Shown piece by piece: positions 1 to 64,000 of a DNA stretch of 64,000 nucleotides (position 1 is its first letter; each line of letters opens with the position of its first letter). This DNA comes from Ectobacillus antri. GTDB taxonomy: Bacteria; Bacillota; Bacilli; Bacillales; Bacillaceae_G. Made by a program: the position numbers and the translations under genes. The stretch spans positions 62,001 to 126,000 of the forward strand of contig NZ_RIAV01000006.1 of the NCBI RefSeq assembly GCF_003852715.1, given 5' to 3'. The notes below the pieces were generated by a model. That model was not told the origin of the DNA, did no database searches, and saw nothing but the letters and a program-made list of their open reading frames with translations.

Positions 1-334
1 GCACATCGTTGTAACGAAGCTCTGAGCCATCGGTGAACCGAAAGCGTACATGCGTATGCTTATCAACTGGATCACCAGCATCATGCAGTCGGTATTTTCC
101 CTCCATCCGCAAATGCGACACGATGGCATATTGATTTGTATATATAAGTAAAAACTTCCCTCGTCTCCCTACACCGACAATACATTCACCTTGCAAAAGT
201 CTTCGGAATATCTCCGCATCATCCGGCTCTTTTACAAGTTTTGGGTACGTAACAATTACCTCTTCAATGGTTTTGCCTGTAATCAGTGTCTCGAGCGTTC
301 GTTTGACAGTTTCTACTTCTGGTAATTCAGGCAT
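1..334 (-). CDS. mutM: Formamidopyrimidine-DNA glycosylase MutM, N-terminal part
   Basis: The protein removes oxidised purines such as 8-oxoguanine during base-excision repair. The visible N-terminus starts MPELPEVET, the hallmark of the Fpg/Nei family, in which the proline after Met is the catalytic Schiff-base nucleophile and Glu3 is also catalytic. About 111 residues are visible; the C-terminal helix-two-turn-helix and zinc finger lie beyond the left edge. The start at 334 is supported by AAGGAGTGG, which overlaps the polA stop codon, leaving only 11 bases between the two genes. It is therefore very likely co-transcribed with polA, the polymerase that fills repair gaps. Confidence 0.95.
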   Translation of the reverse strand, partial: MPELPEVETVKRTLETLITGKTIEEVIVTYPKLVKEPDDAEIFRRLLQGECIVGVGRRGKFLLIYTNQYAIVSHLRMEGKYRLHDAGDPVDKHTHVRFRFTDGSELRYNDV

Positions 335-345
335 ACTTCCACTCC

Positions 346-2970
346 TTACTTTGCATCATACCAAGTTGCACCGTGATTATAGTCTACTTTTAACGGTACT
401 TCCAGTTGCACCGCATGTTCCATAATTTCCGGGACTAATCTTTGCATCTTCTCAATCTCTTCTTCTGGTACTTCGAAAATAAGCTCATCGTGTACCTGAA
501 GTAACAGCCGAGCTCTCATCTTCTCGCGCTTTAGTGTATCAAACATCACAACCATTGCCTTTTTAATAATATCAGCTGCACTTCCTTGAATTGGAGTGTT
601 CATAGCTGTTCGTTCTGCAAAACTGCGCAAGTTAAAGTTGCGACTTGTCAATTCCGGTATATAACGACGTCGTTTTAATAAAGTCGTTACATATCCTTTG
701 TCCTTCGCATCTTGTACGCTGTCACTCATATACGCTTTTACACCCGGGAAGCTTTCCAAATACTTCTCAATAAACTCAGCTGCCGCTTTGCGTGTAATTC
801 CTAGATTTTGTGATAAACCATAATCGCTAATGCCGTATACAATCCCGAAGTTAACAGCTTTTGCTTGTCTTCTCATATTAGAAGTCACATCTTCTTGCGC
901 CACACCGAACACATCCATAGCTGTCTTTGTATGAATATCTAGATCGTTGCGGAACGCTGTGATCAACCCTTCATCTCCTGCGATATGCGCAAGTACACGA
1001 AGTTCAATTTGCGAGTAGTCAGCTGCAAATATGACCCATCCCGGCTTAGAAGGAACAAAAGCCTGACGAATTTTCCTCCCTTCCTCAAGACGAATGGGAA
1101 TGTTCTGCAGATTAGGTTCTGTTGAACTCAGACGTCCTGTTTGTGTTAATACTTGATTAAAGCGGGTATGAATTTTAGACGTATCATCCCGTACCACCTT
1201 CAATAGACCTTCAATATAAGTAGAATATAGCTTACCGAGCTGACGATACAATAAAATCTTTTCTACAATTTCATGTTGGTCTACCAACTTCTCTAGCACA
1301 TCAGCTGATGTAGAATAACCGGTTTTCGTTTTTTTCACCGGTGGAAGCTGTAGCTTCTCAAATAAAATCACACCGAGTTGCTTAGGTGAATTAATATTGA
1401 AGGTTTCACCTGCACATGCATGAATATCTTTTTCTATTTCACGAAGTCGTGTAGAAAGCTCTGCTCCCATTGCTTCTAGACGAGTTTTATCAACTGTAAT
1501 ACCTGTATATTCCATATGACCAAGCACGCGGGCAAGCGGCAACTCTAACTCTGTTAATAGTTCATATTGCTCATTCGCACGCAGCTCATCAATAAAAGAT
1601 TGTTGTACGCTGTACAATACGCTTGCTTTGCGAGCAATATGTTCAGCCAAAACGTCTTCACTAGGTACAGCACGCTTCGCACCTTTTCCATAAACTTCTT
1701 CATCTGATTGAACTGTATGCGTACCCTTCATCTTCGCCACAGAACGAAAATCTTTATCTGTATCGGCAGGATCAAGTAGATATGCTGCTATTAAAAGATC
1801 AAAGTTTACGCCGCGTAGCGATAACCCTTTCCACAGCAATGCAACCAATGCTCGTTTAAAATCAAATACAGACTTTTCAATTGTTTCATCACCGAGCCAT
1901 GCGATAAACTCTTCAGATTGCAAGCCTAGCTCAGCCGACACATAATAACAACCTGTGTCATTAGCAATACCAAACCCCTGTATCGCCGCACCATGGTAAT
2001 TGTCCTCCTGCACTTCTACAATTAAAGCACCTGGGCGTAACACATCATTATTAAAGGTTTCTACTCGTTCAAAAGAAAGCGCATCTAGGTCTGTTTGTTC
2101 TTCCGGTATATCTAACTTTCCCAGCAACGAATTGAAGCCAAGATTTTGGAACAAGGGGGCAATATGCTCTGCTTCATATCCATCATAAACCAAGTCTTCG
2201 ATGCGTATGGAAATGGGAGCTTCTGTATAAATCGTTGCCAACTCCTTGCTCATAAAGGCTTGTTCTTTATTTGCTTCTAGTTTTTCTTTTAGCTTTTTCC
2301 CGCTCACTTGATCTAAATGCTCATATAGCTTTTCAACGGTTTCATATTCCTTCAAAAGTTTAATCGCCGTCTTTTCTCCGACACCAGGAACACCGGGAAT
2401 ATTGTCTGATGCATCCCCCATTAAGCCCTTCATATCAATAATTTGCGAAGGAGTAAGCTCATATTTCTCAAACAAAGTCTGCGGTGTGTATTCATCTACC
2501 TCAGTGATACCTTTGCGGGTAATCGCAACCTTAGTCGTTGCAGAAACGAGCTGCAATAAATCACGGTCTCCTGAAATGATTTTTACTTCCGCACCTTCAC
2601 GCTCCGCCTCTTTTGCAAGTGTTCCGATAATATCATCTGCTTCATAATTCTCAAGCTCATAACGCTGAATATGAAACGCATCCAATAATTCGTGAATAAA
2701 TGGGAATTGTTCCGAGAGCTCCGGCGGTGTTTTTTGTCTACCACCTTTATATTCTCCGAATGTAGTATGACGAAATGTCGTTTTACCAGCATCAAAAGCC
2801 ACTAACATATGGGTTGGTTTTTCTTCTTCTAAAATACGCATTAGCATCATGGTAAAACCATAAATTGCATTTGTATGTATACCTTTATCATTATTCAGTA
2901 GCGGTAATGCAAAAAAAGCACGATACGCAATGCTATTCCCGTCAATTAAAACAACCTTTTTTTGACTCAT
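346..2970 (-). CDS. polA: DNA polymerase I
   Basis: Repair and Okazaki-fragment-processing polymerase, 874 residues, normal for Bacillus. The N-terminal third is the 5'-3' exonuclease (LIDGNSIAYRAFFALP; ISGDRDLLQLV; GVPGVGEKTA helix-hairpin-helix). The middle third is the 3'-5' exonuclease fold, which in Bacillus enzymes lacks catalytic residues and proofreading; no intact DXE motif is visible here. The C-terminal polymerase domain has motif A (DYSQIELRVLAH), motif B (RRQAKAVNFGIVYGIS) and motif C (QVHDELIFEV). The start is preceded by AAAGGAACGGGG. It lies downstream of phoPR but is separated from it by 510 bases holding a terminator, so it probably has its own promoter. mutM follows directly. 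Confidence 0.98.
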   Translation of the reverse strand: MSQKKVVLIDGNSIAYRAFFALPLLNNDKGIHTNAIYGFTMMLMRILEEEKPTHMLVAFDAGKTTFRHTTFGEYKGGRQKTPPELSEQFPFIHELLDAFHIQRYELENYEADDIIGTLAKEAEREGAEVKIISGDRDLLQLVSATTKVAITRKGITEVDEYTPQTLFEKYELTPSQIIDMKGLMGDASDNIPGVPGVGEKTAIKLLKEYETVEKLYEHLDQVSGKKLKEKLEANKEQAFMSKELATIYTEAPISIRIEDLVYDGYEAEHIAPLFQNLGFNSLLGKLDIPEEQTDLDALSFERVETFNNDVLRPGALIVEVQEDNYHGAAIQGFGIANDTGCYYVSAELGLQSEEFIAWLGDETIEKSVFDFKRALVALLWKGLSLRGVNFDLLIAAYLLDPADTDKDFRSVAKMKGTHTVQSDEEVYGKGAKRAVPSEDVLAEHIARKASVLYSVQQSFIDELRANEQYELLTELELPLARVLGHMEYTGITVDKTRLEAMGAELSTRLREIEKDIHACAGETFNINSPKQLGVILFEKLQLPPVKKTKTGYSTSADVLEKLVDQHEIVEKILLYRQLGKLYSTYIEGLLKVVRDDTSKIHTRFNQVLTQTGRLSSTEPNLQNIPIRLEEGRKIRQAFVPSKPGWVIFAADYSQIELRVLAHIAGDEGLITAFRNDLDIHTKTAMDVFGVAQEDVTSNMRRQAKAVNFGIVYGISDYGLSQNLGITRKAAAEFIEKYLESFPGVKAYMSDSVQDAKDKGYVTTLLKRRRYIPELTSRNFNLRSFAERTAMNTPIQGSAADIIKKAMVVMFDTLKREKMRARLLLQVHDELIFEVPEEEIEKMQRLVPEIMEHAVQLEVPLKVDYNHGATWYDAK

Positions 2971-3020
2971 CTTCCCCGTTCCTTTCTATTATAGATTTGA
3001 CCTGTTTTTATTTACACAAA

Positions 3021-3080
3021 AAACCGTTACCTGCCTCTATATCATAGCATGACCTGATAATAGAAGGAAAATAACGGTTT
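3021..3080 (-). promoter_or_regulatory. Possible terminator/attenuator ahead of polA
   Basis: Read on the minus strand, a long hairpin closes with GGTAACGGTT and runs directly into TTTTTT about 40 bases before the polA start codon. The outer stem is 9 bp, with an inner stem TGATA/TATCA. The layout fits an intrinsic terminator or attenuator in the polA leader. The loop between the outer arms is long (42 bases), so the call is uncertain. Confidence 0.35.
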
Positions 3081-3306
3081 TGATTATAAATCATAAAGAA
3101 AAAACTATATACCCCATCATATAAGTGCAAATGGAGAGATAACATTTTTAGAGAAGCAATAAAAAGGAGCGGCGTGCAATTTTAATCGGGTGCTAAAAAC
3201 AGTACGCGCCTAGTAAGGGCGAGTACATGTAACAATTGATTCTTGCGTTTCCGTCTCCTGTTGTTGTTACGTTAGACGAGTTAATTTGTATACAAAAAAG
3301 GGAAGT

Positions 3307-3335
3307 GACGAGGATAGAAGAGATCTATCCTCGTC
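3307..3335. repeat. Perfect 11-bp inverted repeat
   Basis: GACGAGGATAG and CTATCCTCGTC flank a 7-base loop. On the minus strand a T tract begins about 8 bases after the stem, so it is only terminator-like. It might end a short transcript or be part of a structured RNA in the phoR-polA gap. Confidence 0.5.
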
Positions 3336-3433
3336 CAAAACTACTCCTTGGATGAAGGGGTTTTCGATAAATAGAATAACAGGGTTATGTTAATGACACA
3401 TGGATATAGTGTTAATGTAACGTAAATGTTTGT

Positions 3434-3472
3434 AAAAAAGTAACCTCCTATTTATTGTGAGGTTACTTTTTT
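3434..3472. terminator. Bidirectional terminator after phoR
   Basis: AAAAAAGTAACCTC and GAGGTTACTTTTTT form a perfect stem around an 11-base loop, with A and T tracts on both sides. It ends phoPR on the minus strand nine bases after the phoR stop codon. Confidence 0.85.
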
Positions 3473-3480
3473 CTGTTCTG

Positions 3481-5229
3481 CTATTTTTTTAAGATGATGG
3501 TAAACATTGTTCCTTTTCCAGGTGTACTTTGAACCGTGATCTCTCCATTATGTGCTTCCACCAAATGTTTTACAATAGATAGACCTAGGCCTGTTCCTCC
3601 TGTATTACGGCTACGTGCCTTATCAATTCGATAAAACCGCTCAAAAATGCGAGGAATTTCCTCTTCACTAATTCCAATTCCTGTATCAGACACACATATA
3701 CGTACTCTGTTTTTCTCTTCAGTTGCAGACACCTCTATGGTTCCACCAGAAGGTGTATATAGAATTGCATTGTTAATAAGATTGATGAAGATTTGCTTTA
3801 AGCGATGCGCATCTCCCATTACTGTAATAGACGTTGGAATCATCACACGTAAATTCATCTCTTTATCTACAGCCTTGGCTTGTAAAATGACTGCTATCTC
3901 TTCAATTAGCTGCTTTACATCAACCTTTGCCATATTCATCTGAAAGCCTTGTTGTTCAATTCTTGATAAATCTAACAAATCTTCAATTAGACTCTGCATT
4001 CGATCACTTTCTTTTAAGATGATGGAAAGAAAATGTTCGCGGAATTTTCGGTCCTCCATCGCTCCGTCAAGCAAAGTCTCTGTAAATCCCTTAATAGAAG
4101 TAATGGGCGTTCTCAGTTCATGCGATACATTTGCCAGAAAATCTTTCCGCATTTGCTCAAGTTTTTTAAGCTCTGTGATATCATGAAATACAAGAATAAT
4201 TCCTTTCCACTCATGATTGGTTCCGATAATAGGTGCACCATATACTTCAAAATGCTTACGTTCAATCCCAATAGGAAGGAGCATTTGTTTGCGAACCTTC
4301 ACTTCCGTCATAAAAATCTCTTCAACTAATCCAATAACTTCCTTGTGATCAAACGCTTCATAGTATAAGCTGTTTAAATACTCTTCATCTGTCACACGGA
4401 AGATTTCCCTATAAGAACGATTCACCAAATTAATGTGACCACGACTATCTATTAAAATCATGCCGCTTCCCATATTTTCAATTAAAGTATGTAGCCTGTC
4501 TTGTTGCATTTCTTGGGCAGATGTCATTTCTTGCAAATTACGTGCTAACACATTAATTGCTTTGCTGAGTATCTCTGTTTCATCAACGTTACTTCCATAA
4601 GCACGGGCTTTATAATTGCCTTTCGCTAATTCAATCGCAACCTTTGCCACATTTTCAATAGGACGCGTATATTGCGTGGTGATTTTAATTCCTAAAAAGA
4701 TAATAACAATAAACGCAATTAGAAAATTTGTAATAAGAAGTCCCCATATTTTCTTTTCCACTTCCGCAATGGAACTGACAGATAAATTCAAGATTAAATA
4801 AGCGCGATCATCGTGTTTATCTCGAAGTAAAATGCCGTAGTAATAGCTTTGCTTATCTCCACTCTTCGCTTCTACCACGTCGGGAGTCTTATCTAGTTTA
4901 TTAATAATCCCTTTAATTGCATGTATGTTTTGTAATTCTATGCGATTTTTCGAATCATATAAAACATCGCCAGATTCATCTAGCAAACTTAGATTGACTT
5001 GTAACTTATCTTCAATACGCTTCAACGTTTCCGGATAAAACAAAGAGTAACGTATCCCTTCCCATTCCATCACAGAAGCTACATATTGTAACTCTTTTTC
5101 CATCCGCTTATTAAAATTATCTAAATAGAAACCTTTAAAGAGTTGCCCTAGTAGAACTCCTAGACCAACTAATACTGTAACAATTAAAGAGATTAATGCA
5201 AAAAGCAGTTTGGAGCGAAACTTACTCAT
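3481..5229 (-). CDS. phoR: Phosphate-starvation sensor histidine kinase PhoR
   Basis: Membrane sensor kinase that phosphorylates PhoP under phosphate limitation. The 582 residues show a first membrane helix near 8-30, an extracytoplasmic sensor of about 130 residues, a second helix (LLITNFLIAFIVIIFLG), a HAMP linker (TTQYTRPIENVAKVA), a PAS domain (LIENMGSGMILIDSRGHI), the phospho-acceptor box FLANVSHELRTPITSIKG, and the ATPase with N box (LINNAILYTP), G1 (DTGIGI) and G2 (GGTGLGLSI). This is the full PhoR/WalK-like layout; synteny with polA and phoP gives the name. The start overlaps the end of phoP by 8 bases, so translation is probably coupled. The ribosome site is weak, as is usual in coupled pairs. 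Confidence 0.95.
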   Translation of the reverse strand: MSKFRSKLLFALISLIVTVLVGLGVLLGQLFKGFYLDNFNKRMEKELQYVASVMEWEGIRYSLFYPETLKRIEDKLQVNLSLLDESGDVLYDSKNRIELQNIHAIKGIINKLDKTPDVVEAKSGDKQSYYYGILLRDKHDDRAYLILNLSVSSIAEVEKKIWGLLITNFLIAFIVIIFLGIKITTQYTRPIENVAKVAIELAKGNYKARAYGSNVDETEILSKAINVLARNLQEMTSAQEMQQDRLHTLIENMGSGMILIDSRGHINLVNRSYREIFRVTDEEYLNSLYYEAFDHKEVIGLVEEIFMTEVKVRKQMLLPIGIERKHFEVYGAPIIGTNHEWKGIILVFHDITELKKLEQMRKDFLANVSHELRTPITSIKGFTETLLDGAMEDRKFREHFLSIILKESDRMQSLIEDLLDLSRIEQQGFQMNMAKVDVKQLIEEIAVILQAKAVDKEMNLRVMIPTSITVMGDAHRLKQIFINLINNAILYTPSGGTIEVSATEEKNRVRICVSDTGIGISEEEIPRIFERFYRIDKARSRNTGGTGLGLSIVKHLVEAHNGEITVQSTPGKGTMFTIILKK

Positions 5230-5938
5230 TGATTTTCGGGTCCTCCAGCTTATAACCTAACCCACGAATGGTTTTGATATATATTGGTTTTTTGGTGTTT
5301 GTTTCAATCTTATCGCGTAAATGACTGATATGAACGTCTACAATACGTGTATCGCCCGCAAAGTCATAGTTCCAAACAGCACTTAAGAGTTGGTCTCTTG
5401 TTAACACACGCCCTTTATGCTTGGCCAAATAAATTAATAATTCAAACTCCTTTGGTGTTAATTCCAGCTTTTCTTCACCAAAATAGGCTTCAAAGTACTC
5501 AGGCAATACCTTTAATTCTCCAATTACAATTCGTCCCTCTTCTTTATTATCAATGCTCGTTCCTTCATGAAGTTTTGTTCTTCGCAAAATCGCTTTCACA
5601 CGTGCCGTAACTTCTCGTGGACTGAATGGCTTTGTCATATAATCGTCTGCACCAAGTTCTAACCCCAAAACCTTATCAAACTCATCACCTTTTGCAGTAA
5701 GCATCAAAATTGGAGTCATAACGCGTTGCAAGCGCAGCTCTTTGCAAACTTCCATTCCATCCATTTTAGGAAGCATTAAATCTAGAATGATTAAATCTGG
5801 TCTCTCTGCTAAAGCAACTTTTAAAGCTGCCTCGCCATCCATGGCAGTTACAACCTCAAATCCAGCTTGCTGCAGATTAAACTCAATTAAGGTTAAAATG
5901 GATTCTTCGTCATCTACTACTAAAATGCGATTGCTCAT
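5222..5938 (-). CDS. phoP: Phosphate response regulator PhoP
   Basis: OmpR-family response regulator that activates or represses Pho regulon promoters when phosphorylated by PhoR. The receiver domain begins MSNRILVVDDEES, with the phospho-acceptor Asp in DLIILDLMLPKMDG and the conserved Lys in GADDYMTKPFSPRE. The C-terminal half is the winged helix (LTPKEFELLIYLAKHKGRVLTRDQLL and IKTIRGLGYKLE). An upstream in-frame extension exists, but CTGGAGGAATACA placed just before 5938 makes this the start, giving 238 residues, the family length. It is co-transcribed with phoR. Confidence 0.96.
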   Translation of the reverse strand: MSNRILVVDDEESILTLIEFNLQQAGFEVVTAMDGEAALKVALAERPDLIILDLMLPKMDGMEVCKELRLQRVMTPILMLTAKGDEFDKVLGLELGADDYMTKPFSPREVTARVKAILRRTKLHEGTSIDNKEEGRIVIGELKVLPEYFEAYFGEEKLELTPKEFELLIYLAKHKGRVLTRDQLLSAVWNYDFAGDTRIVDVHISHLRDKIETNTKKPIYIKTIRGLGYKLEDPKINE

Positions 5939-6007
5939 TGTATTCCTCCAGGTTATAAAGTAAAACCGTGCTTCATCCATATAGTGTTTGTTTAACTTGT
6001 CCATTTT

Positions 6008-6036
6008 ATGATACTAGAAAATACCAGGATGCTCAA
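6008..6036 (-). promoter_or_regulatory. Candidate SigA promoter of phoPR
   Basis: On the minus strand TTGAGC, 17 bases, TATCAT lie about 70 bases before the phoP start. Both boxes are imperfect. No clear set of Pho-box repeats was recognised here. Confidence 0.35.
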
Positions 6037-6065
6037 TTTAAATTGCACGTAATTATGGAGTAAAT

Positions 6066-6100
6066 GTAGAGAACCTCGCTTTGCAAGCGAGGTTCTCTAC
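6066..6100. terminator. Strong hairpin after the MaoC-like gene
   Basis: A perfect 16-bp stem (GTAGAGAACCTCGCTT) with a 3-base loop ends one base before the MaoC-like stop codon. Neither side has a run of T, so termination may be inefficient or the hairpin may protect the 3' end of the mRNA. It separates the MaoC-like gene from phoPR. Confidence 0.55.
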
Positions 6101-6101
6101 A

Positions 6102-6575
6102 TCAGAAATTTTCTAACGCACTTTCCCACATTACATTGTGGTGATAAGGTGGCGCAACTGTTATTAATCCTCGTATTACCAATTCTTTATTTGCATTTTG
6201 ACCATGCACTCGTACTTCAATGGTATGGTTTTGCACATCAACAGCAACGACTTCGAATTGGAAGATTAATGTTTCATAGTGATACACTGGTTGAATAAAC
6301 TCTAATTCTTGCCTTAAAATATGACTGCCCGGTCCTGGCAAGTATTTCGTCATAGCAGTTAGCATAATACCTGTGAGCATCACACTCGGCACTATGGGTC
6401 TCTTATAAGGGGTTTGCGAAGCATAATCATGTTGAATATATAATGGGTTTGCATCGTCTGTTAATCCTAAGTATAGTAATAAATCTTTATCTTCAATTTT
6501 TTCCGTAACAGTTAACGTCTCTCCGACTGAAATTTCATCAATTTTTCGGCCCAGCTTGCATTTCTTCCTTAACAT
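6102..6575 (-). CDS. MaoC-like hot-dog-fold protein
   Basis: 157 residues with the layout of the MaoC/R-specific enoyl-CoA hydratase family: an N-terminal ISVGETLTVTEKIEDKDL segment, the hydratase-type LTDDANPLYIQHDYA (Asp, Asn and His at the positions of the hydratase catalytic motif), then VPSVMLTGIMLTAMTKYLPGPGS, and a late ELEFIQPVYHYETL strand. Members hydrate enoyl-CoA thioesters; the substrate here is unknown. GGGGGTGG precedes the start. A cre-like site lies 20-35 bases upstream, suggesting carbon catabolite control. It stands alone, separated by terminators from mdh on one side and phoP on the other. Confidence 0.8.
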   Translation of the reverse strand: MLRKKCKLGRKIDEISVGETLTVTEKIEDKDLLLYLGLTDDANPLYIQHDYASQTPYKRPIVPSVMLTGIMLTAMTKYLPGPGSHILRQELEFIQPVYHYETLIFQFEVVAVDVQNHTIEVRVHGQNANKELVIRGLITVAPPYHHNVMWESALENF

Positions 6576-6594
6576 TTCCGTCCACCCCCAACTT

Positions 6595-6610
6595 TTGATA
6601 ACGTTTTCAA
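6595..6610. promoter_or_regulatory. cre site (CcpA operator) before the MaoC-like gene
   Basis: TTGATAACGTTTTCAA fits the CcpA operator consensus WTGNNARCGNWWWCAW over its whole length. It lies 20 bases upstream of the MaoC-like start codon, a position expected to block transcription when CcpA is active. Confidence 0.7.
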
Positions 6611-6642
6611 ATTATTGCAAGAAAATAATCCCGTAATAAGGG

Positions 6643-6674
6643 AAAAAGATTCGGACACGTCCGAATCTTTTTCT
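6643..6674. terminator. Bidirectional terminator after mdh
   Basis: AAAAAGATTCGGA and TCCGAATCTTTTT form a symmetrical hairpin with a 4-base loop and T tracts both ways. It ends the citZ-icd-mdh transcript and insulates the MaoC-like gene. Confidence 0.85.
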
Positions 6675-6738
6675 TTATATTGAGCTTTATTAAAAGTCTT
6701 TGCTTATTATCCACATCAAATTATAATAAAACCCTATA

Positions 6739-7677
6739 TTATACTAACACTTTCATAACACTACGCACAGATTCTACAGAACGATCTAACGCTACTTTCT
6801 CTTCTTCAAGCAATTCAAGCTCTATAATTTTCTCAATCCCGTTTTTGCCCAATATAACTGGCACACCAAGATATAAGTCCTTATAGCCATACTCACCTTC
6901 TAAGTATGCAATTGCCGGAAGCACACGACGTTGATCTTTTAAAATAGCTTCTGTCATCTCGACTAGCGACGCTGCTGGTGCATAGTAAGCACTGCCGTTG
7001 CCCAGCAGGTTCACAATTTCACCGCCGCCTTTACGTGTACGCTCAACAATGGCATCTAAGCGGTCTTTTGGGAGCAATGTTTCAAGCGGAATACCACCTG
7101 CATAAGAATAGCGCACAAGCGGCACCATGTCATCACCATGCCCCCCTAGCACAAACCCAGTCACATCTTTTACAGATAACTGCAATTCTTGCGCTACGAA
7201 CGTACGGAAACGAGCTGTATCTAGAACCCCAGACTGCCCGATTACACGTTCTTTCGGAAAGCCTGACTCCTGAAATACTGTATATGTCATTGCGTCAACT
7301 GGATTGGTTAATACGATAATCACACTGTTTGGAGAATATTTGACGACTTCTTTTGTGACACTTTTCATGATGTTCGCATTTGTTGCCACTAAATCATCGC
7401 GACTCATTCCAGGCTTGCGGGCAATCCCCGCTGTGATGATGACAACATCTGAATCTGCTGTGTCTGCGTAATCTGATGTACCGATAATATTCGCATCAAA
7501 TCCTTGCACAGGGCTTGCCTCTAACATGTCTAGCGCTTTCCCTTTTGTTGGGTTTTCAAGTTGTGGAATATCAATTAATACAATATCCCCCAGTTCTTTT
7601 TGTGCAGCTAAAAATGCTGTTGTTGCTCCTGTGAATCCTGCGCCGACTACAGTAATTTTTTTACGTTTGATCGTCAT
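6739..7677 (-). CDS. mdh: Malate dehydrogenase
   Basis: NAD-dependent, LDH-like malate dehydrogenase, 312 residues, converting malate to oxaloacetate in the TCA cycle. The Rossmann motif VVGAGFTGA is at the N-terminus, with an acidic residue after the second strand (LIDI) favouring NAD. Substrate arginines are in [12 protein letters not shown], the catalytic His in [22 protein letters not shown] precedes the start. It is the last gene of citZ-icd-mdh, 19 bases after icd, and is followed by a strong terminator. Confidence 0.97.
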
Positions 7678-7696
7678 GATTTCTCCTCCTGTACGA

Positions 7697-8998
7697 TTAC
7701 GCGTTTTCTACTACCTGCTTTGCATCCATATTCTTAATTAGTTCATTAGCAAACTCAGAGCACTTCACTTCTGTAGCGCCTTCCATCAAACGTGCAAAGT
7801 CATATGTTACAACTTTAGAAGAAATTGTTTTCTCCATAGAGTCCATTACTAACTTCGCTGCTTCATTCCAGCCCATATGCTCAAGCATTAACACGCCGGA
7901 AAGAATAACAGAAGAAGGATTCACTTTGTCAAGACCTGCGTATTTAGGAGCTGTACCGTGTGTTGCTTCAAAAATAGCGTGTCCCGTTACATAGTTAATA
8001 TTCGCTCCAGGCGCGATACCGATGCCACCTACTTGCGCTGCCAACGCATCGGAAATATAGTCACCGTTTAGGTTCATTGTAGCCACAACATCAAACTCAC
8101 GAGGACGCGTCAAAATTTGTTGTAAGAAGATATCAGCAATGGAATCTTTCACGATGATTTTACCTGCAGCTTCCGCCTCAGCTTGTGCTTTGTTTGCAGC
8201 ATCCTTGCCTTGCTTCTCAACAATGCGATCATATTCTGCCCATGTGAACACTTTATCGCCAAACTCTTGCTCAGCTACTTCATAACCCCAGTTTTTAAAT
8301 GCACCTTCGGTAAACTTCATGATATTACCTTTATGAACCAGTGTTACAGATTTACGGTTTTCCGTAATTGCATACTGAATTGCAGCGCGAACCAAACGTT
8401 TTGTTCCTTCCTCAGAAACAGGCTTAATACCAAGACCAGATGTCTCAGGGAAGCGAATTTTCTTTACACCCATTTCATTTTGTAAGAAAGCCAATAATTT
8501 TTGTGCAGCTTCGCTTCCTTTTTCATACTCGATACCTGCATAGATATCTTCTGTATTTTCACGGAAAATAACCATATCCGTATCTTGCGGGCGTTTTACC
8601 GGAGAAGGTACACCTTCAAAGTAACGCACTGGGCGCAAGCATACATACAAATCTAGCTCTTGGCGAAGCGCTACGTTTAAAGAACGAATACCGCCACCAA
8701 CAGGTGTTGTTAAAGGTCCTTTGATAGCAAGTAGATATTCATCAATTACATTCAAAGTTTCTTGCGGTAACCATTCGCCTGTTTGGTTGAATGCTTTTTC
8801 ACCAGCAAGTACTTCTTTCCAAACAATTTTCTTTTCGCCGTCATATGCCTTTTCTACTGCTGCATCTAATACACGAGAAGCCGCAGCCCAAATGTCAGGA
8901 CCAATGCCGTCTCCTTCAATAAATGGAATGATTGGATTGTTTGGTACGTTTAAAACGCTATCTGTTACTGTGATTTTTTGTCCTGTAGTCAATGTCAT
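7697..8998 (-). CDS. icd: Isocitrate dehydrogenase [NADP]
   Basis: Oxidative decarboxylation of isocitrate to 2-oxoglutarate. The 433-residue product has the N-terminal [14 protein letters not shown], the isocitrate-binding [22 protein letters not shown] loop whose Ser is the phosphorylation site in related enzymes, and the metal-binding [27 protein letters not shown]. The frame is open further upstream, but AATGGGGGTA before 8998 and alignment with the B. subtilis N-terminus ([19 protein letters not shown] recalled) support this start. It lies between citZ and mdh in the usual Bacillus order. Confidence 0.96.
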
Positions 8999-9130
8999 TA
9001 CCCCCATTTGAAAATATGTATGATACAAAAGAAGTTCTGAAATCCCCTGCAAAACTTCTTTTGTTTCCAATACATTTCGATTTTTGTTACGATTCCCTTT
9101 TTGGTGAATAATCAGAATTCAGAGTGTGAA

Positions 9131-10249
9131 TTATGCTCTGTCTTCGATTGCTACGTACTTTTGACCTGTAGGGCCTGTATAATCAGCACGCGGACGAATT
9201 AAGCGATTGTTTTCATATTGCTCTAGAATATGAGCTAACCAACCGGATGTACGGCTTACTGCAAAGATTGGCGTAAATAAATCGTGCTCAATTCCTAAGC
9301 AGTGGTACATAGAAGCAGAGTAGAAATCCACATTTGGCGGAAGGTCTTTTGAAGATGTAACAATCTCTTCAATCTTCACAGACATATCATACCATTTTCT
9401 TTCACCAGATATAATACCTAATTGTTCGGACATCGCTTTTAAATGCTTCGCGCGTGGATCTCCATTTCGGTATACACGATGGCCAAATCCCATAATCTTC
9501 ACTTTATTGTTTAATGCATTTTGAATATAAGCGTCCACATGCTCTACTTCACCGATTTCCATAAGCATCTTCATTACATTTTCATTAGCACCGCCATGCA
9601 ACGGACCTTTTAAAGCACCGATTGCAGCTGTAATACCGGAGTACACATCAGAAAGTGTAGCAACGCATACACGTGCAGTGAATGTGGAAGCATTCAATTC
9701 ATGATCTGCATGTAACACAAGCGCTTTGTCAAATGCTTCAATTTCTATCTCATTTGGCTTTCTATCGTTCAACATGTATAAGAAATTAGCTGCATATCCA
9801 AGCTCTTTGTCAGGTGCTACCGGCGTTAATCCTTTACGGATACGTGCATAAGCAGCGACTAGTGTAGAAATCTTCGCCTGTAATTTAACCGCTTTCAAAT
9901 AGTTGGACTTCTCATCCATTACTTCAGCATCTTCATCATACAGAGCCAACATAGAAACTGCTGTACGCAATACAGACATTGGATGTGATGTAGTGAGATT
10001 CGTAGTTTGTAAGTATGTTAAGATTCCGGCTGGCACGTCGGCATGCTCTGACAACTGTGTTTTTAATTCTGTAAGTTGAGCAGCATTTGGCAATTGGCGA
10101 TGCCATAACAAATACACAACTTCTTCAAATGATGCGTTTTCCGCTAAGTCATCGATTTCATAGCCTACGTATGTTAAAGTATCGTCAATGATGGAACTAA
10201 CAGACGACGTTGTTGCTACTACCCCTTCAAGCCCTTTAATAACCGTCAT
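9131..10249 (-). CDS. citZ: Citrate synthase
   Basis: Condenses acetyl-CoA and oxaloacetate to citrate; the major citrate synthase CitZ by synteny with icd and mdh. The 372 residues carry the catalytic His regions LHADHELNASTF and GFGHRVYRNGDPRAKHL, the GGANENVM acetyl-CoA loop and the late SRTSGWLAHILEQ. A longer open frame exists, but GGGAGAGATGATC before 10249 and MTVIKGLEGVVA, the family N-terminus, decide the start. A SigA-type promoter with an overlapping palindrome lies about 155-185 bases upstream. Confidence 0.96.
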   Translation of the reverse strand: MTVIKGLEGVVATTSSVSSIIDDTLTYVGYEIDDLAENASFEEVVYLLWHRQLPNAAQLTELKTQLSEHADVPAGILTYLQTTNLTTSHPMSVLRTAVSMLALYDEDAEVMDEKSNYLKAVKLQAKISTLVAAYARIRKGLTPVAPDKELGYAANFLYMLNDRKPNEIEIEAFDKALVLHADHELNASTFTARVCVATLSDVYSGITAAIGALKGPLHGGANENVMKMLMEIGEVEHVDAYIQNALNNKVKIMGFGHRVYRNGDPRAKHLKAMSEQLGIISGERKWYDMSVKIEEIVTSSKDLPPNVDFYSASMYHCLGIEHDLFTPIFAVSRTSGWLAHILEQYENNRLIRPRADYTGPTGQKYVAIEDRA

Positions 10250-10399
10250 GATCATCTCTCCCTTATTTAAAGATTCCCCAATCCCTGCGGCAGTGCCTGA
10301 GGAAAAATAACAAAACATAAAACAATACGCAGACATTATTTTATGTAGTTGTTACTTTTCCTTCAACAGTAAAACTTATACATATTGGACACTTGCCTA

Positions 10400-10433
10400 T
10401 AGTTATTATAACTAATTATCAGACTTTTGTGAA
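10400..10433 (-). promoter_or_regulatory. citZ promoter with overlapping palindrome
   Basis: On the minus strand TTCACA, 17 bases, TATAAT form a good SigA promoter. The -10 lies inside the perfect palindrome TAGTTATTATAACTA (10400-10414), and ATAA-N-TTAT-like half sites resemble those described for CcpC, the citrate-responsive TCA repressor. The regulator is inferred only from the gene and the pattern. Confidence 0.55.
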
Positions 10434-10473
10434 TGAAAAGAATTGATTAAATTTATATTACTATAAAATTGTC

Positions 10474-10935
10474 TTATTTTATGAGTTGGATTACATGCAT
10501 AACAGCATATGCGATTCCAGCCCCGATTAACGGACCAACAGCAACTCCATTAAACAATGCAACTGCTAAAATGGTACCAAATACAAGCGCAGCTGTAATA
10601 TGAGGATCATTGGCAAGTAAAACGACGCCCCCTTTTGCCAATAAAGCAACCGCGATACCCGAAGCAAGAGCAATCCAAGCATAATATGATTTCATCGCAT
10701 CAAGAAGTTGCTTAAAGCCAATTTCTCCTGTTGCGATTGGAACAAGCACTGCAATTGTAATAATTGTAACTCCGAGATTAATTCCCTTATGCTGTAAATA
10801 AGGCAATATTTTATCTCCCCAAAATGTCCACTTCAGCAATACAAGTACTCCTACAGCAACCATAAGTGATTGATTTTTAGCGAGATAACCAACTGCTAAT
10901 AAAATGAATAAAAATAAAGTTGATTGACTAATCAT
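10474..10935 (-). CDS. ytwI: UPF0756 membrane protein YtwI
   Basis: A 153-residue integral membrane protein with four or five hydrophobic segments (LFLFILLAVGYLAKN, MVAVGVLVLLKWTFWG, LGVTIITIAVLVPIATG, ALVFGTILAVALFNGVAVGPLIGAGIAYAV). The sequence and the place between citZ and ytvI match YtwI (DUF441/UPF0756), whose function is unknown. AGGAGAAGC precedes the start. It is divergent from ytvI. Confidence 0.85.
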   Translation of the reverse strand: MISQSTLFLFILLAVGYLAKNQSLMVAVGVLVLLKWTFWGDKILPYLQHKGINLGVTIITIAVLVPIATGEIGFKQLLDAMKSYYAWIALASGIAVALLAKGGVVLLANDPHITAALVFGTILAVALFNGVAVGPLIGAGIAYAVMHVIQLIK

Positions 10936-11125
10936 TGCTTCTCCTTTCTTTCACACAAAAGTAATTACATCCTCAATTCTCCAGTCTCCATTTAAAAACT
11001 CTATAAAAAAGTGTTAATCTTTTCTATGTCCATAAAAACCCTTCTTTAGAGTGCGGAATATGCTTTCATTTCCTCTTTCTAGGCTGTACAATATATGGTA
11101 AATACAAATATAGGGAGGAGAGCTA

Positions 11126-12241
11126 TTGACCAAGAATACGTTATACGCAGGACTTCGTCTGCTATTTGTTTTGAGCGCAATATATGCCATTATTCACCTA
11201 CTGTTTTACTCATCCGGGCTCATTTATCCCTTTATTATTGCATTCATCATCGCGTACCTCATTAATCCCATTGTCAACTTTTTAAACAAAAAGTCTCACA
11301 TTCCGCGCGCACTAGCAGTATTTCTGACTCTTGTGCTTATTTTTGGAGCTCTAGTTGGTATCGTAACACTGCTTATCATCGAAACTATCGCTGCTTTAAA
11401 TTATTTGTTAGCTATTCTTCCGGAACAATTTCCTCGCCTTGCAGCGTACATCCAAGATGTATTTGTCCACAATATTATGCCGCTGTACAATGATTTAAAC
11501 ATGAGATTCAACCGCCTTGGTGAATCTCAACAACAAACCATTACAGAGAACATCCAGAACTTAGGAATTGATTTAACAAATAAAGCAAAGTTACTTTTAA
11601 CAGGAATTATCACCGGACTAACAAGCTTTTTAGGTGCACTTCCCAACATTGTTACCGTGCTCATTTTTATTTTACTTGCTACGTTTTTTATCAGCAACGA
11701 TTGGTACAGGATGGCATATGGTTTAGAACGAGCCCTCCCCGGAAAACTGCAAGGATACGGACAAACTATTTTTGAAGACTTACGAAAAGCATTATTTGGG
11801 TTTATTCGCGCTCAATTTACCCTTATTTCTATGACTACTATTATTGTATTAGTTGGCTTGCTTCTGCTCCGCGTCCCTTACGCCATTACCATCGCATTGA
11901 TTACCGGCATGGTAGATCTACTTCCCTACCTAGGTACTGGCGCGGTATTTGTGCCATGGATTTTATATGTATGGTTTACAGGTGATACCGCCTTTGCCAT
12001 CGGTTTGCTCATTTTGTATGTTGTTGTTATTATTCAAAGACAACTTATGGAACCAAAAGTACTTTCTTCCAATATAGGTCTTGAACCACTTCCTACTTTA
12101 ATTGCACTTTTCGTAGGTTTTAAGCTATACGGACTGCTTGGTCTTATTATTGGTCCTGTTGTGCTGGTCGTATTAAAAACACTGTACGATGCACGTGTGT
12201 TTCACGATTTGTGGGTATTCATAAAGGGGAAAACGCAATAA
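11126..12241 (+). CDS. ytvI: AI-2E family transporter YtvI
   Basis: Multispanning protein of 371 residues in the AI-2E/PerM (UPF0118) family; the B. subtilis counterpart is annotated as a sporulation integral membrane protein. Evidence: an N-terminal pair of helices (LFVLSAIYAIIHLLFYSSG; YPFIIAFIIAYLINPIVNFL), a soluble middle region, then the family core PYAITIALITGMVDLLPYLGTGAVFVPW and the C-terminal LGLIIGPVVLVVLKTLY. It starts at TTG with GGGAGGAGAGCTA upstream. Transported substrate unknown. A copy of a palindromic repeat lies just downstream. Confidence 0.88.
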   Translation: MTKNTLYAGLRLLFVLSAIYAIIHLLFYSSGLIYPFIIAFIIAYLINPIVNFLNKKSHIPRALAVFLTLVLIFGALVGIVTLLIIETIAALNYLLAILPEQFPRLAAYIQDVFVHNIMPLYNDLNMRFNRLGESQQQTITENIQNLGIDLTNKAKLLLTGIITGLTSFLGALPNIVTVLIFILLATFFISNDWYRMAYGLERALPGKLQGYGQTIFEDLRKALFGFIRAQFTLISMTTIIVLVGLLLLRVPYAITIALITGMVDLLPYLGTGAVFVPWILYVWFTGDTAFAIGLLILYVVVIIQRQLMEPKVLSSNIGLEPLPTLIALFVGFKLYGLLGLIIGPVVLVVLKTLYDARVFHDLWVFIKGKTQ

Positions 12242-12308
12242 GAATACGCAAACAATTGACCTCTAGAACTAAGCAACAGCTAGACATTTCATGCTTTCTT
12301 CCTATTAA

Positions 12309-12462
12309 AAAGAGGCTGAAACAAAAGGTTTTTGACCAAAGAAAAGTCCGAACTATTAGTCAGAATTCTCTACTCAGAATTCCATTTAGTTCGGACTTTT
12401 TATTTATTCTCTATTCTTTCGATTTTAGAGTTACATGATTTAGTTATGTCCTAGCCTCTTTT
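12309..12462. repeat. Palindromic repeat family, copy 1
   Basis: About 154 bp, bounded by AGAGGCTGaaACAAAAGG and its imperfect complement GTCCTAGCCTCTTTTT. Read on the minus strand it aligns along its length with 25879-26040 and 61197-61359. The inner hairpin AAAAGTCCGAACTA / TAGTTCGGACTTTT (12342-12355 and 12387-12400) has T tracts both ways and could terminate transcription from either side. It fills the gap between convergent ytvI and fxsA. Confidence 0.85.
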
Positions 12463-12497
12463 TGTTCTACACCTTCTGTGCACACTAATAAAACCTG

Positions 12498-12875
12498 TTA
12501 AAAGACTTGCTTACGCCTTATTTGCGCTTCCATTTTCTTTAAAATAAGCTGTTTAACCGGCACTCTCGTTGCAGAAAGCAACAAGATAACTCCTGCTATG
12601 TCGGTTACGTATCCGGGTGTCATAAGTAATATACCACCCACTAAAATACAAATACCATCCAATACAGCATCACCTGGTAGTTCTCCGCGCTCCATACGCG
12701 TGCGTATGTCCTGCAATAACGATGTACTTTGTCGTTTCGCTAAAAATGCTCCGATTACCGCCGTTACAATCATAATGGCGAATGTAGGTATCGCTCCGAT
12801 CCATTGTACTGATGTCAACAATACGAACACTTCCGTCGCCGGTATTAGAATCAATAATAAGACCAATAGCTTCAT
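12498..12875 (-). CDS. fxsA: FxsA family membrane protein
   Basis: A protein of about 125 residues with membrane helices (LLVLLLILIPATEVFVLL; AIPTFAIMIVTAVIGAFLAKRQ; DGICILVGGILLMTPGYVTDIAGVILLL). The motif GGILLMTPGYVTDIAG is the FxsA signature; E. coli FxsA suppresses F-exclusion of phage T7 and its cell role is unclear. Two in-frame ATGs are only six bases apart; the second (12875) has the better spacing to GGGGGA and fits the family N-terminus. It lies just upstream of pfkA-pyk's terminator. Confidence 0.85.
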   Translation of the reverse strand: MKLLVLLLILIPATEVFVLLTSVQWIGAIPTFAIMIVTAVIGAFLAKRQSTSLLQDIRTRMERGELPGDAVLDGICILVGGILLMTPGYVTDIAGVILLLSATRVPVKQLILKKMEAQIRRKQVF

Positions 12876-12891
12876 CTTCATCCCCCTATGA

Positions 12892-12921
12892 AAAAGAGAA
12901 GGATATGTATCCTTCTCTTTT
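12892..12921. terminator. Terminator after pyk
   Basis: AAAAGAGAAGGATA and TATCCTTCTCTTTT pair around TG. The symmetry gives a U tract in both directions; it ends pfkA-pyk on the minus strand. Confidence 0.85.
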
Positions 12922-12924
12922 ATA

Positions 12925-14682
12925 TTATAATACTACTGCGTGACCGTTATATACGATACCGCGTGCAGCATCAACTGTAATTTCTTGACCGTCTTTTAAG
13001 ATTGATGTTGCATTTTGCACGCCAACCATTACAGGAATACCAATAGATACTCCCACAACTGCAGCATGGCTTGTTAAGCCGCCTTCTTCTACTACAAGAG
13101 CTGCTGCCTTTTCAATTGCTGGCATCATGTCTTTATCAGTGCTTGTCGCAACAAGAATATCGCCTTCTGTCATTTTTGCAAGCGCCTCATCTGCATTTTT
13201 AGCGATAACAGCTTTTCCCTTTGCAGATTTACGCCCAAGACCTTGACCTTTCACTAGTTGCTCGCCCACAACATGAATTTTCATTAAGTTTGTTGTACCT
13301 GTTTCGCCAATTGGTACACCTGCTGTAATGACAACCGTATCACCAAATCCGATAATGCCTGCTTCCATACCTGTATGAATTGCAGTATCAAGCATCTCAT
13401 CTGTAGACGTTGCTTTCTCATTCGCCAAGTATGCTTGCACGCCCCATACAAGTGCAAGCTTGCGGCATACATGCTCATCTGATGTCACTGCTACAATTGG
13501 AGATTTTGGACGATATTTAGAAATCATTTTTGCTGTATATCCACTCTCTGTAGGCGCTACAATTGCTGCCACATCAAGCGTCATCGCTGCATGTGCAACA
13601 GATTGACTAATCGCATCTGTAATAGACGCTTTTGCCTCTTTCATGCGCTTGCGGAAAATATCTTGGTATTGTAAAGAACGTTCTACACGAGAAGCAATTG
13701 TTGCCATCATTTTTACAGACTCAACCGGATACAAACCAGCTGCTGTTTCTCCAGACAACATAATAGCATCTGTACCATCAAAAATCGCATTTGCTACATC
13801 ACTTGCTTCAGCACGCGTTGGACGTGGATTACGTTGCATGGAATCCAACATTTGTGTTGCTGTGATAACCGGTTTACCAAGCAAATTGCACTTTTTGATA
13901 AGACGTTTTTGTACAAGAGGTACTTCTTCAGGTGGAATTTCAACACCCATATCCCCGCGCGCTACCATTAAACCGTCAGAAACCTCAAGAATTGCATCAA
14001 TGTTGTCAATTCCTTCTTGGTTTTCAATCTTTGGAATGATTTGAATGTGCGAAGCTTTATGTTCAGCCAAAAGTTCACGAATTTCAAGTACGTCAGACGC
14101 TTTACGAACGAAAGATGCCGCAATAAAGTCTACACCCTGTTCAATACCGAATACGATATCTTGTACATCTTTTTCTGTAATACCTGGCAACTTGATGCTT
14201 ACGTTTGGTACGTTTACACCTTTTTTGTTTTTTACAATCCCGCTATTCAACACTTTTGTGCGAATCTCACCGTTTGCTTTTTCTAATACTTCTAATTCAA
14301 TTAGACCATCGTCAATTAAAATACGTGAACCTGTTTCTACATCATCATATAAACCAGCGTAAGTAACAGAGAACTTCTCAGCTGTTCCTAGTACCTGCTC
14401 TGTTGAAATCGTTACCTCTGCACCTGTTTTTAATTCTGCTTGTCCGTTCTCAAAATCGTGCGTACGAATTTCTGGACCTTTTGTGTCAAGCAAAATTGCA
14501 ACTGTTTTTCCTGCTTGCTTCGCTGCTTCACGAATGTTTTGAATACGAGCCGCGTGCTCTTCATGACTACCGTGAGAGAAATTTAAACGTGCTACGTTCA
14601 TGCCTGCTTCCATCAATTGTGTTAGCTTCTCAATGCTTTCACTTGCAGGCCCTATCGTACATACAATCTTTGTTTTACGCAT
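12925..14682 (-). CDS. pyk: Pyruvate kinase
   Basis: Last step of glycolysis, phosphoenolpyruvate to pyruvate with ATP formation. The 585-residue protein has the N-terminal [13 protein letters not shown], the metal/PEP motif [20 protein letters not shown], the signature [18 protein letters not shown] (here LMVARGDMG) and ATQMLDSM. The last 110 residues form the extra PEP-utilising-like domain typical of Bacillus and Geobacillus enzymes ([37 protein letters not shown]), with its conserved TSHAAV. GGAGGTATGTT precedes the start. It follows pfkA by 53 bases; a cre-like site lies in that gap. Confidence 0.97.
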
Positions 14683-14700
14683 AACATACCTCCGCCTTTA

Positions 14701-14716
14701 TTGGAAACGTTCCCAA
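14701..14716. promoter_or_regulatory. cre-like site between pfkA and pyk
   Basis: TTGGAAACGTTCCCAA matches the degenerate CcpA consensus WTGNNARCGNWNNCAW and is nearly palindromic. It lies 18 bases before the pyk start codon, inside the pfkA-pyk unit. Confidence 0.5.
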
Positions 14717-14735
14717 ATTACTTGCAATATCTGTA

Positions 14736-15999
<1,264 letters not shown>

Positions 16000-16968
16000 T
16001 TATACTGTAGACTGTATAGAAAAGGTACTTTCACCCATTTTCATATATTTATGATAGCGCTGTTCAATGAGTTGATTCGGCTTCATCTTCAATAATGTTT
16101 CTAGTGCTTTTGTTAACACTTCATCAATATACAACGCTTGCTGCGAAATATCACGATGTGCACCGCCACGCACTTCAGGAATAATTTCATCGATTACATC
16201 CAATCGCTTTAAATCTGATGCGGTTATCCCCATCGCTTCCGCCGCTTCCTTCGCCTTAGATGCATCCTTCCACAAAATGGCGGCTGCTCCTTCTGGAGAA
16301 ATAACGGAATACGTCGAATTTTCAAGCATATAAACGTAATTTCCTACCCCAAGACCAAGCGCACCCCCGCTACCACCTTCACCGATAACGATGCAAACAA
16401 CAGGTACTGTTAATCCCGCCATTTCGAACAAATTACGCGCAATTGCTTCACTTTGTCCACGCTCTTCCCCAGCCTTACCAGGATACGCACCTTTCGTATC
16501 AATAAAACAAATAATAGGTCGTTTAAATTTCTCTGCCTGCTTCATCAAACGCAATGCTTTACGGTATCCCTCAGGATGAGGCATTCCAAAGTTGCGGCGG
16601 ATATTTTCTTTAGTATCTTTACCACGCTGATGACCAATAACGGTCACTGGCAGCCCTTTATACTTTGCGATACCGCCAACGATGGCCGCATCATCGCCAT
16701 ACAAGCGGTCACCATGACACTCAAAGAAGTCTGTGAACAGTCGTTCAATATAATCCAATGTAGTCGGTCGTTCCGGATGGCGAGCAATTTGGACTCTATC
16801 CCAAACGCCCATGTTGCTGTAAATCTCATTTTCCAAGTTTTCAAGTTTGGCTTCTAATATACGAATTTCTCCGCTAAAGTCCATACTGCTGTTTTTCGTA
16901 TATTCTTTTAACTCCTGAATTTTGTTCCGTAGCTGTGATATAGGTTTTTCAAACTCTAGCTCTGCCAT
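16000..16968 (-). CDS. accA: Acetyl-CoA carboxylase carboxyltransferase subunit alpha
   Basis: Transfers carboxyl from biotin to acetyl-CoA, giving malonyl-CoA for fatty acid synthesis, as an A2B2 complex with AccD. 322 residues; motifs [53 protein letters not shown] and [16 protein letters not shown] (oxyanion glycines) with [13 protein letters not shown]. Its start overlaps the end of accD by 13 bases, with GGAGGAAACGACGAT inside accD, so the two subunits are translated from one message, probably in coupled amounts. Confidence 0.96.
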
Positions 16969-17825
16969 ATCGTCGTTTCCTCCCCTTGATGAAGTTCCAC
17001 AACTTTGCGCAATGTCTCCCGCATTTCCAAACGATTGATAACTGCATCCAACTGCCCATGATCCAATAAAAATTCTGCCGTTTGAAAATCTTCCGGTAGC
17101 TCTTCGCGTACAGTTTGCTCGATTACACGGCGACCAGCAAAGCCAATCAGTGCACCTGGTTCTGCAAAATTATAATCACCGAGTGAAGCAAAGCTCGCTG
17201 ACACCCCTCCAGTGGTTGGATGTGTCATAACCGAGATAATAAGACCGCCTTCTTCGCTATATTGTTTTAATGCTACGCTCGTTTTCGCCATTTGCATTAA
17301 GCTCAAAATACCTTCCTGCATGCGAGCTCCGCCTGAAGCAGTAAAAATAATGAAAGGAACACGAAGCTCTCTCGCTTTTTCCACTGCCCTTGCGATTTTT
17401 TCCCCTACAACAGAACCCATACTTCCCATACGGAAACGAGCATCCATAACAGCTACGACAACTAACATATCGTCAATGGTACCTTCACCTGTAACAATAG
17501 CTTCATTTAAATTGGTTTTCTTTCGGTCGCCTTCTAGCTTTTCCTCGTAACCAGGAAAATGAAGAGGATTTACTGAAATCATCTCTTTGTCATATTCGCG
17601 AAACGTACCTTCATCAAGCAAGCTTTCTAAACGCTCATACGCATTCATTTGATGGTGATGTCCACAGTTGATACAAACCTTTAAATTTTTTAAAAGCTCT
17701 TTTGTATACATAATTTTTTTACAGCTTGGACATTTTGTCATCACGCCGTCTGGCACGTCTTTTCTCATTTGCTCTGAAGGAACAGCCGCGTATTTCTTTT
17801 TCTTTAAGAATAGATCTCTTAGCAT
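16956..17825 (-). CDS. accD: Acetyl-CoA carboxylase carboxyltransferase subunit beta
   Basis: Zinc-containing partner of AccA. The N-terminal ribbon has four cysteines as CPSC and CINC separated by 15-16 residues ([22 protein letters not shown]). The crotonase-like core has [22 protein letters not shown] and [17 protein letters not shown]. The frame stays open upstream, but AAGGAGGGGGTTAAT before 17825 and the family N-terminus [13 protein letters not shown] decide the start (289 residues). It lies downstream of a GntR regulator and overlaps accA. Confidence 0.96.
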
Positions 17826-17931
17826 ATTAACCCCCTCCTTTAGGAACGCCGCCTGCATCGGAATAACCCGTGTCAAGCTAACTTTTATCTATACTTTACT
17901 CGTAGTGTGATACGATATTTGTCATAACGTG

Positions 17932-18510
17932 TCACAATTGTCTCGACAAATTTAGAGCATCATGTAAGCGCAATGCCTCCGCTTCGTCGCGCTTTCCGAT
18001 TGCTTCCTGCAATTGCGTATACAATTCACGCGTAGATTCCTTTTCTAGGTCAGCTGCATACTCACTAACAATAAACCAAATTCGATATAACAAATGATTA
18101 TCCGTACGCTTAAAAACATCCTTCCAAAAGGCATGCTCATTTTCGAAATCTGGATTGCTCCATACACTCTCTTTTGTACACAACAATCGAATAGCGTCCC
18201 GTTCAATTAAACTCTTTACTTGAAGCAGGTCACCCTTTGTTTTTTCATCCTGCAAGACAAAGCCCGCAATCAATTGAACGATTCCGTGCTCGTAGTTTCT
18301 AATAAATGTTCCTTCGCCACGCCGCGTTTCAATGAGTCCAACAAGTTCAAGAGCTCGAAGTGCTTCTCTTACAGATGACCTGCCGACATTCAACCGAACG
18401 CTTAGATCTCTTTCAGAAGGAAGGCGGTCACCAGCCGCCAATCCATCTTCCTTCATAATCATACGAATTTGTTGAACAATCTCAAGATACACCTTAGACT
18501 GCGCTGTCAA
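17932..18510 (-). CDS. GntR/FadR-family transcriptional regulator
   Basis: 192 residues. The N-terminal winged helix is typical GntR: GLAAGDRLPSERDLSVRLNVGRSSVREALRALELVGLIETRRGEGTFI. The C-terminal ~110 residues are helical and fit a short FCD-type (FadR subfamily) ligand domain, though the metal-binding histidines are not obvious. It lies 14 bases after the malic enzyme gene and before accDA, so it probably senses a metabolite linking malate/pyruvate and malonyl-CoA. A palindrome of FadR type (19807-19819) is its likely operator. The ligand is unknown. Confidence 0.85.
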   Translation of the reverse strand: MTAQSKVYLEIVQQIRMIMKEDGLAAGDRLPSERDLSVRLNVGRSSVREALRALELVGLIETRRGEGTFIRNYEHGIVQLIAGFVLQDEKTKGDLLQVKSLIERDAIRLLCTKESVWSNPDFENEHAFWKDVFKRTDNHLLYRIWFIVSEYAADLEKESTRELYTQLQEAIGKRDEAEALRLHDALNLSRQL

Positions 18511-18524
18511 TACACATTCCTCAC

Positions 18525-19760
18525 TTATTTGCCAATCATGGCTAAGTCTTTTGTTTTTTGGGCCACTTCTTGTGGATCCACTTTGCGTCTTGCAACTCCA
18601 GTTTCCATTGCTGCTTTTGCAACATAGGCGGCTACTTGCGGTGCAACACGTGGATCGAACGGTCTTGGAATGATATAATCCGCTGTCAACTCTTCATCAG
18701 AGACAAGCTCTGCGATAGCTTGTACAGCAGCGATTTTCATATCTTCGTTAATTTGTGTTGCGTGCGTATCAAGTGCACCCCGGAAGATTCCAGGAAATGC
18801 CAATACATTGTTTACTTGGTTCGGGAAATCGGAACGTCCTGTTCCAACTACCGCAGCCCCTGCCGCTTTCGCTTCTGCTGGCATAATTTCTGGATTTGGA
18901 TTTGCCATAGCAAAAATGATTGCATTTTCGTTCATTGTACGAATCATTTCCTGCGTTAACGCACCTTCTACAGACACACCGATAAATACATCCGCACCTT
19001 TGATTACATCTTCTAACGTACCTTGCAGACGATCACGGTTTGTATATTTTGCTATCTCATCTTTTACCGCGTTCATGCCTTGCGTACGTCCTTCATAGAT
19101 AGCACCCTTTGTATCACACATAATAATGTCGCGTACACCATAGTGGTATAAAAGTTTCATAATCGCAATTCCTGCTGCACCCGCACCGTTTGCAACAACT
19201 TTAATATTCTTCATTTGTTTGCCTACAAGTTTTAATGCATTTACAAGACCCGCTACTGTTACGATTGCAGTACCGTGCTGATCATCGTGGAAGATTGGAA
19301 TATTTGTTTCTTTTTTCAAACGCTCTTCAATGATAAAGCAATTTGGTGCTGCGATATCTTCTAAATTCACACCGCCAAATGTTGGCTCGAGTAACTTCAC
19401 GGTTTCAACAATTTTATCCACATCGTTTGTATTTAGTGCTAGCGGAAATGCGTCTACACCTGCAAAGCTTTTAAACAGTACAGCTTTTCCTTCCATAACA
19501 GGCAGTGATGCTTCTGGACCGATGTTCCCTAGACCCAGCACAGCTGTGCCATCAGTTACTACCGCTACCATATTGCCCTTCATTGTATATTCATATACTT
19601 TTGTTTTGTCATCGTAAATTGCTTTACATGGCTCTGCTACGCCAGGAGAGTACGCAAGACTTAAATCTTTTGCGTTTTCTACTTTTACTTTTGATACTGT
19701 TTCTAGTTTTCCTTGATGCACTCTATGCATGTGAAGTGCTTCTTCACGAAGTGTTGACAA
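18525..19760 (-). CDS. ytsJ: Malic enzyme YtsJ
   Basis: Oxidative decarboxylation of malate to pyruvate; the B. subtilis homologue YtsJ prefers NADP. 411 residues: the N-terminal KDLSLAYSPGVAEPCKAIYDD, substrate region TVLGLGNIGPEASLPVMEGKA-like (VTDGTAVLGLGNIG), FHDDQHGTAIV and the Rossmann VVANGAGAAGIAIMKLL. The start is TTG at 19760: it has GAGGAG ten bases upstream and gives MSTLREEALHMH, close to the recalled MSLREEALHLH of YtsJ; the in-frame GTG at 19769 is too near the ribosome site. First gene of the cluster with the GntR gene and accDA, controlled by a palindromic operator. Confidence 0.93.
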   Translation of the reverse strand: MSTLREEALHMHRVHQGKLETVSKVKVENAKDLSLAYSPGVAEPCKAIYDDKTKVYEYTMKGNMVAVVTDGTAVLGLGNIGPEASLPVMEGKAVLFKSFAGVDAFPLALNTNDVDKIVETVKLLEPTFGGVNLEDIAAPNCFIIEERLKKETNIPIFHDDQHGTAIVTVAGLVNALKLVGKQMKNIKVVANGAGAAGIAIMKLLYHYGVRDIIMCDTKGAIYEGRTQGMNAVKDEIAKYTNRDRLQGTLEDVIKGADVFIGVSVEGALTQEMIRTMNENAIIFAMANPNPEIMPAEAKAAGAAVVGTGRSDFPNQVNNVLAFPGIFRGALDTHATQINEDMKIAAVQAIAELVSDEELTADYIIPRPFDPRVAPQVAAYVAKAAMETGVARRKVDPQEVAQKTKDLAMIGK

Positions 19761-19806
19761 ACCATCCACTCTCCTCAATATCTTTTATTGCCTCGATTGT
19801 TCTTTA

Positions 19807-19839
19807 GTGGTCTGACCACAAGTGCTACTTTTTACTATA
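19807..19839 (-). promoter_or_regulatory. Candidate promoter and FadR-type operator before ytsJ
   Basis: GTGGTCTGACCAC (19807-19819) is a perfect palindrome of the TGGTNNNACCA type bound by FadR/LldR/PdhR regulators. On the minus strand a -10 box TATAGT (19834-19839) lies just upstream, so the palindrome would sit at about +8 to +20, a repressing position. The -35 is not clear. Confidence 0.6.
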
Positions 19840-19865
19840 CGAGATATTCGAAAAAAAATCCATCA

Positions 19866-22800
19866 TTATTTACAAACAACATTTTTTTCACCCGCGATTT
19901 TCTTAAGCGCTTGTAAACATTCTTCACTTGGTTGAACAAAAAGCATACGTGATAATTGTATCATTTTATGTTCTTTTTCATAATAAATTAAAGTTTTCGC
20001 ATAGCCAGGATAGTGATAAGCATTGGTCATGACTTCCTGTTGTATACGTTTATCAGCTTCAGATGGCAGTTTAATATACACAACACTTTCCCTATGTCGT
20101 TCATACGCATCAGGCTCATCTAATTTATACAACCCTGTAACTACCCATTGCTTTTTACCATTCCTCACCCCAAACGTTCCCTCTATTAGCATTAATTGAT
20201 TTTCCATAATTTGATGACCAAACATCAAATACGTGTCTGGAAACATCACTGCTTCTACTTCTGTTTCATCACCTAATGTTAAAAAAGCCATCTTCTGAAG
20301 ATTCTTTGTTCGGATAATGTTACTTCTTGTAATGAACGCTATGACGCGAACAGATTTCTTTGTCTCTTCTGACGCTTTTTGCAGAGAAGGCAGACCAAGC
20401 TCTTCGATTAACTTCTTGTAGGGCGTAATAGGAGATGCGGATACATAAAAACCAATTACCTCTTTTTCTCGCTGCAGCATTTCCATAACATCAGGCTCTA
20501 TCGCCTCTTTATACATTGGTTTCGGAATCAATTCTTCGTCTAAAAATATACTCTCTTCAGCAGGTCTCACAAGTTCCCGGTATTCAAGAGCTGTATCCAA
20601 ACTCGCAAGTAAGGTACTGCGAGATGCAAATTCATCAAAGCACCCGGCATAAATGAGCGTCTCCAAGTTGCGGCGTGCCACAACGCGTGACGGTAGCCGT
20701 ACACAAAAATCAAAGAAATCTCTATATTCCCCTTTCTGTCGCTCTTCTATTATTTCTTTGACCGTCGCAGCCCCTATATTTCGAATTGCAAGCAAACTGT
20801 ATCTGATACTCCCTTGTTCTGGTTCGAATCGATACCCACTGCTTTGAATGGACGGGGATAAAATTGTAATTCCTTTGCGCTTAGCTTCATTCACATACTG
20901 CGACAGCTTTTCCTCATTACCGATTGCACTTGACAATAGAGCTGCCATAAAAGCGAGTGGATAGTTAGCTTTTAAGTACGCAAGCTGGTAAGAAATCATA
21001 CTATATGCGGCAGCATGGCTACGATTGAATCCATAATCCGCAAAGCGGACAATCAAATCATACATTTCATTGGCTGCTTGTTCCTCATAACCATTTTGTA
21101 AGCATCCATGTACAAAATGGCGACGCTCTTCGTCTAGAATATCACGTTTCTTTTTACTGACCGCACGGCGCAATAAATCGGCTTCTCCGAGAGAAAATCC
21201 CGCAATTTGCGAAGCAATTTGCATAATCTGCTCCTGATATACAATCACGCCATATGTTCGCTTTAAAATTGGTTCTAAATGGGGATGTATATAATGAATC
21301 TCATGCCGGCCGTGCTTAGCTTCAATAAAATTTGGAATTTGCTCCATAGGTCCTGGCCGGTACAACGCATTGACAGCTACAAGGTCTTCAAATGTATTTG
21401 GTTGTAAGTTCTTTAATACATTTCGCATGCCTTGTGACTCAAGCTGAAATACGCCTGTCGTGTCTCCTTCTCCAAGTAAACGAAATGTGTTTTCATCATC
21501 AAGCGGTAGTTCCTGGAGATCAATATCCTTTTTTTCTGTACGTTTTATGTAGCGAATGACATTCTCAAGCACAGTAAGGTTACGAAGCCCTAAAAAATCC
21601 ATTTTCAGCATACCGATTTCTTCAAGCGCTTCCGCTGGATACTGCGTAATATACACTTCATGTCCTTCTTGAATAGCTACATGTTCAGTTAACGGTTCAT
21701 CACTTACAATCACACCTGCTGCGTGTACAGATGTATGACGTGGCAATCCCTCAGCCTGCCGGGCAAGTTCAAAGATACGTTCATGTAAAGGTGTACTGTG
21801 AACGTATTCTCGTAATCTTTCGGATTGGTGATAAGCCGACTCCAAATTCGTACCTGGCTTTGATGGGATGGCTTTTGAAAATCGATCAATTTCTTTTGGA
21901 TCCAGCCCGTGTGCTCTGGCAATATCACGTACAGCCGCCTTAGCTGCCAATGTCCCGAACGTAACGATTTGAGCAACATGGAGTGCTCCGTATTTATTTG
22001 CCACGTAGCGGATAATTTCATCTCGACGAATATCTGGAAAGTCAATATCAATGTCCGGCAATGTGATACGCTCTGGATTTAAAAAACGCTCAAACAGCAG
22101 ATCATACGCAATGGGGTCAATATCGGTAATCTGTAGCACATACGAGACAAGAGAACCTGCTGCAGAACCTCGTCCCGGTCCCGTCAAAATGTTTTGTTTA
22201 TGGGCATATTGCATAAAATCCCATACGATTAAGAAATAATCGCTAAAGCCCATGCGTGCAATGACTTCTAATTCATGATGCAAACGTTCATGATAACGTG
22301 CATCCGCATGGGGACAGCGCGTTTTCAACGCCTGTTCACACAGACTGCGTAAATAGTGATCTGCTGTTTCTGCGACTGGTACAGGAAACTTCGGTAAACG
22401 CTGCACACCAAGTTCAATTTCCACTTCACACTTTGCAGCAATTTCCGTTGTATTTACAAGCGCTTCAGGAACATCACGAAACAGCCTTTCCATTTCTTGT
22501 GGTGATTTTAACCAATATTCTTCCGACTCCATCCGTGTGCGCTTTTCATCCGTAACAAGTACACCTTCCTCAATACAAAGCAAACAATCGTGTAACGAAG
22601 CCTCTGATTTATGAACATAACGTACATCATTTAATGCCACTAATGGAACGCCGGTTTCTAAATGCAATTGATATAATCTTGCTTGCAACCACTGTTCCTG
22701 CATCAAATCATGATTTTGGATGCTCAGGTAAAAAGATGAAAACATAGATTTATACTGCTGGATCGTCTCAAGCGCTTCTTGTTCTTGACGATTTAATAGT

Positions 22801-23195
22801 TTTTGTTCAATCTCCCCTTGTTGGCCTGGGGAAATCGCAATAATTCCTTCAGCATAGCGAGACAACCACTGTTTTGGAATACCTGCTTTTGCTTTTGTCA
22901 TAATACTGCTGGAAATTTTAATTAAATTTCGATAGCCGATTTCATTCTCTGCCAGTAGTACCAGTGGATATGAAGTATCTTCCCCCAAAACAGAAGCAGT
23001 TAAGCCAATAATGGGCTTGATGCCCTCTTTCTTACAAGTTTGATAAAATGGAATAACGCCGTACATGACATTTTCATCTGTAATGGCCAGCGCCTCCATA
23101 CCTAGTTCTTTTGCACGCTTTACTACCTGTTCAATCGCGCATGTACTTTTTAATAAACTGTATACGGTTTGACACTGTAAATGTACAAAATTCAC
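19866..23195 (-). CDS. dnaE: DNA polymerase III subunit alpha DnaE
   Basis: Replicative C-family polymerase that extends RNA primers on the lagging strand in Bacillus, handing over to PolC. 1109 residues. N-terminal PHP domain (FVHLQCQTVYSLL; LAITDENVMYGVIPFYQ); palm with GPGRGSAAGSLVSYVLQI and the catalytic aspartates in PDIDIDFPD; fingers and HhH (FNRSHAAAYSMISYQLAYLKANYP); a C-terminal OB fold (VRVIAFITRSNIIRTKNLQKMAFLTLGD). GTG start with TGAGGGCG upstream. Divergent from ytrH; a promoter is visible at 23228-23256. Confidence 0.97.
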   Translation of the reverse strand: MNFVHLQCQTVYSLLKSTCAIEQVVKRAKELGMEALAITDENVMYGVIPFYQTCKKEGIKPIIGLTASVLGEDTSYPLVLLAENEIGYRNLIKISSSIMTKAKAGIPKQWLSRYAEGIIAISPGQQGEIEQKLLNRQEQEALETIQQYKSMFSSFYLSIQNHDLMQEQWLQARLYQLHLETGVPLVALNDVRYVHKSEASLHDCLLCIEEGVLVTDEKRTRMESEEYWLKSPQEMERLFRDVPEALVNTTEIAAKCEVEIELGVQRLPKFPVPVAETADHYLRSLCEQALKTRCPHADARYHERLHHELEVIARMGFSDYFLIVWDFMQYAHKQNILTGPGRGSAAGSLVSYVLQITDIDPIAYDLLFERFLNPERITLPDIDIDFPDIRRDEIIRYVANKYGALHVAQIVTFGTLAAKAAVRDIARAHGLDPKEIDRFSKAIPSKPGTNLESAYHQSERLREYVHSTPLHERIFELARQAEGLPRHTSVHAAGVIVSDEPLTEHVAIQEGHEVYITQYPAEALEEIGMLKMDFLGLRNLTVLENVIRYIKRTEKKDIDLQELPLDDENTFRLLGEGDTTGVFQLESQGMRNVLKNLQPNTFEDLVAVNALYRPGPMEQIPNFIEAKHGRHEIHYIHPHLEPILKRTYGVIVYQEQIMQIASQIAGFSLGEADLLRRAVSKKKRDILDEERRHFVHGCLQNGYEEQAANEMYDLIVRFADYGFNRSHAAAYSMISYQLAYLKANYPLAFMAALLSSAIGNEEKLSQYVNEAKRKGITILSPSIQSSGYRFEPEQGSIRYSLLAIRNIGAATVKEIIEERQKGEYRDFFDFCVRLPSRVVARRNLETLIYAGCFDEFASRSTLLASLDTALEYRELVRPAEESIFLDEELIPKPMYKEAIEPDVMEMLQREKEVIGFYVSASPITPYKKLIEELGLPSLQKASEETKKSVRVIAFITRSNIIRTKNLQKMAFLTLGDETEVEAVMFPDTYLMFGHQIMENQLMLIEGTFGVRNGKKQWVVTGLYKLDEPDAYERHRESVVYIKLPSEADKRIQQEVMTNAYHYPGYAKTLIYYEKEHKMIQLSRMLFVQPSEECLQALKKIAGEKNVVCK

Positions 23196-23499
23196 TCGTA
23201 CGCCCTCACTTTTTATTCTTTGTTTTCATTATAAGAGTCGACTTCAGGTAAATCAAAACATACTCCTTGTCCCTTGGCCATATATATGAATAGGATGGCT
23301 GTGCTAAAGCTCGATGTTGCCAATCAAAAACAAACTTTCAAGAGCAAAAAAAATACTATCCTTTTAGACTGGAGTGAAGAACGAACATATCATTGCGGTC
23401 ATTACTGAAAAAGCATATGCCTAGTAAACCATGGTGATTTGCGTGCACTTTGTTATTTACATATGCTATTCACGCTTACATAAGTAAGGGAGGACAAAT
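23196..23499. other. Divergent gap dnaE / ytrH
   Basis: 304 bases without a gene. On the minus strand it holds a good promoter for dnaE. On the plus strand ytrH is expected to be transcribed by SigE as in B. subtilis, but I could not place a convincing SigE promoter. Nothing else was recognised. Confidence 0.5.
23228..23256 (-). promoter_or_regulatory. Candidate SigA promoter of dnaE
   Basis: On the minus strand TTGATT, 17 bases, TATAAT, ending about 30 bases before the dnaE start codon. Confidence 0.5.
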
Positions 23500-23835
23500 A
23501 TGGAGGTTAAACAAACATTTTTATCACTGCTAATTACTAGTTATTTTATTGCATTTGGTGTGATGCTGGGTGGTTCTTTGATTGGCGGGCTAGGTTCATT
23601 TCTTATGGGGCAGCCTCCTTTGACAATGATTGCACGCTTTGCAGATACATTGCGAATTTGGGCGCTGATAGCCGCTATTGGTGGTACCTTTGATACCTTT
23701 TACAGCTTAGAACGCGGCTTGTTTCAAGGTGAAATTCAACATGTATTTCGCCAAGGTTTATTAATTTTATTTGCTGCAGGTGGCATGCAAACTGGCTTAA
23801 CGGTCATTAAATGGTTAACGGATGAGCATGTATGA
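23500..23835 (+). CDS. ytrH: Sporulation protein YtrH
   Basis: 111-residue membrane protein with three hydrophobic stretches (LLITSYFIAFGVMLGGSLIGGLGSFL; IWALIAAIGGTF; GLLILFAAGGMQTGLTVIKWL). The sequence and the pair with ytrI match YtrH, a SigE-dependent sporulation membrane protein made in the mother cell. GGGAGGACAAAT precedes the start. It overlaps ytrI by 4 bases, so the two are co-translated. Confidence 0.88.
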   Translation: MEVKQTFLSLLITSYFIAFGVMLGGSLIGGLGSFLMGQPPLTMIARFADTLRIWALIAAIGGTFDTFYSLERGLFQGEIQHVFRQGLLILFAAGGMQTGLTVIKWLTDEHV

Positions 23836-24332
23836 GAATACCACCTCTCTATCGCTTCCCCTTATGGCGCGTAGCTTTTGCGAGTATGGTAATCGGTGGC
23901 ATCATTAGCTGGGGGATTTTTTTATTTGTGTACGGCGAACTGCAAGAGAAGCAACAGCGCCTTTTATTAATGCAGCAAAATGAAATTAATCAATTAGAAA
24001 AAGCATATCACCATCTAATGGAAGATAAGCAAAGAAGCAATGAGGAAATAAGAAAAACGCTAACAGTACAAGATATACAGATTGAAATTATCAATCATGA
24101 TGAGCTGCGTTTAGATAGCTTGGCTGTTCACAGCTTAACAACCGATATTAAGGGAGAACTCCAAAATTTATTAAACAAGAGCGTTTCCACGGTTGCTGAT
24201 CATAAAGAGCTGTTATGTAAAGCAATTGAAAATAAAATATACAAACGCGATGAATTTTTATATCGCTTTGAGGTCCGTACGATTTACTTTGATACAACAC
24301 TGAATATCTCTTTAAAAATAGGGCGAGCTTGA
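23832..24332 (+). CDS. ytrI: Sporulation protein YtrI
   Basis: 166 residues: a short cytoplasmic lead, one membrane helix (ASMVIGGIISWGIFLFVYG), then a coiled coil (LQEKQQRLLLMQQNEINQLEKAYHHLMEDKQRSNEE) and a mixed C-terminal domain. This matches YtrI, partner of YtrH in sporulation. The 4-base overlap with ytrH and the terminator hairpin covering the stop codon make a clean two-gene operon. Molecular function unknown. Confidence 0.85.
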   Translation: MRIPPLYRFPLWRVAFASMVIGGIISWGIFLFVYGELQEKQQRLLLMQQNEINQLEKAYHHLMEDKQRSNEEIRKTLTVQDIQIEIINHDELRLDSLAVHSLTTDIKGELQNLLNKSVSTVADHKELLCKAIENKIYKRDEFLYRFEVRTIYFDTTLNISLKIGRA

Positions 24333-24352
24333 TGCACAAGCTCGCCTTATTT
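24322..24352 (+). terminator. Terminator of ytrHI
   Basis: GGCGAGCTT gatgcac AAGCTCGCC followed by TTATTTTTA. The first arm contains the ytrI stop codon, and the nrnA stop lies just beyond the T tract. Confidence 0.85.
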
Positions 24353-25291
24353 TTAGTATCCTTCACAAAGAGCTGTGAGTTCAGCTACTACACGGTCTGC
24401 TTCGTCCCATGAATATACTGTCGCACCGGAAGCTAGCGGATGTCCACCGCCATTGTATTTCATAGCTAACGTATTAATTACAATTCCTTTTGAACGCAAG
24501 CGTACACGAATGGAATCTTCCTCTTCCAAAAACAATACCCACGCTTTTAACCCTTCGATATTTCCTAATATACTTACTACACCTGAAGCTTCTGAAGGCT
24601 TTACATCAAATTTTCGTAATACATCACGTGTAATTTTGACAAAGGCTGCACCTTGTTCGTTCATCTCGAAATTTTGTAAAATATATCCGTTCAATTTAGC
24701 CAAACGAGGGCTTGTCCTATACATTTCTTCATACAGGGTTGGAAACGAAACACCCATCTCCGTTAACTCAGATGCATAACGAAGCGTTTTCGCTGATGTG
24801 CTTGGATAAATAAATCGGCCCGTATCTCCTACAATACCAGCAAAAATAAGACGAGCTGCCTCTATGCCCATGCGAAGCCCTGACTCTTTACCATGAAGGT
24901 AGAGCTCATAAATCATCTCACTACAAGAACTTGCCGATGTTTCCACCCACAGCATATCGCCGTATGGATCTTCGTTTGGATGATGATCAATTTTAATCAC
25001 ATAAGCTCCTGTTTTGTAACGTTGATCGCACACACGCTCTTGATTTGCCGTATCACATACAATTACAAGTGCTTCTTCATATGTACGGTCATCTATTTGA
25101 TCCATCACACGCATATAAGATAGTGTTTCTTCATCCGCACCGACCATATAAACACGCTTATCTGGAAACGAATCTTGAAGCATAACACCAAGACCACATT
25201 GCGAGCCAAGTGCATCAGGATCTGGGCGAACATGACGATGAATGATAATGGTGTCATACTGTCTAATTTTTTCTAAAATTTGCTCTTTCAT
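24353..25291 (-). CDS. nrnA: Oligoribonuclease NrnA (DHH phosphoesterase)
   Basis: Bifunctional nanoRNase and 3'-phosphoadenosine 5'-phosphate phosphatase of the DHH/DHHA1 family, 312 residues. DHH motifs visible in order: IIHRHVRPDPDALGSQ, VICDTANQERV, KIDHHPNEDPYGD and GIVGDTGRFIY; the DHHA1 domain ends with the nucleic-acid-binding GGGHPLASGA. It degrades 2-5mer RNA ends and recycles pAp from sulfate assimilation. AAGGAGGGAAGGAA precedes the start. Single gene, convergent with ytrHI. Confidence 0.95.
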   Translation of the reverse strand: MKEQILEKIRQYDTIIIHRHVRPDPDALGSQCGLGVMLQDSFPDKRVYMVGADEETLSYMRVMDQIDDRTYEEALVIVCDTANQERVCDQRYKTGAYVIKIDHHPNEDPYGDMLWVETSASSCSEMIYELYLHGKESGLRMGIEAARLIFAGIVGDTGRFIYPSTSAKTLRYASELTEMGVSFPTLYEEMYRTSPRLAKLNGYILQNFEMNEQGAAFVKITRDVLRKFDVKPSEASGVVSILGNIEGLKAWVLFLEEEDSIRVRLRSKGIVINTLAMKYNGGGHPLASGATVYSWDEADRVVAELTALCEGY

Positions 25292-25570
25292 TTCCTTCCC
25301 TCCTTTTTATATCTATCATTATATACGAAAAGACTTCATCTATCAGAATATTTTCGCTAAAATAAGAAGTAATGAACGAAGAACTGTTTTTAGATTGGAG
25401 AGAAGAATGGGCGCTATGCTGTTGTCATTGGGGATTATAAGATGTTCGTGTTAGGTATTCGCTGTATATCCCATTCCCTTAGGCAAGGACTAATGCTGCA
25501 AGTAATCCAATTTTCTTTCTCGTTCAAGAAGAATATTTGTTTTCCATTAACCACAAATGGGGGATTATGC
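25292..25570. other. Gap upstream of ytpI
   Basis: 279 bases between nrnA and ytpI. An open frame runs into ytpI from 25442, but it has no ribosome site and the extra residues do not resemble YtpI. No other signal was recognised. Confidence 0.4.
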
Positions 25571-25870
25571 ATGCTTATTTTCGTATTTTTAATCATCGTT
25601 TCATTTGTACTTTATTTATTCTACAAAACAAGATATTTTCGAACGCAGCGCCCAATGGAAAAACGTTGGTTGTCCGGAAAATCAGGAATTGCACTAGGGC
25701 TCTTTGTCGCATTCTTTGGTGTGAATCAGTTTTTTGTATGGGACACGACCACAAGCCGTGTTGTAGGCGCAATTTTCCTTATATACGGAGGATTAGTTGC
25801 TTATAATGGATTTCGTCAGTATAAACATTTTCTTCCGCTCGCTATTAAGGAAGCTGAAGAGTTGAAATAA
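25571..25870 (+). CDS. ytpI: YtpI-like membrane protein
   Basis: 99 residues with three membrane helices (MLIFVFLIIVSFVLYLFYK; IALGLFVAFFGVNQFFVW; VVGAIFLIYGGLVAYNGF) and a basic, then acidic C-terminus. Length, the LFYGLNQ-like FFGVNQFF and synteny with nrnA and ytoI support YtpI, of unknown function. The open frame starts 43 codons further upstream; ATG at 25571 after ATGGGGGA is the likelier start. A palindromic repeat copy follows the stop codon. Confidence 0.75.
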   Translation: MLIFVFLIIVSFVLYLFYKTRYFRTQRPMEKRWLSGKSGIALGLFVAFFGVNQFFVWDTTTSRVVGAIFLIYGGLVAYNGFRQYKHFLPLAIKEAEELK

Positions 25871-25878
25871 GAAAACAC

Positions 25879-26040
25879 AAAGAGGCTGGGACATAACTGA
25901 AGTAACTTTAAAGACGAGAGAATAGGGAATAACTGATACTAATAAAGGAAAAATCCGAACTAAATCGAGTTCTGTGTGAAGAATTCCGACTAATAGTTCG
26001 GATTTTTCTTTGGTTGAAAACCTTTTGTCCTATCCTCTTT
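25879..26040. repeat. Palindromic repeat family, copy 2
   Basis: About 162 bp, bounded by AAAGAGGCTGGGACATAAC and the imperfect complement CTTTTGTCCTATCCTCTTT. The inner hairpin AAAAATCCGAACTA / TAGTTCGGATTTTT would terminate in both directions. It fills the gap between convergent ytpI and ytoI and ends 10 bases before the ytoI stop codon. Confidence 0.88.
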
Positions 26041-26050
26041 TCATATGGCA

Positions 26051-27364
26051 TTAACGATCAATAAGCTGTACCATTAACAATGCTTTACCAACCACATCAC
26101 CCTCTTGATATACCTCGACATCAACCTTTCCAAATTTGCGACCAATCTCCATGACATTCGGTGTAACTTCAATCACTGTATCAATTTGAATGGGTTTAAC
26201 AAAGTAGATGGTTAAGTTTTCAACAATCAGATCTCCTTTTTTATAAGAACGAAGTATCCGGTTTGTTGCTTCGGTAACAATTGTTGTAAATACACCATAT
26301 GACAGTGTCCCGATTGAGTTTGTCATTTGCGGTGTTACAGAGAAACGATATACATTTTCAGTTTTTGCTTCTTTTGTATTTATGAATTGATTGGTTACAA
26401 TATCTTCAATCGTTTCTCCAACCTGTGGCTGGCGTTGAATCATCTGAAGTGCTTGCAATACATCCTGCCTGCTGATAATACCTTGTAAACGATTGCCCTC
26501 ATCAACAACCGGCAACAATTCAATTCCTTCCCAAACCATCATACGCGCCGCAGATGCCACAGAAATTTTTCCACTGACTGTAATCGGACTTTTAGTCATT
26601 ACCTTTTCAATCAGTGTATGAACCGGCACCCCAATTACATCTTTAGATGTAATCATACCAATTACTTTCATGCTGTCATCAACAATCGGATAGCGTCCAT
26701 GCATCGTTTGCTCATTATGACGATGCCACTGCTCGACTGTATCCTGCGGCTTTAGAAAAATCGTTTCTTCAAGGGGCGTTAAAATGTCCTCTACTAGTAC
26801 AATTTCTTTTTTTATGAGTTGATCATAAATGGCACGATTGATTAATGTTGCCACTGTAAATGTATCATAGCTACTTGAAATAATCGGCAACTTCAATTCG
26901 TCTGCAAGGCGCTTTACATGTTCTTCTGTATCAAAGCCACCTGTGATTAAAACTGCCGCACCGGCTTCAAGTGCCAATTGATGCGCCTGTGTACGATTCC
27001 CAATAATCAGTAGATTTCCTGCTCCTGTATACCGCATCATAGCTTCGAGCTTCATGGCACCGATAACAAATTTGTTCAGCGTTTTATGTAAACCCTCTCT
27101 TCCACCAAGCACCTGACCGTCAACAATGTTGACAACTTCTGCATAGGTGAGCTTTTCAATGTTTTCTTTCTTTTTCTTTTCAATGCGAATGGTACCCACA
27201 CGTTCAATCGTACTTACATAGCCTTTATTTTCCGCATCTTTAATCGCTCTGTAGGCAGTTCCCTCGCTGACATTCAAATCCTTTGCGATTTGCCGGACCG
27301 AAATCTTGTGTCCTACCGGCAAGCTGTTGATATGTTCTAATATTTGATTATGTTTCGTAGCCAA
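26051..27364 (-). CDS. ytoI: YtoI: HTH-DRTGG-CBS-hot-dog protein
   Basis: 437 residues in four parts: an N-terminal helix-turn-helix (VGHKISVRQIAKDLNVSEGTAYRAIKDAENKGYV), a DRTGG domain (about 70-180, GNRTQAHQLALEAGAAVLITGG), two CBS domains (HGRYPIVDDSMKVIGMITSKDV; GIELLPVVDEGNRLQGIISRQDV) that usually bind adenosyl nucleotides, and a C-terminal thioesterase-like hot-dog (FSVTPQMTNSIGTLSYGVFTTIVTEATNRIL). It looks like a nucleotide- and acyl-CoA-responsive regulator; real function unknown. Starts at TTG with GGTGA six bases upstream. Confidence 0.88.
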   Translation of the reverse strand: MATKHNQILEHINSLPVGHKISVRQIAKDLNVSEGTAYRAIKDAENKGYVSTIERVGTIRIEKKKKENIEKLTYAEVVNIVDGQVLGGREGLHKTLNKFVIGAMKLEAMMRYTGAGNLLIIGNRTQAHQLALEAGAAVLITGGFDTEEHVKRLADELKLPIISSSYDTFTVATLINRAIYDQLIKKEIVLVEDILTPLEETIFLKPQDTVEQWHRHNEQTMHGRYPIVDDSMKVIGMITSKDVIGVPVHTLIEKVMTKSPITVSGKISVASAARMMVWEGIELLPVVDEGNRLQGIISRQDVLQALQMIQRQPQVGETIEDIVTNQFINTKEAKTENVYRFSVTPQMTNSIGTLSYGVFTTIVTEATNRILRSYKKGDLIVENLTIYFVKPIQIDTVIEVTPNVMEIGRKFGKVDVEVYQEGDVVGKALLMVQLIDR

Positions 27365-27548
27365 GTAGCTTCACCAATCTTTCTTTCCGCATTATTGTGT
27401 GTATTGCCAGTATACTATAATTCCCAAACTGTTACACTGCAAACTCGTGAAACTGTATTATTTTTTTAATAACAACATCCTCTTTCCTAAAGGAAACAGT
27501 ATGATAAAAGTAGAATATAACGGAATTAAAACGTTAGGAGGACTCCCG

Positions 27549-27686
27549 TTGAAGCCACAACCTGTTATATTCCTATGCTTCTTTAGCTTACTACTTATCT
27601 GTATACAAACGAATCTTATACTGTTTTCCTGTGTGCTTGGTTTGTATGTCATCTACTCTTATGCGACCAAGCAACCACGTACTTGA
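27549..27686 (+). CDS. Small membrane protein, 45 residues
   Basis: Not recognised. TTG start with a near-perfect AGGAGG seven bases upstream. The predicted peptide has a short polar lead, about 30 hydrophobic residues (two short helices or one long hairpin: VIFLCFFSLLLICI, LILFSCVLGLYVIYSY) and a basic tail (ATKQPRT). An in-frame ATG at 27501 with AAAGGA upstream would add 16 residues. It lies divergent from ytoI and convergent with ytkL, before a bidirectional terminator. Confidence 0.5.
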   Translation: MKPQPVIFLCFFSLLLICIQTNLILFSCVLGLYVIYSYATKQPRT

Positions 27687-27770
27687 TATTGGACAATGGT
27701 TTTATTCAGCATAGGATTTCTTGTCTACACCTCTTCACATATACAAGCAAAAATAACACAGCTATGTTAC

Positions 27771-27798
27771 AAAAAGGCAGCGAATTTCGCTGCCTTTT
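27771..27798. terminator. Bidirectional terminator after ytkL
   Basis: AAAAAGGCAGCGAA and TTCGCTGCCTTTT form a tight hairpin, serving ytkL on the minus strand and the small ORF on the plus strand. Confidence 0.85.
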
Positions 27799-27803
27799 CT
27801 CTC

Positions 27804-28487
27804 TTATAATTCAATGGCTTCTCCGACTGTAAGTACACGCCCTTTATCTTTCGGTAAACGTTGCACAAACGCATGGGGATCTTGTTCGATGACCGGAAAT
27901 GTATTGTAATGCATCGGCACTGTCACTTTTGCTTGTAACCACTCCGCCGCAAGTGCCGCATCATCCGGCCCCATCGTAAAGTTATCTCCTATTGGTAAAA
28001 ACGCCACATCAATTTCATGATGAGAGCTAATCAGCTTCATATCAGAAAACAATGCTGTATCCCCTGCATGATATACTGTTTTTCCTTCTGCAGTGACTAA
28101 AATACCAGCCGGCATACCTGTATATGTAATGGTCTTTGTTTCTTCATCTGTATACGAAGAGCCATGAAACGCTTGTGTTAATTTAACTGTACCAAAGTCA
28201 AACGTATGCGCTCCTCCGATATGCATCGGATGTACTTTGACACCCTTCCAACCCAAAAATGTTGCTAGTTCAAATGGTGCCACAACTAGTGCATTATTTT
28301 CCTTTGCGAGCGCAACTGTATCTCCTACATGGTCATTATGGCCGTGTGTCAATAAGATTACATCTACTTTCACATCTGCAGCACGCAAATCAGTTGTAGG
28401 GTTTCCCGTTAAAAATGGATCAATTAAAATGACTTTGTCCTTCACTTCAATTTTCACTACTGAATGACCATGATACGAAACTTTCAT
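27804..28487 (-). CDS. ytkL: Metal-dependent hydrolase YtkL (UPF0173)
   Basis: 227-residue metallo-beta-lactamase-fold hydrolase. The zinc motif [12 protein letters not shown] is at about residue 55, with further ligands in [12 protein letters not shown] and PMHYNTFP. The family length and sequence fit YtkL (UPF0173); the substrate is not known. The start at 28487 is chosen for GAGGAGAAGTTG and the family start [11 protein letters not shown]. Divergent from the downstream peptidase gene, followed by a terminator. Confidence 0.92.
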
Positions 28488-28641
28488 CAACTTCTCCTCA
28501 CCTTCGGGCAAATGTTATAACCGCTCATGTTCATGATACACAAAACAGTAACACTGTGCCAATCATACAATCTCATCTCCTTGCTTGTCATAAAACCGGT
28601 AAACAGGTAAAGTTAAAGAAAAGCAAATGGAGGCGACAGAA

Positions 28642-29739
28642 ATGGAACATCGTTTACATAATTTGATGAGTTGGTTACAAGAGCAAGATATTGAGGCGGC
28701 GTTTATTACATCCACTTCCAACGTATTTTACTTAACAGGTTTTCATTGTGAACCGCATGAGCGTTTACTCGGTGTATTTGTATTTCAAGAAAAAGAACCG
28801 ATTTTAATTTGTCCAAAAATGGAAGAGGGACAAGCAAGAAGCGCAGGCTGGCCGCATGAGATTATTGGCTTTAGTGACACAGATAACCCTTGGGCATTTA
28901 TCGGGCAAGCCATTCAAAAACGTGATATTTCAGTAAAAACAATTGCGGTTGAGAAGGAACATTTAAACGTGGAGCGCTACGAAGAATTGTTAGCATTATT
29001 TTCGGGTGCAGCTTTCGTTGCAGCGGAAGCTAAGCTTCATGAACTCCGCCTGATTAAAGATGAAAAGGAATTAGCCATTTTACGACAAGCTGCATATATG
29101 GCTGACTGGGCTGTTGAGCTTGGCGTCAGTCAAATTACGGAAGGTAAGTCTGAAATGGAAATCCTAGGAACAATTGAATATGAACTCAAGAAAAAAGGCA
29201 TCAGCAAGATGTCGTTTGACACAATGGTTCTTGCTGGTGCCAACTCGGCACTTCCACATGGAGAGCCAGGTACAAACCAAATTAAACGCGGTGATTTTGT
29301 ATTATTTGATTTAGGTGTAGTAATCGATGGCTATTGCTCTGACATTACACGCACTGTCGCTTTTGGAGATATTTCTGAAGAACAGCGAAACATTTATGAC
29401 ACCGTGTTAACGGCACAGCTAAAAGCAATCGAAGTAAGTAAGCCAGGCGCTGCCATTGATACAGTAGACCGAGCAGCTCGTTCTTATATTGAAAATGCCG
29501 GCTATGGTGCTTATTTCCCACATCGACTTGGACATGGTCTCGGCATTAGCGTTCATGAATATCCGTCTTTAACAGATGCAAATCCATCACCGCTTCGTAC
29601 CGGTATGGTGTTTACTATTGAGCCAGGTATATATGTACCAAATGTGGGGGGCGTGCGCATTGAAGATGATATTTATGTCACGGCTGATGGGGTAGAAATT
29701 TTAACGAAGTACCCGAAAGAACTGCAAATAATAAAATAA
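28642..29739 (+). CDS. Xaa-Pro dipeptidase, M24B family
   Basis: 365-residue metallopeptidase cleaving dipeptides or peptides with proline in second place. An N-terminal creatinase-like domain (1-125) precedes the pita-bread catalytic domain with the two metal ligands in LFDLGVVIDGYCSDITRT, His in PHRLGHGLGISVHE, and glutamates in FTIEPGIYVPNVGGVRIEDD. Closest recalled types are PepQ/YkvY of Bacillus. An in-frame ATG five codons earlier overlaps the ribosome site GGAGGCG, so 28642 is preferred. Ends at a terminator shared with ald. Confidence 0.9.
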   Translation: MEHRLHNLMSWLQEQDIEAAFITSTSNVFYLTGFHCEPHERLLGVFVFQEKEPILICPKMEEGQARSAGWPHEIIGFSDTDNPWAFIGQAIQKRDISVKTIAVEKEHLNVERYEELLALFSGAAFVAAEAKLHELRLIKDEKELAILRQAAYMADWAVELGVSQITEGKSEMEILGTIEYELKKKGISKMSFDTMVLAGANSALPHGEPGTNQIKRGDFVLFDLGVVIDGYCSDITRTVAFGDISEEQRNIYDTVLTAQLKAIEVSKPGAAIDTVDRAARSYIENAGYGAYFPHRLGHGLGISVHEYPSLTDANPSPLRTGMVFTIEPGIYVPNVGGVRIEDDIYVTADGVEILTKYPKELQIIK

Positions 29740-29760
29740 TCTTACTTCGTCTATACAACA

Positions 29761-29797
29761 AGAGGGTGTTTCGTATATTCCGAAACACCCTCTTTGT
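29761..29797. terminator. Bidirectional terminator between the peptidase and ald
   Basis: AGAGGGTGTTTCG and CGAAACACCCTCT form a 13-bp stem, followed by TTTG on the plus strand. On the minus strand the tract is TTG and weaker. Confidence 0.8.
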
Positions 29798-29802
29798 ATT
29801 TA

Positions 29803-30927
29803 TTATTGTACCAAAGTCAAAGCAGATACCGCATCCGCATACTCGAAGCCATGCGCTTGTGCAACGGCTTCGTATGTAACATAGCCGTTCAATGTATTAA
29901 TGCCTTTCAATAATGCAGAATTGTCTAAGCAGGCCTGCTTATAGCCTTTGTTTGCAATCTGTACAGCGTAAGGTACCGTCACATTCGTCAAAGCAATGGT
30001 TGATGTACGTGGTACGGCTCCCGGCATATTCGCAACGGCATAATGCACCACACCTTCTTTTACATAGGTAGGCTCATCATGTGTTGTGATGCGATCTGTT
30101 GTTTCAAAAATACCTCCCTGGTCAATTGCGATGTCGACCACAACAGAACCCGGCTCCATGGACTGAATCATTTCTTTTGTAACAAGCTTAGGCGCTTTTG
30201 CTCCTGGAATTAAGACAGCACCTATTACAAGATCAGATTCTTTTACAGCTTCTGCAATATTATACGGATTAGAAATTAACGTAGTGACCTGATGACCAAA
30301 AATATCATCTAGTTGACGTAAACGATCTGGATTTAAATCAATAATAGTAACATCTGCGCCCAATCCGACTGCCACCTTAGCGGCATTTGTGCCTGCAACA
30401 CCGCCGCCGATAATGGTCACCTTACCACGTTTTACACCTGGCACACCGCCCAATAAGATTCCTTTACCACCCTCAGGCTTTTCCAAAAATTGTGCACCAA
30501 TTTGTGCTGACATACGACCTGCCACCTCGCTCATTGGCGTTAATAGAGGCAACGATTGATTTGGAAGCTGAACCGTCTCGTAAGCAATACCTACTACTTT
30601 ATTATCAATTAATGCTTTTGTTAGCGCCGGTTCTGGTGCTAAATGCAAGTATGTAAACAAAATCAGACCTTCACGAAAATAACCGTATTCGCTTGGAATT
30701 GGCTCTTTCACTTTCATCACCATTTCCATAGACCACGCTTCGGCAGCTGTATCTACAATTGATGCCCCTGCTTCTACATACTGCTCGTCTGGAAATCCAG
30801 AACCGATACCCGCACCTTTTTCAATATATACTTCGTGGCCGCTTCGCACCAAATGTACAACGCCAGCCGGCGTCATAGCGACGCGGTTTTCATTATTTTT
30901 AATTTCCTTCGGTACTCCAATACGCAA
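29803..30927 (-). CDS. ald: Alanine dehydrogenase
   Basis: NAD-dependent deamination of L-alanine to pyruvate; used for alanine as carbon source and important in sporulation in Bacillus. 374 residues: [22 protein letters not shown] at the N-terminus (pyruvate/Lys region), [38 protein letters not shown] (Rossmann, acidic end for NAD), [17 protein letters not shown] start at 30927, set by GAGGAGGAATTACA; an upstream frame extension has no ribosome site. Single gene. Confidence 0.95.
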
Positions 30928-31046
30928 TGTAATTCCTCCTCGTATACGAAACTGAAAACACAAGCTGTATTATAAGAATATCCTGTCTGTACTATATTGT
31001 AACACGCCGATACATACAATAACACGCTTTGAGGTATTTTTCTCTA

Positions 31047-31799
31047 TTAGCGGTGACGGTGAATAACATCCATGCCCCCTGTGACTTCTAGGCACGTACC
31101 TGTAATCATGTCTGCATTTTCATCACAGAAAAACAATACAGCACGTGCAATATCTTCTCCTGTACCAGATCGACCGATTGGCGTCCGAAAATCAGATTGT
31201 ATACGAGCCGCTACAATTGACGCTTCTTTCATACCACCAGCAATATCTCCTGGACATACCATATTAGACGTAATACCATATTCGGCTTCTTCATAAGCAA
31301 TCGTTTTTGTTAAAGAAACCAATCCTACTTTGGCAGCGGCAAATGCAGAACGATAAATCCATCCTGCAGCACTGTCAGCTCCCTGAAATCCATAATTTAC
31401 AATACGTCCAAATCGCTGTTCACGCATAATAGGAATAACACGTTTTAACAAATAAAATACAGCACTTAAGTTACCATTAATAAGCGTTTCCCATTCTTCT
31501 TCTGTATATTCAGCCATTTTTTTGCGCTCAAATATATAGGGTCCTGCATTATTGATTAAGCAATCAATTCTACCGAATTTTTTCATTGTTTCATCAACAA
31601 TACGGTATAAATCTTCTTTTTTGGTTACATCAGCTTGAATAAATTGTGTATACTCATTTTCATAGGTATCACGTAACTTTGCCATCGCTTCATCGTCACT
31701 TCGATACGTGACTGTGACAGTATAGTCTTTTCGCAAAAACTCCTCCATCACCCTTTTACCGAGACCTTTTGAGCCAGCGGTAATCAATGCGTGTCTCAT
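31047..31799 (-). CDS. Short-chain dehydrogenase/reductase
   Basis: 250-residue SDR oxidoreductase. Visible: the cofactor motif TAGSKGLGKRV, NNAG in LINNAGPYIF, the catalytic region with Ser replaced in context by NYGFQGADSAAGWIYRSAFAAAKVGL: the usual YxxxK reads YRSAFAAAK, so the spacing around the catalytic Tyr/Lys is unusual, with YRSAF lacking Lys at +4. The C-terminal GMDVIHR is typical. Substrate unknown. CAAAGGAGGAATCGT sets the start. It lies between ald and the stress protein, with no operon partner. Confidence 0.85.
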   Translation of the reverse strand: MRHALITAGSKGLGKRVMEEFLRKDYTVTVTYRSDDEAMAKLRDTYENEYTQFIQADVTKKEDLYRIVDETMKKFGRIDCLINNAGPYIFERKKMAEYTEEEWETLINGNLSAVFYLLKRVIPIMREQRFGRIVNYGFQGADSAAGWIYRSAFAAAKVGLVSLTKTIAYEEAEYGITSNMVCPGDIAGGMKEASIVAARIQSDFRTPIGRSGTGEDIARAVLFFCDENADMITGTCLEVTGGMDVIHRHR

Positions 31800-31934
31800 A
31801 CGATTCCTCCTTTGAAACCCTTCTATCACATATGTAACAATTTATAAGCAAAATTACAAGCAAGACATCTTTTTATCTGTCTGAATTTTGTAACATTCGA
31901 CTCGATTAAAGTATATTGATTTTATATATAATAA

Positions 31935-31940
31935 GGGTAT
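31935..31940 (+). promoter_or_regulatory. Possible SigB -10 box before the stress protein gene
   Basis: GGGTAT, the SigB -10 consensus, lies 35 bases before the usp start codon. The expected GTTTAA -35 is not good; a SigA reading (TTAAAG, 17, TAATAA) is equally possible. Confidence 0.25.
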
Positions 31941-31974
31941 AGAAAGTTACTTTGCATGTAGGAGGGGTTTTATT

Positions 31975-32427
31975 ATGACAGCTTACCGAAATATTCTCGT
32001 AGCAGTGGACGGCTCGAAAGAAGCTGAAAAAGCCTTTAAAAAAGCCATACATGTTGCAAAGCGCAATCAAGCTAAACTCACAATTACACATATTGTAGAC
32101 ATTAAGGCCTATTCCGCTGTGGAGGCTTATAGCAACGTGATTGCAGAGCGTGCCAATTCCTTTGCAGAGGATTTACTAGAAGGTTATAAAAAAACTGCCT
32201 TAGACGAAGGACTGCAAGTAGAAGCGGTGCTGGAATTCGGGAACCCTAAATCGAAAATTTCTAAAGATGTTGCACCTAAGCACAATGTTGACCTTATTGT
32301 GTGCGGAGCAACTGGTTTAAATGCAGTTGAACGCTTTTTAATCGGTAGCGTTTCTGAACACATTATTCGTTACGCTACTTGCGATGTATTAGTGGTACGA
32401 GGCGAAGAAGAGCAAGGTAAACTTTGA
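31975..32427 (+). CDS. Universal stress protein, UspA family
   Basis: 150 residues with the full Usp fold: N-terminal NILVAVDGSKEAEKAFKKAIHVAKR (ATP-binding Asp), and the nucleotide loop ICGATGLNAVERFLIGSVSEHIIRYATCDVLVVR, matching G-2x-G-9x-G(S/T). ATP-binding type. Function in Bacillus uncertain; usually linked to general stress. GTAGGAGGGGTTTTATT precedes the start. Ends at a compact terminator shared with argH. Confidence 0.9.
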   Translation: MTAYRNILVAVDGSKEAEKAFKKAIHVAKRNQAKLTITHIVDIKAYSAVEAYSNVIAERANSFAEDLLEGYKKTALDEGLQVEAVLEFGNPKSKISKDVAPKHNVDLIVCGATGLNAVERFLIGSVSEHIIRYATCDVLVVRGEEEQGKL

Positions 32428-32454
32428 AAAGCTGCCGGTTTCCCGGCAGCTTTC
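32428..32454. terminator. Compact bidirectional terminator between usp and argH
   Basis: AAAGCTGCCGG and CCGGCAGCTTTC pair tightly. The whole hairpin fits exactly between the two convergent stop codons (32425-32427 and 32455-32457). Confidence 0.85.
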
Positions 32455-33834
32455 TTATTGACAACTATATAATTTTTGCTTTGCCTTATCCAAAGCCGCA
32501 TATACCTGATCAAATCCAGTTCCGCCCGCGCTGTTACGGCGGCGTACCGCTGCTTGTGGCGACAGTACTTCGTATAAGTCCTCCTCAAATAATGGACAAG
32601 CCTTCTTATACGCGGTCAGCGGCAAATCCAATAAATAAATTCCTTGCCGAATACATTGCAACACAAGGCGCCCAACAACTTCATGTGCTTGTCGAAACGG
32701 CAAACCTTTAGCAGCTAAATAATCGGCAATTTCCGTTGCGTTTGAAAAATCCTGTTGTACAGCTTTTCCCATTTTATCTCGATTGACCTTCATGGTTTCA
32801 ATCATACCCGTCATCACGAGGAGACTTGTACCAATGGTTTTCACCGTATCAAACATACCTTCCTTATCTTCTTGCAAATCTTTGTTATAAGCAAGTGGCA
32901 GACCTTTCATAACCGTCAATAAACCAAATAAGTTGCCATACACACGTCCTGTTTTACCACGAATGAGTTCGGCCATATCCGGATTCTTTTTTTGCGGCAT
33001 AATGCTGCTTCCCGTCGCATACGCATCACTCATTTCAATAAATTGAAACTCTTGACTGCTCCATAAAATCAATTCCTCACAAAAACGTGACAGATGCATC
33101 ATAAGGATAGAAGAATGACTTAAAAATTCCAAAATAAAATCGCGATCGCTCACCGCATCCATGCTGTTTTCATACATGCCGTCAAATTGAAGTAGAGATG
33201 CCGTATAGGCACGATCAATTGGAAACGTAGTGCCGGCAAGCGCACCTGCTCCTAAAGGCGAGATATTAATGCGCTTTAGTGCATCTTCGTAACGCTCTAT
33301 ATCTCTTTGTAGCATCCAATAGTATGCAAGTAAATGATGCGCGAAGGAAACAGGCTGCGCGCGTTGCAGATGTGTATAGCCTGGCATAACCGTTTCCACA
33401 TGCTGCTCTGCCTGTATCACTAATGCCTCTTGCAATCCTTTAACCTTTTCAATAATGTTCTTTACTTCTTTGCGAAGATATAAGTGCATATCTGTCGCAA
33501 CTTGATCGTTGCGGCTACGTGCCGTATGCAGCTTACCGCCCACTTCTCCGATTTCATCAATTAGCATTTTCTCAAGGTTTAAATGGATATCTTCATTCGC
33601 AACAGTAAATACCAGCTCTTCTTTTTTGGCTTTTTCAAGCAATGTGTACAGCCCTTTTTTAATTACGTTCACATCTTGCTCCTCTAAAATACCGCAATGT
33701 CCAAGCATCGTGACATGGGCAAGACTTCCTTCCAAATCCTCTATGACTAGCTTTTGATCAAAGGCGATAGAGGCACCAAACTCCTCTACCCACCCTTCTG
33801 CCTCTGCCGTAAAACGACCTCCCCACAGCTTCAT
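32455..33834 (-). CDS. argH: Argininosuccinate lyase
   Basis: Last step of arginine biosynthesis: argininosuccinate to arginine and fumarate. 459 residues, with MKLWGGRF at the N-terminus, [40 protein letters not shown] and the superfamily signature [20 protein letters not shown], whose Ser is catalytic. It overlaps argG by 4 bases (ATGA-type), so the two are translated in tandem. Confidence 0.97.
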
Positions 33835-35039
33835 ACGTTCACCTTTTCTCTGCCGTTCACTTCACTGTATACCTTTGTCGGCAAACCGAATAATTCAATA
33901 AATCCAACAGCTGCACCATGATTGAACTGATCTTCCTGTGTGTATGTCGCAAGCTTTTCATTATAAAGAGAATGAGGCGATTTTCTTCCTTCTATGATGG
34001 CATGCCCCTTAAATAACTTCACGCGCACTTCTCCTGTAACTTGCTTTTGCGTTTCTTGCAAAAACGCTAGTAGTGCTGTTTTTAAAGGAGAGAACCATAA
34101 TCCATTGTAAATGAGCTCCGTCAATTTATGCGCAATAATCGGCTTAAAGTGAGCAACATCTTTTGTTAGGGTTAAATCTTCTAGCTCTTTATGCGCTTTG
34201 ATAAGCGTCACTGCAGCTGGACATTCATACACCTCACGAGATTTAATTCCAACAAGGCGATTCTCTACATGGTCAATACGGCCAATACCGTGCTTTCCAG
34301 CAAGAGTATTCAGCTCTAAAATCAGCTCATGCAGCGGATATACTTTTCCATTTAAGGAAACTGGAACACCTTCTACAAAAGCAATTTCAACGATATCAGC
34401 CATATCAGGTGTTGCTTCAATTGGTGTTGTTAAATCATAAGCACCTTCTGGCGGCGCAGCCCAAGGGTCTTCCAGCACCCCACATTCACATGCTCTTCCC
34501 CATAAATTCGCATCAATTGAATATGGGTTATCTAAATCAATTGGAATAGGAATGTTGTGCTTCATCGCGTAAGCAATTTCTTCTTCACGGGACCAGCTCC
34601 ATTCACGTACAGGTGCAATAACCTGTAAATCAGGGTTTAATGCTTTAAATGAAACTTCAAAGCGGACTTGGTCATTGCCTTTTCCCGTACAGCCGTGCGC
34701 AACAACAGAAGCCCCTGTTTTTTCAGCAATCTCAACAAGTTTCTTTGAAATTAATGGACGTGATAACGCTGATACAAGTGGATATTTACCTTCATACAGT
34801 GCATGACTTTGCAAAACCGGTAATACATATTGCTCTGCAAATTCTTGTTTTGCGTCAATTGAATACGATTCAATCGCACCTACTTGCAACGCTTTTTGTT
34901 TAATAAATTCAACATCTTTTCCTTCACCTACATCAAGCCCTACCGCAACAACATCATACCCTTGCTGCTGTAACCATTTAATAGCCACCGATGTATCCAA
35001 TCCTCCTGAATATGCTAAAACAACCTTTTGCTTTGTCAT
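33831..35039 (-). CDS. argG: Argininosuccinate synthase
   Basis: Joins citrulline and aspartate, ATP-dependent. 402 residues: PP-loop [21 protein letters not shown]/citrulline sites [37 protein letters not shown] and [32 protein letters not shown] precedes the start. First gene of argGH. Two sequences resembling ArgR/AhrC boxes lie 20-55 bases before the start codon, so arginine probably represses the pair. Confidence 0.97.
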
Positions 35040-35057
35040 ATATATCCCCCTCTATTT

Positions 35058-35094
35058 AAGTATATTTATTCAATAAATTTAATTTATATTCATA
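35058..35094 (-). promoter_or_regulatory. Tandem ARG-box-like sites before argG
   Basis: On the minus strand TATGAATATAAATTAAA (35078-35094) and ATTGAATAAATATACTT (35058-35074) each match much of the ARG box WNTGAATWWWWATTCANW on one arm. Two boxes close together before argG fit ArgR/AhrC operators. Confidence 0.55.
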
Positions 35095-35221
35095 AATATA
35101 CTTTAACAGCTTTACAAAACTCACGCAACTATTATTTTTCCTTTTCTAGATTTCATTCGAGATTTACAGGTATTTGCTATACAATATAAAGAACAATACA
35201 AGGAGCGGGAGGAGACCGAAA

Positions 35222-35539
35222 GTGTATACATATTTCAAGAAAGATAAACGACTTGGAATTCTCATTCCACATGTTGAAACAGAGTGGTCACAATTAGATA
35301 ACAACATACAACAAGACATCTTACTGCAATGGGAACAAATACGAGGTAGTATTCCAGATCGTATTAAAGAGTTGGAGCAGATCATTAATCAAAAACAGCA
35401 TGCTCTGAATCATGAGGAAAACTTTTCCGTATGTTGCCGGTTAAACAGTGAAATTGCTGATACAGCTTCTGTGATTAACGATTTATGGCTATGGTATCGT
35501 GCTAATCAAGAGCTGTCTGCTGAAAGAAGTCATACTTAA
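35222..35539 (+). CDS. Hypothetical protein, 105 residues
   Basis: Not recognised. GTG start at 35222 set by GGGAGGAGACCGAAA. The product is soluble and mostly helical: a short strand region (VYTYFKKDKRLGILIPHVETEW), then helices rich in Gln, Glu and Ile (IPDRIKELEQIINQKQHALNHEENFSV), two cysteines (CCRL) and a C-terminal LWLWYRANQELS. No membrane segment or signal. It is divergent from argG and convergent with the EcsC-family gene, ending at a terminator. Confidence 0.6.
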   Translation: MYTYFKKDKRLGILIPHVETEWSQLDNNIQQDILLQWEQIRGSIPDRIKELEQIINQKQHALNHEENFSVCCRLNSEIADTASVINDLWLWYRANQELSAERSHT

Positions 35540-35578
35540 AGAGGGGTAGTTACTGAAGTTTTATGTGAAGTATTACAT

Positions 35579-35615
35579 AAAAAGCCTGAGGGATGTGAAA
35601 TTCCCTCAAGCTTTT
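35579..35615. terminator. Bidirectional terminator before the EcsC-family gene
   Basis: AAAAAGCcTGAGGGA and TTCCCTCAaGCTTTT pair with one mismatch; T tracts on both strands. Confidence 0.8.
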
Positions 35616-35633
35616 ACTTTTAAAGTATTCTGT

Positions 35634-36473
35634 TTATTGAGATTGTTTTTCTAGCATATAGCGCATTTGATAAAAACGATGGGTAAACTCTGTTACATTT
35701 CGTGTCATGCGATAGTTAACGGTGGATCCTACCGCAATACCCATTATTGGAATCCCTTGCATTACCTTGCGTCGCAGTGCATGAACGGCGAACACCTTCA
35801 AGATTTGAGTCAGAACCACTTGTACTGTACCGCTATCTATAATGTCCTCCGCACCTTCATAAAAGAAAAGACCATATTCATCCTGCTCCAATTCCTCCAA
35901 TAGCTCTCGCCATGCATATTGCTGTAAACGAGACGGCAATATGGCTGCATGAAATACTTTTAAAGCAAGCATCATTTCATATGGTTTATTCACATCATAG
36001 CCGTATGTTGTGGCGATAAGCTGTACAGCCTTTAAATTAATAGCGATCATTAGCGGTAAATCTGCCGCCAAAAGCAGCATCCCCCCTGCACCCGTAGCAG
36101 CTCCCTGAACAAAAGAATAGAGTCTGTGGCGAGCCACTTGCTGTTCCGTTATATAAATGAGTTGATCAATCGTTAACTGTCGCAAATCTTCAATATGTTC
36201 AATCTCTTCCTTAAATAGCCTAGCATTGGAAAGAATACGGTTTCTTGCATCTAACTGCGACTGCGAGCTTTGAATAAGAGCATGAAGATGAAATAACCAT
36301 TGATCCGCTTTTGCAAAAAACTCTGTTTTTTTACTTCCAGGCAATTTAGCAAACGAGCTGTTTAACCATTTATCATACGTTCTCTGAAAATCAGTAGAAT
36401 CTTGTTGAGATAGCTGATATTGCCAACTTTCGATATCATTCCATATCTTTTGCTCACGTTGGGAAAGATTCAT
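35634..36473 (-). CDS. EcsC family protein
   Basis: 279 residues related to EcsC, the third gene product of the B. subtilis ecs transporter operon, but here without transporter genes. The conserved glycine/alanine-rich membrane-inserting stretch FVQGAATGAGGMLLLAADLPLMIAINLKAVQLIA is at about 120-155, followed by GYDVNKPYEMMLALKVFHAA, and a second hydrophobic segment GIPIMGIAVGSTVNYRMTRNV near the end. AAGGAGTGTGCTGG sets the start. Molecular role unknown. Confidence 0.82.
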   Translation of the reverse strand: MNLSQREQKIWNDIESWQYQLSQQDSTDFQRTYDKWLNSSFAKLPGSKKTEFFAKADQWLFHLHALIQSSQSQLDARNRILSNARLFKEEIEHIEDLRQLTIDQLIYITEQQVARHRLYSFVQGAATGAGGMLLLAADLPLMIAINLKAVQLIATTYGYDVNKPYEMMLALKVFHAAILPSRLQQYAWRELLEELEQDEYGLFFYEGAEDIIDSGTVQVVLTQILKVFAVHALRRKVMQGIPIMGIAVGSTVNYRMTRNVTEFTHRFYQMRYMLEKQSQ

Positions 36474-36582
36474 CCAGCACACTCCTTTACAAACACGCTT
36501 TTCCTTTATCATACCATATGTTTCCTGTTTTTATCACCTCAGTCAAGGCTAAGGGAGGACTTTAGCTGATATTTATTACAGT

Positions 36583-36615
36583 AAAAAGGACGGAGCTACA
36601 GCTCCGTCCTTTTTA
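36583..36615. terminator. Terminator overlapping the ackA stop codon
   Basis: AAAAAGGACGGAGC taca GCTCCGTCCTTTTTA. The ackA stop codon (36613-36615) is part of the outer arm. Confidence 0.85.
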
Positions 36616-37803
36616 TACATGCGCCAAACGTGTTACGTCACGCGCAATCATGACTTCTTCGTTTGTCGGAATGACAATCACTTTCACAGGAGAGTGCGGA
36701 TAGTTAATAAACGCTTCTTCACCACGCACTTTATTACGTTTTGGATCCCAGTATACGCCCATGAACTCTAATCCTTCTAGAACACGCTCACGAATTAGCG
36801 TACTGTTTTCACCGATACCTGCTGTAAAGATAATTGCATCTACACCTTTCATGCGCGCAGCGTAAGAACCGATGTATTTGTGAATGCGACTTACGAAAAT
36901 ATCCATTGCTACTTTCGCACGCTCGTTTCCTTCTTCTTCTGCTTGCTCAATATCGCGTAAGTCACTTGAAAAACCAGTGATACCGAGCATACCACTCTTT
37001 TTGTTTAGCACATTTACTACTTCTTCAACTGTCTGACCTGTTTTCTCCATAATGTATGGGATTAAAGCAGGATCTAGGTTACCTGAACGAGTACCCATTG
37101 TTACACCAGCAAGTGGTGTAAAGCCCATGGAGGTATCAATGGATTTTCCGCCTTCTACAGCTGCAATACTTGCTCCATTACCTAAATGACAAGATAACAG
37201 ACGTAATTGCTCGATTGGACGACCTAATAACTGTGCAGCACGCTCTGTTACATATTTATGAGAGGTACCGTGGAAACCATATTTACGGATACCAAATTTT
37301 TCATAGTACTCATACGGTAAACTGTATAGGAAAGACTCTTCCGGCATCGTTTGATGGAACGCTGTATCGAATACCGCTACTGCTGGTACGTTTGGTAAAG
37401 CTTCTTGAAATGCTTTAATACCAACGATATTAGCCGGATTATGAAGAGGTGCCAAATCATTTAAGTCTTCAATCGCTGCTAATACTTCATCTGTAATCAA
37501 TACAGAGTCCGCAAACTTTTCACCACCGTGAACAACCCGATGACCTACACCGCTGATTTCATCTAGTGAAGAAATAATGCCTGTGCTTGTTAATTTATCA
37601 AGAAGCATCTTTACTGCTATATCGTGATTCGGGATATCTAATACTTCTGTTTGCTTTTCATCATTCACTGTAATTGTAAATATACTGTCGTTCAAACCAA
37701 TTCGTTCTACTAAACCTTTTGTTAATACCTTTTCGCTCGGCATTTCAAATAGCTGAAATTTCAAAGAAGAACTTCCGGCGTTGATTGCAATAACCTTTGA
37801 CAT
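36613..37803 (-). CDS. ackA: Acetate kinase
   Basis: Converts acetyl phosphate and ADP to acetate and ATP in overflow metabolism. 396 residues: [16 protein letters not shown] (phosphate 1), [62 protein letters not shown], and FTAGIGENS (adenosine). The start is ATG at 37803 with AAAGGAGCG upstream; an upstream frame extension lacks family similarity. A SigA-like TTGAAA, 17, TTAAAT lies upstream; no clear cre was found, although ackA is CcpA-activated in B. subtilis. Confidence 0.96.
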
Positions 37804-38039
37804 GTCGTCTTTCGCTCCTTTTTCACTCATGTTAGCTATGCGGCAGACCGCAAACCGTGTCGAAGTTTCATAATTCACTTTACTAATTTAAACACTGTAT
37901 GCTATATATTTCAAGAAAAAAGAGTGAAACACACAAAAAAATATTATAATACAGATTTACAAAAACCTAACATTTTTGTTATTTCCATAAGATATTTCAA
38001 CAATCTGTATTACATCAAATAAAATCACTGTTATACATT

Positions 38040-39023
38040 TCACTTATTTTGTTGGAACCATTCCTCAATTTGTTTCACCATGGATTCCATAGCTTGTACT
38101 TTAGAGAAAGATGGAAGCTCTGCAAGCATCGCCTGCTTTGGTGCTTTTGCATCAGCCCCTTTTTTCTGCAGAACAAATATACTTTTTGCGTTTTTCTCGT
38201 TTTTAAACATCGACACAGGCAGCTGTAGCAAACCTTGTATATACGTGTGCTCCTTTAAAAAGGTATGCAGCTTTGCGGCTTGTTCACTGTCAAATAAAAA
38301 GTTTGGAATCAAGAAGAATACATATCCGCCTTCTTTTGTGTGCTTAATGCTTTGTTCGATTAAAAGATGGTGCGTATAGGAAAGACCCGTATCCGCACAT
38401 AATTGATACTGAGCAGCGCGTAATTCATTCGGATAATACCCAACAGGTAAATCGCAGATAACAGCATCAACGGGATCAATATAAAGAGCTCCTAATCCAT
38501 CTTGATGAAAAAACTCTATACCTAGTCTCTGTAAATTTGCATTTACAAACGCAAGTCGAAGCAATAATTCATCTACTTCCACACCGTAACCTTGCATTGT
38601 TGTTCCCTTCGGCGCTGTATTGAATACTGTTGTCAGTAAATTCGCTGTGCCAACCGCTGGATCTAATACCGTAATGTGCTGCTTATCTTTTAAAAACTTA
38701 TGAAATAGGTAGCCAGTAAACAAGCCAACTGCATCCGGCGTCATCTCATGATTAGCTTGTACCCCTTCTTTCATTCCTTTTAATAAACAAAGTTGAAAGG
38801 CTTTGCGCATTTCCTCTCCCTTATATTGTTCTTCGGAGAGCTTTTGGTATTCCCGGTTTAATCTCTCAATTGCAGACGTTGGTAAATTTGATTGTAAAAC
38901 ATTTCCTTCAAATACATTATCACCCGTTTCTACCAGCGCTTCTAAGTACGTAATATCTAATTCCTTTTTTAGCACCGCACATGATGTATCAAGTACAGAA
39001 AAAATGGTTTCAACTTTATTCAT
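38040..39023 (-). CDS. ytxK: DNA methylase-fold protein YtxK
   Basis: 327 residues, class I SAM methyltransferase of the N6-adenine type. SAM motif ITVLDPAVGTANLLTTVF; active-site motif reads DLPVGYYP (D/N-PP-Y/F type; here the second Pro is Val-Gly-Tyr). An N-terminal helical region resembles type I HsdM proteins. It sits next to ackA and tpx as in B. subtilis, with no restriction gene near, so it is unlikely to be restriction-modification. GAGGAGGTATATACA sets the start. Confidence 0.88.
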   Translation of the reverse strand: MNKVETIFSVLDTSCAVLKKELDITYLEALVETGDNVFEGNVLQSNLPTSAIERLNREYQKLSEEQYKGEEMRKAFQLCLLKGMKEGVQANHEMTPDAVGLFTGYLFHKFLKDKQHITVLDPAVGTANLLTTVFNTAPKGTTMQGYGVEVDELLLRLAFVNANLQRLGIEFFHQDGLGALYIDPVDAVICDLPVGYYPNELRAAQYQLCADTGLSYTHHLLIEQSIKHTKEGGYVFFLIPNFLFDSEQAAKLHTFLKEHTYIQGLLQLPVSMFKNEKNAKSIFVLQKKGADAKAPKQAMLAELPSFSKVQAMESMVKQIEEWFQQNK

Positions 39024-39091
39024 TGTATATACCTCCTCATTACACATAAGCTTCATCATATCATATATATCACTTGCTATACATTCCATTG

Positions 39092-39124
39092 AAAAAGCAC
39101 CCTCATGATAGAGGATGCTTTTGT
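39092..39124. terminator. Terminator after tpx
   Basis: AAAAGCAcCCTC atgata GAGGaTGCTTTT just beyond the tpx stop codon. Confidence 0.8.
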
Positions 39125-39125
39125 T

Positions 39126-39626
39126 TTACTTTGCTGCTTTTACTGCTGCAATTGCCGCTTCGTAATCCGGATGACTTGTCCCTTCCGCCACATATTCTAC
39201 ATACGTTACGTTATCTTCACTGTCAAGTACAAAGACTGCGCGAGCAAGCAAGCGAAGCTCTTTCATCACAACACCGTATGCTTCTCCAAACGAAAGGTCT
39301 CGATGGTCCGAAAGTGTTACCACATTTTCTAAACCATTAGACGCACACCAGCGCTTTTGTGCGAACGGAAGATCTGCGCTAATCGTCAACACTTTCACAT
39401 TTTCTACTTGAGAAGCTTCTTCGTTGAAACGGCGCGTTTGTGCATCGCACACACCCGTGTCGATAGATGGGACGACACTAATTAGTTTCACAGCGCCTTT
39501 ATATGTGTCCAGTGTCACTGGTGATAAATCATTTGCAAGTACTGTAAAGCTTGGCGCCTTGTCTCCTACCTTCACTTCATTACCAATCAGAGTTACTGGA
39601 TTGCCTTTAAATGTAACGTTTGCCAT
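39126..39626 (-). CDS. tpx: Thiol peroxidase Tpx
   Basis: 2-Cys atypical peroxiredoxin reducing lipid and hydrogen peroxides with thioredoxin. 166 residues; peroxidatic Cys in [18 protein letters not shown] and resolving Cys in [14 protein letters not shown]. The N-terminal [22 protein letters not shown] is family-typical. GAGGAGGATGTTGAA precedes the start. Single gene with its own terminator. Confidence 0.96.
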
Positions 39627-39703
39627 TTCAACATCCTCCTCAATTTATGTAATATGTACATTTTTATAATAGAGGGAAGCGGCACTGATTGCAAACAAAA
39701 CAC

Positions 39704-39737
39704 AGCACCAAGCGATAATTTCTCTTCGCTTGGTGCT
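39704..39737. terminator. Hairpin after ytfJ
   Basis: AGCACCAAGCGA and TCGCTTGGTGCT form a 12-bp stem with a 10-base loop. On the minus strand GTGTTTTGTTTG follows, a modest U tract. Confidence 0.65.
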
Positions 39738-39744
39738 ACTTTAC

Positions 39745-40128
39745 TTACATCAAAACAGGCGGTTTTTCGTTCTTTTTCATCATATCTTGTACTTTTTCTA
39801 TCGCCTGCGGTGTAAGCTCAATGATTTTATCAAGCAGATGCGTATGCTTTTCTAGATGAAGTACCTTTACACCAGATGCATTCACAAGTAAAAATGCAAC
39901 CGGTGTAATGGAAACACCGCCTCCACTTCCCCCGCCGAACGGATAGTTGCCTTCTCGTTTCCCAAACTCACTGCCTCCAGCAGCAAATCCAAACCCTACT
40001 TTTGAAACCGTTAAAATAACGCTGCCATCCGGGGCCTGAATTGGATCGCCAATAATGGTGTTTACATCTATCATCGTTTTCAAATTTTCCATAGCGGTTG
40101 TCATCAACCCTTGGATAGGATGTGTCAT
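39745..40128 (-). CDS. ytfJ: GerW family sporulation protein YtfJ
   Basis: 127 residues. The GerW signature is clear: TAMENLKTMIDVNTIIGDPI, then VSKVGFGFAAGGSEFG, a glycine-rich loop YPFGGGSGGGVSITPVAFLLV, and a helical C-terminus. B. subtilis GerW is SigF-dependent and needed for normal L-alanine germination. GTAAGGGGGTAATACA, which overlaps the ytfI stop codon, sets the start. Forms an operon with ytfI. Confidence 0.9.
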   Translation of the reverse strand: MTHPIQGLMTTAMENLKTMIDVNTIIGDPIQAPDGSVILTVSKVGFGFAAGGSEFGKREGNYPFGGGSGGGVSITPVAFLLVNASGVKVLHLEKHTHLLDKIIELTPQAIEKVQDMMKKNEKPPVLM

Positions 40129-40132
40129 TGTA

Positions 40133-40759
40133 TTACCCCCTTACATCCGCATCATGACCTGTAACAACAGGTTTCTTTTTTCGTATATAGCGAAATAATT
40201 TTATTGCTGTTAGTACTGCCTTTCCAATCCGGAACGTAATGGTGCATTCTAGTTGAGATGTTGTAATTTCACCTTGAAACACAGGAGTAACCTCAAGCTC
40301 TGGTGCTTTAGCGATCTTCATATACGTGCTGAGGATACCCAATATTATTCCCTTAACAGACCAAAGACCACCAGCAGTAATACCAGTATAGGCTGCATCA
40401 CCTGTTCCAATATAAGAACGCCATAAAAACTTCTTAATACGAACAGAGCGAAGAAAGCCCTTAATTATAGTATGGATGTCACCTGCGCTTTTTATCAACT
40501 CAGGCAACCTTTCTAACCAGGTGGAAAAAGAAGGCGAATCATCATCAGATTGTGTTGGTTCTTGATCACCTGTAGTTTTTTTTTTCTCTATTAACTCTAA
40601 AACATTAACGGTATAGCGAAAAAACCAGATACGAACTCTTACAAACACTCGCTGTTCTTGTGGGGTATAGCCAGCCATAATTGTAATTGAAATTTTCGTT
40701 ACCAAAACAAGTAAAAACAGCAGCAACAGCACTGCCGGTACGATTACAAACCATTGCAT
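40133..40759 (-). CDS. ytfI: DUF2953 protein YtfI
   Basis: 208 residues: one N-terminal membrane helix (WFVIVPAVLLLLFLLVLVTKISI), then a mixed domain with RVRIWFFRYTVN, WRSYIGTGDAAYTGITAGGLWSVKGIILGIL and VTPVFQGEITTSQLECTITFRIGKAVLTAIKLFRYI, typical of DUF2953. It is the usual upstream partner of ytfJ in spore formers; its role is not known. GAAAGGATGAACGAGT precedes the start. Divergent from nadK2. Confidence 0.88.
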   Translation of the reverse strand: MQWFVIVPAVLLLLFLLVLVTKISITIMAGYTPQEQRVFVRVRIWFFRYTVNVLELIEKKKTTGDQEPTQSDDDSPSFSTWLERLPELIKSAGDIHTIIKGFLRSVRIKKFLWRSYIGTGDAAYTGITAGGLWSVKGIILGILSTYMKIAKAPELEVTPVFQGEITTSQLECTITFRIGKAVLTAIKLFRYIRKKKPVVTGHDADVRG

Positions 40760-41018
40760 ACTCGTTCATCCTTTCATTCCTTATCCATTATCGACGCATT
40801 TAAGGGCAAATAAACACGAATCAACCATAAAAACAAAACGATGTGAAAACACATCATCTTAATCACCAATATCTATTCATTGAATTAAAAATCGACAAGT
40901 AATGGTAATGCAACCAAAAAAACAAAAGGAATGATGAAGAGAGAAAAGAGGGAATTCTCATTTAATATGGAAATATAGTATATGAGTACAACTTTATGAC
41001 AGCAGTGGAGGGATTAAC

Positions 41019-41822
41019 ATGGAAGATCGTCGCAAACTGTATTTCTTTTACGATGAAAAAGATGAAACAGTATTTAGTAAAATGCAACCGATTTATACGA
41101 TGCTAGAGGAAAAAGGATTTACAATCATGTCGCAGCCAAACGAAGCGAATGCCATTATTAGTGTTGGAGAAGACGGTACATTTTTGCAAGCCCTTCGCAA
41201 AACAGGCTTTCGTAATGATTGCTTATATGCAGGTGTCTCTGTAACAGATGAAACATCTTTTTACTGCGATTTTCATATTGATCATGCAGATAAAGCGCTC
41301 GCTGAAATTACACATACAGAAATTGAAGTACGAAAATACCCAACGATTCACGTAACGATTGATGATGAAACGTCTTTTTACTGTTTGAATGAATTCTCTT
41401 TACGTTCAAGTATTATTAAAACGTTTGCCGTAGATGTATTTATTGACGATTTATATTTTGAAACATTCCGCGGTGACGGTCTTGTCGTTTCCACACCGAC
41501 AGGAAGCACAGCTTATAATAAATCACTGCGCGGCGCAGTTGTAGATCCAATGTTACCTTGTTATCAAGTAAGTGAGTTAGCATCGTTAAATAATAACAGC
41601 TACCGCACCCTTGGCTCACCTTTTATCCTCAGCGGCAATCGTACATTAACACTTCGTATTGCACCAGGTGACAGCAGTTATCCTGTCATGGGTATGGATA
41701 ATGAAGCGCTTAGCATTCAGCACGTTGAGCGCGTACAAATTCAGCTAAGCGACAAACCCATCAAAACAGTTAAACTAAAAAACAATTCGTTCTGGGAAAA
41801 AGTACAACGTACATTTTTATAA
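41019..41822 (+). CDS. nadK2: NAD kinase 2
   Basis: Phosphorylates NAD to NADP. 267 residues, matching the second NAD kinase (PpnKB/YtdI type). Substrate motif NE/D near LNEFSLRSSIIKTF, ATP/NAD motif FRGDGLVVSTPTGSTAYNKSL and LASLNNNSYRTLGSPF. The catalytic GGDGT is altered: here VGEDGTFLQALR. This deviates from the textbook motif but keeps the Asp; as I recall the B. cereus paralogue also deviates here. GTGGAGGGATTAAC precedes the start. A repeat element follows directly. Confidence 0.92.
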   Translation: MEDRRKLYFFYDEKDETVFSKMQPIYTMLEEKGFTIMSQPNEANAIISVGEDGTFLQALRKTGFRNDCLYAGVSVTDETSFYCDFHIDHADKALAEITHTEIEVRKYPTIHVTIDDETSFYCLNEFSLRSSIIKTFAVDVFIDDLYFETFRGDGLVVSTPTGSTAYNKSLRGAVVDPMLPCYQVSELASLNNNSYRTLGSPFILSGNRTLTLRIAPGDSSYPVMGMDNEALSIQHVERVQIQLSDKPIKTVKLKNNSFWEKVQRTFL

Positions 41823-41959
41823 GAAAAGCGGAAGCGGCTCGTTCAGCTCCATAAGGCAGAGGTTCCCGGCACATAAAGGCGCTTTTTGCCTTAATGGGCT
41901 GGGGTTCTCTGACCGGAGGAGCTAGCCGCTGCAGCTCGACACTAGAAAAGCGGAAGCGG
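41822..41959. repeat. Intergenic element with 16-bp direct repeats
   Basis: AGAAAAGCGGAAGCGG occurs at 41822-41837 and 41944-41959. The 106 bases between are GC-richer than the surroundings and contain inverted segments (CAGCTCC / GGAGGAGCT; AAGGCGC / TGCCTT). I recall similar AAGCGGAAGCG elements between genes in many Bacillaceae. It starts on the nadK2 stop codon and ends shortly before the ytcJ terminator, again in a convergent gap. Confidence 0.8.
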
Positions 41960-41964
41960 ACAAA

Positions 41965-41994
41965 CAAATAACGAGACATTTGCCTCGTTATTTG
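41965..41994. terminator. Terminator overlapping the ytcJ stop codon
   Basis: CAAATAACGAG and CTCGTTATTTG pair around an 8-base loop. The ytcJ stop codon lies inside one arm. Confidence 0.75.
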
Positions 41995-43541
41995 TTATAG
42001 ACAATTTTCCCATCCACGACTGTCATGCACGCCTTTATATGAAGTAATTCATCTGCTTCAATTGTAAATGGGTCTCTATCTATAATCGTAAAATCTGCGT
42101 CGTATCCAGGGACAATCTTGCCACGCTCATTTTCTTTGTAAATGGCTAATGCACTTCCTATAGTAAATAACTGTAGTGCTTCAAACACACTTAACCTTTC
42201 TTCGGGCATGTACACCATTCCGTCAAATAAGCTTTTTCTTGTTACTGCACCATATATGCCCAAAAACGGATTTACATCTTCAATTGGTGCATCCGAGCCA
42301 CCAGCACACATAAACCCCTCCTGCAACAACGTCTTCCATGCATACGCATATTGCAGGCGGTCAGGACCCAGTTTTTCAATTACGGAAGGAAAATCAGATG
42401 TCACAAATACAGGTTGTAAATCTAGCACAACTGGTAATAACTTAGCTCTTTCAATCAAATCTTTTCGCAATACCTGACAATGGATAATTCGATCTCGTTG
42501 TCCTGGGTACGGTGGATGCTTTTCAATCGCTTCTACAATATACTCAAATGATAAATCACCAATCGTATGAACCGCCACCGTCAATCCCATTTCTCTTGCC
42601 TTTTTGACCAGTTGCGCGAGTTCTTCTCTTTCAAACACCGCAACACCCTTGGTATCTTCATCTGCATAGGGCTCACTCAGCAAAGCTGTTCGCCCACCTA
42701 GCGAGCCATCTGCAAAAATCTTCATTGCTCCAAACTCAATGTAGCGTGTGCTTTCATATTGTGGTAGTTCATCCACTACTTCATGATGGACAAGTAAATG
42801 TGCTTTAAAAGGTTTATCACTTAGCCCCTTCACAAACGCGTGGTATGTTTGGGCAAAGCCACCGTAGTAATTCAAATCCTCTGTGTGGCAACCCACAAGC
42901 CCTTTGCTGTAGCAATCTGCAACAGCTGTTTCCAAGGCCTTTTGTAAATAAGCGTCGCTTTGCGTTGGCATCATATCGTCTAGCAGTTCTTGTGCACGTT
43001 CATATAGTAAACCATTTGGTTCACCTGTTATATCTCGGCCAATTTTCCCACCTTTTGGATTATCTTTAGGCAATTGTAACTGATCCAAAACGTAGGAATT
43101 GACCAGTACCACATGACGGCACATGCGCTTTAATACAATAGGGTGTTCACTTGTAATCCGATCCAAGTCTTTTTTATGGATTGTTTTACAATCTGTAAAA
43201 GCATTCTCATTCCAGCCCTCACCGATAATCCATTCACCACTTGGTGTATTTGCGGCCTTGTCAGCTATCAACCCTAACATCTCCTCATATGACGTGCAAT
43301 AACTGAGGTCCAAGCGCATAAGACGCTCTCCGTGTCCGATAAGATGCATATGACTGTCTGTTAACCCAGGTAGCATAACCTGTCCTTGTAAGTCATGATA
43401 AGTATCGACTTGATAAGTACGAGAAAGCGCTTCTGCTGTTCCCGTTTCTACAATCTTACCATTAGCGACATACACTGCTTCTACGGTTTCTCCTTCTTGT
43501 TCCATTGTATAAATACGTCCACCATACCAAAGTTCTCCCAT
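41988..43541 (-). CDS. ytcJ: Amidohydrolase YtcJ
   Basis: 517-residue amidohydrolase of the YtcJ/NfdA type. Metal ligands in LPGLTDSHMHLIGHG, the carboxylated-Lys region MKIFADGSLGGRTALL, the late ligands LTVAVHTIGDLSFEYIVEAI and AGGSDAPIEDVNPFLGIYGAV. The N- and C-terminal beta-sandwich segments (MGELWYGGRIYTME; IVPGYDADFTIIDRDPF) are present. Substrate unknown; relatives hydrolyse N-substituted formamides. AAAGGAGGATATATG start. Downstream of ytcI on the same strand, with a hairpin between. Confidence 0.9.
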   Translation of the reverse strand: MGELWYGGRIYTMEQEGETVEAVYVANGKIVETGTAEALSRTYQVDTYHDLQGQVMLPGLTDSHMHLIGHGERLMRLDLSYCTSYEEMLGLIADKAANTPSGEWIIGEGWNENAFTDCKTIHKKDLDRITSEHPIVLKRMCRHVVLVNSYVLDQLQLPKDNPKGGKIGRDITGEPNGLLYERAQELLDDMMPTQSDAYLQKALETAVADCYSKGLVGCHTEDLNYYGGFAQTYHAFVKGLSDKPFKAHLLVHHEVVDELPQYESTRYIEFGAMKIFADGSLGGRTALLSEPYADEDTKGVAVFEREELAQLVKKAREMGLTVAVHTIGDLSFEYIVEAIEKHPPYPGQRDRIIHCQVLRKDLIERAKLLPVVLDLQPVFVTSDFPSVIEKLGPDRLQYAYAWKTLLQEGFMCAGGSDAPIEDVNPFLGIYGAVTRKSLFDGMVYMPEERLSVFEALQLFTIGSALAIYKENERGKIVPGYDADFTIIDRDPFTIEADELLHIKACMTVVDGKIVYNK

Positions 43542-43596
43542 ATATCCTCCTTTATGTACACTGCATGAGCAAAATGTGACCTAATTTCATTATATA

Positions 43597-43620
43597 AGGA
43601 GACGGAATATTCCGTCTCCT
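43597..43620. terminator. Hairpin after ytcI
   Basis: AGGAGACGGA atat TCCGTCTCCT, a perfect 10-bp stem without a clear T tract. It may partly separate ytcI from ytcJ. Confidence 0.5.
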
Positions 43621-43627
43621 AAAACTA

Positions 43628-45208
43628 TCATTTATACACAGACTCTTGCTCGCGTTGCCGTAGCTCTATTCGTCTAATCTTACCAGATGTTGTTTTCGGT
43701 AGTTCGCTGACAAACTCCACTTTACGAGGATATTTGTAAGGAGCTGTTAAGCTTTTTACATGCTGCTGCAAATCAGCAATTAAAGCATCATCTCCCAATA
43801 CACCCTCTTGCAATACAACAAAAGCTTTTACGACATTACCACGTATTTCATCGGGACTTGCTACTACAGCACACTCTTTTACCAGAGGATGTTTAACTAA
43901 CGCATCCTCTACTTCAAACGGGCCGATGGTATAACCAGAGCTGATGATAATATCATCACCGCGGCCCTCAAACCAAAAATAGCCGTCTTCATCCATCTTT
44001 GCTTTATCACCTGTAATATAATACTCTCCGCGAAACTGCATCGCTGTTCGCTCCGGATCCTTATAATAATGCTTAAATAAAGCAGGTGTACTAATATGCA
44101 CCGCAATATCTCCTACTTCACCTACGCCTAGTGGATTTCCATATTCATCTACAATAGCCACTTGATTTCCTGGTGTTGGTTTGCCCATAGAGCCAGGTCT
44201 TAGCTCCATTCCATCCATAACGCCCACTAGAAGTGTATTTTCAGTTTGTCCGTAACCATCACGTACACTAATGTTAAAATAACGACGAAACGTATCAATG
44301 ACTCCTCGGTTTAGCGGTTCTCCTGCCGAAACAGCGCTACGCAAATGAGGTAACTCATACGTATGTAAATTATCAACCTTTGCCATCAATCGATATTCCG
44401 TTGGTGTGCAGCACAGCACATTAATGTTATACGTGCTGAGCATATCCAAATAACGCTTTGGCTCAAATTTGCCGTGATATACAAACCCCGTTGCCCCAGA
44501 ACCGAGTGTTGCCAAAAACGGACTCCAAATCCACTTTTGCCACCCCGGGCTTGCAGTGGCCCATACAAGGTCATCCTCTTTAATTCCAAGCCAGTTTGGA
44601 CCGGTTGTACGCAAATGGGCGTATGCCCATCCGTGTGTATGAACAACACCTTTTGGATTGCCTGTTGTGCCTGATGTATACGACAAAAATACCATATCAT
44701 CCCGATTGGTATCCGCCGCTTCTAATACATCGCTTTCTTGTTCAAGTGCTTCTGAAAGACTTGTCCAATTCTCAACATGTTCACCAGTTACAAATTTTTG
44801 TAAATATTGTATAGCATGAATGCCTTGAAATTGAGAGATATAAGGTGCATGACTGACAATCGCTTTTACTTCTCCATGTGCAATGCGATATTCAATATCC
44901 TTTTGACGCAACATTTCAGAGCTTGGTATAACAACTAACCCAGCTTTAATTGCACCTATATAAACCATATAAGATTCAATTAAACGTGGCATCATGACCA
45001 GAACCTTGTCACCTTTTCGTAAACCACTTTTTATAAAAGCGTTTCCAATTTTATTCGAGCCCTCTATTAATTGTCGATACGTAATGAGCTTCGTTTCATC
45101 TTCTTCACTTCTCCAGAGGAGGGCAACTTTCTGTGAATCTTGCGCATACTTTTCAAATTCCGATACCAAATTGTACTGTTCTGGTGCTATTAATTGATTA
45201 TGGTTCAT
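43628..45208 (-). CDS. ytcI: Acyl-CoA synthetase YtcI
   Basis: 526-residue AMP-forming acyl-CoA ligase. P-loop-like VFLSYTSGTTGNPKGVVHTHGWAY, A5 motif DGYGQTENTLLVG, A7 TGDKAKMDEDGYFWFEGRGDDIIISSGYTIGPFEVE, and A10 LPKTTSGKIRRIEL with the catalytic Lys that is the usual acetylation site. Medium-chain acyl substrate is possible; unproven. AAAAGGGGGATTTCT precedes the start. A good SigA promoter lies 50-80 bases upstream. It is a paralogue of acsA in the same window. Confidence 0.9.
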   Translation of the reverse strand: MNHNQLIAPEQYNLVSEFEKYAQDSQKVALLWRSEEDETKLITYRQLIEGSNKIGNAFIKSGLRKGDKVLVMMPRLIESYMVYIGAIKAGLVVIPSSEMLRQKDIEYRIAHGEVKAIVSHAPYISQFQGIHAIQYLQKFVTGEHVENWTSLSEALEQESDVLEAADTNRDDMVFLSYTSGTTGNPKGVVHTHGWAYAHLRTTGPNWLGIKEDDLVWATASPGWQKWIWSPFLATLGSGATGFVYHGKFEPKRYLDMLSTYNINVLCCTPTEYRLMAKVDNLHTYELPHLRSAVSAGEPLNRGVIDTFRRYFNISVRDGYGQTENTLLVGVMDGMELRPGSMGKPTPGNQVAIVDEYGNPLGVGEVGDIAVHISTPALFKHYYKDPERTAMQFRGEYYITGDKAKMDEDGYFWFEGRGDDIIISSGYTIGPFEVEDALVKHPLVKECAVVASPDEIRGNVVKAFVVLQEGVLGDDALIADLQQHVKSLTAPYKYPRKVEFVSELPKTTSGKIRRIELRQREQESVYK

Positions 45209-45257
45209 AGAAATCCCCCTTTTATATCATGCCTCCCTTTAATCGTAATGAATTTTC

Positions 45258-45287
45258 ATTATATTTTGAATAATATTATTTTGACAA
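45258..45287 (-). promoter_or_regulatory. SigA promoter of ytcI
   Basis: On the minus strand TTGTCA, 18 bases, TATAAT, about 50 bases before the ytcI start codon. Confidence 0.6.
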
Positions 45288-45470
45288 ATACTGTATGATT
45301 TCTACAAAAGAAAACATAAATATTTATTTTACGACAAAACAGTATAATTTTTTGATCAATGTATGTATTACACTTAATGTAACTAATTTACATTTGTTGC
45401 TTGGCACCGAGAGGGAAGCTTAGCAGGTTGTAGCACTAAGCAGACCGCTTCCGCAACAAAAGGTAGCATC

Positions 45471-45502
45471 AAAAAAAGAGGGGAGTATCTACTCCACTCT
45501 CT
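45471..45502 (-). terminator. Terminator of the SASP gene
   Basis: On the minus strand GAGTGGAGTA and TACTCCCCTC pair with one mismatch, followed by TTTTTTT. Confidence 0.85.
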
Positions 45503-45519
45503 TATCCATATATATGCAA

Positions 45520-45714
45520 TTACTTTTGGTATCCACCTAGTTGTTGCTCAGCCATTGCTACAAGGCGCTTTGTAATTTCGCCGCCTACAGAACCGTTAGC
45601 ACGAGCAGTTGCTTCAGGACCAAGGTTTACACCGAACTCAGAAGCGATTTCGTATTTCATTTGGTCGATAGCTGCTTGTGAACCAGGAGCTACTAATTTG
45701 TTTGTTCTTGTCAT
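45520..45714 (-). CDS. sspA: Small acid-soluble spore protein, alpha/beta type
   Basis: 64-residue DNA-binding protein that saturates spore DNA and protects it from UV, heat and hydrolysis. The two conserved blocks are complete: [34 protein letters not shown]. The germination protease GPR is expected to cleave within ASEFGV. The name sspA follows from synteny (between ytcI and thiI); it could equally be called another alpha/beta SASP. AAGGAGGTGAATACAC sets the start. It should be SigG-dependent; upstream boxes were not convincing. Monocistronic with a strong terminator. Confidence 0.94.
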
Positions 45715-45789
45715 GTGTATTCACCTCCTTGTGAATATAGAGTGTGAAAAAACACATGTTTTCATCCTTAAAAAAATTGGTAATTTATT

Positions 45790-46995
45790 CTAGAACAATT
45801 CTTCAAATTCTTCTTTTTCTTCTACTTCCGCATGCAATATCATTTTCTCAATATTTTCCACAGCATCTTGGATGAGTGGTTCAAAGTCATAAAATTGCTC
45901 GAAGCGATTTGCTTTTTCACGCTTTGGTTTTGTAGAAGGATTTGGTGGTGTAAAAATGGTACAGCAATCTTCATAAGGCAAAATGGATAAGTCATACGTA
46001 TCAATCTCGCGCGCAATTTTCATAATCTCTACTTTATCTGTTGTAATTAAAGGACGCAAGATGGGGTAATTAGTCGCTTCATTAATTGTATGCATACTAT
46101 CGAGCGTTTGGCTAGCTACCTGCCCAAGACTTTCTCCTGTCGCCAAAGCTAGTACACCGCGCTCAGCCGCAACACGCTCTGCGATGCGAAGCATCATACG
46201 GCGCATGACTGTCATTGTATAGCTATCCGGTACTTGCTTATGAATTGCTTTTTGCACCTCTGTAAACGGCACAATATGAAGCGTAATTCGCTTACAATAC
46301 TTTGTCAGGCGTTGCGCCAAATCAATAACCTTTTGCTTAGCACGCTCGCTCGTAAAAGGCGGACTGTGAAAATGAATAGCTTCTAATGTCACACCGCGCT
46401 TCATCACTAAGTATCCTGCAACAGGACTGTCGATACCACCAGAAAGCAGAAGCATCGCTTTTCCTCCTACACCTACAGGTAAACCTCCCGCTCCCTGTAA
46501 ATCCTCACACATAATATACGTGAATTCCTCACGTACTTCTACACGTACATTTACATCCGGCTTACGAACATCTACAGTAATGTTTTCTGTATTTCGTAAA
46601 ATATGCGCACCAAGTTCGTGGTTCAATTCATTCGTTTCCATTGGAAAGTGCTTGTACGTACGATGAACAGATATTTTAAAGGTTTTTACACCCTCGCTTA
46701 CCTGTAAAAACGCCTCCAATGCGCCGCGCTTCATCTCTTCCAAATCTGTTGTTACTTTCATTGCTAAACTAAACGTATGAATACCAAAAATATGACGGAT
46801 TTTTTCAATAACTGCTTCGTGATCTTCCCCGTTTAGCTTAATATACATGCGATCTCTTGTTACTTCCAATTCAAGCGCAGAAAACTTTTTAAGACGATGT
46901 TTGACATTGTCTTTTAATACACTCACAAATTTAGCGCGATTTTTCCCTTTTGTTGTCATTTCGCCGTAGCGAATCAAGATGTGATCATAATTCAT
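45790..46995 (-). CDS. thiI: tRNA 4-thiouridine synthase ThiI
   Basis: Makes s4U at tRNA position 8, and in some bacteria supplies sulfur for thiamine thiazole. 401 residues: N-terminal ferredoxin-like domain ([21 protein letters not shown]), THUMP domain (about 60-165), and the PP-loop [21 protein letters not shown]. It lacks the C-terminal rhodanese domain of E. coli ThiI, as in other bacilli, so sulfur must come directly from a desulfurase, which is the upstream nifZ. It overlaps nifZ by 4 bases. Confidence 0.96.
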
Positions 46996-48140
46996 ACTGT
47001 TTCCCTCATTACTTCGTATAATTTTGCCACAGTGCGGCGAAGCACCGTAATAAATTGTTGCATCTCTTCCATGGTATTCTGACCAGATAAACTAATCCGA
47101 ACGGCGCTTTGTGCTGTTTTTTCTGCAACTCCCATCGCCAGTAGTACATAGCTAATATCCTTTGCCTTAGAAGAACATGCTGACTTTGTAGAGATGTAAA
47201 TATCATGTTCTTCAAGAGCATGCACGAGCACCTCTGGCTTTAATCCCGGAAAAGAAACGTTTATAATGTGTGGTGCGGCGTGTACCGGTGTATTAATAAC
47301 AGCTGATGGCATAGCTTGTAATTCATCAAGTGCAAATGCTTTAATTTGTTCTAGCTGTTTTATATGCGCATCTTGCTTTTCTATGCTCATACGGAGTGCT
47401 TTAGTCATCGCCACAATACCTGGGACGTTTTCTGTACCAGAGCGATAATATTGCTCCTGCTGCCCACCTGAAAGAATAGAATCAATTGTAACTCCTTCTC
47501 GTACATATAAAATCCCAGTTCCCTTTACACCATGAAACTTATGTCCCGACATTGTACAAAGATCTATGTTCGCGCGTTTTAAATGAAGCGGCACTTTTCC
47601 AACTCCTTGGACATTATCCACATGAAAAATGACCTTTGGATGGTTTTGTAACAGTCTTCCGATTTCTTCAATTGGTTGAATAGCTCCCGTTTCATTATTG
47701 ACATGCATAACAGAAACCAAAATGGTATCTGAACGGATTGACTCGGCAAGCACGCGAACATCTACACTTCCCGCTGGATTTACTGGTAAGTATGTTACTT
47801 CAAAACCAAGTGCTTCTAGCTGATTAAAGGCTCCTTTCACTGACGCGTGTTCGATTGCAGTGGTAATGACATGTCGACCGCGTGAGCGATGACGAATAGC
47901 TGTACCTTTGATTGCCAAATTATTTCCTTCGGTTCCTCCGGACGTAAAGACAATTTCGTTTGGTTTTACGCCCAGCAATTTTGCCGTCATACTTCTAGAT
48001 TGTGAAAGCAATCTCTCTGCTGCTGCACCTAAACCATTAATAGAAGATGGATTCCCAAAATATTTCTCCGCAGCCGTTACATAAGACTGTAATACTTCCG
48101 GATGCGGCTTTGTTGTTGCACTATTATCAAAATAAATCAT
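46992..48140 (-). CDS. nifZ: Cysteine desulfurase NifZ
   Basis: PLP-dependent enzyme releasing persulfide sulfur from cysteine, dedicated to ThiI in B. subtilis. 382 residues, group II-like layout: [32 protein letters not shown], the PLP-binding His in [10 protein letters not shown], Lys in [19 protein letters not shown], and catalytic Cys in [28 protein letters not shown] precedes the start. The 4-base overlap with thiI shows that desulfurase and acceptor are made together. Confidence 0.95.
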
Positions 48141-48355
48141 TGCATCCTCCTTATGACTTTTTCTTAGCTTCCCCTTGGGTTATACCTCATACGCAGGAAA
48201 GTAAAGGCGTTTCTATTCTTACTAGATAACAATTTACTTCCCTCTCTTTTATAACATCTTTGAAGGTTTGATACAGTTACTTCCTGTCAAGCTGAGGTCT
48301 CATTGACTTGTTTAACATAGCCTTATCAATTAGCAGATATTTGGCCGCACCCATA

Positions 48356-48380
48356 GCAAAACCCCTTATTGCTAAGGGGT
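48356..48380 (-). terminator. Terminator of ezrA
   Basis: ACCCCTTA ttgc TAAGGGGT directly after the ezrA stop codon. On the minus strand TTTTG follows. Confidence 0.7.
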
Positions 48381-50081
48381 CTACTCAGTCCTAACAAACT
48401 CCTCAATCTTTCCTGTTACACCAGGCTCAACCTGCTCGAGTGTGGCAGAAACTTGTTCTAAAGCGGCTTTGTATTGATACTGTCTGAACAACACTTCGGC
48501 ATGTGCCAAATGATCCGCTACCTTTCTGCTTTGACTTCGATAACGATTGCCATATTGAATCATTTTTTCCACTAAGGCGGCTTGCTCAATTAATTCCTTA
48601 ACCGAACTGCTCATACCTAAGACAAGACCTTGCGCTTCTTTCAGTACTTTATGTACTTCGTTCATATTCAAGGGCTTGTACTCTAATTGCTCGTACACCT
48701 TTCGTACAGCCACTTGCGCATAAGCTAGGCTCTCTAACATGTCCTGAGGCACTCCTGGTATATTTGACTTCTGTAAAAGGCGTTTTACTTCTAGAATATC
48801 ACTTCTCATTTGCTGTAATGTTTCACGCGCTTGCAGTTCTTCTTTCCGAAGTGTTGCAAGCATATCTGTGTATTCTGCATGAAGACGACTCGTCTCTTCA
48901 ATCTGTTTCCTAACATCACTTAACTCTTCTCCAATGACAGAAAAAGCAACATCTTGTTCTGCAATCCGTATTTGTAAGGCTTCAAATCGTTTCATGAGAA
49001 AAACAACTTGCTTCTCCACATATTTTTGCGCCTCCACATCCTCATCACTTAACTCGTAGCTTTGCTTCACAAATTGCGTTTCTTCTTTTGTTTGGTTAGA
49101 TTTTTCTCTCAATTGAATCAGAGCCATACCAATTTCTCTTTGTTCTTTTTCCGCATGGTACTTGGCGGTAACTTCATTTTCTAGTACATCATACAGAGAA
49201 TCCAATTTATTTTTTACTGATTCTGTTCGCGCCTTCGCTTCATGCACACGCAATGTTTTAATATCATCTAATGCAAGCTGAATTTGATGTTGCATATCTT
49301 GCACTTCTTTATCAATTTGCAAATGGTGAAGAATATAACCCTGTTCTTCCATCTCCTGATATCCCAGCAATAGATCCGAAATTTGCCCAGGCAAATTAGC
49401 TTGGCAGTCTAGCTGTAAATCCGGTATATCTTCCAACAATGTTTGTAAGTGTGCAACACCTTGCTCTAAGCTGCGGACAATATCACGGGCTTCTAAGTAA
49501 TTCCCATTCACCGTAGCTTCTTCAAATTGCTGAAATTTCTGATGCTCCTGATCCAACAGTTCCTCTAGCTTCTTTTCCGCCAAACTTACTGTATGACGGT
49601 ATGCTAACATATTTTTCTTCACTTCTCGATAGGCACTACGTACAACTTCAATCTCAGCATTGTTTTTGGTATGACTTTCCAATAAATTATGAAGCTCTTT
49701 TACAATACCTTCAATTTTTTCTTCTGCCTCTACAAGCAAACCACCCGCTTGCTCCATGAACAACCTAGATTTACGTGATAAAAAGCCGCTAAGCGAACTC
49801 TCTGCTTCCTGCAAATCCTTTTCAATTTGAGGAATGGAAACGGTTAACACCTCATCCCATTCATTGCGCCACTTTTCGAATAATGCTTCCGTTTGTCCGG
49901 TCATATTCAGGTCTTTTACCTTTTTTAATTCATCAGCAACCGGTTTATCCTTTAATGCCTGTTTCCAAGCTTTTAATTCCTGCAGTTCTCTATCCGCACG
50001 ATTTTTAATTATAAGACCGGTTAATAGGTATATCAGTATAATACTTATGATTACAATAATAAAAGTTAACAATGAGCCCAT
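48381..50081 (-). CDS. ezrA: Septation ring regulator EzrA
   Basis: Membrane-anchored negative regulator of FtsZ ring formation. 566 residues: one N-terminal membrane helix (LTFIIVIISIILIYLLTGLII), then long spectrin-like coiled coils to the end. The segment KDLNMTGQTEALFEKWRNEWDEVLTVSIPQIEKDL is nearly the recalled EzrA sequence. Start at 50081, set by AGAGGAGGCTGCTTG, gives the family length; 51 further in-frame codons upstream are unlikely to be translated. Confidence 0.95.
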   Translation of the reverse strand: MGSLLTFIIVIISIILIYLLTGLIIKNRADRELQELKAWKQALKDKPVADELKKVKDLNMTGQTEALFEKWRNEWDEVLTVSIPQIEKDLQEAESSLSGFLSRKSRLFMEQAGGLLVEAEEKIEGIVKELHNLLESHTKNNAEIEVVRSAYREVKKNMLAYRHTVSLAEKKLEELLDQEHQKFQQFEEATVNGNYLEARDIVRSLEQGVAHLQTLLEDIPDLQLDCQANLPGQISDLLLGYQEMEEQGYILHHLQIDKEVQDMQHQIQLALDDIKTLRVHEAKARTESVKNKLDSLYDVLENEVTAKYHAEKEQREIGMALIQLREKSNQTKEETQFVKQSYELSDEDVEAQKYVEKQVVFLMKRFEALQIRIAEQDVAFSVIGEELSDVRKQIEETSRLHAEYTDMLATLRKEELQARETLQQMRSDILEVKRLLQKSNIPGVPQDMLESLAYAQVAVRKVYEQLEYKPLNMNEVHKVLKEAQGLVLGMSSSVKELIEQAALVEKMIQYGNRYRSQSRKVADHLAHAEVLFRQYQYKAALEQVSATLEQVEPGVTGKIEEFVRTE

Positions 50082-50307
50082 CAAGCAGCCTCCTCTTTTC
50101 GTTTTTTCCCGTTCCGCTCTAATCTGGAAGGCATATATGTATATATAATTACTGTTGATTAATTTTATCATTACGACAGCAGTTTCCACACTACACCAAG
50201 CAGTGCTTTGCACTCTATATACAAGCAATGTCAATGTCTTTATAATATCATGTAATGCCCTGTTTTTGGCTCAAATTTTAAGATTTTTTTACAATTCGTT
50301 TTACATC

Positions 50308-50336
50308 AAAAAAAACGTGCTGATGCTCGCACGTTT
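50308..50336 (-). terminator. Terminator of refZ
   Basis: On the minus strand AAACGTGC, 8-base loop, GCACGTTT followed by TTTTT. It lies about 38 bases after the refZ stop codon. Confidence 0.8.
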
Positions 50337-50373
50337 GATAAGTCTTTTTATCTCAAATTAGATGTGCATGCCT

Positions 50374-51006
50374 TTACAAATGAAGAACTTGTGTAACAGG
50401 AGAGGGGTTCCCTTCCATCATCATACTTAGCCACTTTTCTACTTCTTTTCCGTACATTTTTGTAAAATATTCATCTGAAGGACGTTCATACAGCACTTCT
50501 GATATATATTGCGGATACAAATACGGAGCACTGAGCATTCCCTTTAACTGCGACATAAACACAGAAAAGGGGGTACGGATAAATACACCTTGCTCACGTC
50601 CTGTCTCTATAATATGTTTTAAATAATATTTTTCACGCTGCAAATATGTGGTCATAATCTCTCGAATAAGAATGCTATCTAAAGACAATTCTCTGTATAC
50701 AAAGCGTGTAAGTGATCGATGAGACGATTGGTAATGTAAAATATCGCGGACAATGAGAAACACAACTTCTTTAGGAGACAAAACATGACGCATTTCAAAA
50801 GCTTCTGCCATTGTGCTAATATATCCTTCTAAAAAGCCAGTAACCAAATGTTCTAACAGCCCTTTCTTTCCGGAAAAATAATAAGAAATATTAGCCACAT
50901 TGACCCCTGCTTCAGAAGCAATATCACGGACAGACGTACCATGATAACCCTTTGTATTAAACAAACATATGGCGGCTTCAATAATCTTCTGCTTGGTGCA
51001 CGTCAT
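50374..51006 (-). CDS. refZ: TetR-family regulator RefZ
   Basis: DNA-binding protein that helps reposition the FtsZ ring at sporulation in B. subtilis. 210 residues; TetR helix-turn-helix AAICLFNTKGYHGTSVRDIASEAGVNVANISYYFSGKKGLLEHLV, followed by the helical RefZ-type C-terminal domain. Similarity of the N-terminus to recalled RefZ (YttP) and the place between ezrA and ytsP decide the name. AAGGGGGCGTAAAAGA sets the start. RefZ binds its own promoter region in B. subtilis; I did not verify a binding motif here. Confidence 0.9.
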   Translation of the reverse strand: MTCTKQKIIEAAICLFNTKGYHGTSVRDIASEAGVNVANISYYFSGKKGLLEHLVTGFLEGYISTMAEAFEMRHVLSPKEVVFLIVRDILHYQSSHRSLTRFVYRELSLDSILIREIMTTYLQREKYYLKHIIETGREQGVFIRTPFSVFMSQLKGMLSAPYLYPQYISEVLYERPSDEYFTKMYGKEVEKWLSMMMEGNPSPVTQVLHL

Positions 51007-51277
51007 TCTTTTACGCCCCCTTCATGGGATATACAATCATGTCCTCAATTTCATTTTCATACAGATCTTCCAATGTATAGTCAACTCAAACATATAAAGA
51101 GAGACACGTACGCAAATCACACTCTCATTGTCTATCGCTCATCCTTCTCTCCCTTGAAAAACAACTCTTTTTACTTAATTTCTTGACTTTTAAGACAAAT
51201 TCCTTTAAGTTTCTATCGACAAAGTCATTGTTAATCTTTTGTTTTCCGATACTATTTTACAAAAGGAGGCGGTATTT

Positions 51278-51760
51278 ATGTTTGCAACATCCACTTATAA
51301 CGGTAACCGCGAAGAGAATTATGAAGTTGTGATCAAACAACTCGATGCGCTACTTGCTGGTGAAACAAATACCATTGCTAATCTAGCCAATGCATCTGCG
51401 CTTTTAAATCAATTTCTTAATGATATTAATTGGGTCGGTTTCTATCTCACAGAGGGAACGCAGCTGGTACTTGGGCCATTTCAAGGCTTACCTGCATGCG
51501 TACGTATTCCGTTTGGAAGAGGTGTATGCGGAACTGCTGCAGCGACAAAACAGACTCAACTTGTTGCGGATGTTCATCAATTCCCAGGTCACATTGCATG
51601 TGATGCAGCCTCCAACTCAGAAATTGTTGTACCTATGATTAAGAATGACCAAGTAATTGGAGTACTTGATATTGATAGCCCTAGCAAAGCACGCTTTGAT
51701 GAAACAGATCAGTTGTATCTAGAAAAATTTGTGTCTGTATTGATGAAATATGTAAATTAA
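51278..51760 (+). CDS. ytsP: Free methionine-(R)-sulfoxide reductase (GAF domain)
   Basis: 160-residue GAF-domain enzyme reducing free Met-R-sulfoxide (fRMsr type). The family cysteines are all in place: GPFQGLPACVRIPFGRGVCGTAAATKQT and DVHQFPGHIACDAASNSEIVVPM. Start at 51278 from AAAAGGAGGCGGTATTT. It is next to methionine gamma-lyase on the opposite strand, sharing one terminator, so both act on free methionine or its oxide. In B. subtilis this gene is ytsP. Confidence 0.92.
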   Translation: MFATSTYNGNREENYEVVIKQLDALLAGETNTIANLANASALLNQFLNDINWVGFYLTEGTQLVLGPFQGLPACVRIPFGRGVCGTAAATKQTQLVADVHQFPGHIACDAASNSEIVVPMIKNDQVIGVLDIDSPSKARFDETDQLYLEKFVSVLMKYVN

Positions 51761-51794
51761 AGAAAGAGGCGCTCATACGCGCCTCTTTCTTTTA
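51759..51794. terminator. Bidirectional terminator between ytsP and the gamma-lyase
   Basis: AAAGAAAGAGGCGC tcatac GCGCCTCTTTCTTT. The two stop codons touch both ends of the hairpin. Confidence 0.88.
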
Positions 51795-52964
51795 TCCTAA
51801 CGCTTTTTCTAAATCTTTCACAATATCTTCACAGGCCTCTAAGCCTACTGATAAACGCAATAGATTATCATGAATCCCCATTTGTTCACGTATAGTTTTT
51901 GGTACAACTGCATGTGTCATCGTTGCTGGATGTTGGATTAATGTTTCTGCATCTCCTAAGCTTACCGCAATTGAGATAAGTTCTAGTCGATCCATAACCG
52001 CTTGCGCTTTCTCCATGTCGCCGTGAATGGTAAAAGATATAACACCTGCCCCCTGCTTCATTTGTTTGGTTGCAATATGATAATCCGGATGATCTGTGGA
52101 AAATGGATAATACACGTTCTCTACCGCAGGGTGCTCTTTAAGAAACGTTGCTACCTTTATGGCATTTGCCGAGTGACGGTCCATACGCACAGCCAATGTC
52201 TTTAATCCGCGTAACAAAAGCCAAGCATCAAATGGTGACATAATACCGCCCGTATCTTTACGCATCGGCCGCATACATTCCGCCAGAGCCGCTGTTTTAC
52301 ATACAGCAATGCCTGCTACAACATCTCCATGACCGCAGATGTACTTCGTAGCACTATGGAGCACCACATCACATCCTAAGGCAAGAGGATTTTGCAGATA
52401 TGGAGAACAAAAGGTATTATCAACAACTGTTATCCAGCCTTGCTTCTTTGCAGCACTAACTACTATTTGCAAATCAATAATCTGCATAGTTGGATTAATT
52501 GGCGTTTCTACAAACACGACTTTTGTATTTAACTTAGAGGCGTGTAATAAATCGTTCTCGCTTTTCATATCGCATAATGTATGGGTAATGCCAAAACGCT
52601 CCTGCAACATTTCCAGCAAACCGTACGTACATCCATATAACCCTTTTGAACAAACAATATGATCACCTGTTTTAAGCAACGAAAGAAGTACTGTGGATAC
52701 AGCGGCCATACCCGAACCAAATGCAAGCGCGTCCGCTCCACCTTCCAATACTGCCATTCTTTCCTCTAAAAGCTGAACAGTCGGATTTCCTAAACGTGAG
52801 TATATATATTGATTACTTTCACCACGAAAACTCAGCTCGCCCTGCTTTGCTGTTTCAAACGTATACGTTGACGTTTGAAACAATGGGGGTGTCAAGCTCC
52901 CCCCGTACTCCTTCGCTTCATATCCATGATGAATTAATAACGTTTCTAAATTTGGTCGCTTCAT
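51792..52964 (-). CDS. megL: Methionine gamma-lyase
   Basis: PLP enzyme of the Cys/Met metabolism family, 390 residues. PLP Lys in DVVLHSATKYICGHGD; SRLGNPTVQLLEERMAVLEGG and GSGMAAVSTVLLSLLKTGDHIV are family motifs. The loop KGLYGCTYGLL carries a Cys at the place equivalent to Cys116 of Pseudomonas methionine gamma-lyase, where gamma-synthases and cystathionine lyases usually have Gly. This favours splitting methionine to methanethiol, ammonia and 2-oxobutyrate. AAGGAGTACAACG sets the start. Shares a terminator with the methionine sulfoxide reductase gene. Confidence 0.85.
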   Translation of the reverse strand: MKRPNLETLLIHHGYEAKEYGGSLTPPLFQTSTYTFETAKQGELSFRGESNQYIYSRLGNPTVQLLEERMAVLEGGADALAFGSGMAAVSTVLLSLLKTGDHIVCSKGLYGCTYGLLEMLQERFGITHTLCDMKSENDLLHASKLNTKVVFVETPINPTMQIIDLQIVVSAAKKQGWITVVDNTFCSPYLQNPLALGCDVVLHSATKYICGHGDVVAGIAVCKTAALAECMRPMRKDTGGIMSPFDAWLLLRGLKTLAVRMDRHSANAIKVATFLKEHPAVENVYYPFSTDHPDYHIATKQMKQGAGVISFTIHGDMEKAQAVMDRLELISIAVSLGDAETLIQHPATMTHAVVPKTIREQMGIHDNLLRLSVGLEACEDIVKDLEKALG

Positions 52965-53157
52965 CGTTGTACTCCTTTCCATACAAAAGCCCTCCATTCA
53001 ATTTATGTAAGCGTTTTCTTTTCGTTCTTCATCACATTCCACATACATATATAAAAATCCTTCTATTATACAGTCAGGAACTTAAAACGTGGGTACGTCT
53101 CAAACCGGCTGGGTTCTTTTCCAGTATTTACCTAGCATGAATAGCAAGGAAATATAC

Positions 53158-53186
53158 TTGACTCTCACCTACCAGCGAGATATAAT
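53158..53186 (+). promoter_or_regulatory. SigA promoter of rpsD
   Basis: TTGACT, 17 bases, TATAAT, almost consensus. Transcription should begin near 53193, giving a leader of about 175 bases. Confidence 0.8.
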
Positions 53187-53204
53187 AGCATTTGTGTAAA
53201 ATAT

Positions 53205-53340
53205 GCAGCCTTTGAGAAGGTGCTTTTGTTTGTATTTTGTTCCTCATCAGAGGTGCATCGCGTAACTCCTTGCTGCTGGGGCGAGGATGCATGAAAACAA
53301 AATACGCATCAGCAAACGTCTCACGTCTGTTTTTATTTTA
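53205..53340 (+). ncRNA. rpsD leader, ribosomal protein S4 binding region
   Basis: The long leader folds into nested stems: GTATTTTGTT (53232-53241) with AACAAAATAC (53296-53305), and inside it TGCATC (53254-53259) with GATGCA (53286-53291). In B. subtilis rpsD is repressed by S4 binding a structured leader; position and shape agree, though I have not matched the exact pseudoknot. Confidence 0.65.
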
Positions 53341-53369
53341 CGTAAAATAAAAACATGGAGGAATGTAAC

Positions 53370-53972
53370 ATGTCACGTTATACAGGTCCATCTTGGAAAC
53401 TTTCTCGCCGCCTTGGTATTTCTCTAAGCGGTACAGGTAAAGAATTAGAAAAACGCCCTTACGCACCAGGTCCACACGGTCCAGGTCAACGTAAAAAACT
53501 TTCTGAATACGGCTTGCAATTGCAAGAGAAACAAAAGCTTCGTCACATGTACGGTGTGAATGAGCGTCAATTCCGTCGTACATTCGATCTTGCTGGCAAA
53601 ATGGCTGGTAAGCACGGTGAAAACTTCATGATTCTTCTTGAGTCTCGTCTTGACAACTTGGTATACCGTATGGGTCTTGCTCGCACTCGTCGCGGCGCAC
53701 GCCAATTGGTAAACCACGGTCACGTTACTGTTGACGGTAACCGCGTAGATATCCCATCTTTCCGCGTTAAGCCAGGTCAAACAATCAGCCTTCGTGAAAA
53801 GTCTCTTAACCTTGCAGTGGTTAAAGAAGCAGTAGAAGTTAACAACTTCGTACCTGAGTACCTTTCTTTCGATGCTGACAAGCTTTCTGCTACATTCACT
53901 CGCCTTCCTGAGCGTTCTGAATTGCCAGCTGAAATCAACGAAGCTCTAATCGTAGAGTTCTACTCTCGTTAA
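53370..53972 (+). CDS. rpsD: 30S ribosomal protein S4
   Basis: Primary 16S rRNA binding protein of the small subunit, 200 residues. [29 protein letters not shown] at the N-terminus is the zinc-free form, with no CXXC motif. The S4 RNA-binding domain is [52 protein letters not shown] sets the start. It stands alone, as in B. subtilis, with a strong promoter, a structured leader and a terminator. Confidence 0.98.
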
Positions 53973-53998
53973 TCTGTTTAGATTACTGAGTAGTGTAC

Positions 53999-54040
53999 AA
54001 AACCCCTTTAAAATTTATTTTAAAGGGGTTTTGTTTTTTT
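53999..54040 (+). terminator. Terminator of rpsD
   Basis: AAAACCCCTTTAAAA and TTTTAAAGGGGTTTT followed by GTTTTTTT. Confidence 0.92.
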
Positions 54041-54204
54041 ATAAAATATCCAATAGGTTTTGACAGAAGTTGCGATACTCAGCTCTTCGAGTTATTTAGC
54101 TGCATCGTTTGTGTTTTCAACTTATGTAATACACTACCTATACTTATCATTCTATTCTACTTTATATGTATATCCGTTTTCACTAGATTTTTATTTTACA
54201 CAAG

Positions 54205-54231
54205 ACAAAAACCCCACCTAAGCGGGGGCTC
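54205..54231 (-). terminator. Terminator after the MscS-family gene
   Basis: On the minus strand AGCCCCCGCTTAGGTGGGGTT then TTTG; the stem is GC-rich but includes wobble pairs. Confidence 0.65.
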
Positions 54232-54253
54232 TACCTATTCTCTTCCTTCTTAC

Positions 54254-54838
54254 TTAAGATGATGACTCTGGCACTGGAATTTCTGTTTTTCCGCCAAGCG
54301 TATAATTCGCAACCTTCGTAATCGCACTGTTTGCAAAGAAAAACACTTCGCCATCTGGTGCTTTCAGCTTCGTGATACGAAGACCGACTTCCTCTACTGT
54401 ACCAGCCGTATCATTGATTTTCACTAGATCTCCGACTGAGAATTGATCTTCAAAAATAATGAAAAAACCTGTCACAATATCCTTCACTAGGTTTTGCGCG
54501 CCAAAGCCGACTGCCAATCCGACGATACTAACACCAGCAAGCAAAGCCTTTATATCAATTCCCATCGCTTCCAACGCGGTTAACGCTGCAATAAAGTAAA
54601 TGATATATACCGCAATATTTTGACAGAGCTTCGTAAGCGTTGCTTCTCTTCGTTCACTATGACGCATCATCGGTGTTCGTGAACGAATCCGAAACATCTT
54701 TTCAATTGCAACACGCACAAAATGAATCACAATTCGCGCCACAATAAAAATAAAGATTACCTTTAACAGCGCACCTCCCAAACTCACCAGCTTATCTGGA
54801 CTCATCACATATGTATTAAACCATTTCACAACATCCAT
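54254..54838 (-). CDS. Short MscS-family mechanosensitive channel
   Basis: 194 residues. Membrane helices at about 20-42 and 72-92, then the pore helix and beta domain signature IDIKALLAGVSIVGLAVGFGAQNLVKDIVTGFFIIFEDQFSVGDLVKI, and AGTVEEVGLRITKLKAPDGEVFFFANSAI. MscS proteins normally continue with an alpha/beta domain of about 90 residues that forms the cytoplasmic cage; here the chain stops soon after the beta domain with a short SSS tail, and the remaining 200 bases downstream hold a terminator, not a broken extension. So it is a short form rather than a recent frameshift. Confidence 0.85.
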   Translation of the reverse strand: MDVVKWFNTYVMSPDKLVSLGGALLKVIFIFIVARIVIHFVRVAIEKMFRIRSRTPMMRHSERREATLTKLCQNIAVYIIYFIAALTALEAMGIDIKALLAGVSIVGLAVGFGAQNLVKDIVTGFFIIFEDQFSVGDLVKINDTAGTVEEVGLRITKLKAPDGEVFFFANSAITKVANYTLGGKTEIPVPESSS

Positions 54839-54868
54839 TTGTATATCTCCTTTCTAAGTAATAAAGGA

Positions 54869-54897
54869 AAAAGCGTAAGATTCACTTACGCCTTTTT
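54869..54897. terminator. Terminator after tyrS
   Basis: AAAAGCGTAAG attca CTTACGCCTTTTT, ending at the tyrS stop codon. Confidence 0.82.
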
Positions 54898-54898
54898 A

Positions 54899-56155
54899 TT
54901 AGTATTTAATCAAAAAGTATTTTTTCTTTCCACGTCGAATAATCGTAAATTTATCTTCGATGCGATTGTCCTTGTTTAGAACTGCGTCCGTGCTTTGTAC
55001 ACGCTCGCCGTTTACAGAAATTGCACCGCTTGTAATATCTTCGCGCGCCTGACGCTTAGACGGAGAGATTTTGCTGTTAACGAGCAAATCAACAAGCGTA
55101 ATATCTTCACCCGTATGTGTGTAAGAAGGTACATCTTTAAAGCCCTGCTCAATTTCAGCAGCTGTTAGCTCTGCTACTGCACCGTTAAATAAAGCCTGTG
55201 AAATTTTAATTGCTTGTTCTAGTGCTTTTTCACCATGTACAAGCTTTGTCATCTCTTCTCCAAGTGCTTTTTGGGCCGCACGCTTTTCAGGAGCTTCTTG
55301 TGTTTGTTTTTCAAGCGCCAAAATCTCCTCATGAGACAAGAATGTAAAGTATTTCAAGTATTTAATTACATCGCGGTCATCTGTATTAATCCAGAATTGG
55401 TAAAACTCATATGGTGTTGTTTTCTCTGGATCAAGCCATACTGCGCCGCCCTCTGTTTTACCAAACTTCGTACCATCGGATTTTGTTACAAGTGGAATTG
55501 TTAGACCAAATACCTTTGCGTCTTCTTCTGTTTTCCGAATCAATTCCATACCAGCCGTAATATTGCCCCATTGGTCACTACCGCCTACCTGCAGTCGGCA
55601 ACCTTCTGTTTGATACAACTTTAAGAAGTCGTATGATTGCAAGATCATGTAGCTGAACTCTGTAAAGGAAATACCTGTTTCTAAACGAGAAGCAACCGAA
55701 TCCTTTGCTAACATATAATTTAACCCGAAGTTTTTACCAATATCACGAAGGAACGTAATTAAATCTAAAGATCCAATCCAATCATAGTTGTTCGCGATTG
55801 TTGCCGGATTACCTGTTTTCTCAAAATCAAGAAAACGAGATAGCTGCTCTTTAATGCGCTGACTAAACATCGCAACTGTATCTTGTTCATTCAATTGACG
55901 CTCCGCCTTTTTACCGCTCGGATCTCCAATTAAACCCGTACCGCCGCCTACTAGTGCGATTGGCTGATGACCTGCTAATTGAAAACGACGCAAAATTAAA
56001 ATGGGAAGCATATGCCCAATATGCAAGCTATCTGCAGTCGGATCAAATCCGCAGTACAACTTGACACTTTCTTTTGCAAGCAACTCTCGCAGGCCTTCCG
56101 CGTCTGTTTGTTGATTAATAAGACCTCTAAACTCTAAATCCTGTAAAATATCCAT
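54899..56155 (-). CDS. tyrS: Tyrosine--tRNA ligase
   Basis: Charges tRNA-Tyr. 418 residues: class I signature LYCGFDPTADSLHIGHMLPI (HIGH), tyrosine pocket YMILQSYDFLKLYQ with QVGGSDQWGNI, and KFGKTEGGAVWLD as the KMSKS equivalent (KFGKT). The C-terminal S4-like domain is KISPSKRQAREDITSGAISVNGERV. AAAGGAGTGAACAG sets the start at 56155. Expression is controlled by a T-box leader immediately upstream. Confidence 0.97.
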   Translation of the reverse strand: MDILQDLEFRGLINQQTDAEGLRELLAKESVKLYCGFDPTADSLHIGHMLPILILRRFQLAGHQPIALVGGGTGLIGDPSGKKAERQLNEQDTVAMFSQRIKEQLSRFLDFEKTGNPATIANNYDWIGSLDLITFLRDIGKNFGLNYMLAKDSVASRLETGISFTEFSYMILQSYDFLKLYQTEGCRLQVGGSDQWGNITAGMELIRKTEEDAKVFGLTIPLVTKSDGTKFGKTEGGAVWLDPEKTTPYEFYQFWINTDDRDVIKYLKYFTFLSHEEILALEKQTQEAPEKRAAQKALGEEMTKLVHGEKALEQAIKISQALFNGAVAELTAAEIEQGFKDVPSYTHTGEDITLVDLLVNSKISPSKRQAREDITSGAISVNGERVQSTDAVLNKDNRIEDKFTIIRRGKKKYFLIKY

Positions 56156-56169
56156 TCTGTTCACTCCTT

Positions 56170-56430
56170 TAAAATAAAAAAATCGCCCCTAAAAAGGGAC
56201 GATTTTATAATCGCGGTACCACCCTAGTTGTGACATGTATGTCACCACTTGATTTCCATAACGGCTTTAACCGTTCTTTTCCTCCTAAGCACATGCTCAT
56301 TCGAAAAAGAATGCTCCAGGATGTAATTCATGTTTGACTTTGTACCGATTCACACCAACCACCGGCTCTCTTATAACAGTGAGTCAACCACTACTGTAGC
56401 CTTTCAACGCTTATTTATTGACTTGATATA
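56170..56430 (-). ncRNA. T-box leader of tyrS
   Basis: On the minus strand the diagnostic T-box GGTGGTACCGCG (56212-56223) is followed by a hairpin AATCGTCCC / GGGGCGATT plus TTTTTTT (56174-56206), the terminator that competes with the antiterminator. Stem I sequence upstream includes AGAGAGCCGG and a specifier-like GAATTACATCC, in which TAC is a tyrosine codon. Uncharged tRNA-Tyr would therefore allow read-through into tyrS. Confidence 0.9.
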
Positions 56431-56436
56431 TAACCT

Positions 56437-56466
56437 TTTATATCATTATTTCCCCAACACTGTCAA
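56437..56466 (-). promoter_or_regulatory. SigA promoter of the tyrS T-box transcript
   Basis: On the minus strand TTGACA, 18 bases, TATAAA. The start of transcription would be near 56430. Confidence 0.7.
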
Positions 56467-56479
56467 TCCCATACACACC

Positions 56480-56710
56480 TTACTTCTTGACTGTCACTTG
56501 TCCAATGAAGCGAGAACTATGATGCTCCTTTTCCAGCCAATTTGTAAATTCTTTCAAAAACTCTTCCTGCTCCAAATGTGTATACAATGTTCCTTCAATT
56601 TTCAATTCCATTCGTCTTGCCGGCGGTGTGCGATGAATGGAAATTCGCTTCATAATTTTATCGTATTTATCCATTGTTTCCACAAGAGACTCTTTATCTT
56701 CATTACGCAT
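56480..56710 (-). CDS. Hypothetical protein, 76 residues
   Basis: Not recognised. AAAGGAGTGAAGGCT sets the start at 56710. A basic, soluble peptide with a predicted helix (MRNEDKESLVETMDKYDKIMKRI), a basic strand-like part (SIHRTPPARRMELKIEG) and a second helix (EQEEFLKEFTNWLEKE). Its stop codon lies just beyond the tyrS promoter -35, so it precedes the T-box on the same strand and may be co-transcribed into the tyrS leader if not terminated. Confidence 0.6.
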   Translation of the reverse strand: MRNEDKESLVETMDKYDKIMKRISIHRTPPARRMELKIEGTLYTHLEQEEFLKEFTNWLEKEHHSSRFIGQVTVKK

Positions 56711-56818
56711 AGCCTTCACTCCTTTATCCTATTCTAACAGAACTTATACGTGCACTATGTATCATTCTCTTATCATTTTAAAAAACAGCTTTTTTCACAC
56801 TCTTTTATCTTAGCATAA

Positions 56819-56853
56819 AAAAGAAGCTTGAACACCGCGGTTCAAGCTTCTTT
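56819..56853. terminator. Terminator after acsA
   Basis: AAGAAGCTTGAAC accgcg GTTCAAGCTTCTT followed by TCTT; strong symmetric hairpin. Confidence 0.85.
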
Positions 56854-56857
56854 CTTA

Positions 56858-58576
56858 TTAATCTTCCATTGTCGAAAGATCTCCTGTCGGCAAATCAAGT
56901 TCCCACGCCTTTAGAACGCGGCGCATAATTTTACCACTTCTTGTTTTAGGCAATTTATCTCGAAATTCAATTTGACGAGGTGCCGCATGTGCAGCCAAGC
57001 CTTTCTTAACAAACAGACGAATATCTTCAATTAATTCATCAGATGGCTCATAACCGGTACGCAATGCGATAAATGCCTTAATAATTTCACCGCGAACAGG
57101 GTCTGGTACACCGATAACACCTGCTTCTGCGACCGCAGGGTGTTCAACAAGCTTGCTTTCTACTTCAAATGGACCTACACGCTCTCCTGCCGTCATGATT
57201 ACATCATCAATTCGTCCTTGGAACCAAAAGTAACCGTCTTCGTCCATATAAGCAGAATCTCCTGATACGTACCAGTCTCCTGGCATAAAATAAGACTCAT
57301 ATTTTGCTTGATTATTCCAAACCGTACGCATCATAGATGGCCATCCTTTTTTGATAGCGAGATTTCCCATTGTGTAAGGAGGTACTTCTTTGCCTTCGTT
57401 ATCCACAATGGCTGCTTGAATACCTGGAAGTGGCTTGCCCATAGAACCTGGACGAATTTCCATGCAAGGATAGTTACAAATAACTTGTCCGCCTGTTTCC
57501 GTCATCCACCACGTATCATGTATGCGTAAATGGAATACCTTCATACCCCAGCGAACCACTTCTGGGTTTAAAGGCTCTCCCACACTCATAATATGACGAA
57601 GCGATGATAGATCATACTTCTTCAGTACATCATCTCCCGCTCCCATTAACATACGAAATGCCGTTGGTGCACTATACCAAATTGTAACACCATATTCTTG
57701 CAGCGCCTCATACCATGCGTCTGGACTAAAACGCCCACCCAGCACAACGTTGGAGGTACCGGTTAACCATGGTGCAAAAATACCATAAGACGTACCTGTT
57801 ACCCAGCCTGGGTCTGCTGTGCACCAATATACATCATTTTCTTGAACATCCAATACCCACTTTGCCGTCTGATAATGCTGAATCATCGCATTATGAACAT
57901 GTAAAATTCCTTTTGGCTTTCCTGTAGAACCGGATGTATAGTGAAGGATGAGACCGTCTTCACGACTGACCCATTCAATGTCTAATTTTTTAGATGCGGC
58001 TTTGAACAATGGATTAAACGCTACTGTTTTGCCGCCTTCTTCCACGTTTTCACCAACAAGAAAAACTGTTTTTAAAGCTGGTAAATCGTTAAAGGGAACA
58101 CGTGAAAGCAACTCTGGTGTCGTAACAAGCACCTTCGCTTCGCTATCCTCTAAGCGATCGCGCACAGCTCCTTCCATAAAAGCTTCAAACAAAGGTCCCA
58201 CAATCGCACCAAGCTTTACTGCGCCAAGTAAAGTAAAGTACAACTCCGGCGAGCGCGGCATAAAGATGAAAACACGGTCTCCTTTTTCTACATCACCATA
58301 TGTTTTCAGCACATTTCCTGCTTTATTGGAGTTTTCCATCATTTCTTTAAAGGTATATTTCTCACGACGTTCACTATCTTGATAATATAGCGCCACCTTA
58401 TTTTTAAGCGGTGATGCCGCATGTCTATCAATTGCTTCATACGCAATGTTTACACGACCTGTAGTATACCAGGAAAAGTTTTGCTCTGTTTCTTTCCAAT
58501 CAAAATTTGCATATGTTTCATCATAACTTACTAGATTATTAGCTCCTTTAATAACCGGAAGCGCTTCCACTTTCAT
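56858..58576 (-). CDS. acsA: Acetyl-CoA synthetase
   Basis: Activates acetate with ATP and CoA to acetyl-CoA for growth on acetate or reuse of overflow acetate. 572 residues: LILHYTSGSTGKPKGILHVHNAMI (phosphate loop), DTWWMTETGGQVICNYPC, SGDSAYMDEDGYFWFQGRIDDVIMTAGERVGPFEVE, and LPKTRSGKIMRRVLKAW, whose Lys is the target of AcuA acetylation. AAAGGAGGGGGAAGTTACA sets the start. Transcribed divergently from acuABC, the system that controls it; ackA in the same window makes acetate in the reverse direction. Confidence 0.96.
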   Translation of the reverse strand: MKVEALPVIKGANNLVSYDETYANFDWKETEQNFSWYTTGRVNIAYEAIDRHAASPLKNKVALYYQDSERREKYTFKEMMENSNKAGNVLKTYGDVEKGDRVFIFMPRSPELYFTLLGAVKLGAIVGPLFEAFMEGAVRDRLEDSEAKVLVTTPELLSRVPFNDLPALKTVFLVGENVEEGGKTVAFNPLFKAASKKLDIEWVSREDGLILHYTSGSTGKPKGILHVHNAMIQHYQTAKWVLDVQENDVYWCTADPGWVTGTSYGIFAPWLTGTSNVVLGGRFSPDAWYEALQEYGVTIWYSAPTAFRMLMGAGDDVLKKYDLSSLRHIMSVGEPLNPEVVRWGMKVFHLRIHDTWWMTETGGQVICNYPCMEIRPGSMGKPLPGIQAAIVDNEGKEVPPYTMGNLAIKKGWPSMMRTVWNNQAKYESYFMPGDWYVSGDSAYMDEDGYFWFQGRIDDVIMTAGERVGPFEVESKLVEHPAVAEAGVIGVPDPVRGEIIKAFIALRTGYEPSDELIEDIRLFVKKGLAAHAAPRQIEFRDKLPKTRSGKIMRRVLKAWELDLPTGDLSTMED

Positions 58577-58611
58577 TGTAACTTCCCCCTCCTTTAGCAA
58601 CTCTACTATTT

Positions 58612-58640
58612 ATTATAATAATACTTTTCTTAATTTTCAG
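58612..58640 (-). promoter_or_regulatory. Candidate promoter of acsA
   Basis: On the minus strand CTGAAA, 17 bases, TATAAT, ending 36 bases before the start codon. Confidence 0.55.
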
Positions 58641-58684
58641 TATAATTCATCATTTTTATGTAAATTTTTACTGACAAATTTCGA

Positions 58685-58713
58685 TTCACATCGCGTAACT
58701 TATACGCTACTAT
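58685..58713 (+). promoter_or_regulatory. Candidate promoter of acuABC
   Basis: TTCACA, 17 bases, TACTAT, 37 bases before the acuA start codon. The two divergent promoters are back to back within about 100 bases. I could not find a convincing cre site here, although acsA and acu genes are CcpA-repressed in B. subtilis. Confidence 0.5.
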
Positions 58714-58749
58714 GAAAGGAAACAACTAGCATTAAGGGGGTGAAATCGA

Positions 58750-59382
58750 TTGATTCATAATAAGGTATACCATGCTAAAACATTAAAAACCCCAAAAGGA
58801 ACCTTAATTATTGAAGGCCCTGTTTCTCCTCGCAATTTGGAACTCTATCAGTTTCACGAGGACCTTACTGCATTTAGACCGGCACAACAGCAATATAAAG
58901 CTGTTTTAGAAATTTCTAAGCTTCCAGAAGCTCGCATTATTATAGCACGCCATCAAGATGTAATTGTCGGTTATATTACATATCTTCATCCAGATCCGCT
59001 AGAACGTTGGTCAGAAGCAAATATGGAAAACTTAATTGAACTTGGTGCTGTTGAAGTTGTGCCTGCCTTCAGGGGCTTCTCTGTAGGTAAAAATATGCTG
59101 CAGGTATCTATGCTAGACGACTATATGGAAGATTATATCATCATTACAACCGAATACTATTGGCACTGGGATTTAAAAGGAACAGGATTAAATGTTTGGG
59201 AATATCGAAAAGTCATGGAAAAAATGATGAATGCAGGCGGGCTGGAGTGGATGGCCACAGATGAACCGGAAATTTGCTCACATCCTGCAAACTGTCTTAT
59301 GGTTCGGATTGGTAAACGCGTTAACCAAGACTCTATTGAAGCATTTGATAAGCTACGTTTTAAAAATAGGTTTATGTATTGA
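58750..59382 (+). CDS. acuA: Protein acetyltransferase AcuA
   Basis: GNAT acetyltransferase that acetylates and inactivates AcsA. 210 residues, same length as B. subtilis AcuA and very close to it: LIIEGPVSPRNLELYQFHEDLTAFRPAQQQ, HLHPDPLERWSEANMENLIELGAVEVVPAFRGFSVGKNML (acetyl-CoA binding R-G-x-G-K-like) and EYYWHWDLKG. TTG start with AAGGGGGTGAAATCGA upstream. First gene of acuABC, 12 bases before acuB. Confidence 0.94.
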   Translation: MIHNKVYHAKTLKTPKGTLIIEGPVSPRNLELYQFHEDLTAFRPAQQQYKAVLEISKLPEARIIIARHQDVIVGYITYLHPDPLERWSEANMENLIELGAVEVVPAFRGFSVGKNMLQVSMLDDYMEDYIIITTEYYWHWDLKGTGLNVWEYRKVMEKMMNAGGLEWMATDEPEICSHPANCLMVRIGKRVNQDSIEAFDKLRFKNRFMY

Positions 59383-59394
59383 GGGGGCGCACGA

Positions 59395-60030
59395 ATGATT
59401 GTAGAAGAAATCATGAATAAGCACGTCATCACATTAAGCCCTGCGGACACGATTGAAACAGCACTGCGCACACTTACCGCTAAAGGCATTCGGCACATTC
59501 CCATTGTGACCGCAAATCAGGAGGTCGTTGGCATTATATCCGACCGGGATGTAAGAGATGCTTGTCCTTCTATTCTTGATGAGCACATTTGTAATGATAC
59601 GCTAAAACAACCGATCCAGCGCATTATGACACAGCCGGTTATCACTTGCCACCCACTTGATTTTGTTGAAGAAATCGCTACGTTTTTTTATGATAATAAA
59701 ATTGGCTGCTTACCTGTCACACAAGCTGGCAGCCTTGTCGGTATCATTACTGAGACAAATGTTCTGCATACACTCGTTGAGTTAACAGGCGCTCATCAGC
59801 CCGGATCACAGATTGAAGTACAAGTAGAAAATATACCAGGTATATTAAGTAGAGTCGTAGCGGTATTTGCCAAAGAACATGTAAATATCGTAAGCGTTCT
59901 TGTATATCCAGCTAAAGATGAAACGCAAAAAATCTTAGTATTTCGTATTCAGACTATGAATCCCCTAAAAATTATTAATCAATTGCGCGGAGAAGGCTAC
60001 CACGTATTGTGGCCGAACACAACTTTCTAA
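59395..60030 (+). CDS. acuB: AcuB, CBS-ACT domain protein
   Basis: 211 residues: two CBS domains (IMNKHVITLSPADTIETALRTLTAKGIRHIPIV; IMTQPVITCHPLDFVEEIATFFYDNKIGCLPV) and a C-terminal ACT domain (EVQVENIPGILSRVVAVFAKEHVNIVSVLVYP). CBS domains usually bind adenosyl ligands and ACT domains amino acids or other small molecules, so AcuB is likely the sensor part of the AcuABC system. AGGGGGCGCACGA precedes the start. It overlaps acuC through TAATG. Confidence 0.93.
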   Translation: MIVEEIMNKHVITLSPADTIETALRTLTAKGIRHIPIVTANQEVVGIISDRDVRDACPSILDEHICNDTLKQPIQRIMTQPVITCHPLDFVEEIATFFYDNKIGCLPVTQAGSLVGIITETNVLHTLVELTGAHQPGSQIEVQVENIPGILSRVVAVFAKEHVNIVSVLVYPAKDETQKILVFRIQTMNPLKIINQLRGEGYHVLWPNTTF

Positions 60031-61193
60031 TGGACAGCGTATTTATCTACTCAGAAGCTTTTCAAAGCTATCGCTTCAGTGATGAGCATCCGTTCAACCA
60101 ACTTCGTGTCAGACTCGTATACGATTTGTTGCAAAAAGGGGGATTCATTCACGAATCGCAAATCGTATCTCCGCGTATGGCAACAGATGAGGAAATCGCA
60201 CTTATTCATGATAGCGCATACATTGAAGCTGTAAAAAAAGCTGGAAAAGGACTACTTGATAAACAAAGCGCTTTGCCTTATGGACTAGGTACAGAGGATA
60301 CACCTATTTTTCCAGATATGCATGAAGCCAGCGCTTGGCTTGTTGGAGGCACTTTAACTGCTGTGGACTATGTCTTAGAAGGTAAAGTAAAGCATGCTTT
60401 AAACCTTGGTGGTGGATTACATCACGGCTTTAAAGGAAAAGCGTCCGGCTTTTGCATTTATAATGACAGTTCCATTGCTATTGAATACATCCGGCGTAAA
60501 TATGGTCTGCGCGTTTTATATGTTGATACTGATGCCCATCATGGCGATGGCGTTCAGTGGTCTTTCTATGATACGCCGGATGTTTGTACCTTCTCTATGC
60601 ATGAAACAGGACGCTATTTGTTTCCAGGCACAGGAGCTGTAACCGAAAGAGGACATGGTCCCGGTTACGGTTATTCCTTTAATGTACCGCTCGATGCATT
60701 TACCGAAGACGATTCTTTCTTAGAAACGTATCGTACGATGATGCATGAAGTAGCTGCGTATTTTAAGCCAGATGTTATTCTTACACAAAATGGTGCTGAT
60801 GCGCACTATTACGATCCGCTAACGCATCTGTGCTCTACCATGCGTATCTATAAAGATATTCCGAAGATTGCACATGAAATAGCTCATCAGTACTGCAACG
60901 GTCGCTGGATTGCAGTTGGTGGAGGCGGCTATGACATGTGGCGAGTAGTACCGAGAGCTTGGTCCTTAATCTGGCTTGAAATGCAGGAGCAAGCCGTGTC
61001 AGGACTGCTTCCTCCTGCATGGATTGAAACTTGGAAGCCTCATGCCAAAACCCCTATTTGCCTGAATTGGGAAGATTCAGAAAATATGTATACACCCATT
61101 CCAAGAAAAAGTGAAATTGAAGAAAAAAATCGTTTAACAATGCTTAAATCCTTGGAAATTATACGATCCAATATGAAAAATAGCATGTTGTAG
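60030..61193 (+). CDS. acuC: Protein deacetylase AcuC
   Basis: Zinc-dependent class I-like histone deacetylase homologue that reactivates AcsA. 387 residues. The charge-relay and metal motifs are intact: GGGLHHGFKGKASGFCIYND, VLYVDTDAHHGDGVQWSFYDT, and PDVILTQNGADAHYYDPLTHL, with GGGGYDMWRVVPRAW late. The start at 60030 forms TAATG with the acuB stop; it has no good ribosome site, so translation is coupled. An in-frame GTG at 60009 is the alternative. A palindromic repeat copy follows directly. Confidence 0.93.
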   Translation: MDSVFIYSEAFQSYRFSDEHPFNQLRVRLVYDLLQKGGFIHESQIVSPRMATDEEIALIHDSAYIEAVKKAGKGLLDKQSALPYGLGTEDTPIFPDMHEASAWLVGGTLTAVDYVLEGKVKHALNLGGGLHHGFKGKASGFCIYNDSSIAIEYIRRKYGLRVLYVDTDAHHGDGVQWSFYDTPDVCTFSMHETGRYLFPGTGAVTERGHGPGYGYSFNVPLDAFTEDDSFLETYRTMMHEVAAYFKPDVILTQNGADAHYYDPLTHLCSTMRIYKDIPKIAHEIAHQYCNGRWIAVGGGGYDMWRVVPRAWSLIWLEMQEQAVSGLLPPAWIETWKPHAKTPICLNWEDSENMYTPIPRKSEIEEKNRLTMLKSLEIIRSNMKNSML

Positions 61194-61196
61194 ATG

Positions 61197-61359
61197 GAGG
61201 CCGGGACATAACTGCATTATGTCACTCTAAAGCCGACAGAATAGAGAATAACGAACACTCATAAAGGAAAAATCCGAACTCAATCGAATTCTGTGTAGAG
61301 AATTGCGACTAATAGTTCGGATTTTTCTTTGGCTGAAAACCTTTTGTCCCAGCCTCTTT
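61197..61359. repeat. Palindromic repeat family, copy 3
   Basis: About 163 bp starting at GAGGCcGGGACATAAC, three bases after the acuC stop codon, and ending at CTTTTGTCCCAGCCTCTTT. The inner hairpin AAAAATCCGAACT / AGTTCGGATTTTT is a bidirectional terminator shape. It lies between convergent acuC and the chemoreceptor gene. Confidence 0.9.
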
Positions 61360-61491
61360 CTTTTTGCTCTGTTAAAGTTCATTGTTGATTTCTGTTACGG
61401 AGCCTCCCTTTGACTTGCTTTTCCCGCAGGAGTCTCATCCCTTCACGCCAATCAACACGTGCCAATTAGCAACATCAGGATTTAAAATAGC

Positions 61492-63477
61492 CTATATTTT
61501 AAACCTACCAATCATATTCTGTAGCTCTTCTGCCATTTCGGATAAAGCAATCGATGCATCGTTCATTTCTTTAATCGAAGCAGATTGCTCTTCAGAAGCA
61601 CTAGCGATGCGCTGCGTACCAGAGGCATTTTCATTTGCCGCAGCTGCAATTTCATTAACAGCTGCTTCTAAATTGATAGAGTCCATAGTCATACGCTGCA
61701 CCGTAATCACCATGCCTTCCACCTGCGTTGCGATTGTTTCGGTAGACTTTAGAATTTCTTCGAAGCTTTGTTCAGTTTGCAGCGCAATCTGCAATCCTGA
61801 CTGCACCTCATTATTAACTTGCTTCATTGTGGAGACCGTCAAGTGAACATCTTGTTGAATCTCATTAATAAGCTTTCCAATTTCATTTGAGGAACTTGCA
61901 GATTGTTCTGCCAGTTTTCGCACTTCATCGGCAACAATAGCAAATCCCCTGCCATGTTCTCCTGCTCTTGCTGCTTCTATCGCTGCATTCAAGGCAAGTA
62001 AATTGGTTTGATCCGCAATTCCTTTAATCGCTTCTAGGATTGCTCCGATTTGTTTAGACTTCTCGTTCAACAACCCAATTACGGCATCGGATTCATGAAC
62101 GGAACGATGGATGGATTGCATTTGCGTAACCGTTTCTTTCACCATCGTACCACCGCTTTGCGCCTTTTGTTTTGTGTATACAGACGACTCTGAAATAACT
62201 GCAGATCCTTCCGATACACGCTGGATGCCGTTTGTTACTTCTTGAAGTAACTCCATACCTGCCGCAACACTCTTTGTTTGATGCTCTACGCCGCTTGAAA
62301 CTTGCTCCATTGCATGTGTGATTTGTTGCGTTGTTTCATTAGCTTGTATGACGCTTGCTGTTAGCTCTTCAGAAGATGCAGCTACCATCCCTGCTGATGC
62401 ATTAATTTGTGAGATTAAAGTTCGCAAAGACTGTGCCATTTCATTAAAACTTGTTGCAAGCTGTCCAACCTCATCGCTAGATCTTACAACAATTGTTTCA
62501 GTAAGATCACCTTCACTAATCTTCTGAGAAGAAGCTAATAAACGTTTCAATGGTCTTGTAACTGTCATGATTAGAAGATAAATACCAACACCGCCAATTA
62601 CAACAGAAGCCCCAATCACTATTAAAATTTTAAATAGTGTCGGTCCGGCAGCATCAGAAACCTCCTTATCATACATAGTACCGATAATTTTCCACCCCGT
62701 ATTTTCGTCTGTTTGGAATGTCATTTTACGCTCTTGACCTTGATACGTATAAGATAATATCCCTTCCGTTTTCTTATATACCGTGTTCATAAAATCTTCG
62801 TCAACTACAGTACCCGGCTTTAACGTAGGATGTACAATAACCTTTTTATCTCCTGTAAAAATAGATACATAGCCTTCCTTACCAACCTTAACTTGAGAAG
62901 CTAATTTTTTAATACTCTTCACATTAAAATCTATCGCAACCACTCCGCTACCATCAGTCGTTTTCTTAGCTAAAGTGATAACCGTATCTCCGGTAACTGC
63001 ATCCTTATACGGATCTGTAATAATAATCTCTCCTGGTTTTTCCATTGCTTGTTTATACCAAGGGCGCTCCTTATGATTATAACCGGAAGGAAGTTGTTGC
63101 ATCGGCATCATGGCAAATGTACCATTTTCTCCCCCTGTATATACAGATTGTATTTCTGAGTGAAGCTTAATGTATTTATTAAAGTCCACTTTAATTGCTA
63201 ACATACCTTCCTCTGTTTCATAAGTAGACTTACCAATCGTTGCCGTCATGATGTTCAAATCATTAAACTTATTCTCGATATCTCTACTAATAACGTTCTC
63301 GAGCACATCTACATTCACTTTCGCATTTCTTAAAATCTCTTTCTCAAGACTATCTTTTGTTTCAGTATAAGAAATACCACCTATTGCGACACCAGCTATG
63401 ATAAAAATTGCAAAAAACGGAAATAAGAGTTTTTTTCCAATAGTCTGTTTGGCAAATAGGTTCCTTATAATATTCAT
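61492..63477 (-). CDS. Methyl-accepting chemotaxis protein
   Basis: Membrane chemoreceptor, 661 residues. First helix near 15-38 ([20 protein letters not shown]), an extracytoplasmic double-Cache sensor ([53 protein letters not shown]), second helix ([24 protein letters not shown]), a HAMP domain ([19 protein letters not shown]) and the signalling coiled coil with the CheA/CheW tip [34 protein letters not shown]. The ligand is unknown; Cache sensors often bind amino or organic acids. ATG at 63477 is chosen over GTG at 63486, which overlaps the ribosome site. Confidence 0.93.
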
Positions 63478-63678
63478 AAAACTCACACCCTTCTATATTT
63501 CTTTTCTCGACATATCCATGTAGATTGTGCAGTGTACTCACTTTCTTGTGAAATTAGTTTCATCAGCAGGTTATTTGAAAGTATCTTTATCACAAATAAT
63601 GATTCCTCTATTACACTTTTTGAAATAAAGATATTGTCGCGCGCCATTACTCTAAGTAACAAGTCCACTCTATTGTGA

Positions 63679-63707
63679 ATTCTATATAATACAATTTTAT
63701 TTGTCTA
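63679..63707 (-). promoter_or_regulatory. Candidate promoter of the chemoreceptor gene
   Basis: On the minus strand TAGACA, 17 bases, TAGAAT. A SigD promoter (TAAA, GCCGATAT) as used by many chemotaxis genes was not found. Confidence 0.4.
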
Positions 63708-63756
63708 TATTATTTTAAAAATAATTAAAAAAACAACATTTCTTCTTTTTAACAAT

Positions 63757-63781
63757 AAAAAAACGCACAGAAATCTGTGCG
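63757..63781 (-). terminator. Terminator of ccpA
   Basis: On the minus strand CGCACAGATTTCTGTGCG followed by TTTTTTT, seven bases after the ccpA stop codon. Confidence 0.9.
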
Positions 63782-63787
63782 CTTTGC

Positions 63788-64000
63788 TTATTTTGTTGAT
63801 TTACGGAATTGAATGCGGTGTGGTAGGATAACTGTGTGGTTCTCTACTGTTTCTTTGTTCATATATTTTGTTAACAAACGCATCGCAACCGCACCAATAT
63901 CATACATTGGCTGTACCACAGTTGTTAGTTGAGGACGTACCATTGTTGCCAAACGTGTATTATCGTAACCAATTACTTCTACGTCATTCGGAATGTGTAC
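63788..64000 (-). CDS. ccpA: Catabolite control protein CcpA, C-terminal part
   Basis: Only the last 70 residues are visible; the gene continues past the right edge. They read [20 protein letters not shown], then [20 protein letters not shown] and end [10 protein letters not shown], very close to recalled B. subtilis CcpA. CcpA, with HPr-Ser-P as corepressor, binds cre sites and controls most carbon genes; candidates in this window are before the MaoC-like gene and inside pfkA-pyk. Synteny with acuABC supports the name. Confidence 0.95.

Follow-up and report, generated by a model that had tools for sequence, protein, structure and literature searches.

A short repeat with IS1182-type ends and a predicted bidirectional terminator stands where terminator hairpins stood in Ectobacillus antri

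The stretch of Ectobacillus antri DNA analysed here (64,000 nucleotides, hereafter the window) carries three copies of a palindromic repeat, each in a gap between genes whose 3' ends face each other (Table 1). An initial annotation had singled out the repeat by its common ends and middle hairpin; all three copies are indeed found and can be aligned over their full length, but their true edges, running from GAGG to CCTC, lie a few bases inside the limits first drawn. Domain matches fit the names that had been proposed for the flanking genes (ytvI/fxsA, ytpI/ytoI and acuC/chemoreceptor) and each pair is convergent; no coding role was found for the copies, which had been said to encode nothing. 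In the consensus, the left end GAGGCYGGGACATAAC is followed by a spacer of about 50 bp, the inner hairpin AAAAATCCGAACTA...TAGTTCGGATTTTT, a short spacer and the right end TTTTGTCCCAGCCTC. Folding of copy 3 reaches z scores of -6.35 and -7.66 on the two strands relative to dinucleotide shuffles, and 0 of 200 shuffles were equally stable. An Rfam scan of the window at gathering scores returned no match at the repeats; its sole match is a T-box leader (RF00230, 152 bits) at 56192-56416 on the minus strand. A GC-rich repeat (CCGCAGGAGTCTCA, 61365-61480) adjoins copy 3, and another form of it lies at the matching place in the sister genome described below.

Table 1. Copies of the element in the window, their predicted terminators and flanking genes, and loci with a nested repeat discussed in the text
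Feature	Position	Strand	Length	Context or domains
Copy 1 of the element	12312..12458	-	147 bp end to end	between ytvI and fxsA
Copy 2 of the element	25882..26037	+	156 bp	between ytpI and ytoI
Copy 3 of the element	61197..61356	+	160 bp	between acuC and the chemoreceptor gene
Inner hairpin of copy 1	12342..12400	-		with A-tract and T-tract; predicted bidirectional terminator
Inner hairpin of copy 2	25949..26007	+		predicted bidirectional terminator
Inner hairpin of copy 3	61268..61326	+		predicted bidirectional terminator
ytvI-like gene, AI-2E transporter family	11126..12241	+		3' end towards copy 1; PF01594
fxsA gene	12498..12881	-		3' end towards copy 1; PF04186
ytpI gene	25442..25870	+		3' end towards copy 2; PF14007
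ytoI-like gene, DRTGG-CBS-thioesterase protein	26051..27364	-		3' end towards copy 2; PF07085, PF00571, PF03061
acuC-like gene, histone-deacetylase family	60009..61193	+		3' end towards copy 3; PF00850
Chemoreceptor gene	61492..63486	-		3' end towards copy 3; PF00015, PF02743
Nested-repeat loci	L080 1490-1870; L297, L299-L307, L108, L112; L312, L315, L317-L319			

The genome as a whole contains at least 41 copies of about 160 bp. Forty were obtained in a search that scored 40 of 50 candidates and the 41st (C56:74309, which is copy 1 of the window) in other searches; the true number may be higher, and the figure excludes shells whose insides differ (L067, L080 and C1:303559). Short, non-coding and in many cases near-identical (median 5.6% from the consensus), the copies have the appearance of a MITE. 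A one-pattern search of 80 named loci around ytsJ gave no copy. The YtsJ protein encoded in the window shares 89% identity with its counterpart in Bacillus sp. 165 and 88% with the one in Ectobacillus funiculus. The convergent setting seen in the window is not the rule everywhere: 27 copies occupy convergent gaps, 14 tandem gaps and none divergent gaps, as called by a home-made, hexamer-based gene finder on 1.5-kb flanks with approximate element edges, and the first description of three copies, each between convergent genes, is therefore accurate for the window but not for the genome. Nevertheless, the even spread over gap types that would have spoken against a preference is not what we find, the background in the 53 adjacent gaps of the window being 10 convergent, 33 tandem and 10 divergent (enrichment in convergent gaps, Fisher P 5e-6; depletion in divergent gaps, Fisher P 0.004). 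The distance from the element to the 3' end of at least one neighbouring gene is no more than 20 bp at 35 of the 41 copies, and in 14 convergent gaps this is true of both neighbours, so there is little space for a second terminator. Among the excluded shells, L067 (1500-1600) has the same ends, but they enclose an inner hairpin quite unlike that of the element, AAAAAAGTGAAATCG...CGATTTCACTTTTTT; this suggests a modular build in which ends and inner terminator can be exchanged; L080, also in this genome, holds a GC-rich insert of about 190 bp.

What stands at these places when the element is absent can be read from a complete congeneric genome (G002, the sister genome), which is syntenic and about 93% identical (90-94% where aligned with the window). 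It has only two copies, both at sites that are occupied in E. antri too (L091/L007 and L105/L012). At 38 mapped sites (two mapped directly and 36 of 37 further flank fragments, L053 being unmapped) the element is present in E. antri and absent from the sister genome, so the empty sites in close relatives that the initial annotation had proposed to look for do exist, as they should for a MITE. At these sites the sister genome has an ordinary short hairpin that differs from site to site and is mostly flanked by an A-tract and a T-tract; E. antri has the same outer flanks, usually with the tracts kept, and the element in place of the hairpin. For the three copies of the window, the hairpins of the sister genome are AAAAAAGACCTTG-CATA-CAAGGTCTTTTTT (copy 1), AAAAGCCGC-AAAC-GCGGCTTTT (copy 2) and AAAAAGCGACGG-CAGC-CCGTCGCTTTTT (copy 3). 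The exchange is easily followed at L002, where aagacaaaaag-CGTTGCAGTTGGCAACG-ctttttattg in the sister genome corresponds to AAGACAAAAAG-AGGCCGGGACA...GTCCTAGCCT-CTTTTTATTG in E. antri.

This replacement was put in numbers at the 36 sites for which windows were obtained without manual intervention (both sides aligned at 24, one side at 12); L015 and L020 were not windowed, L015 being a swap by eye. A hairpin scoring at least 20 and equalled by at most 1 of 200 shuffles is present in the sister genome at 33 of these 36 sites (23/24 of those aligned on both sides, 10/12 of those aligned on one), against 1 of 141 control windows of equal length taken 150-250 bp away (Fisher P 3e-31). L004 falls below the threshold with a weaker hairpin (17.3, 15 of 200 shuffles as good); at L006 and L024, which also fail, the gap in the sister genome contains other DNA as well. 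At L001, L008 and L010 the difference between the genomes goes beyond the hairpin. In the window itself, six of the seven convergent gaps free of the element could be aligned, the seventh being left out for a large length difference, and in all six the hairpin is recognisably shared by the two species. The position of the element coincides exactly with that of former terminator hairpins. The initial annotation had it filling gaps where other convergent pairs have a terminator; it does occupy the position of a terminator, but it stands in place of an earlier hairpin and does not merely fill space. Given the 14 of 41 copies in tandem gaps, its target is the hairpin and not the convergent gap as such. 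At L247, the counterpart of L009 in the sister genome, the native hairpin GGAATGGGACA...TGTCCTATTCC is close to the element's own ends and is perhaps a very short relative of the element.

The junctions bear on how the exchange came about. Beside the element, both hairpin arms have lost their six loop-side bases at 35 of 36 sites, the exception being L013, where the right arm of the sister's hairpin is retained beside the element and the left flank is unaligned. Exact direct repeats of 2-12 bp, such as a target site duplication would leave, are absent from 40 of the 41 copies, and one copy has a repeat of 2 bp. An ordinary insertion beside or inside an old terminator, followed by deletion of the redundant hairpin, could also lead to a swap: redundant terminators should decay, and L013 with its one remaining arm could be a case in point. 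We consider this history quite unlikely, because the swap is just as clean at little-diverged copies (for example L002 and L005, 2.5-3.1% from the consensus), because independent deletions would need to halt repeatedly at the element's ends, and because the loop-side bases have gone at all but one of the 36 sites and no target duplication has been left behind.

The direction of the change could also be questioned, the element being ancestral and the sister genome having swapped in short hairpins. The two sites occupied in both species do mean that the element is older than the split, which agrees with such a history; yet it appears extremely unlikely on three counts: (i), the hairpins of the sister genome vary by site and, by eye, do not resemble pieces of the element; (ii), two other congeners have no element and hairpins instead (by eye) in the ytvI/fxsA and ytpI/ytoI gaps, the two sites at which an outgroup was available; (iii), the copies differ from their consensus by a median of 5.6% (range 2.5-13.3%), whereas the two genomes differ at 23.9% of fourfold-degenerate sites (1,118/4,685). 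The last of these differences fits a burst in the lineage of the window after the split that began with one or more older copies. The corresponding two gaps of Ectobacillus funiculus (L118 17605-17815 and 3095-3390) have another repeat, CAACTATGCCTCTGTCTTCGCC / CAACTACGCCTCTGTCTTCGCC, beside a hairpin.

The ends of the element indicate where its mobility may come from. G031, a genome of the same order, has 16 matches to the transposase domain PF13751. One of them, at locus L259, belongs to an intact element of the IS1182 family that is 1,843 bp long, is bounded by the ends AGGCTGGGACATAACT and TTTTGTCCCAGCCT and encodes a 564-aa transposase, which scores 407 bits on the NCBIfam IS1182 model (cut-off 270). 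The repeat and L259 have their ends in common, including the difference between left and right (GGGACATAAC vs GGGACAAAA), as would be expected of a MITE of this family, while L259 differs in its length and its transposase gene; a hairpin lies just inside each of its ends. Judged by these ends, the element belongs with the IS1182 family. Remnants with such ends also occur in G042 and G019. In the genome of the window, a 323-aa transposase fragment (C35), 64% identical to the L259 transposase, lies 154 bp downstream of the start of an end, TGAGGCTGGGACAAAACC, and the sequence then passes into other DNA. A search of this genome for an intact matching transposase found only this fragment and a broken 129-aa remnant (C6); the assembly is a draft of 74 contigs, and an intact copy may therefore be missing from it. 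Two other candidates were set aside, C6:62118 (L254), the first IS1182-domain remnant noticed in this genome, as a partner because its ends differ, and C1:252242 as a domain match because it is below the cut-off. PF13751 had no match in G035, G044 and G058, which have many ends each. The sister genome contains another IS1182-family element (L265, L278 and L283; ends near CAGGCTGTGGAGAAA) with a complete hairpin at both ends that varies by copy, as if the whole target stem-loop had been duplicated and not lost, like pathway b of Wan et al.

Two further explanations can be weighed against these ends. Template switching, or gene conversion, between terminators with A-tract and T-tract ends in common would require no transposase, and the tracts, usually kept (by eye), could act as microhomology. 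This is very unlikely in our view: the six element-free gaps show no exchange of hairpins among themselves, L046 was swapped though it lacks clear tracts, and the ends are those of an IS1182-family element. We give practically no weight to a REPIN-like element moved by a Y1 (RAYT/IS200-type) transposase. The element is palindromic and extragenic, and the genome has seven Y1_Tnp matches, but the four of these loci that were inspected are not accompanied by the same repeats, none having the element's ends at up to 2 mismatches, and the ends match the IS1182-family element instead.

If the element removes terminators, does it bring one? A stable inner hairpin, with an A-tract before it and a T-tract after it, is present in 41 of 41 copies, the composition of a bidirectional intrinsic terminator; a simple terminator scan of copy 2 gave a terminator-like site on the + strand only. 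From the hairpin and its tracts, we predict that transcription terminates there on both strands. The inner stem has diverged by 2.5%, vs 8.6% for the ends and 8.7% for the left spacer, that is about 3.5-fold less than the ends and less than any of 20,000 random column sets; one search pattern lies in the inner stem, though 40 of the 41 copies were found without it, and the searches may have passed over copies whose core has decayed, an omission that would inflate the apparent conservation of the core. We read this pattern as probable selection: the inner stem would be maintained because it terminates transcription of the neighbours, and the ends would be left to decay. A slowly changing inner stem could alternatively result from gene conversion among copies, or from a bias of the search towards copies with a good core.

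We therefore propose, with good confidence, that the repeat is a non-autonomous, IS1182-family MITE that moves by stem-loop-replacing transposition, as IS1272 does, and that carries its own predicted bidirectional terminator. An IS1182-family transposase would act in trans and recognise a stem-loop (cruciform) and not a sequence (we infer both its role and the order of the steps). The element would be joined near the feet of the target stem and the target stem-loop lost, the targets, where they can be read, being intrinsic-terminator-type hairpins at the 3' ends of genes. With its A-tract, hairpin and T-tract, the element would in principle be a terminator on both strands; each insertion would thus trade one terminator for another, which would be why insertions are tolerated and tens of copies could be reached. 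The neighbouring genes probably hardly notice the swap.

Among small dispersed repeats, the bcr repeats of the Bacillus cereus group, named in the initial annotation next to MITEs as a possible likeness, are short, non-coding and palindromic, and can be likened to the element by description only; none of the present results points to a link with them, and in the open-licence literature, no paper was found on bcr1 with convergent genes. SPRITE, BOX and RUP of Streptococcus pneumoniae are also small dispersed repeats, of which SPRITE is terminator-like; here too the likeness is by description only, and the portion of that source available to us does not describe removal of a target hairpin (PMC10969869). 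A much closer precedent is IS1272, itself of the IS1182 family: in the excerpted account of Wan et al. (2017, PMC5678879), its targets are for the most part inverted repeats, variable in sequence, that are lost without target duplication, although among 13 older copies three had no inverted-repeat target and three were unclear, and its ends are modelled to join at the 3' feet of two stem-loops. The element resembles IS1272 in that its inverted ends are about 16 bp long, its stem-loop targets vary in sequence, the target is lost (33 of 36 testable sites) and no duplication is left; unlike IS1272, an element of about 1.9 kb with a transposase gene in staphylococci, it is about 160 bp long, non-coding, present in at least 41 copies and equipped with its own predicted terminator. 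The before-and-after pairs from the window and the sister genome fit the IS1272 mechanism and would extend it to a non-autonomous element. Insertion into hairpins is likewise a feature of TnSha1 and TnSha2, which are associated with IS1272: for TnSha1, the hairpins were partly deleted and 5 of 7 sequenced targets were terminators confirmed by RNA-seq, according to the sections of Furi et al. at hand (2016, PMC4923244). These transposons are not short non-autonomous elements, since they carry the IS and a resistance-related gene, and the same sections do not describe restored termination (PMC4923244). IS1182 is also listed, in an excerpt, as one of the families over-represented between convergent genes (PMC9208149). 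In the open-licence literature, mostly judged by title and partial text, no report of a terminator-carrying IS1182 MITE was found, and a search with the letters of the element's core sequence gave nothing that was about it by title among the matches listed. Stem-loop-replacing transposition is thus already known from IS1272 and TnSha1 in staphylococci; the terminator-carrying, non-autonomous form is what differs.

The ends are widespread in the order. An exact 15-bp end, GAGGCTGGGACAWAA, occurs in 189 of 397 genomes and 83 of 135 genera, counts that pool full and non-autonomous elements, while a reversed control pattern matched once; G159 has the most exact copies of this end among the 397 genomes (97). 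A comparison in a second family, between G044 and G221, gave a similar picture: at 5 of 6 sites, judged by eye, a same-ended element in G044 corresponds to a hairpin in G221, the sixth site (L316) being unaligned at the junction. The G044 elements measure 307-433 bp at the four sites where both ends are fixed; nine places were fetched, of which one is not an element, one has no end pair, and L319 was omitted from the query. Larger same-ended elements in the genome of the window and in two other families hold a nested GC-rich palindromic repeat of the ACTCCTGCGGGA type (loci in Table 1).

How far this generalises is finely balanced in our judgement: the element may represent a class of mobile elements that live by terminator exchange, with a core kept by selection on the neighbours while the ends decay, and that across the order have repeatedly rendered the terminators of a genome similar to one another, in which case many gene 3' ends there would derive from transposons. 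More than 30 natural before-and-after pairs from one genome and its sister make the rules of target choice, cut position and orientation measurable. A mobile element may in this way avoid harm, destroying a terminator but supplying one, with that part then slow to change. If this is general, terminators would count among the mobile, exchangeable components of a genome, and transposition would have shaped the 3' ends of many genes in the order.
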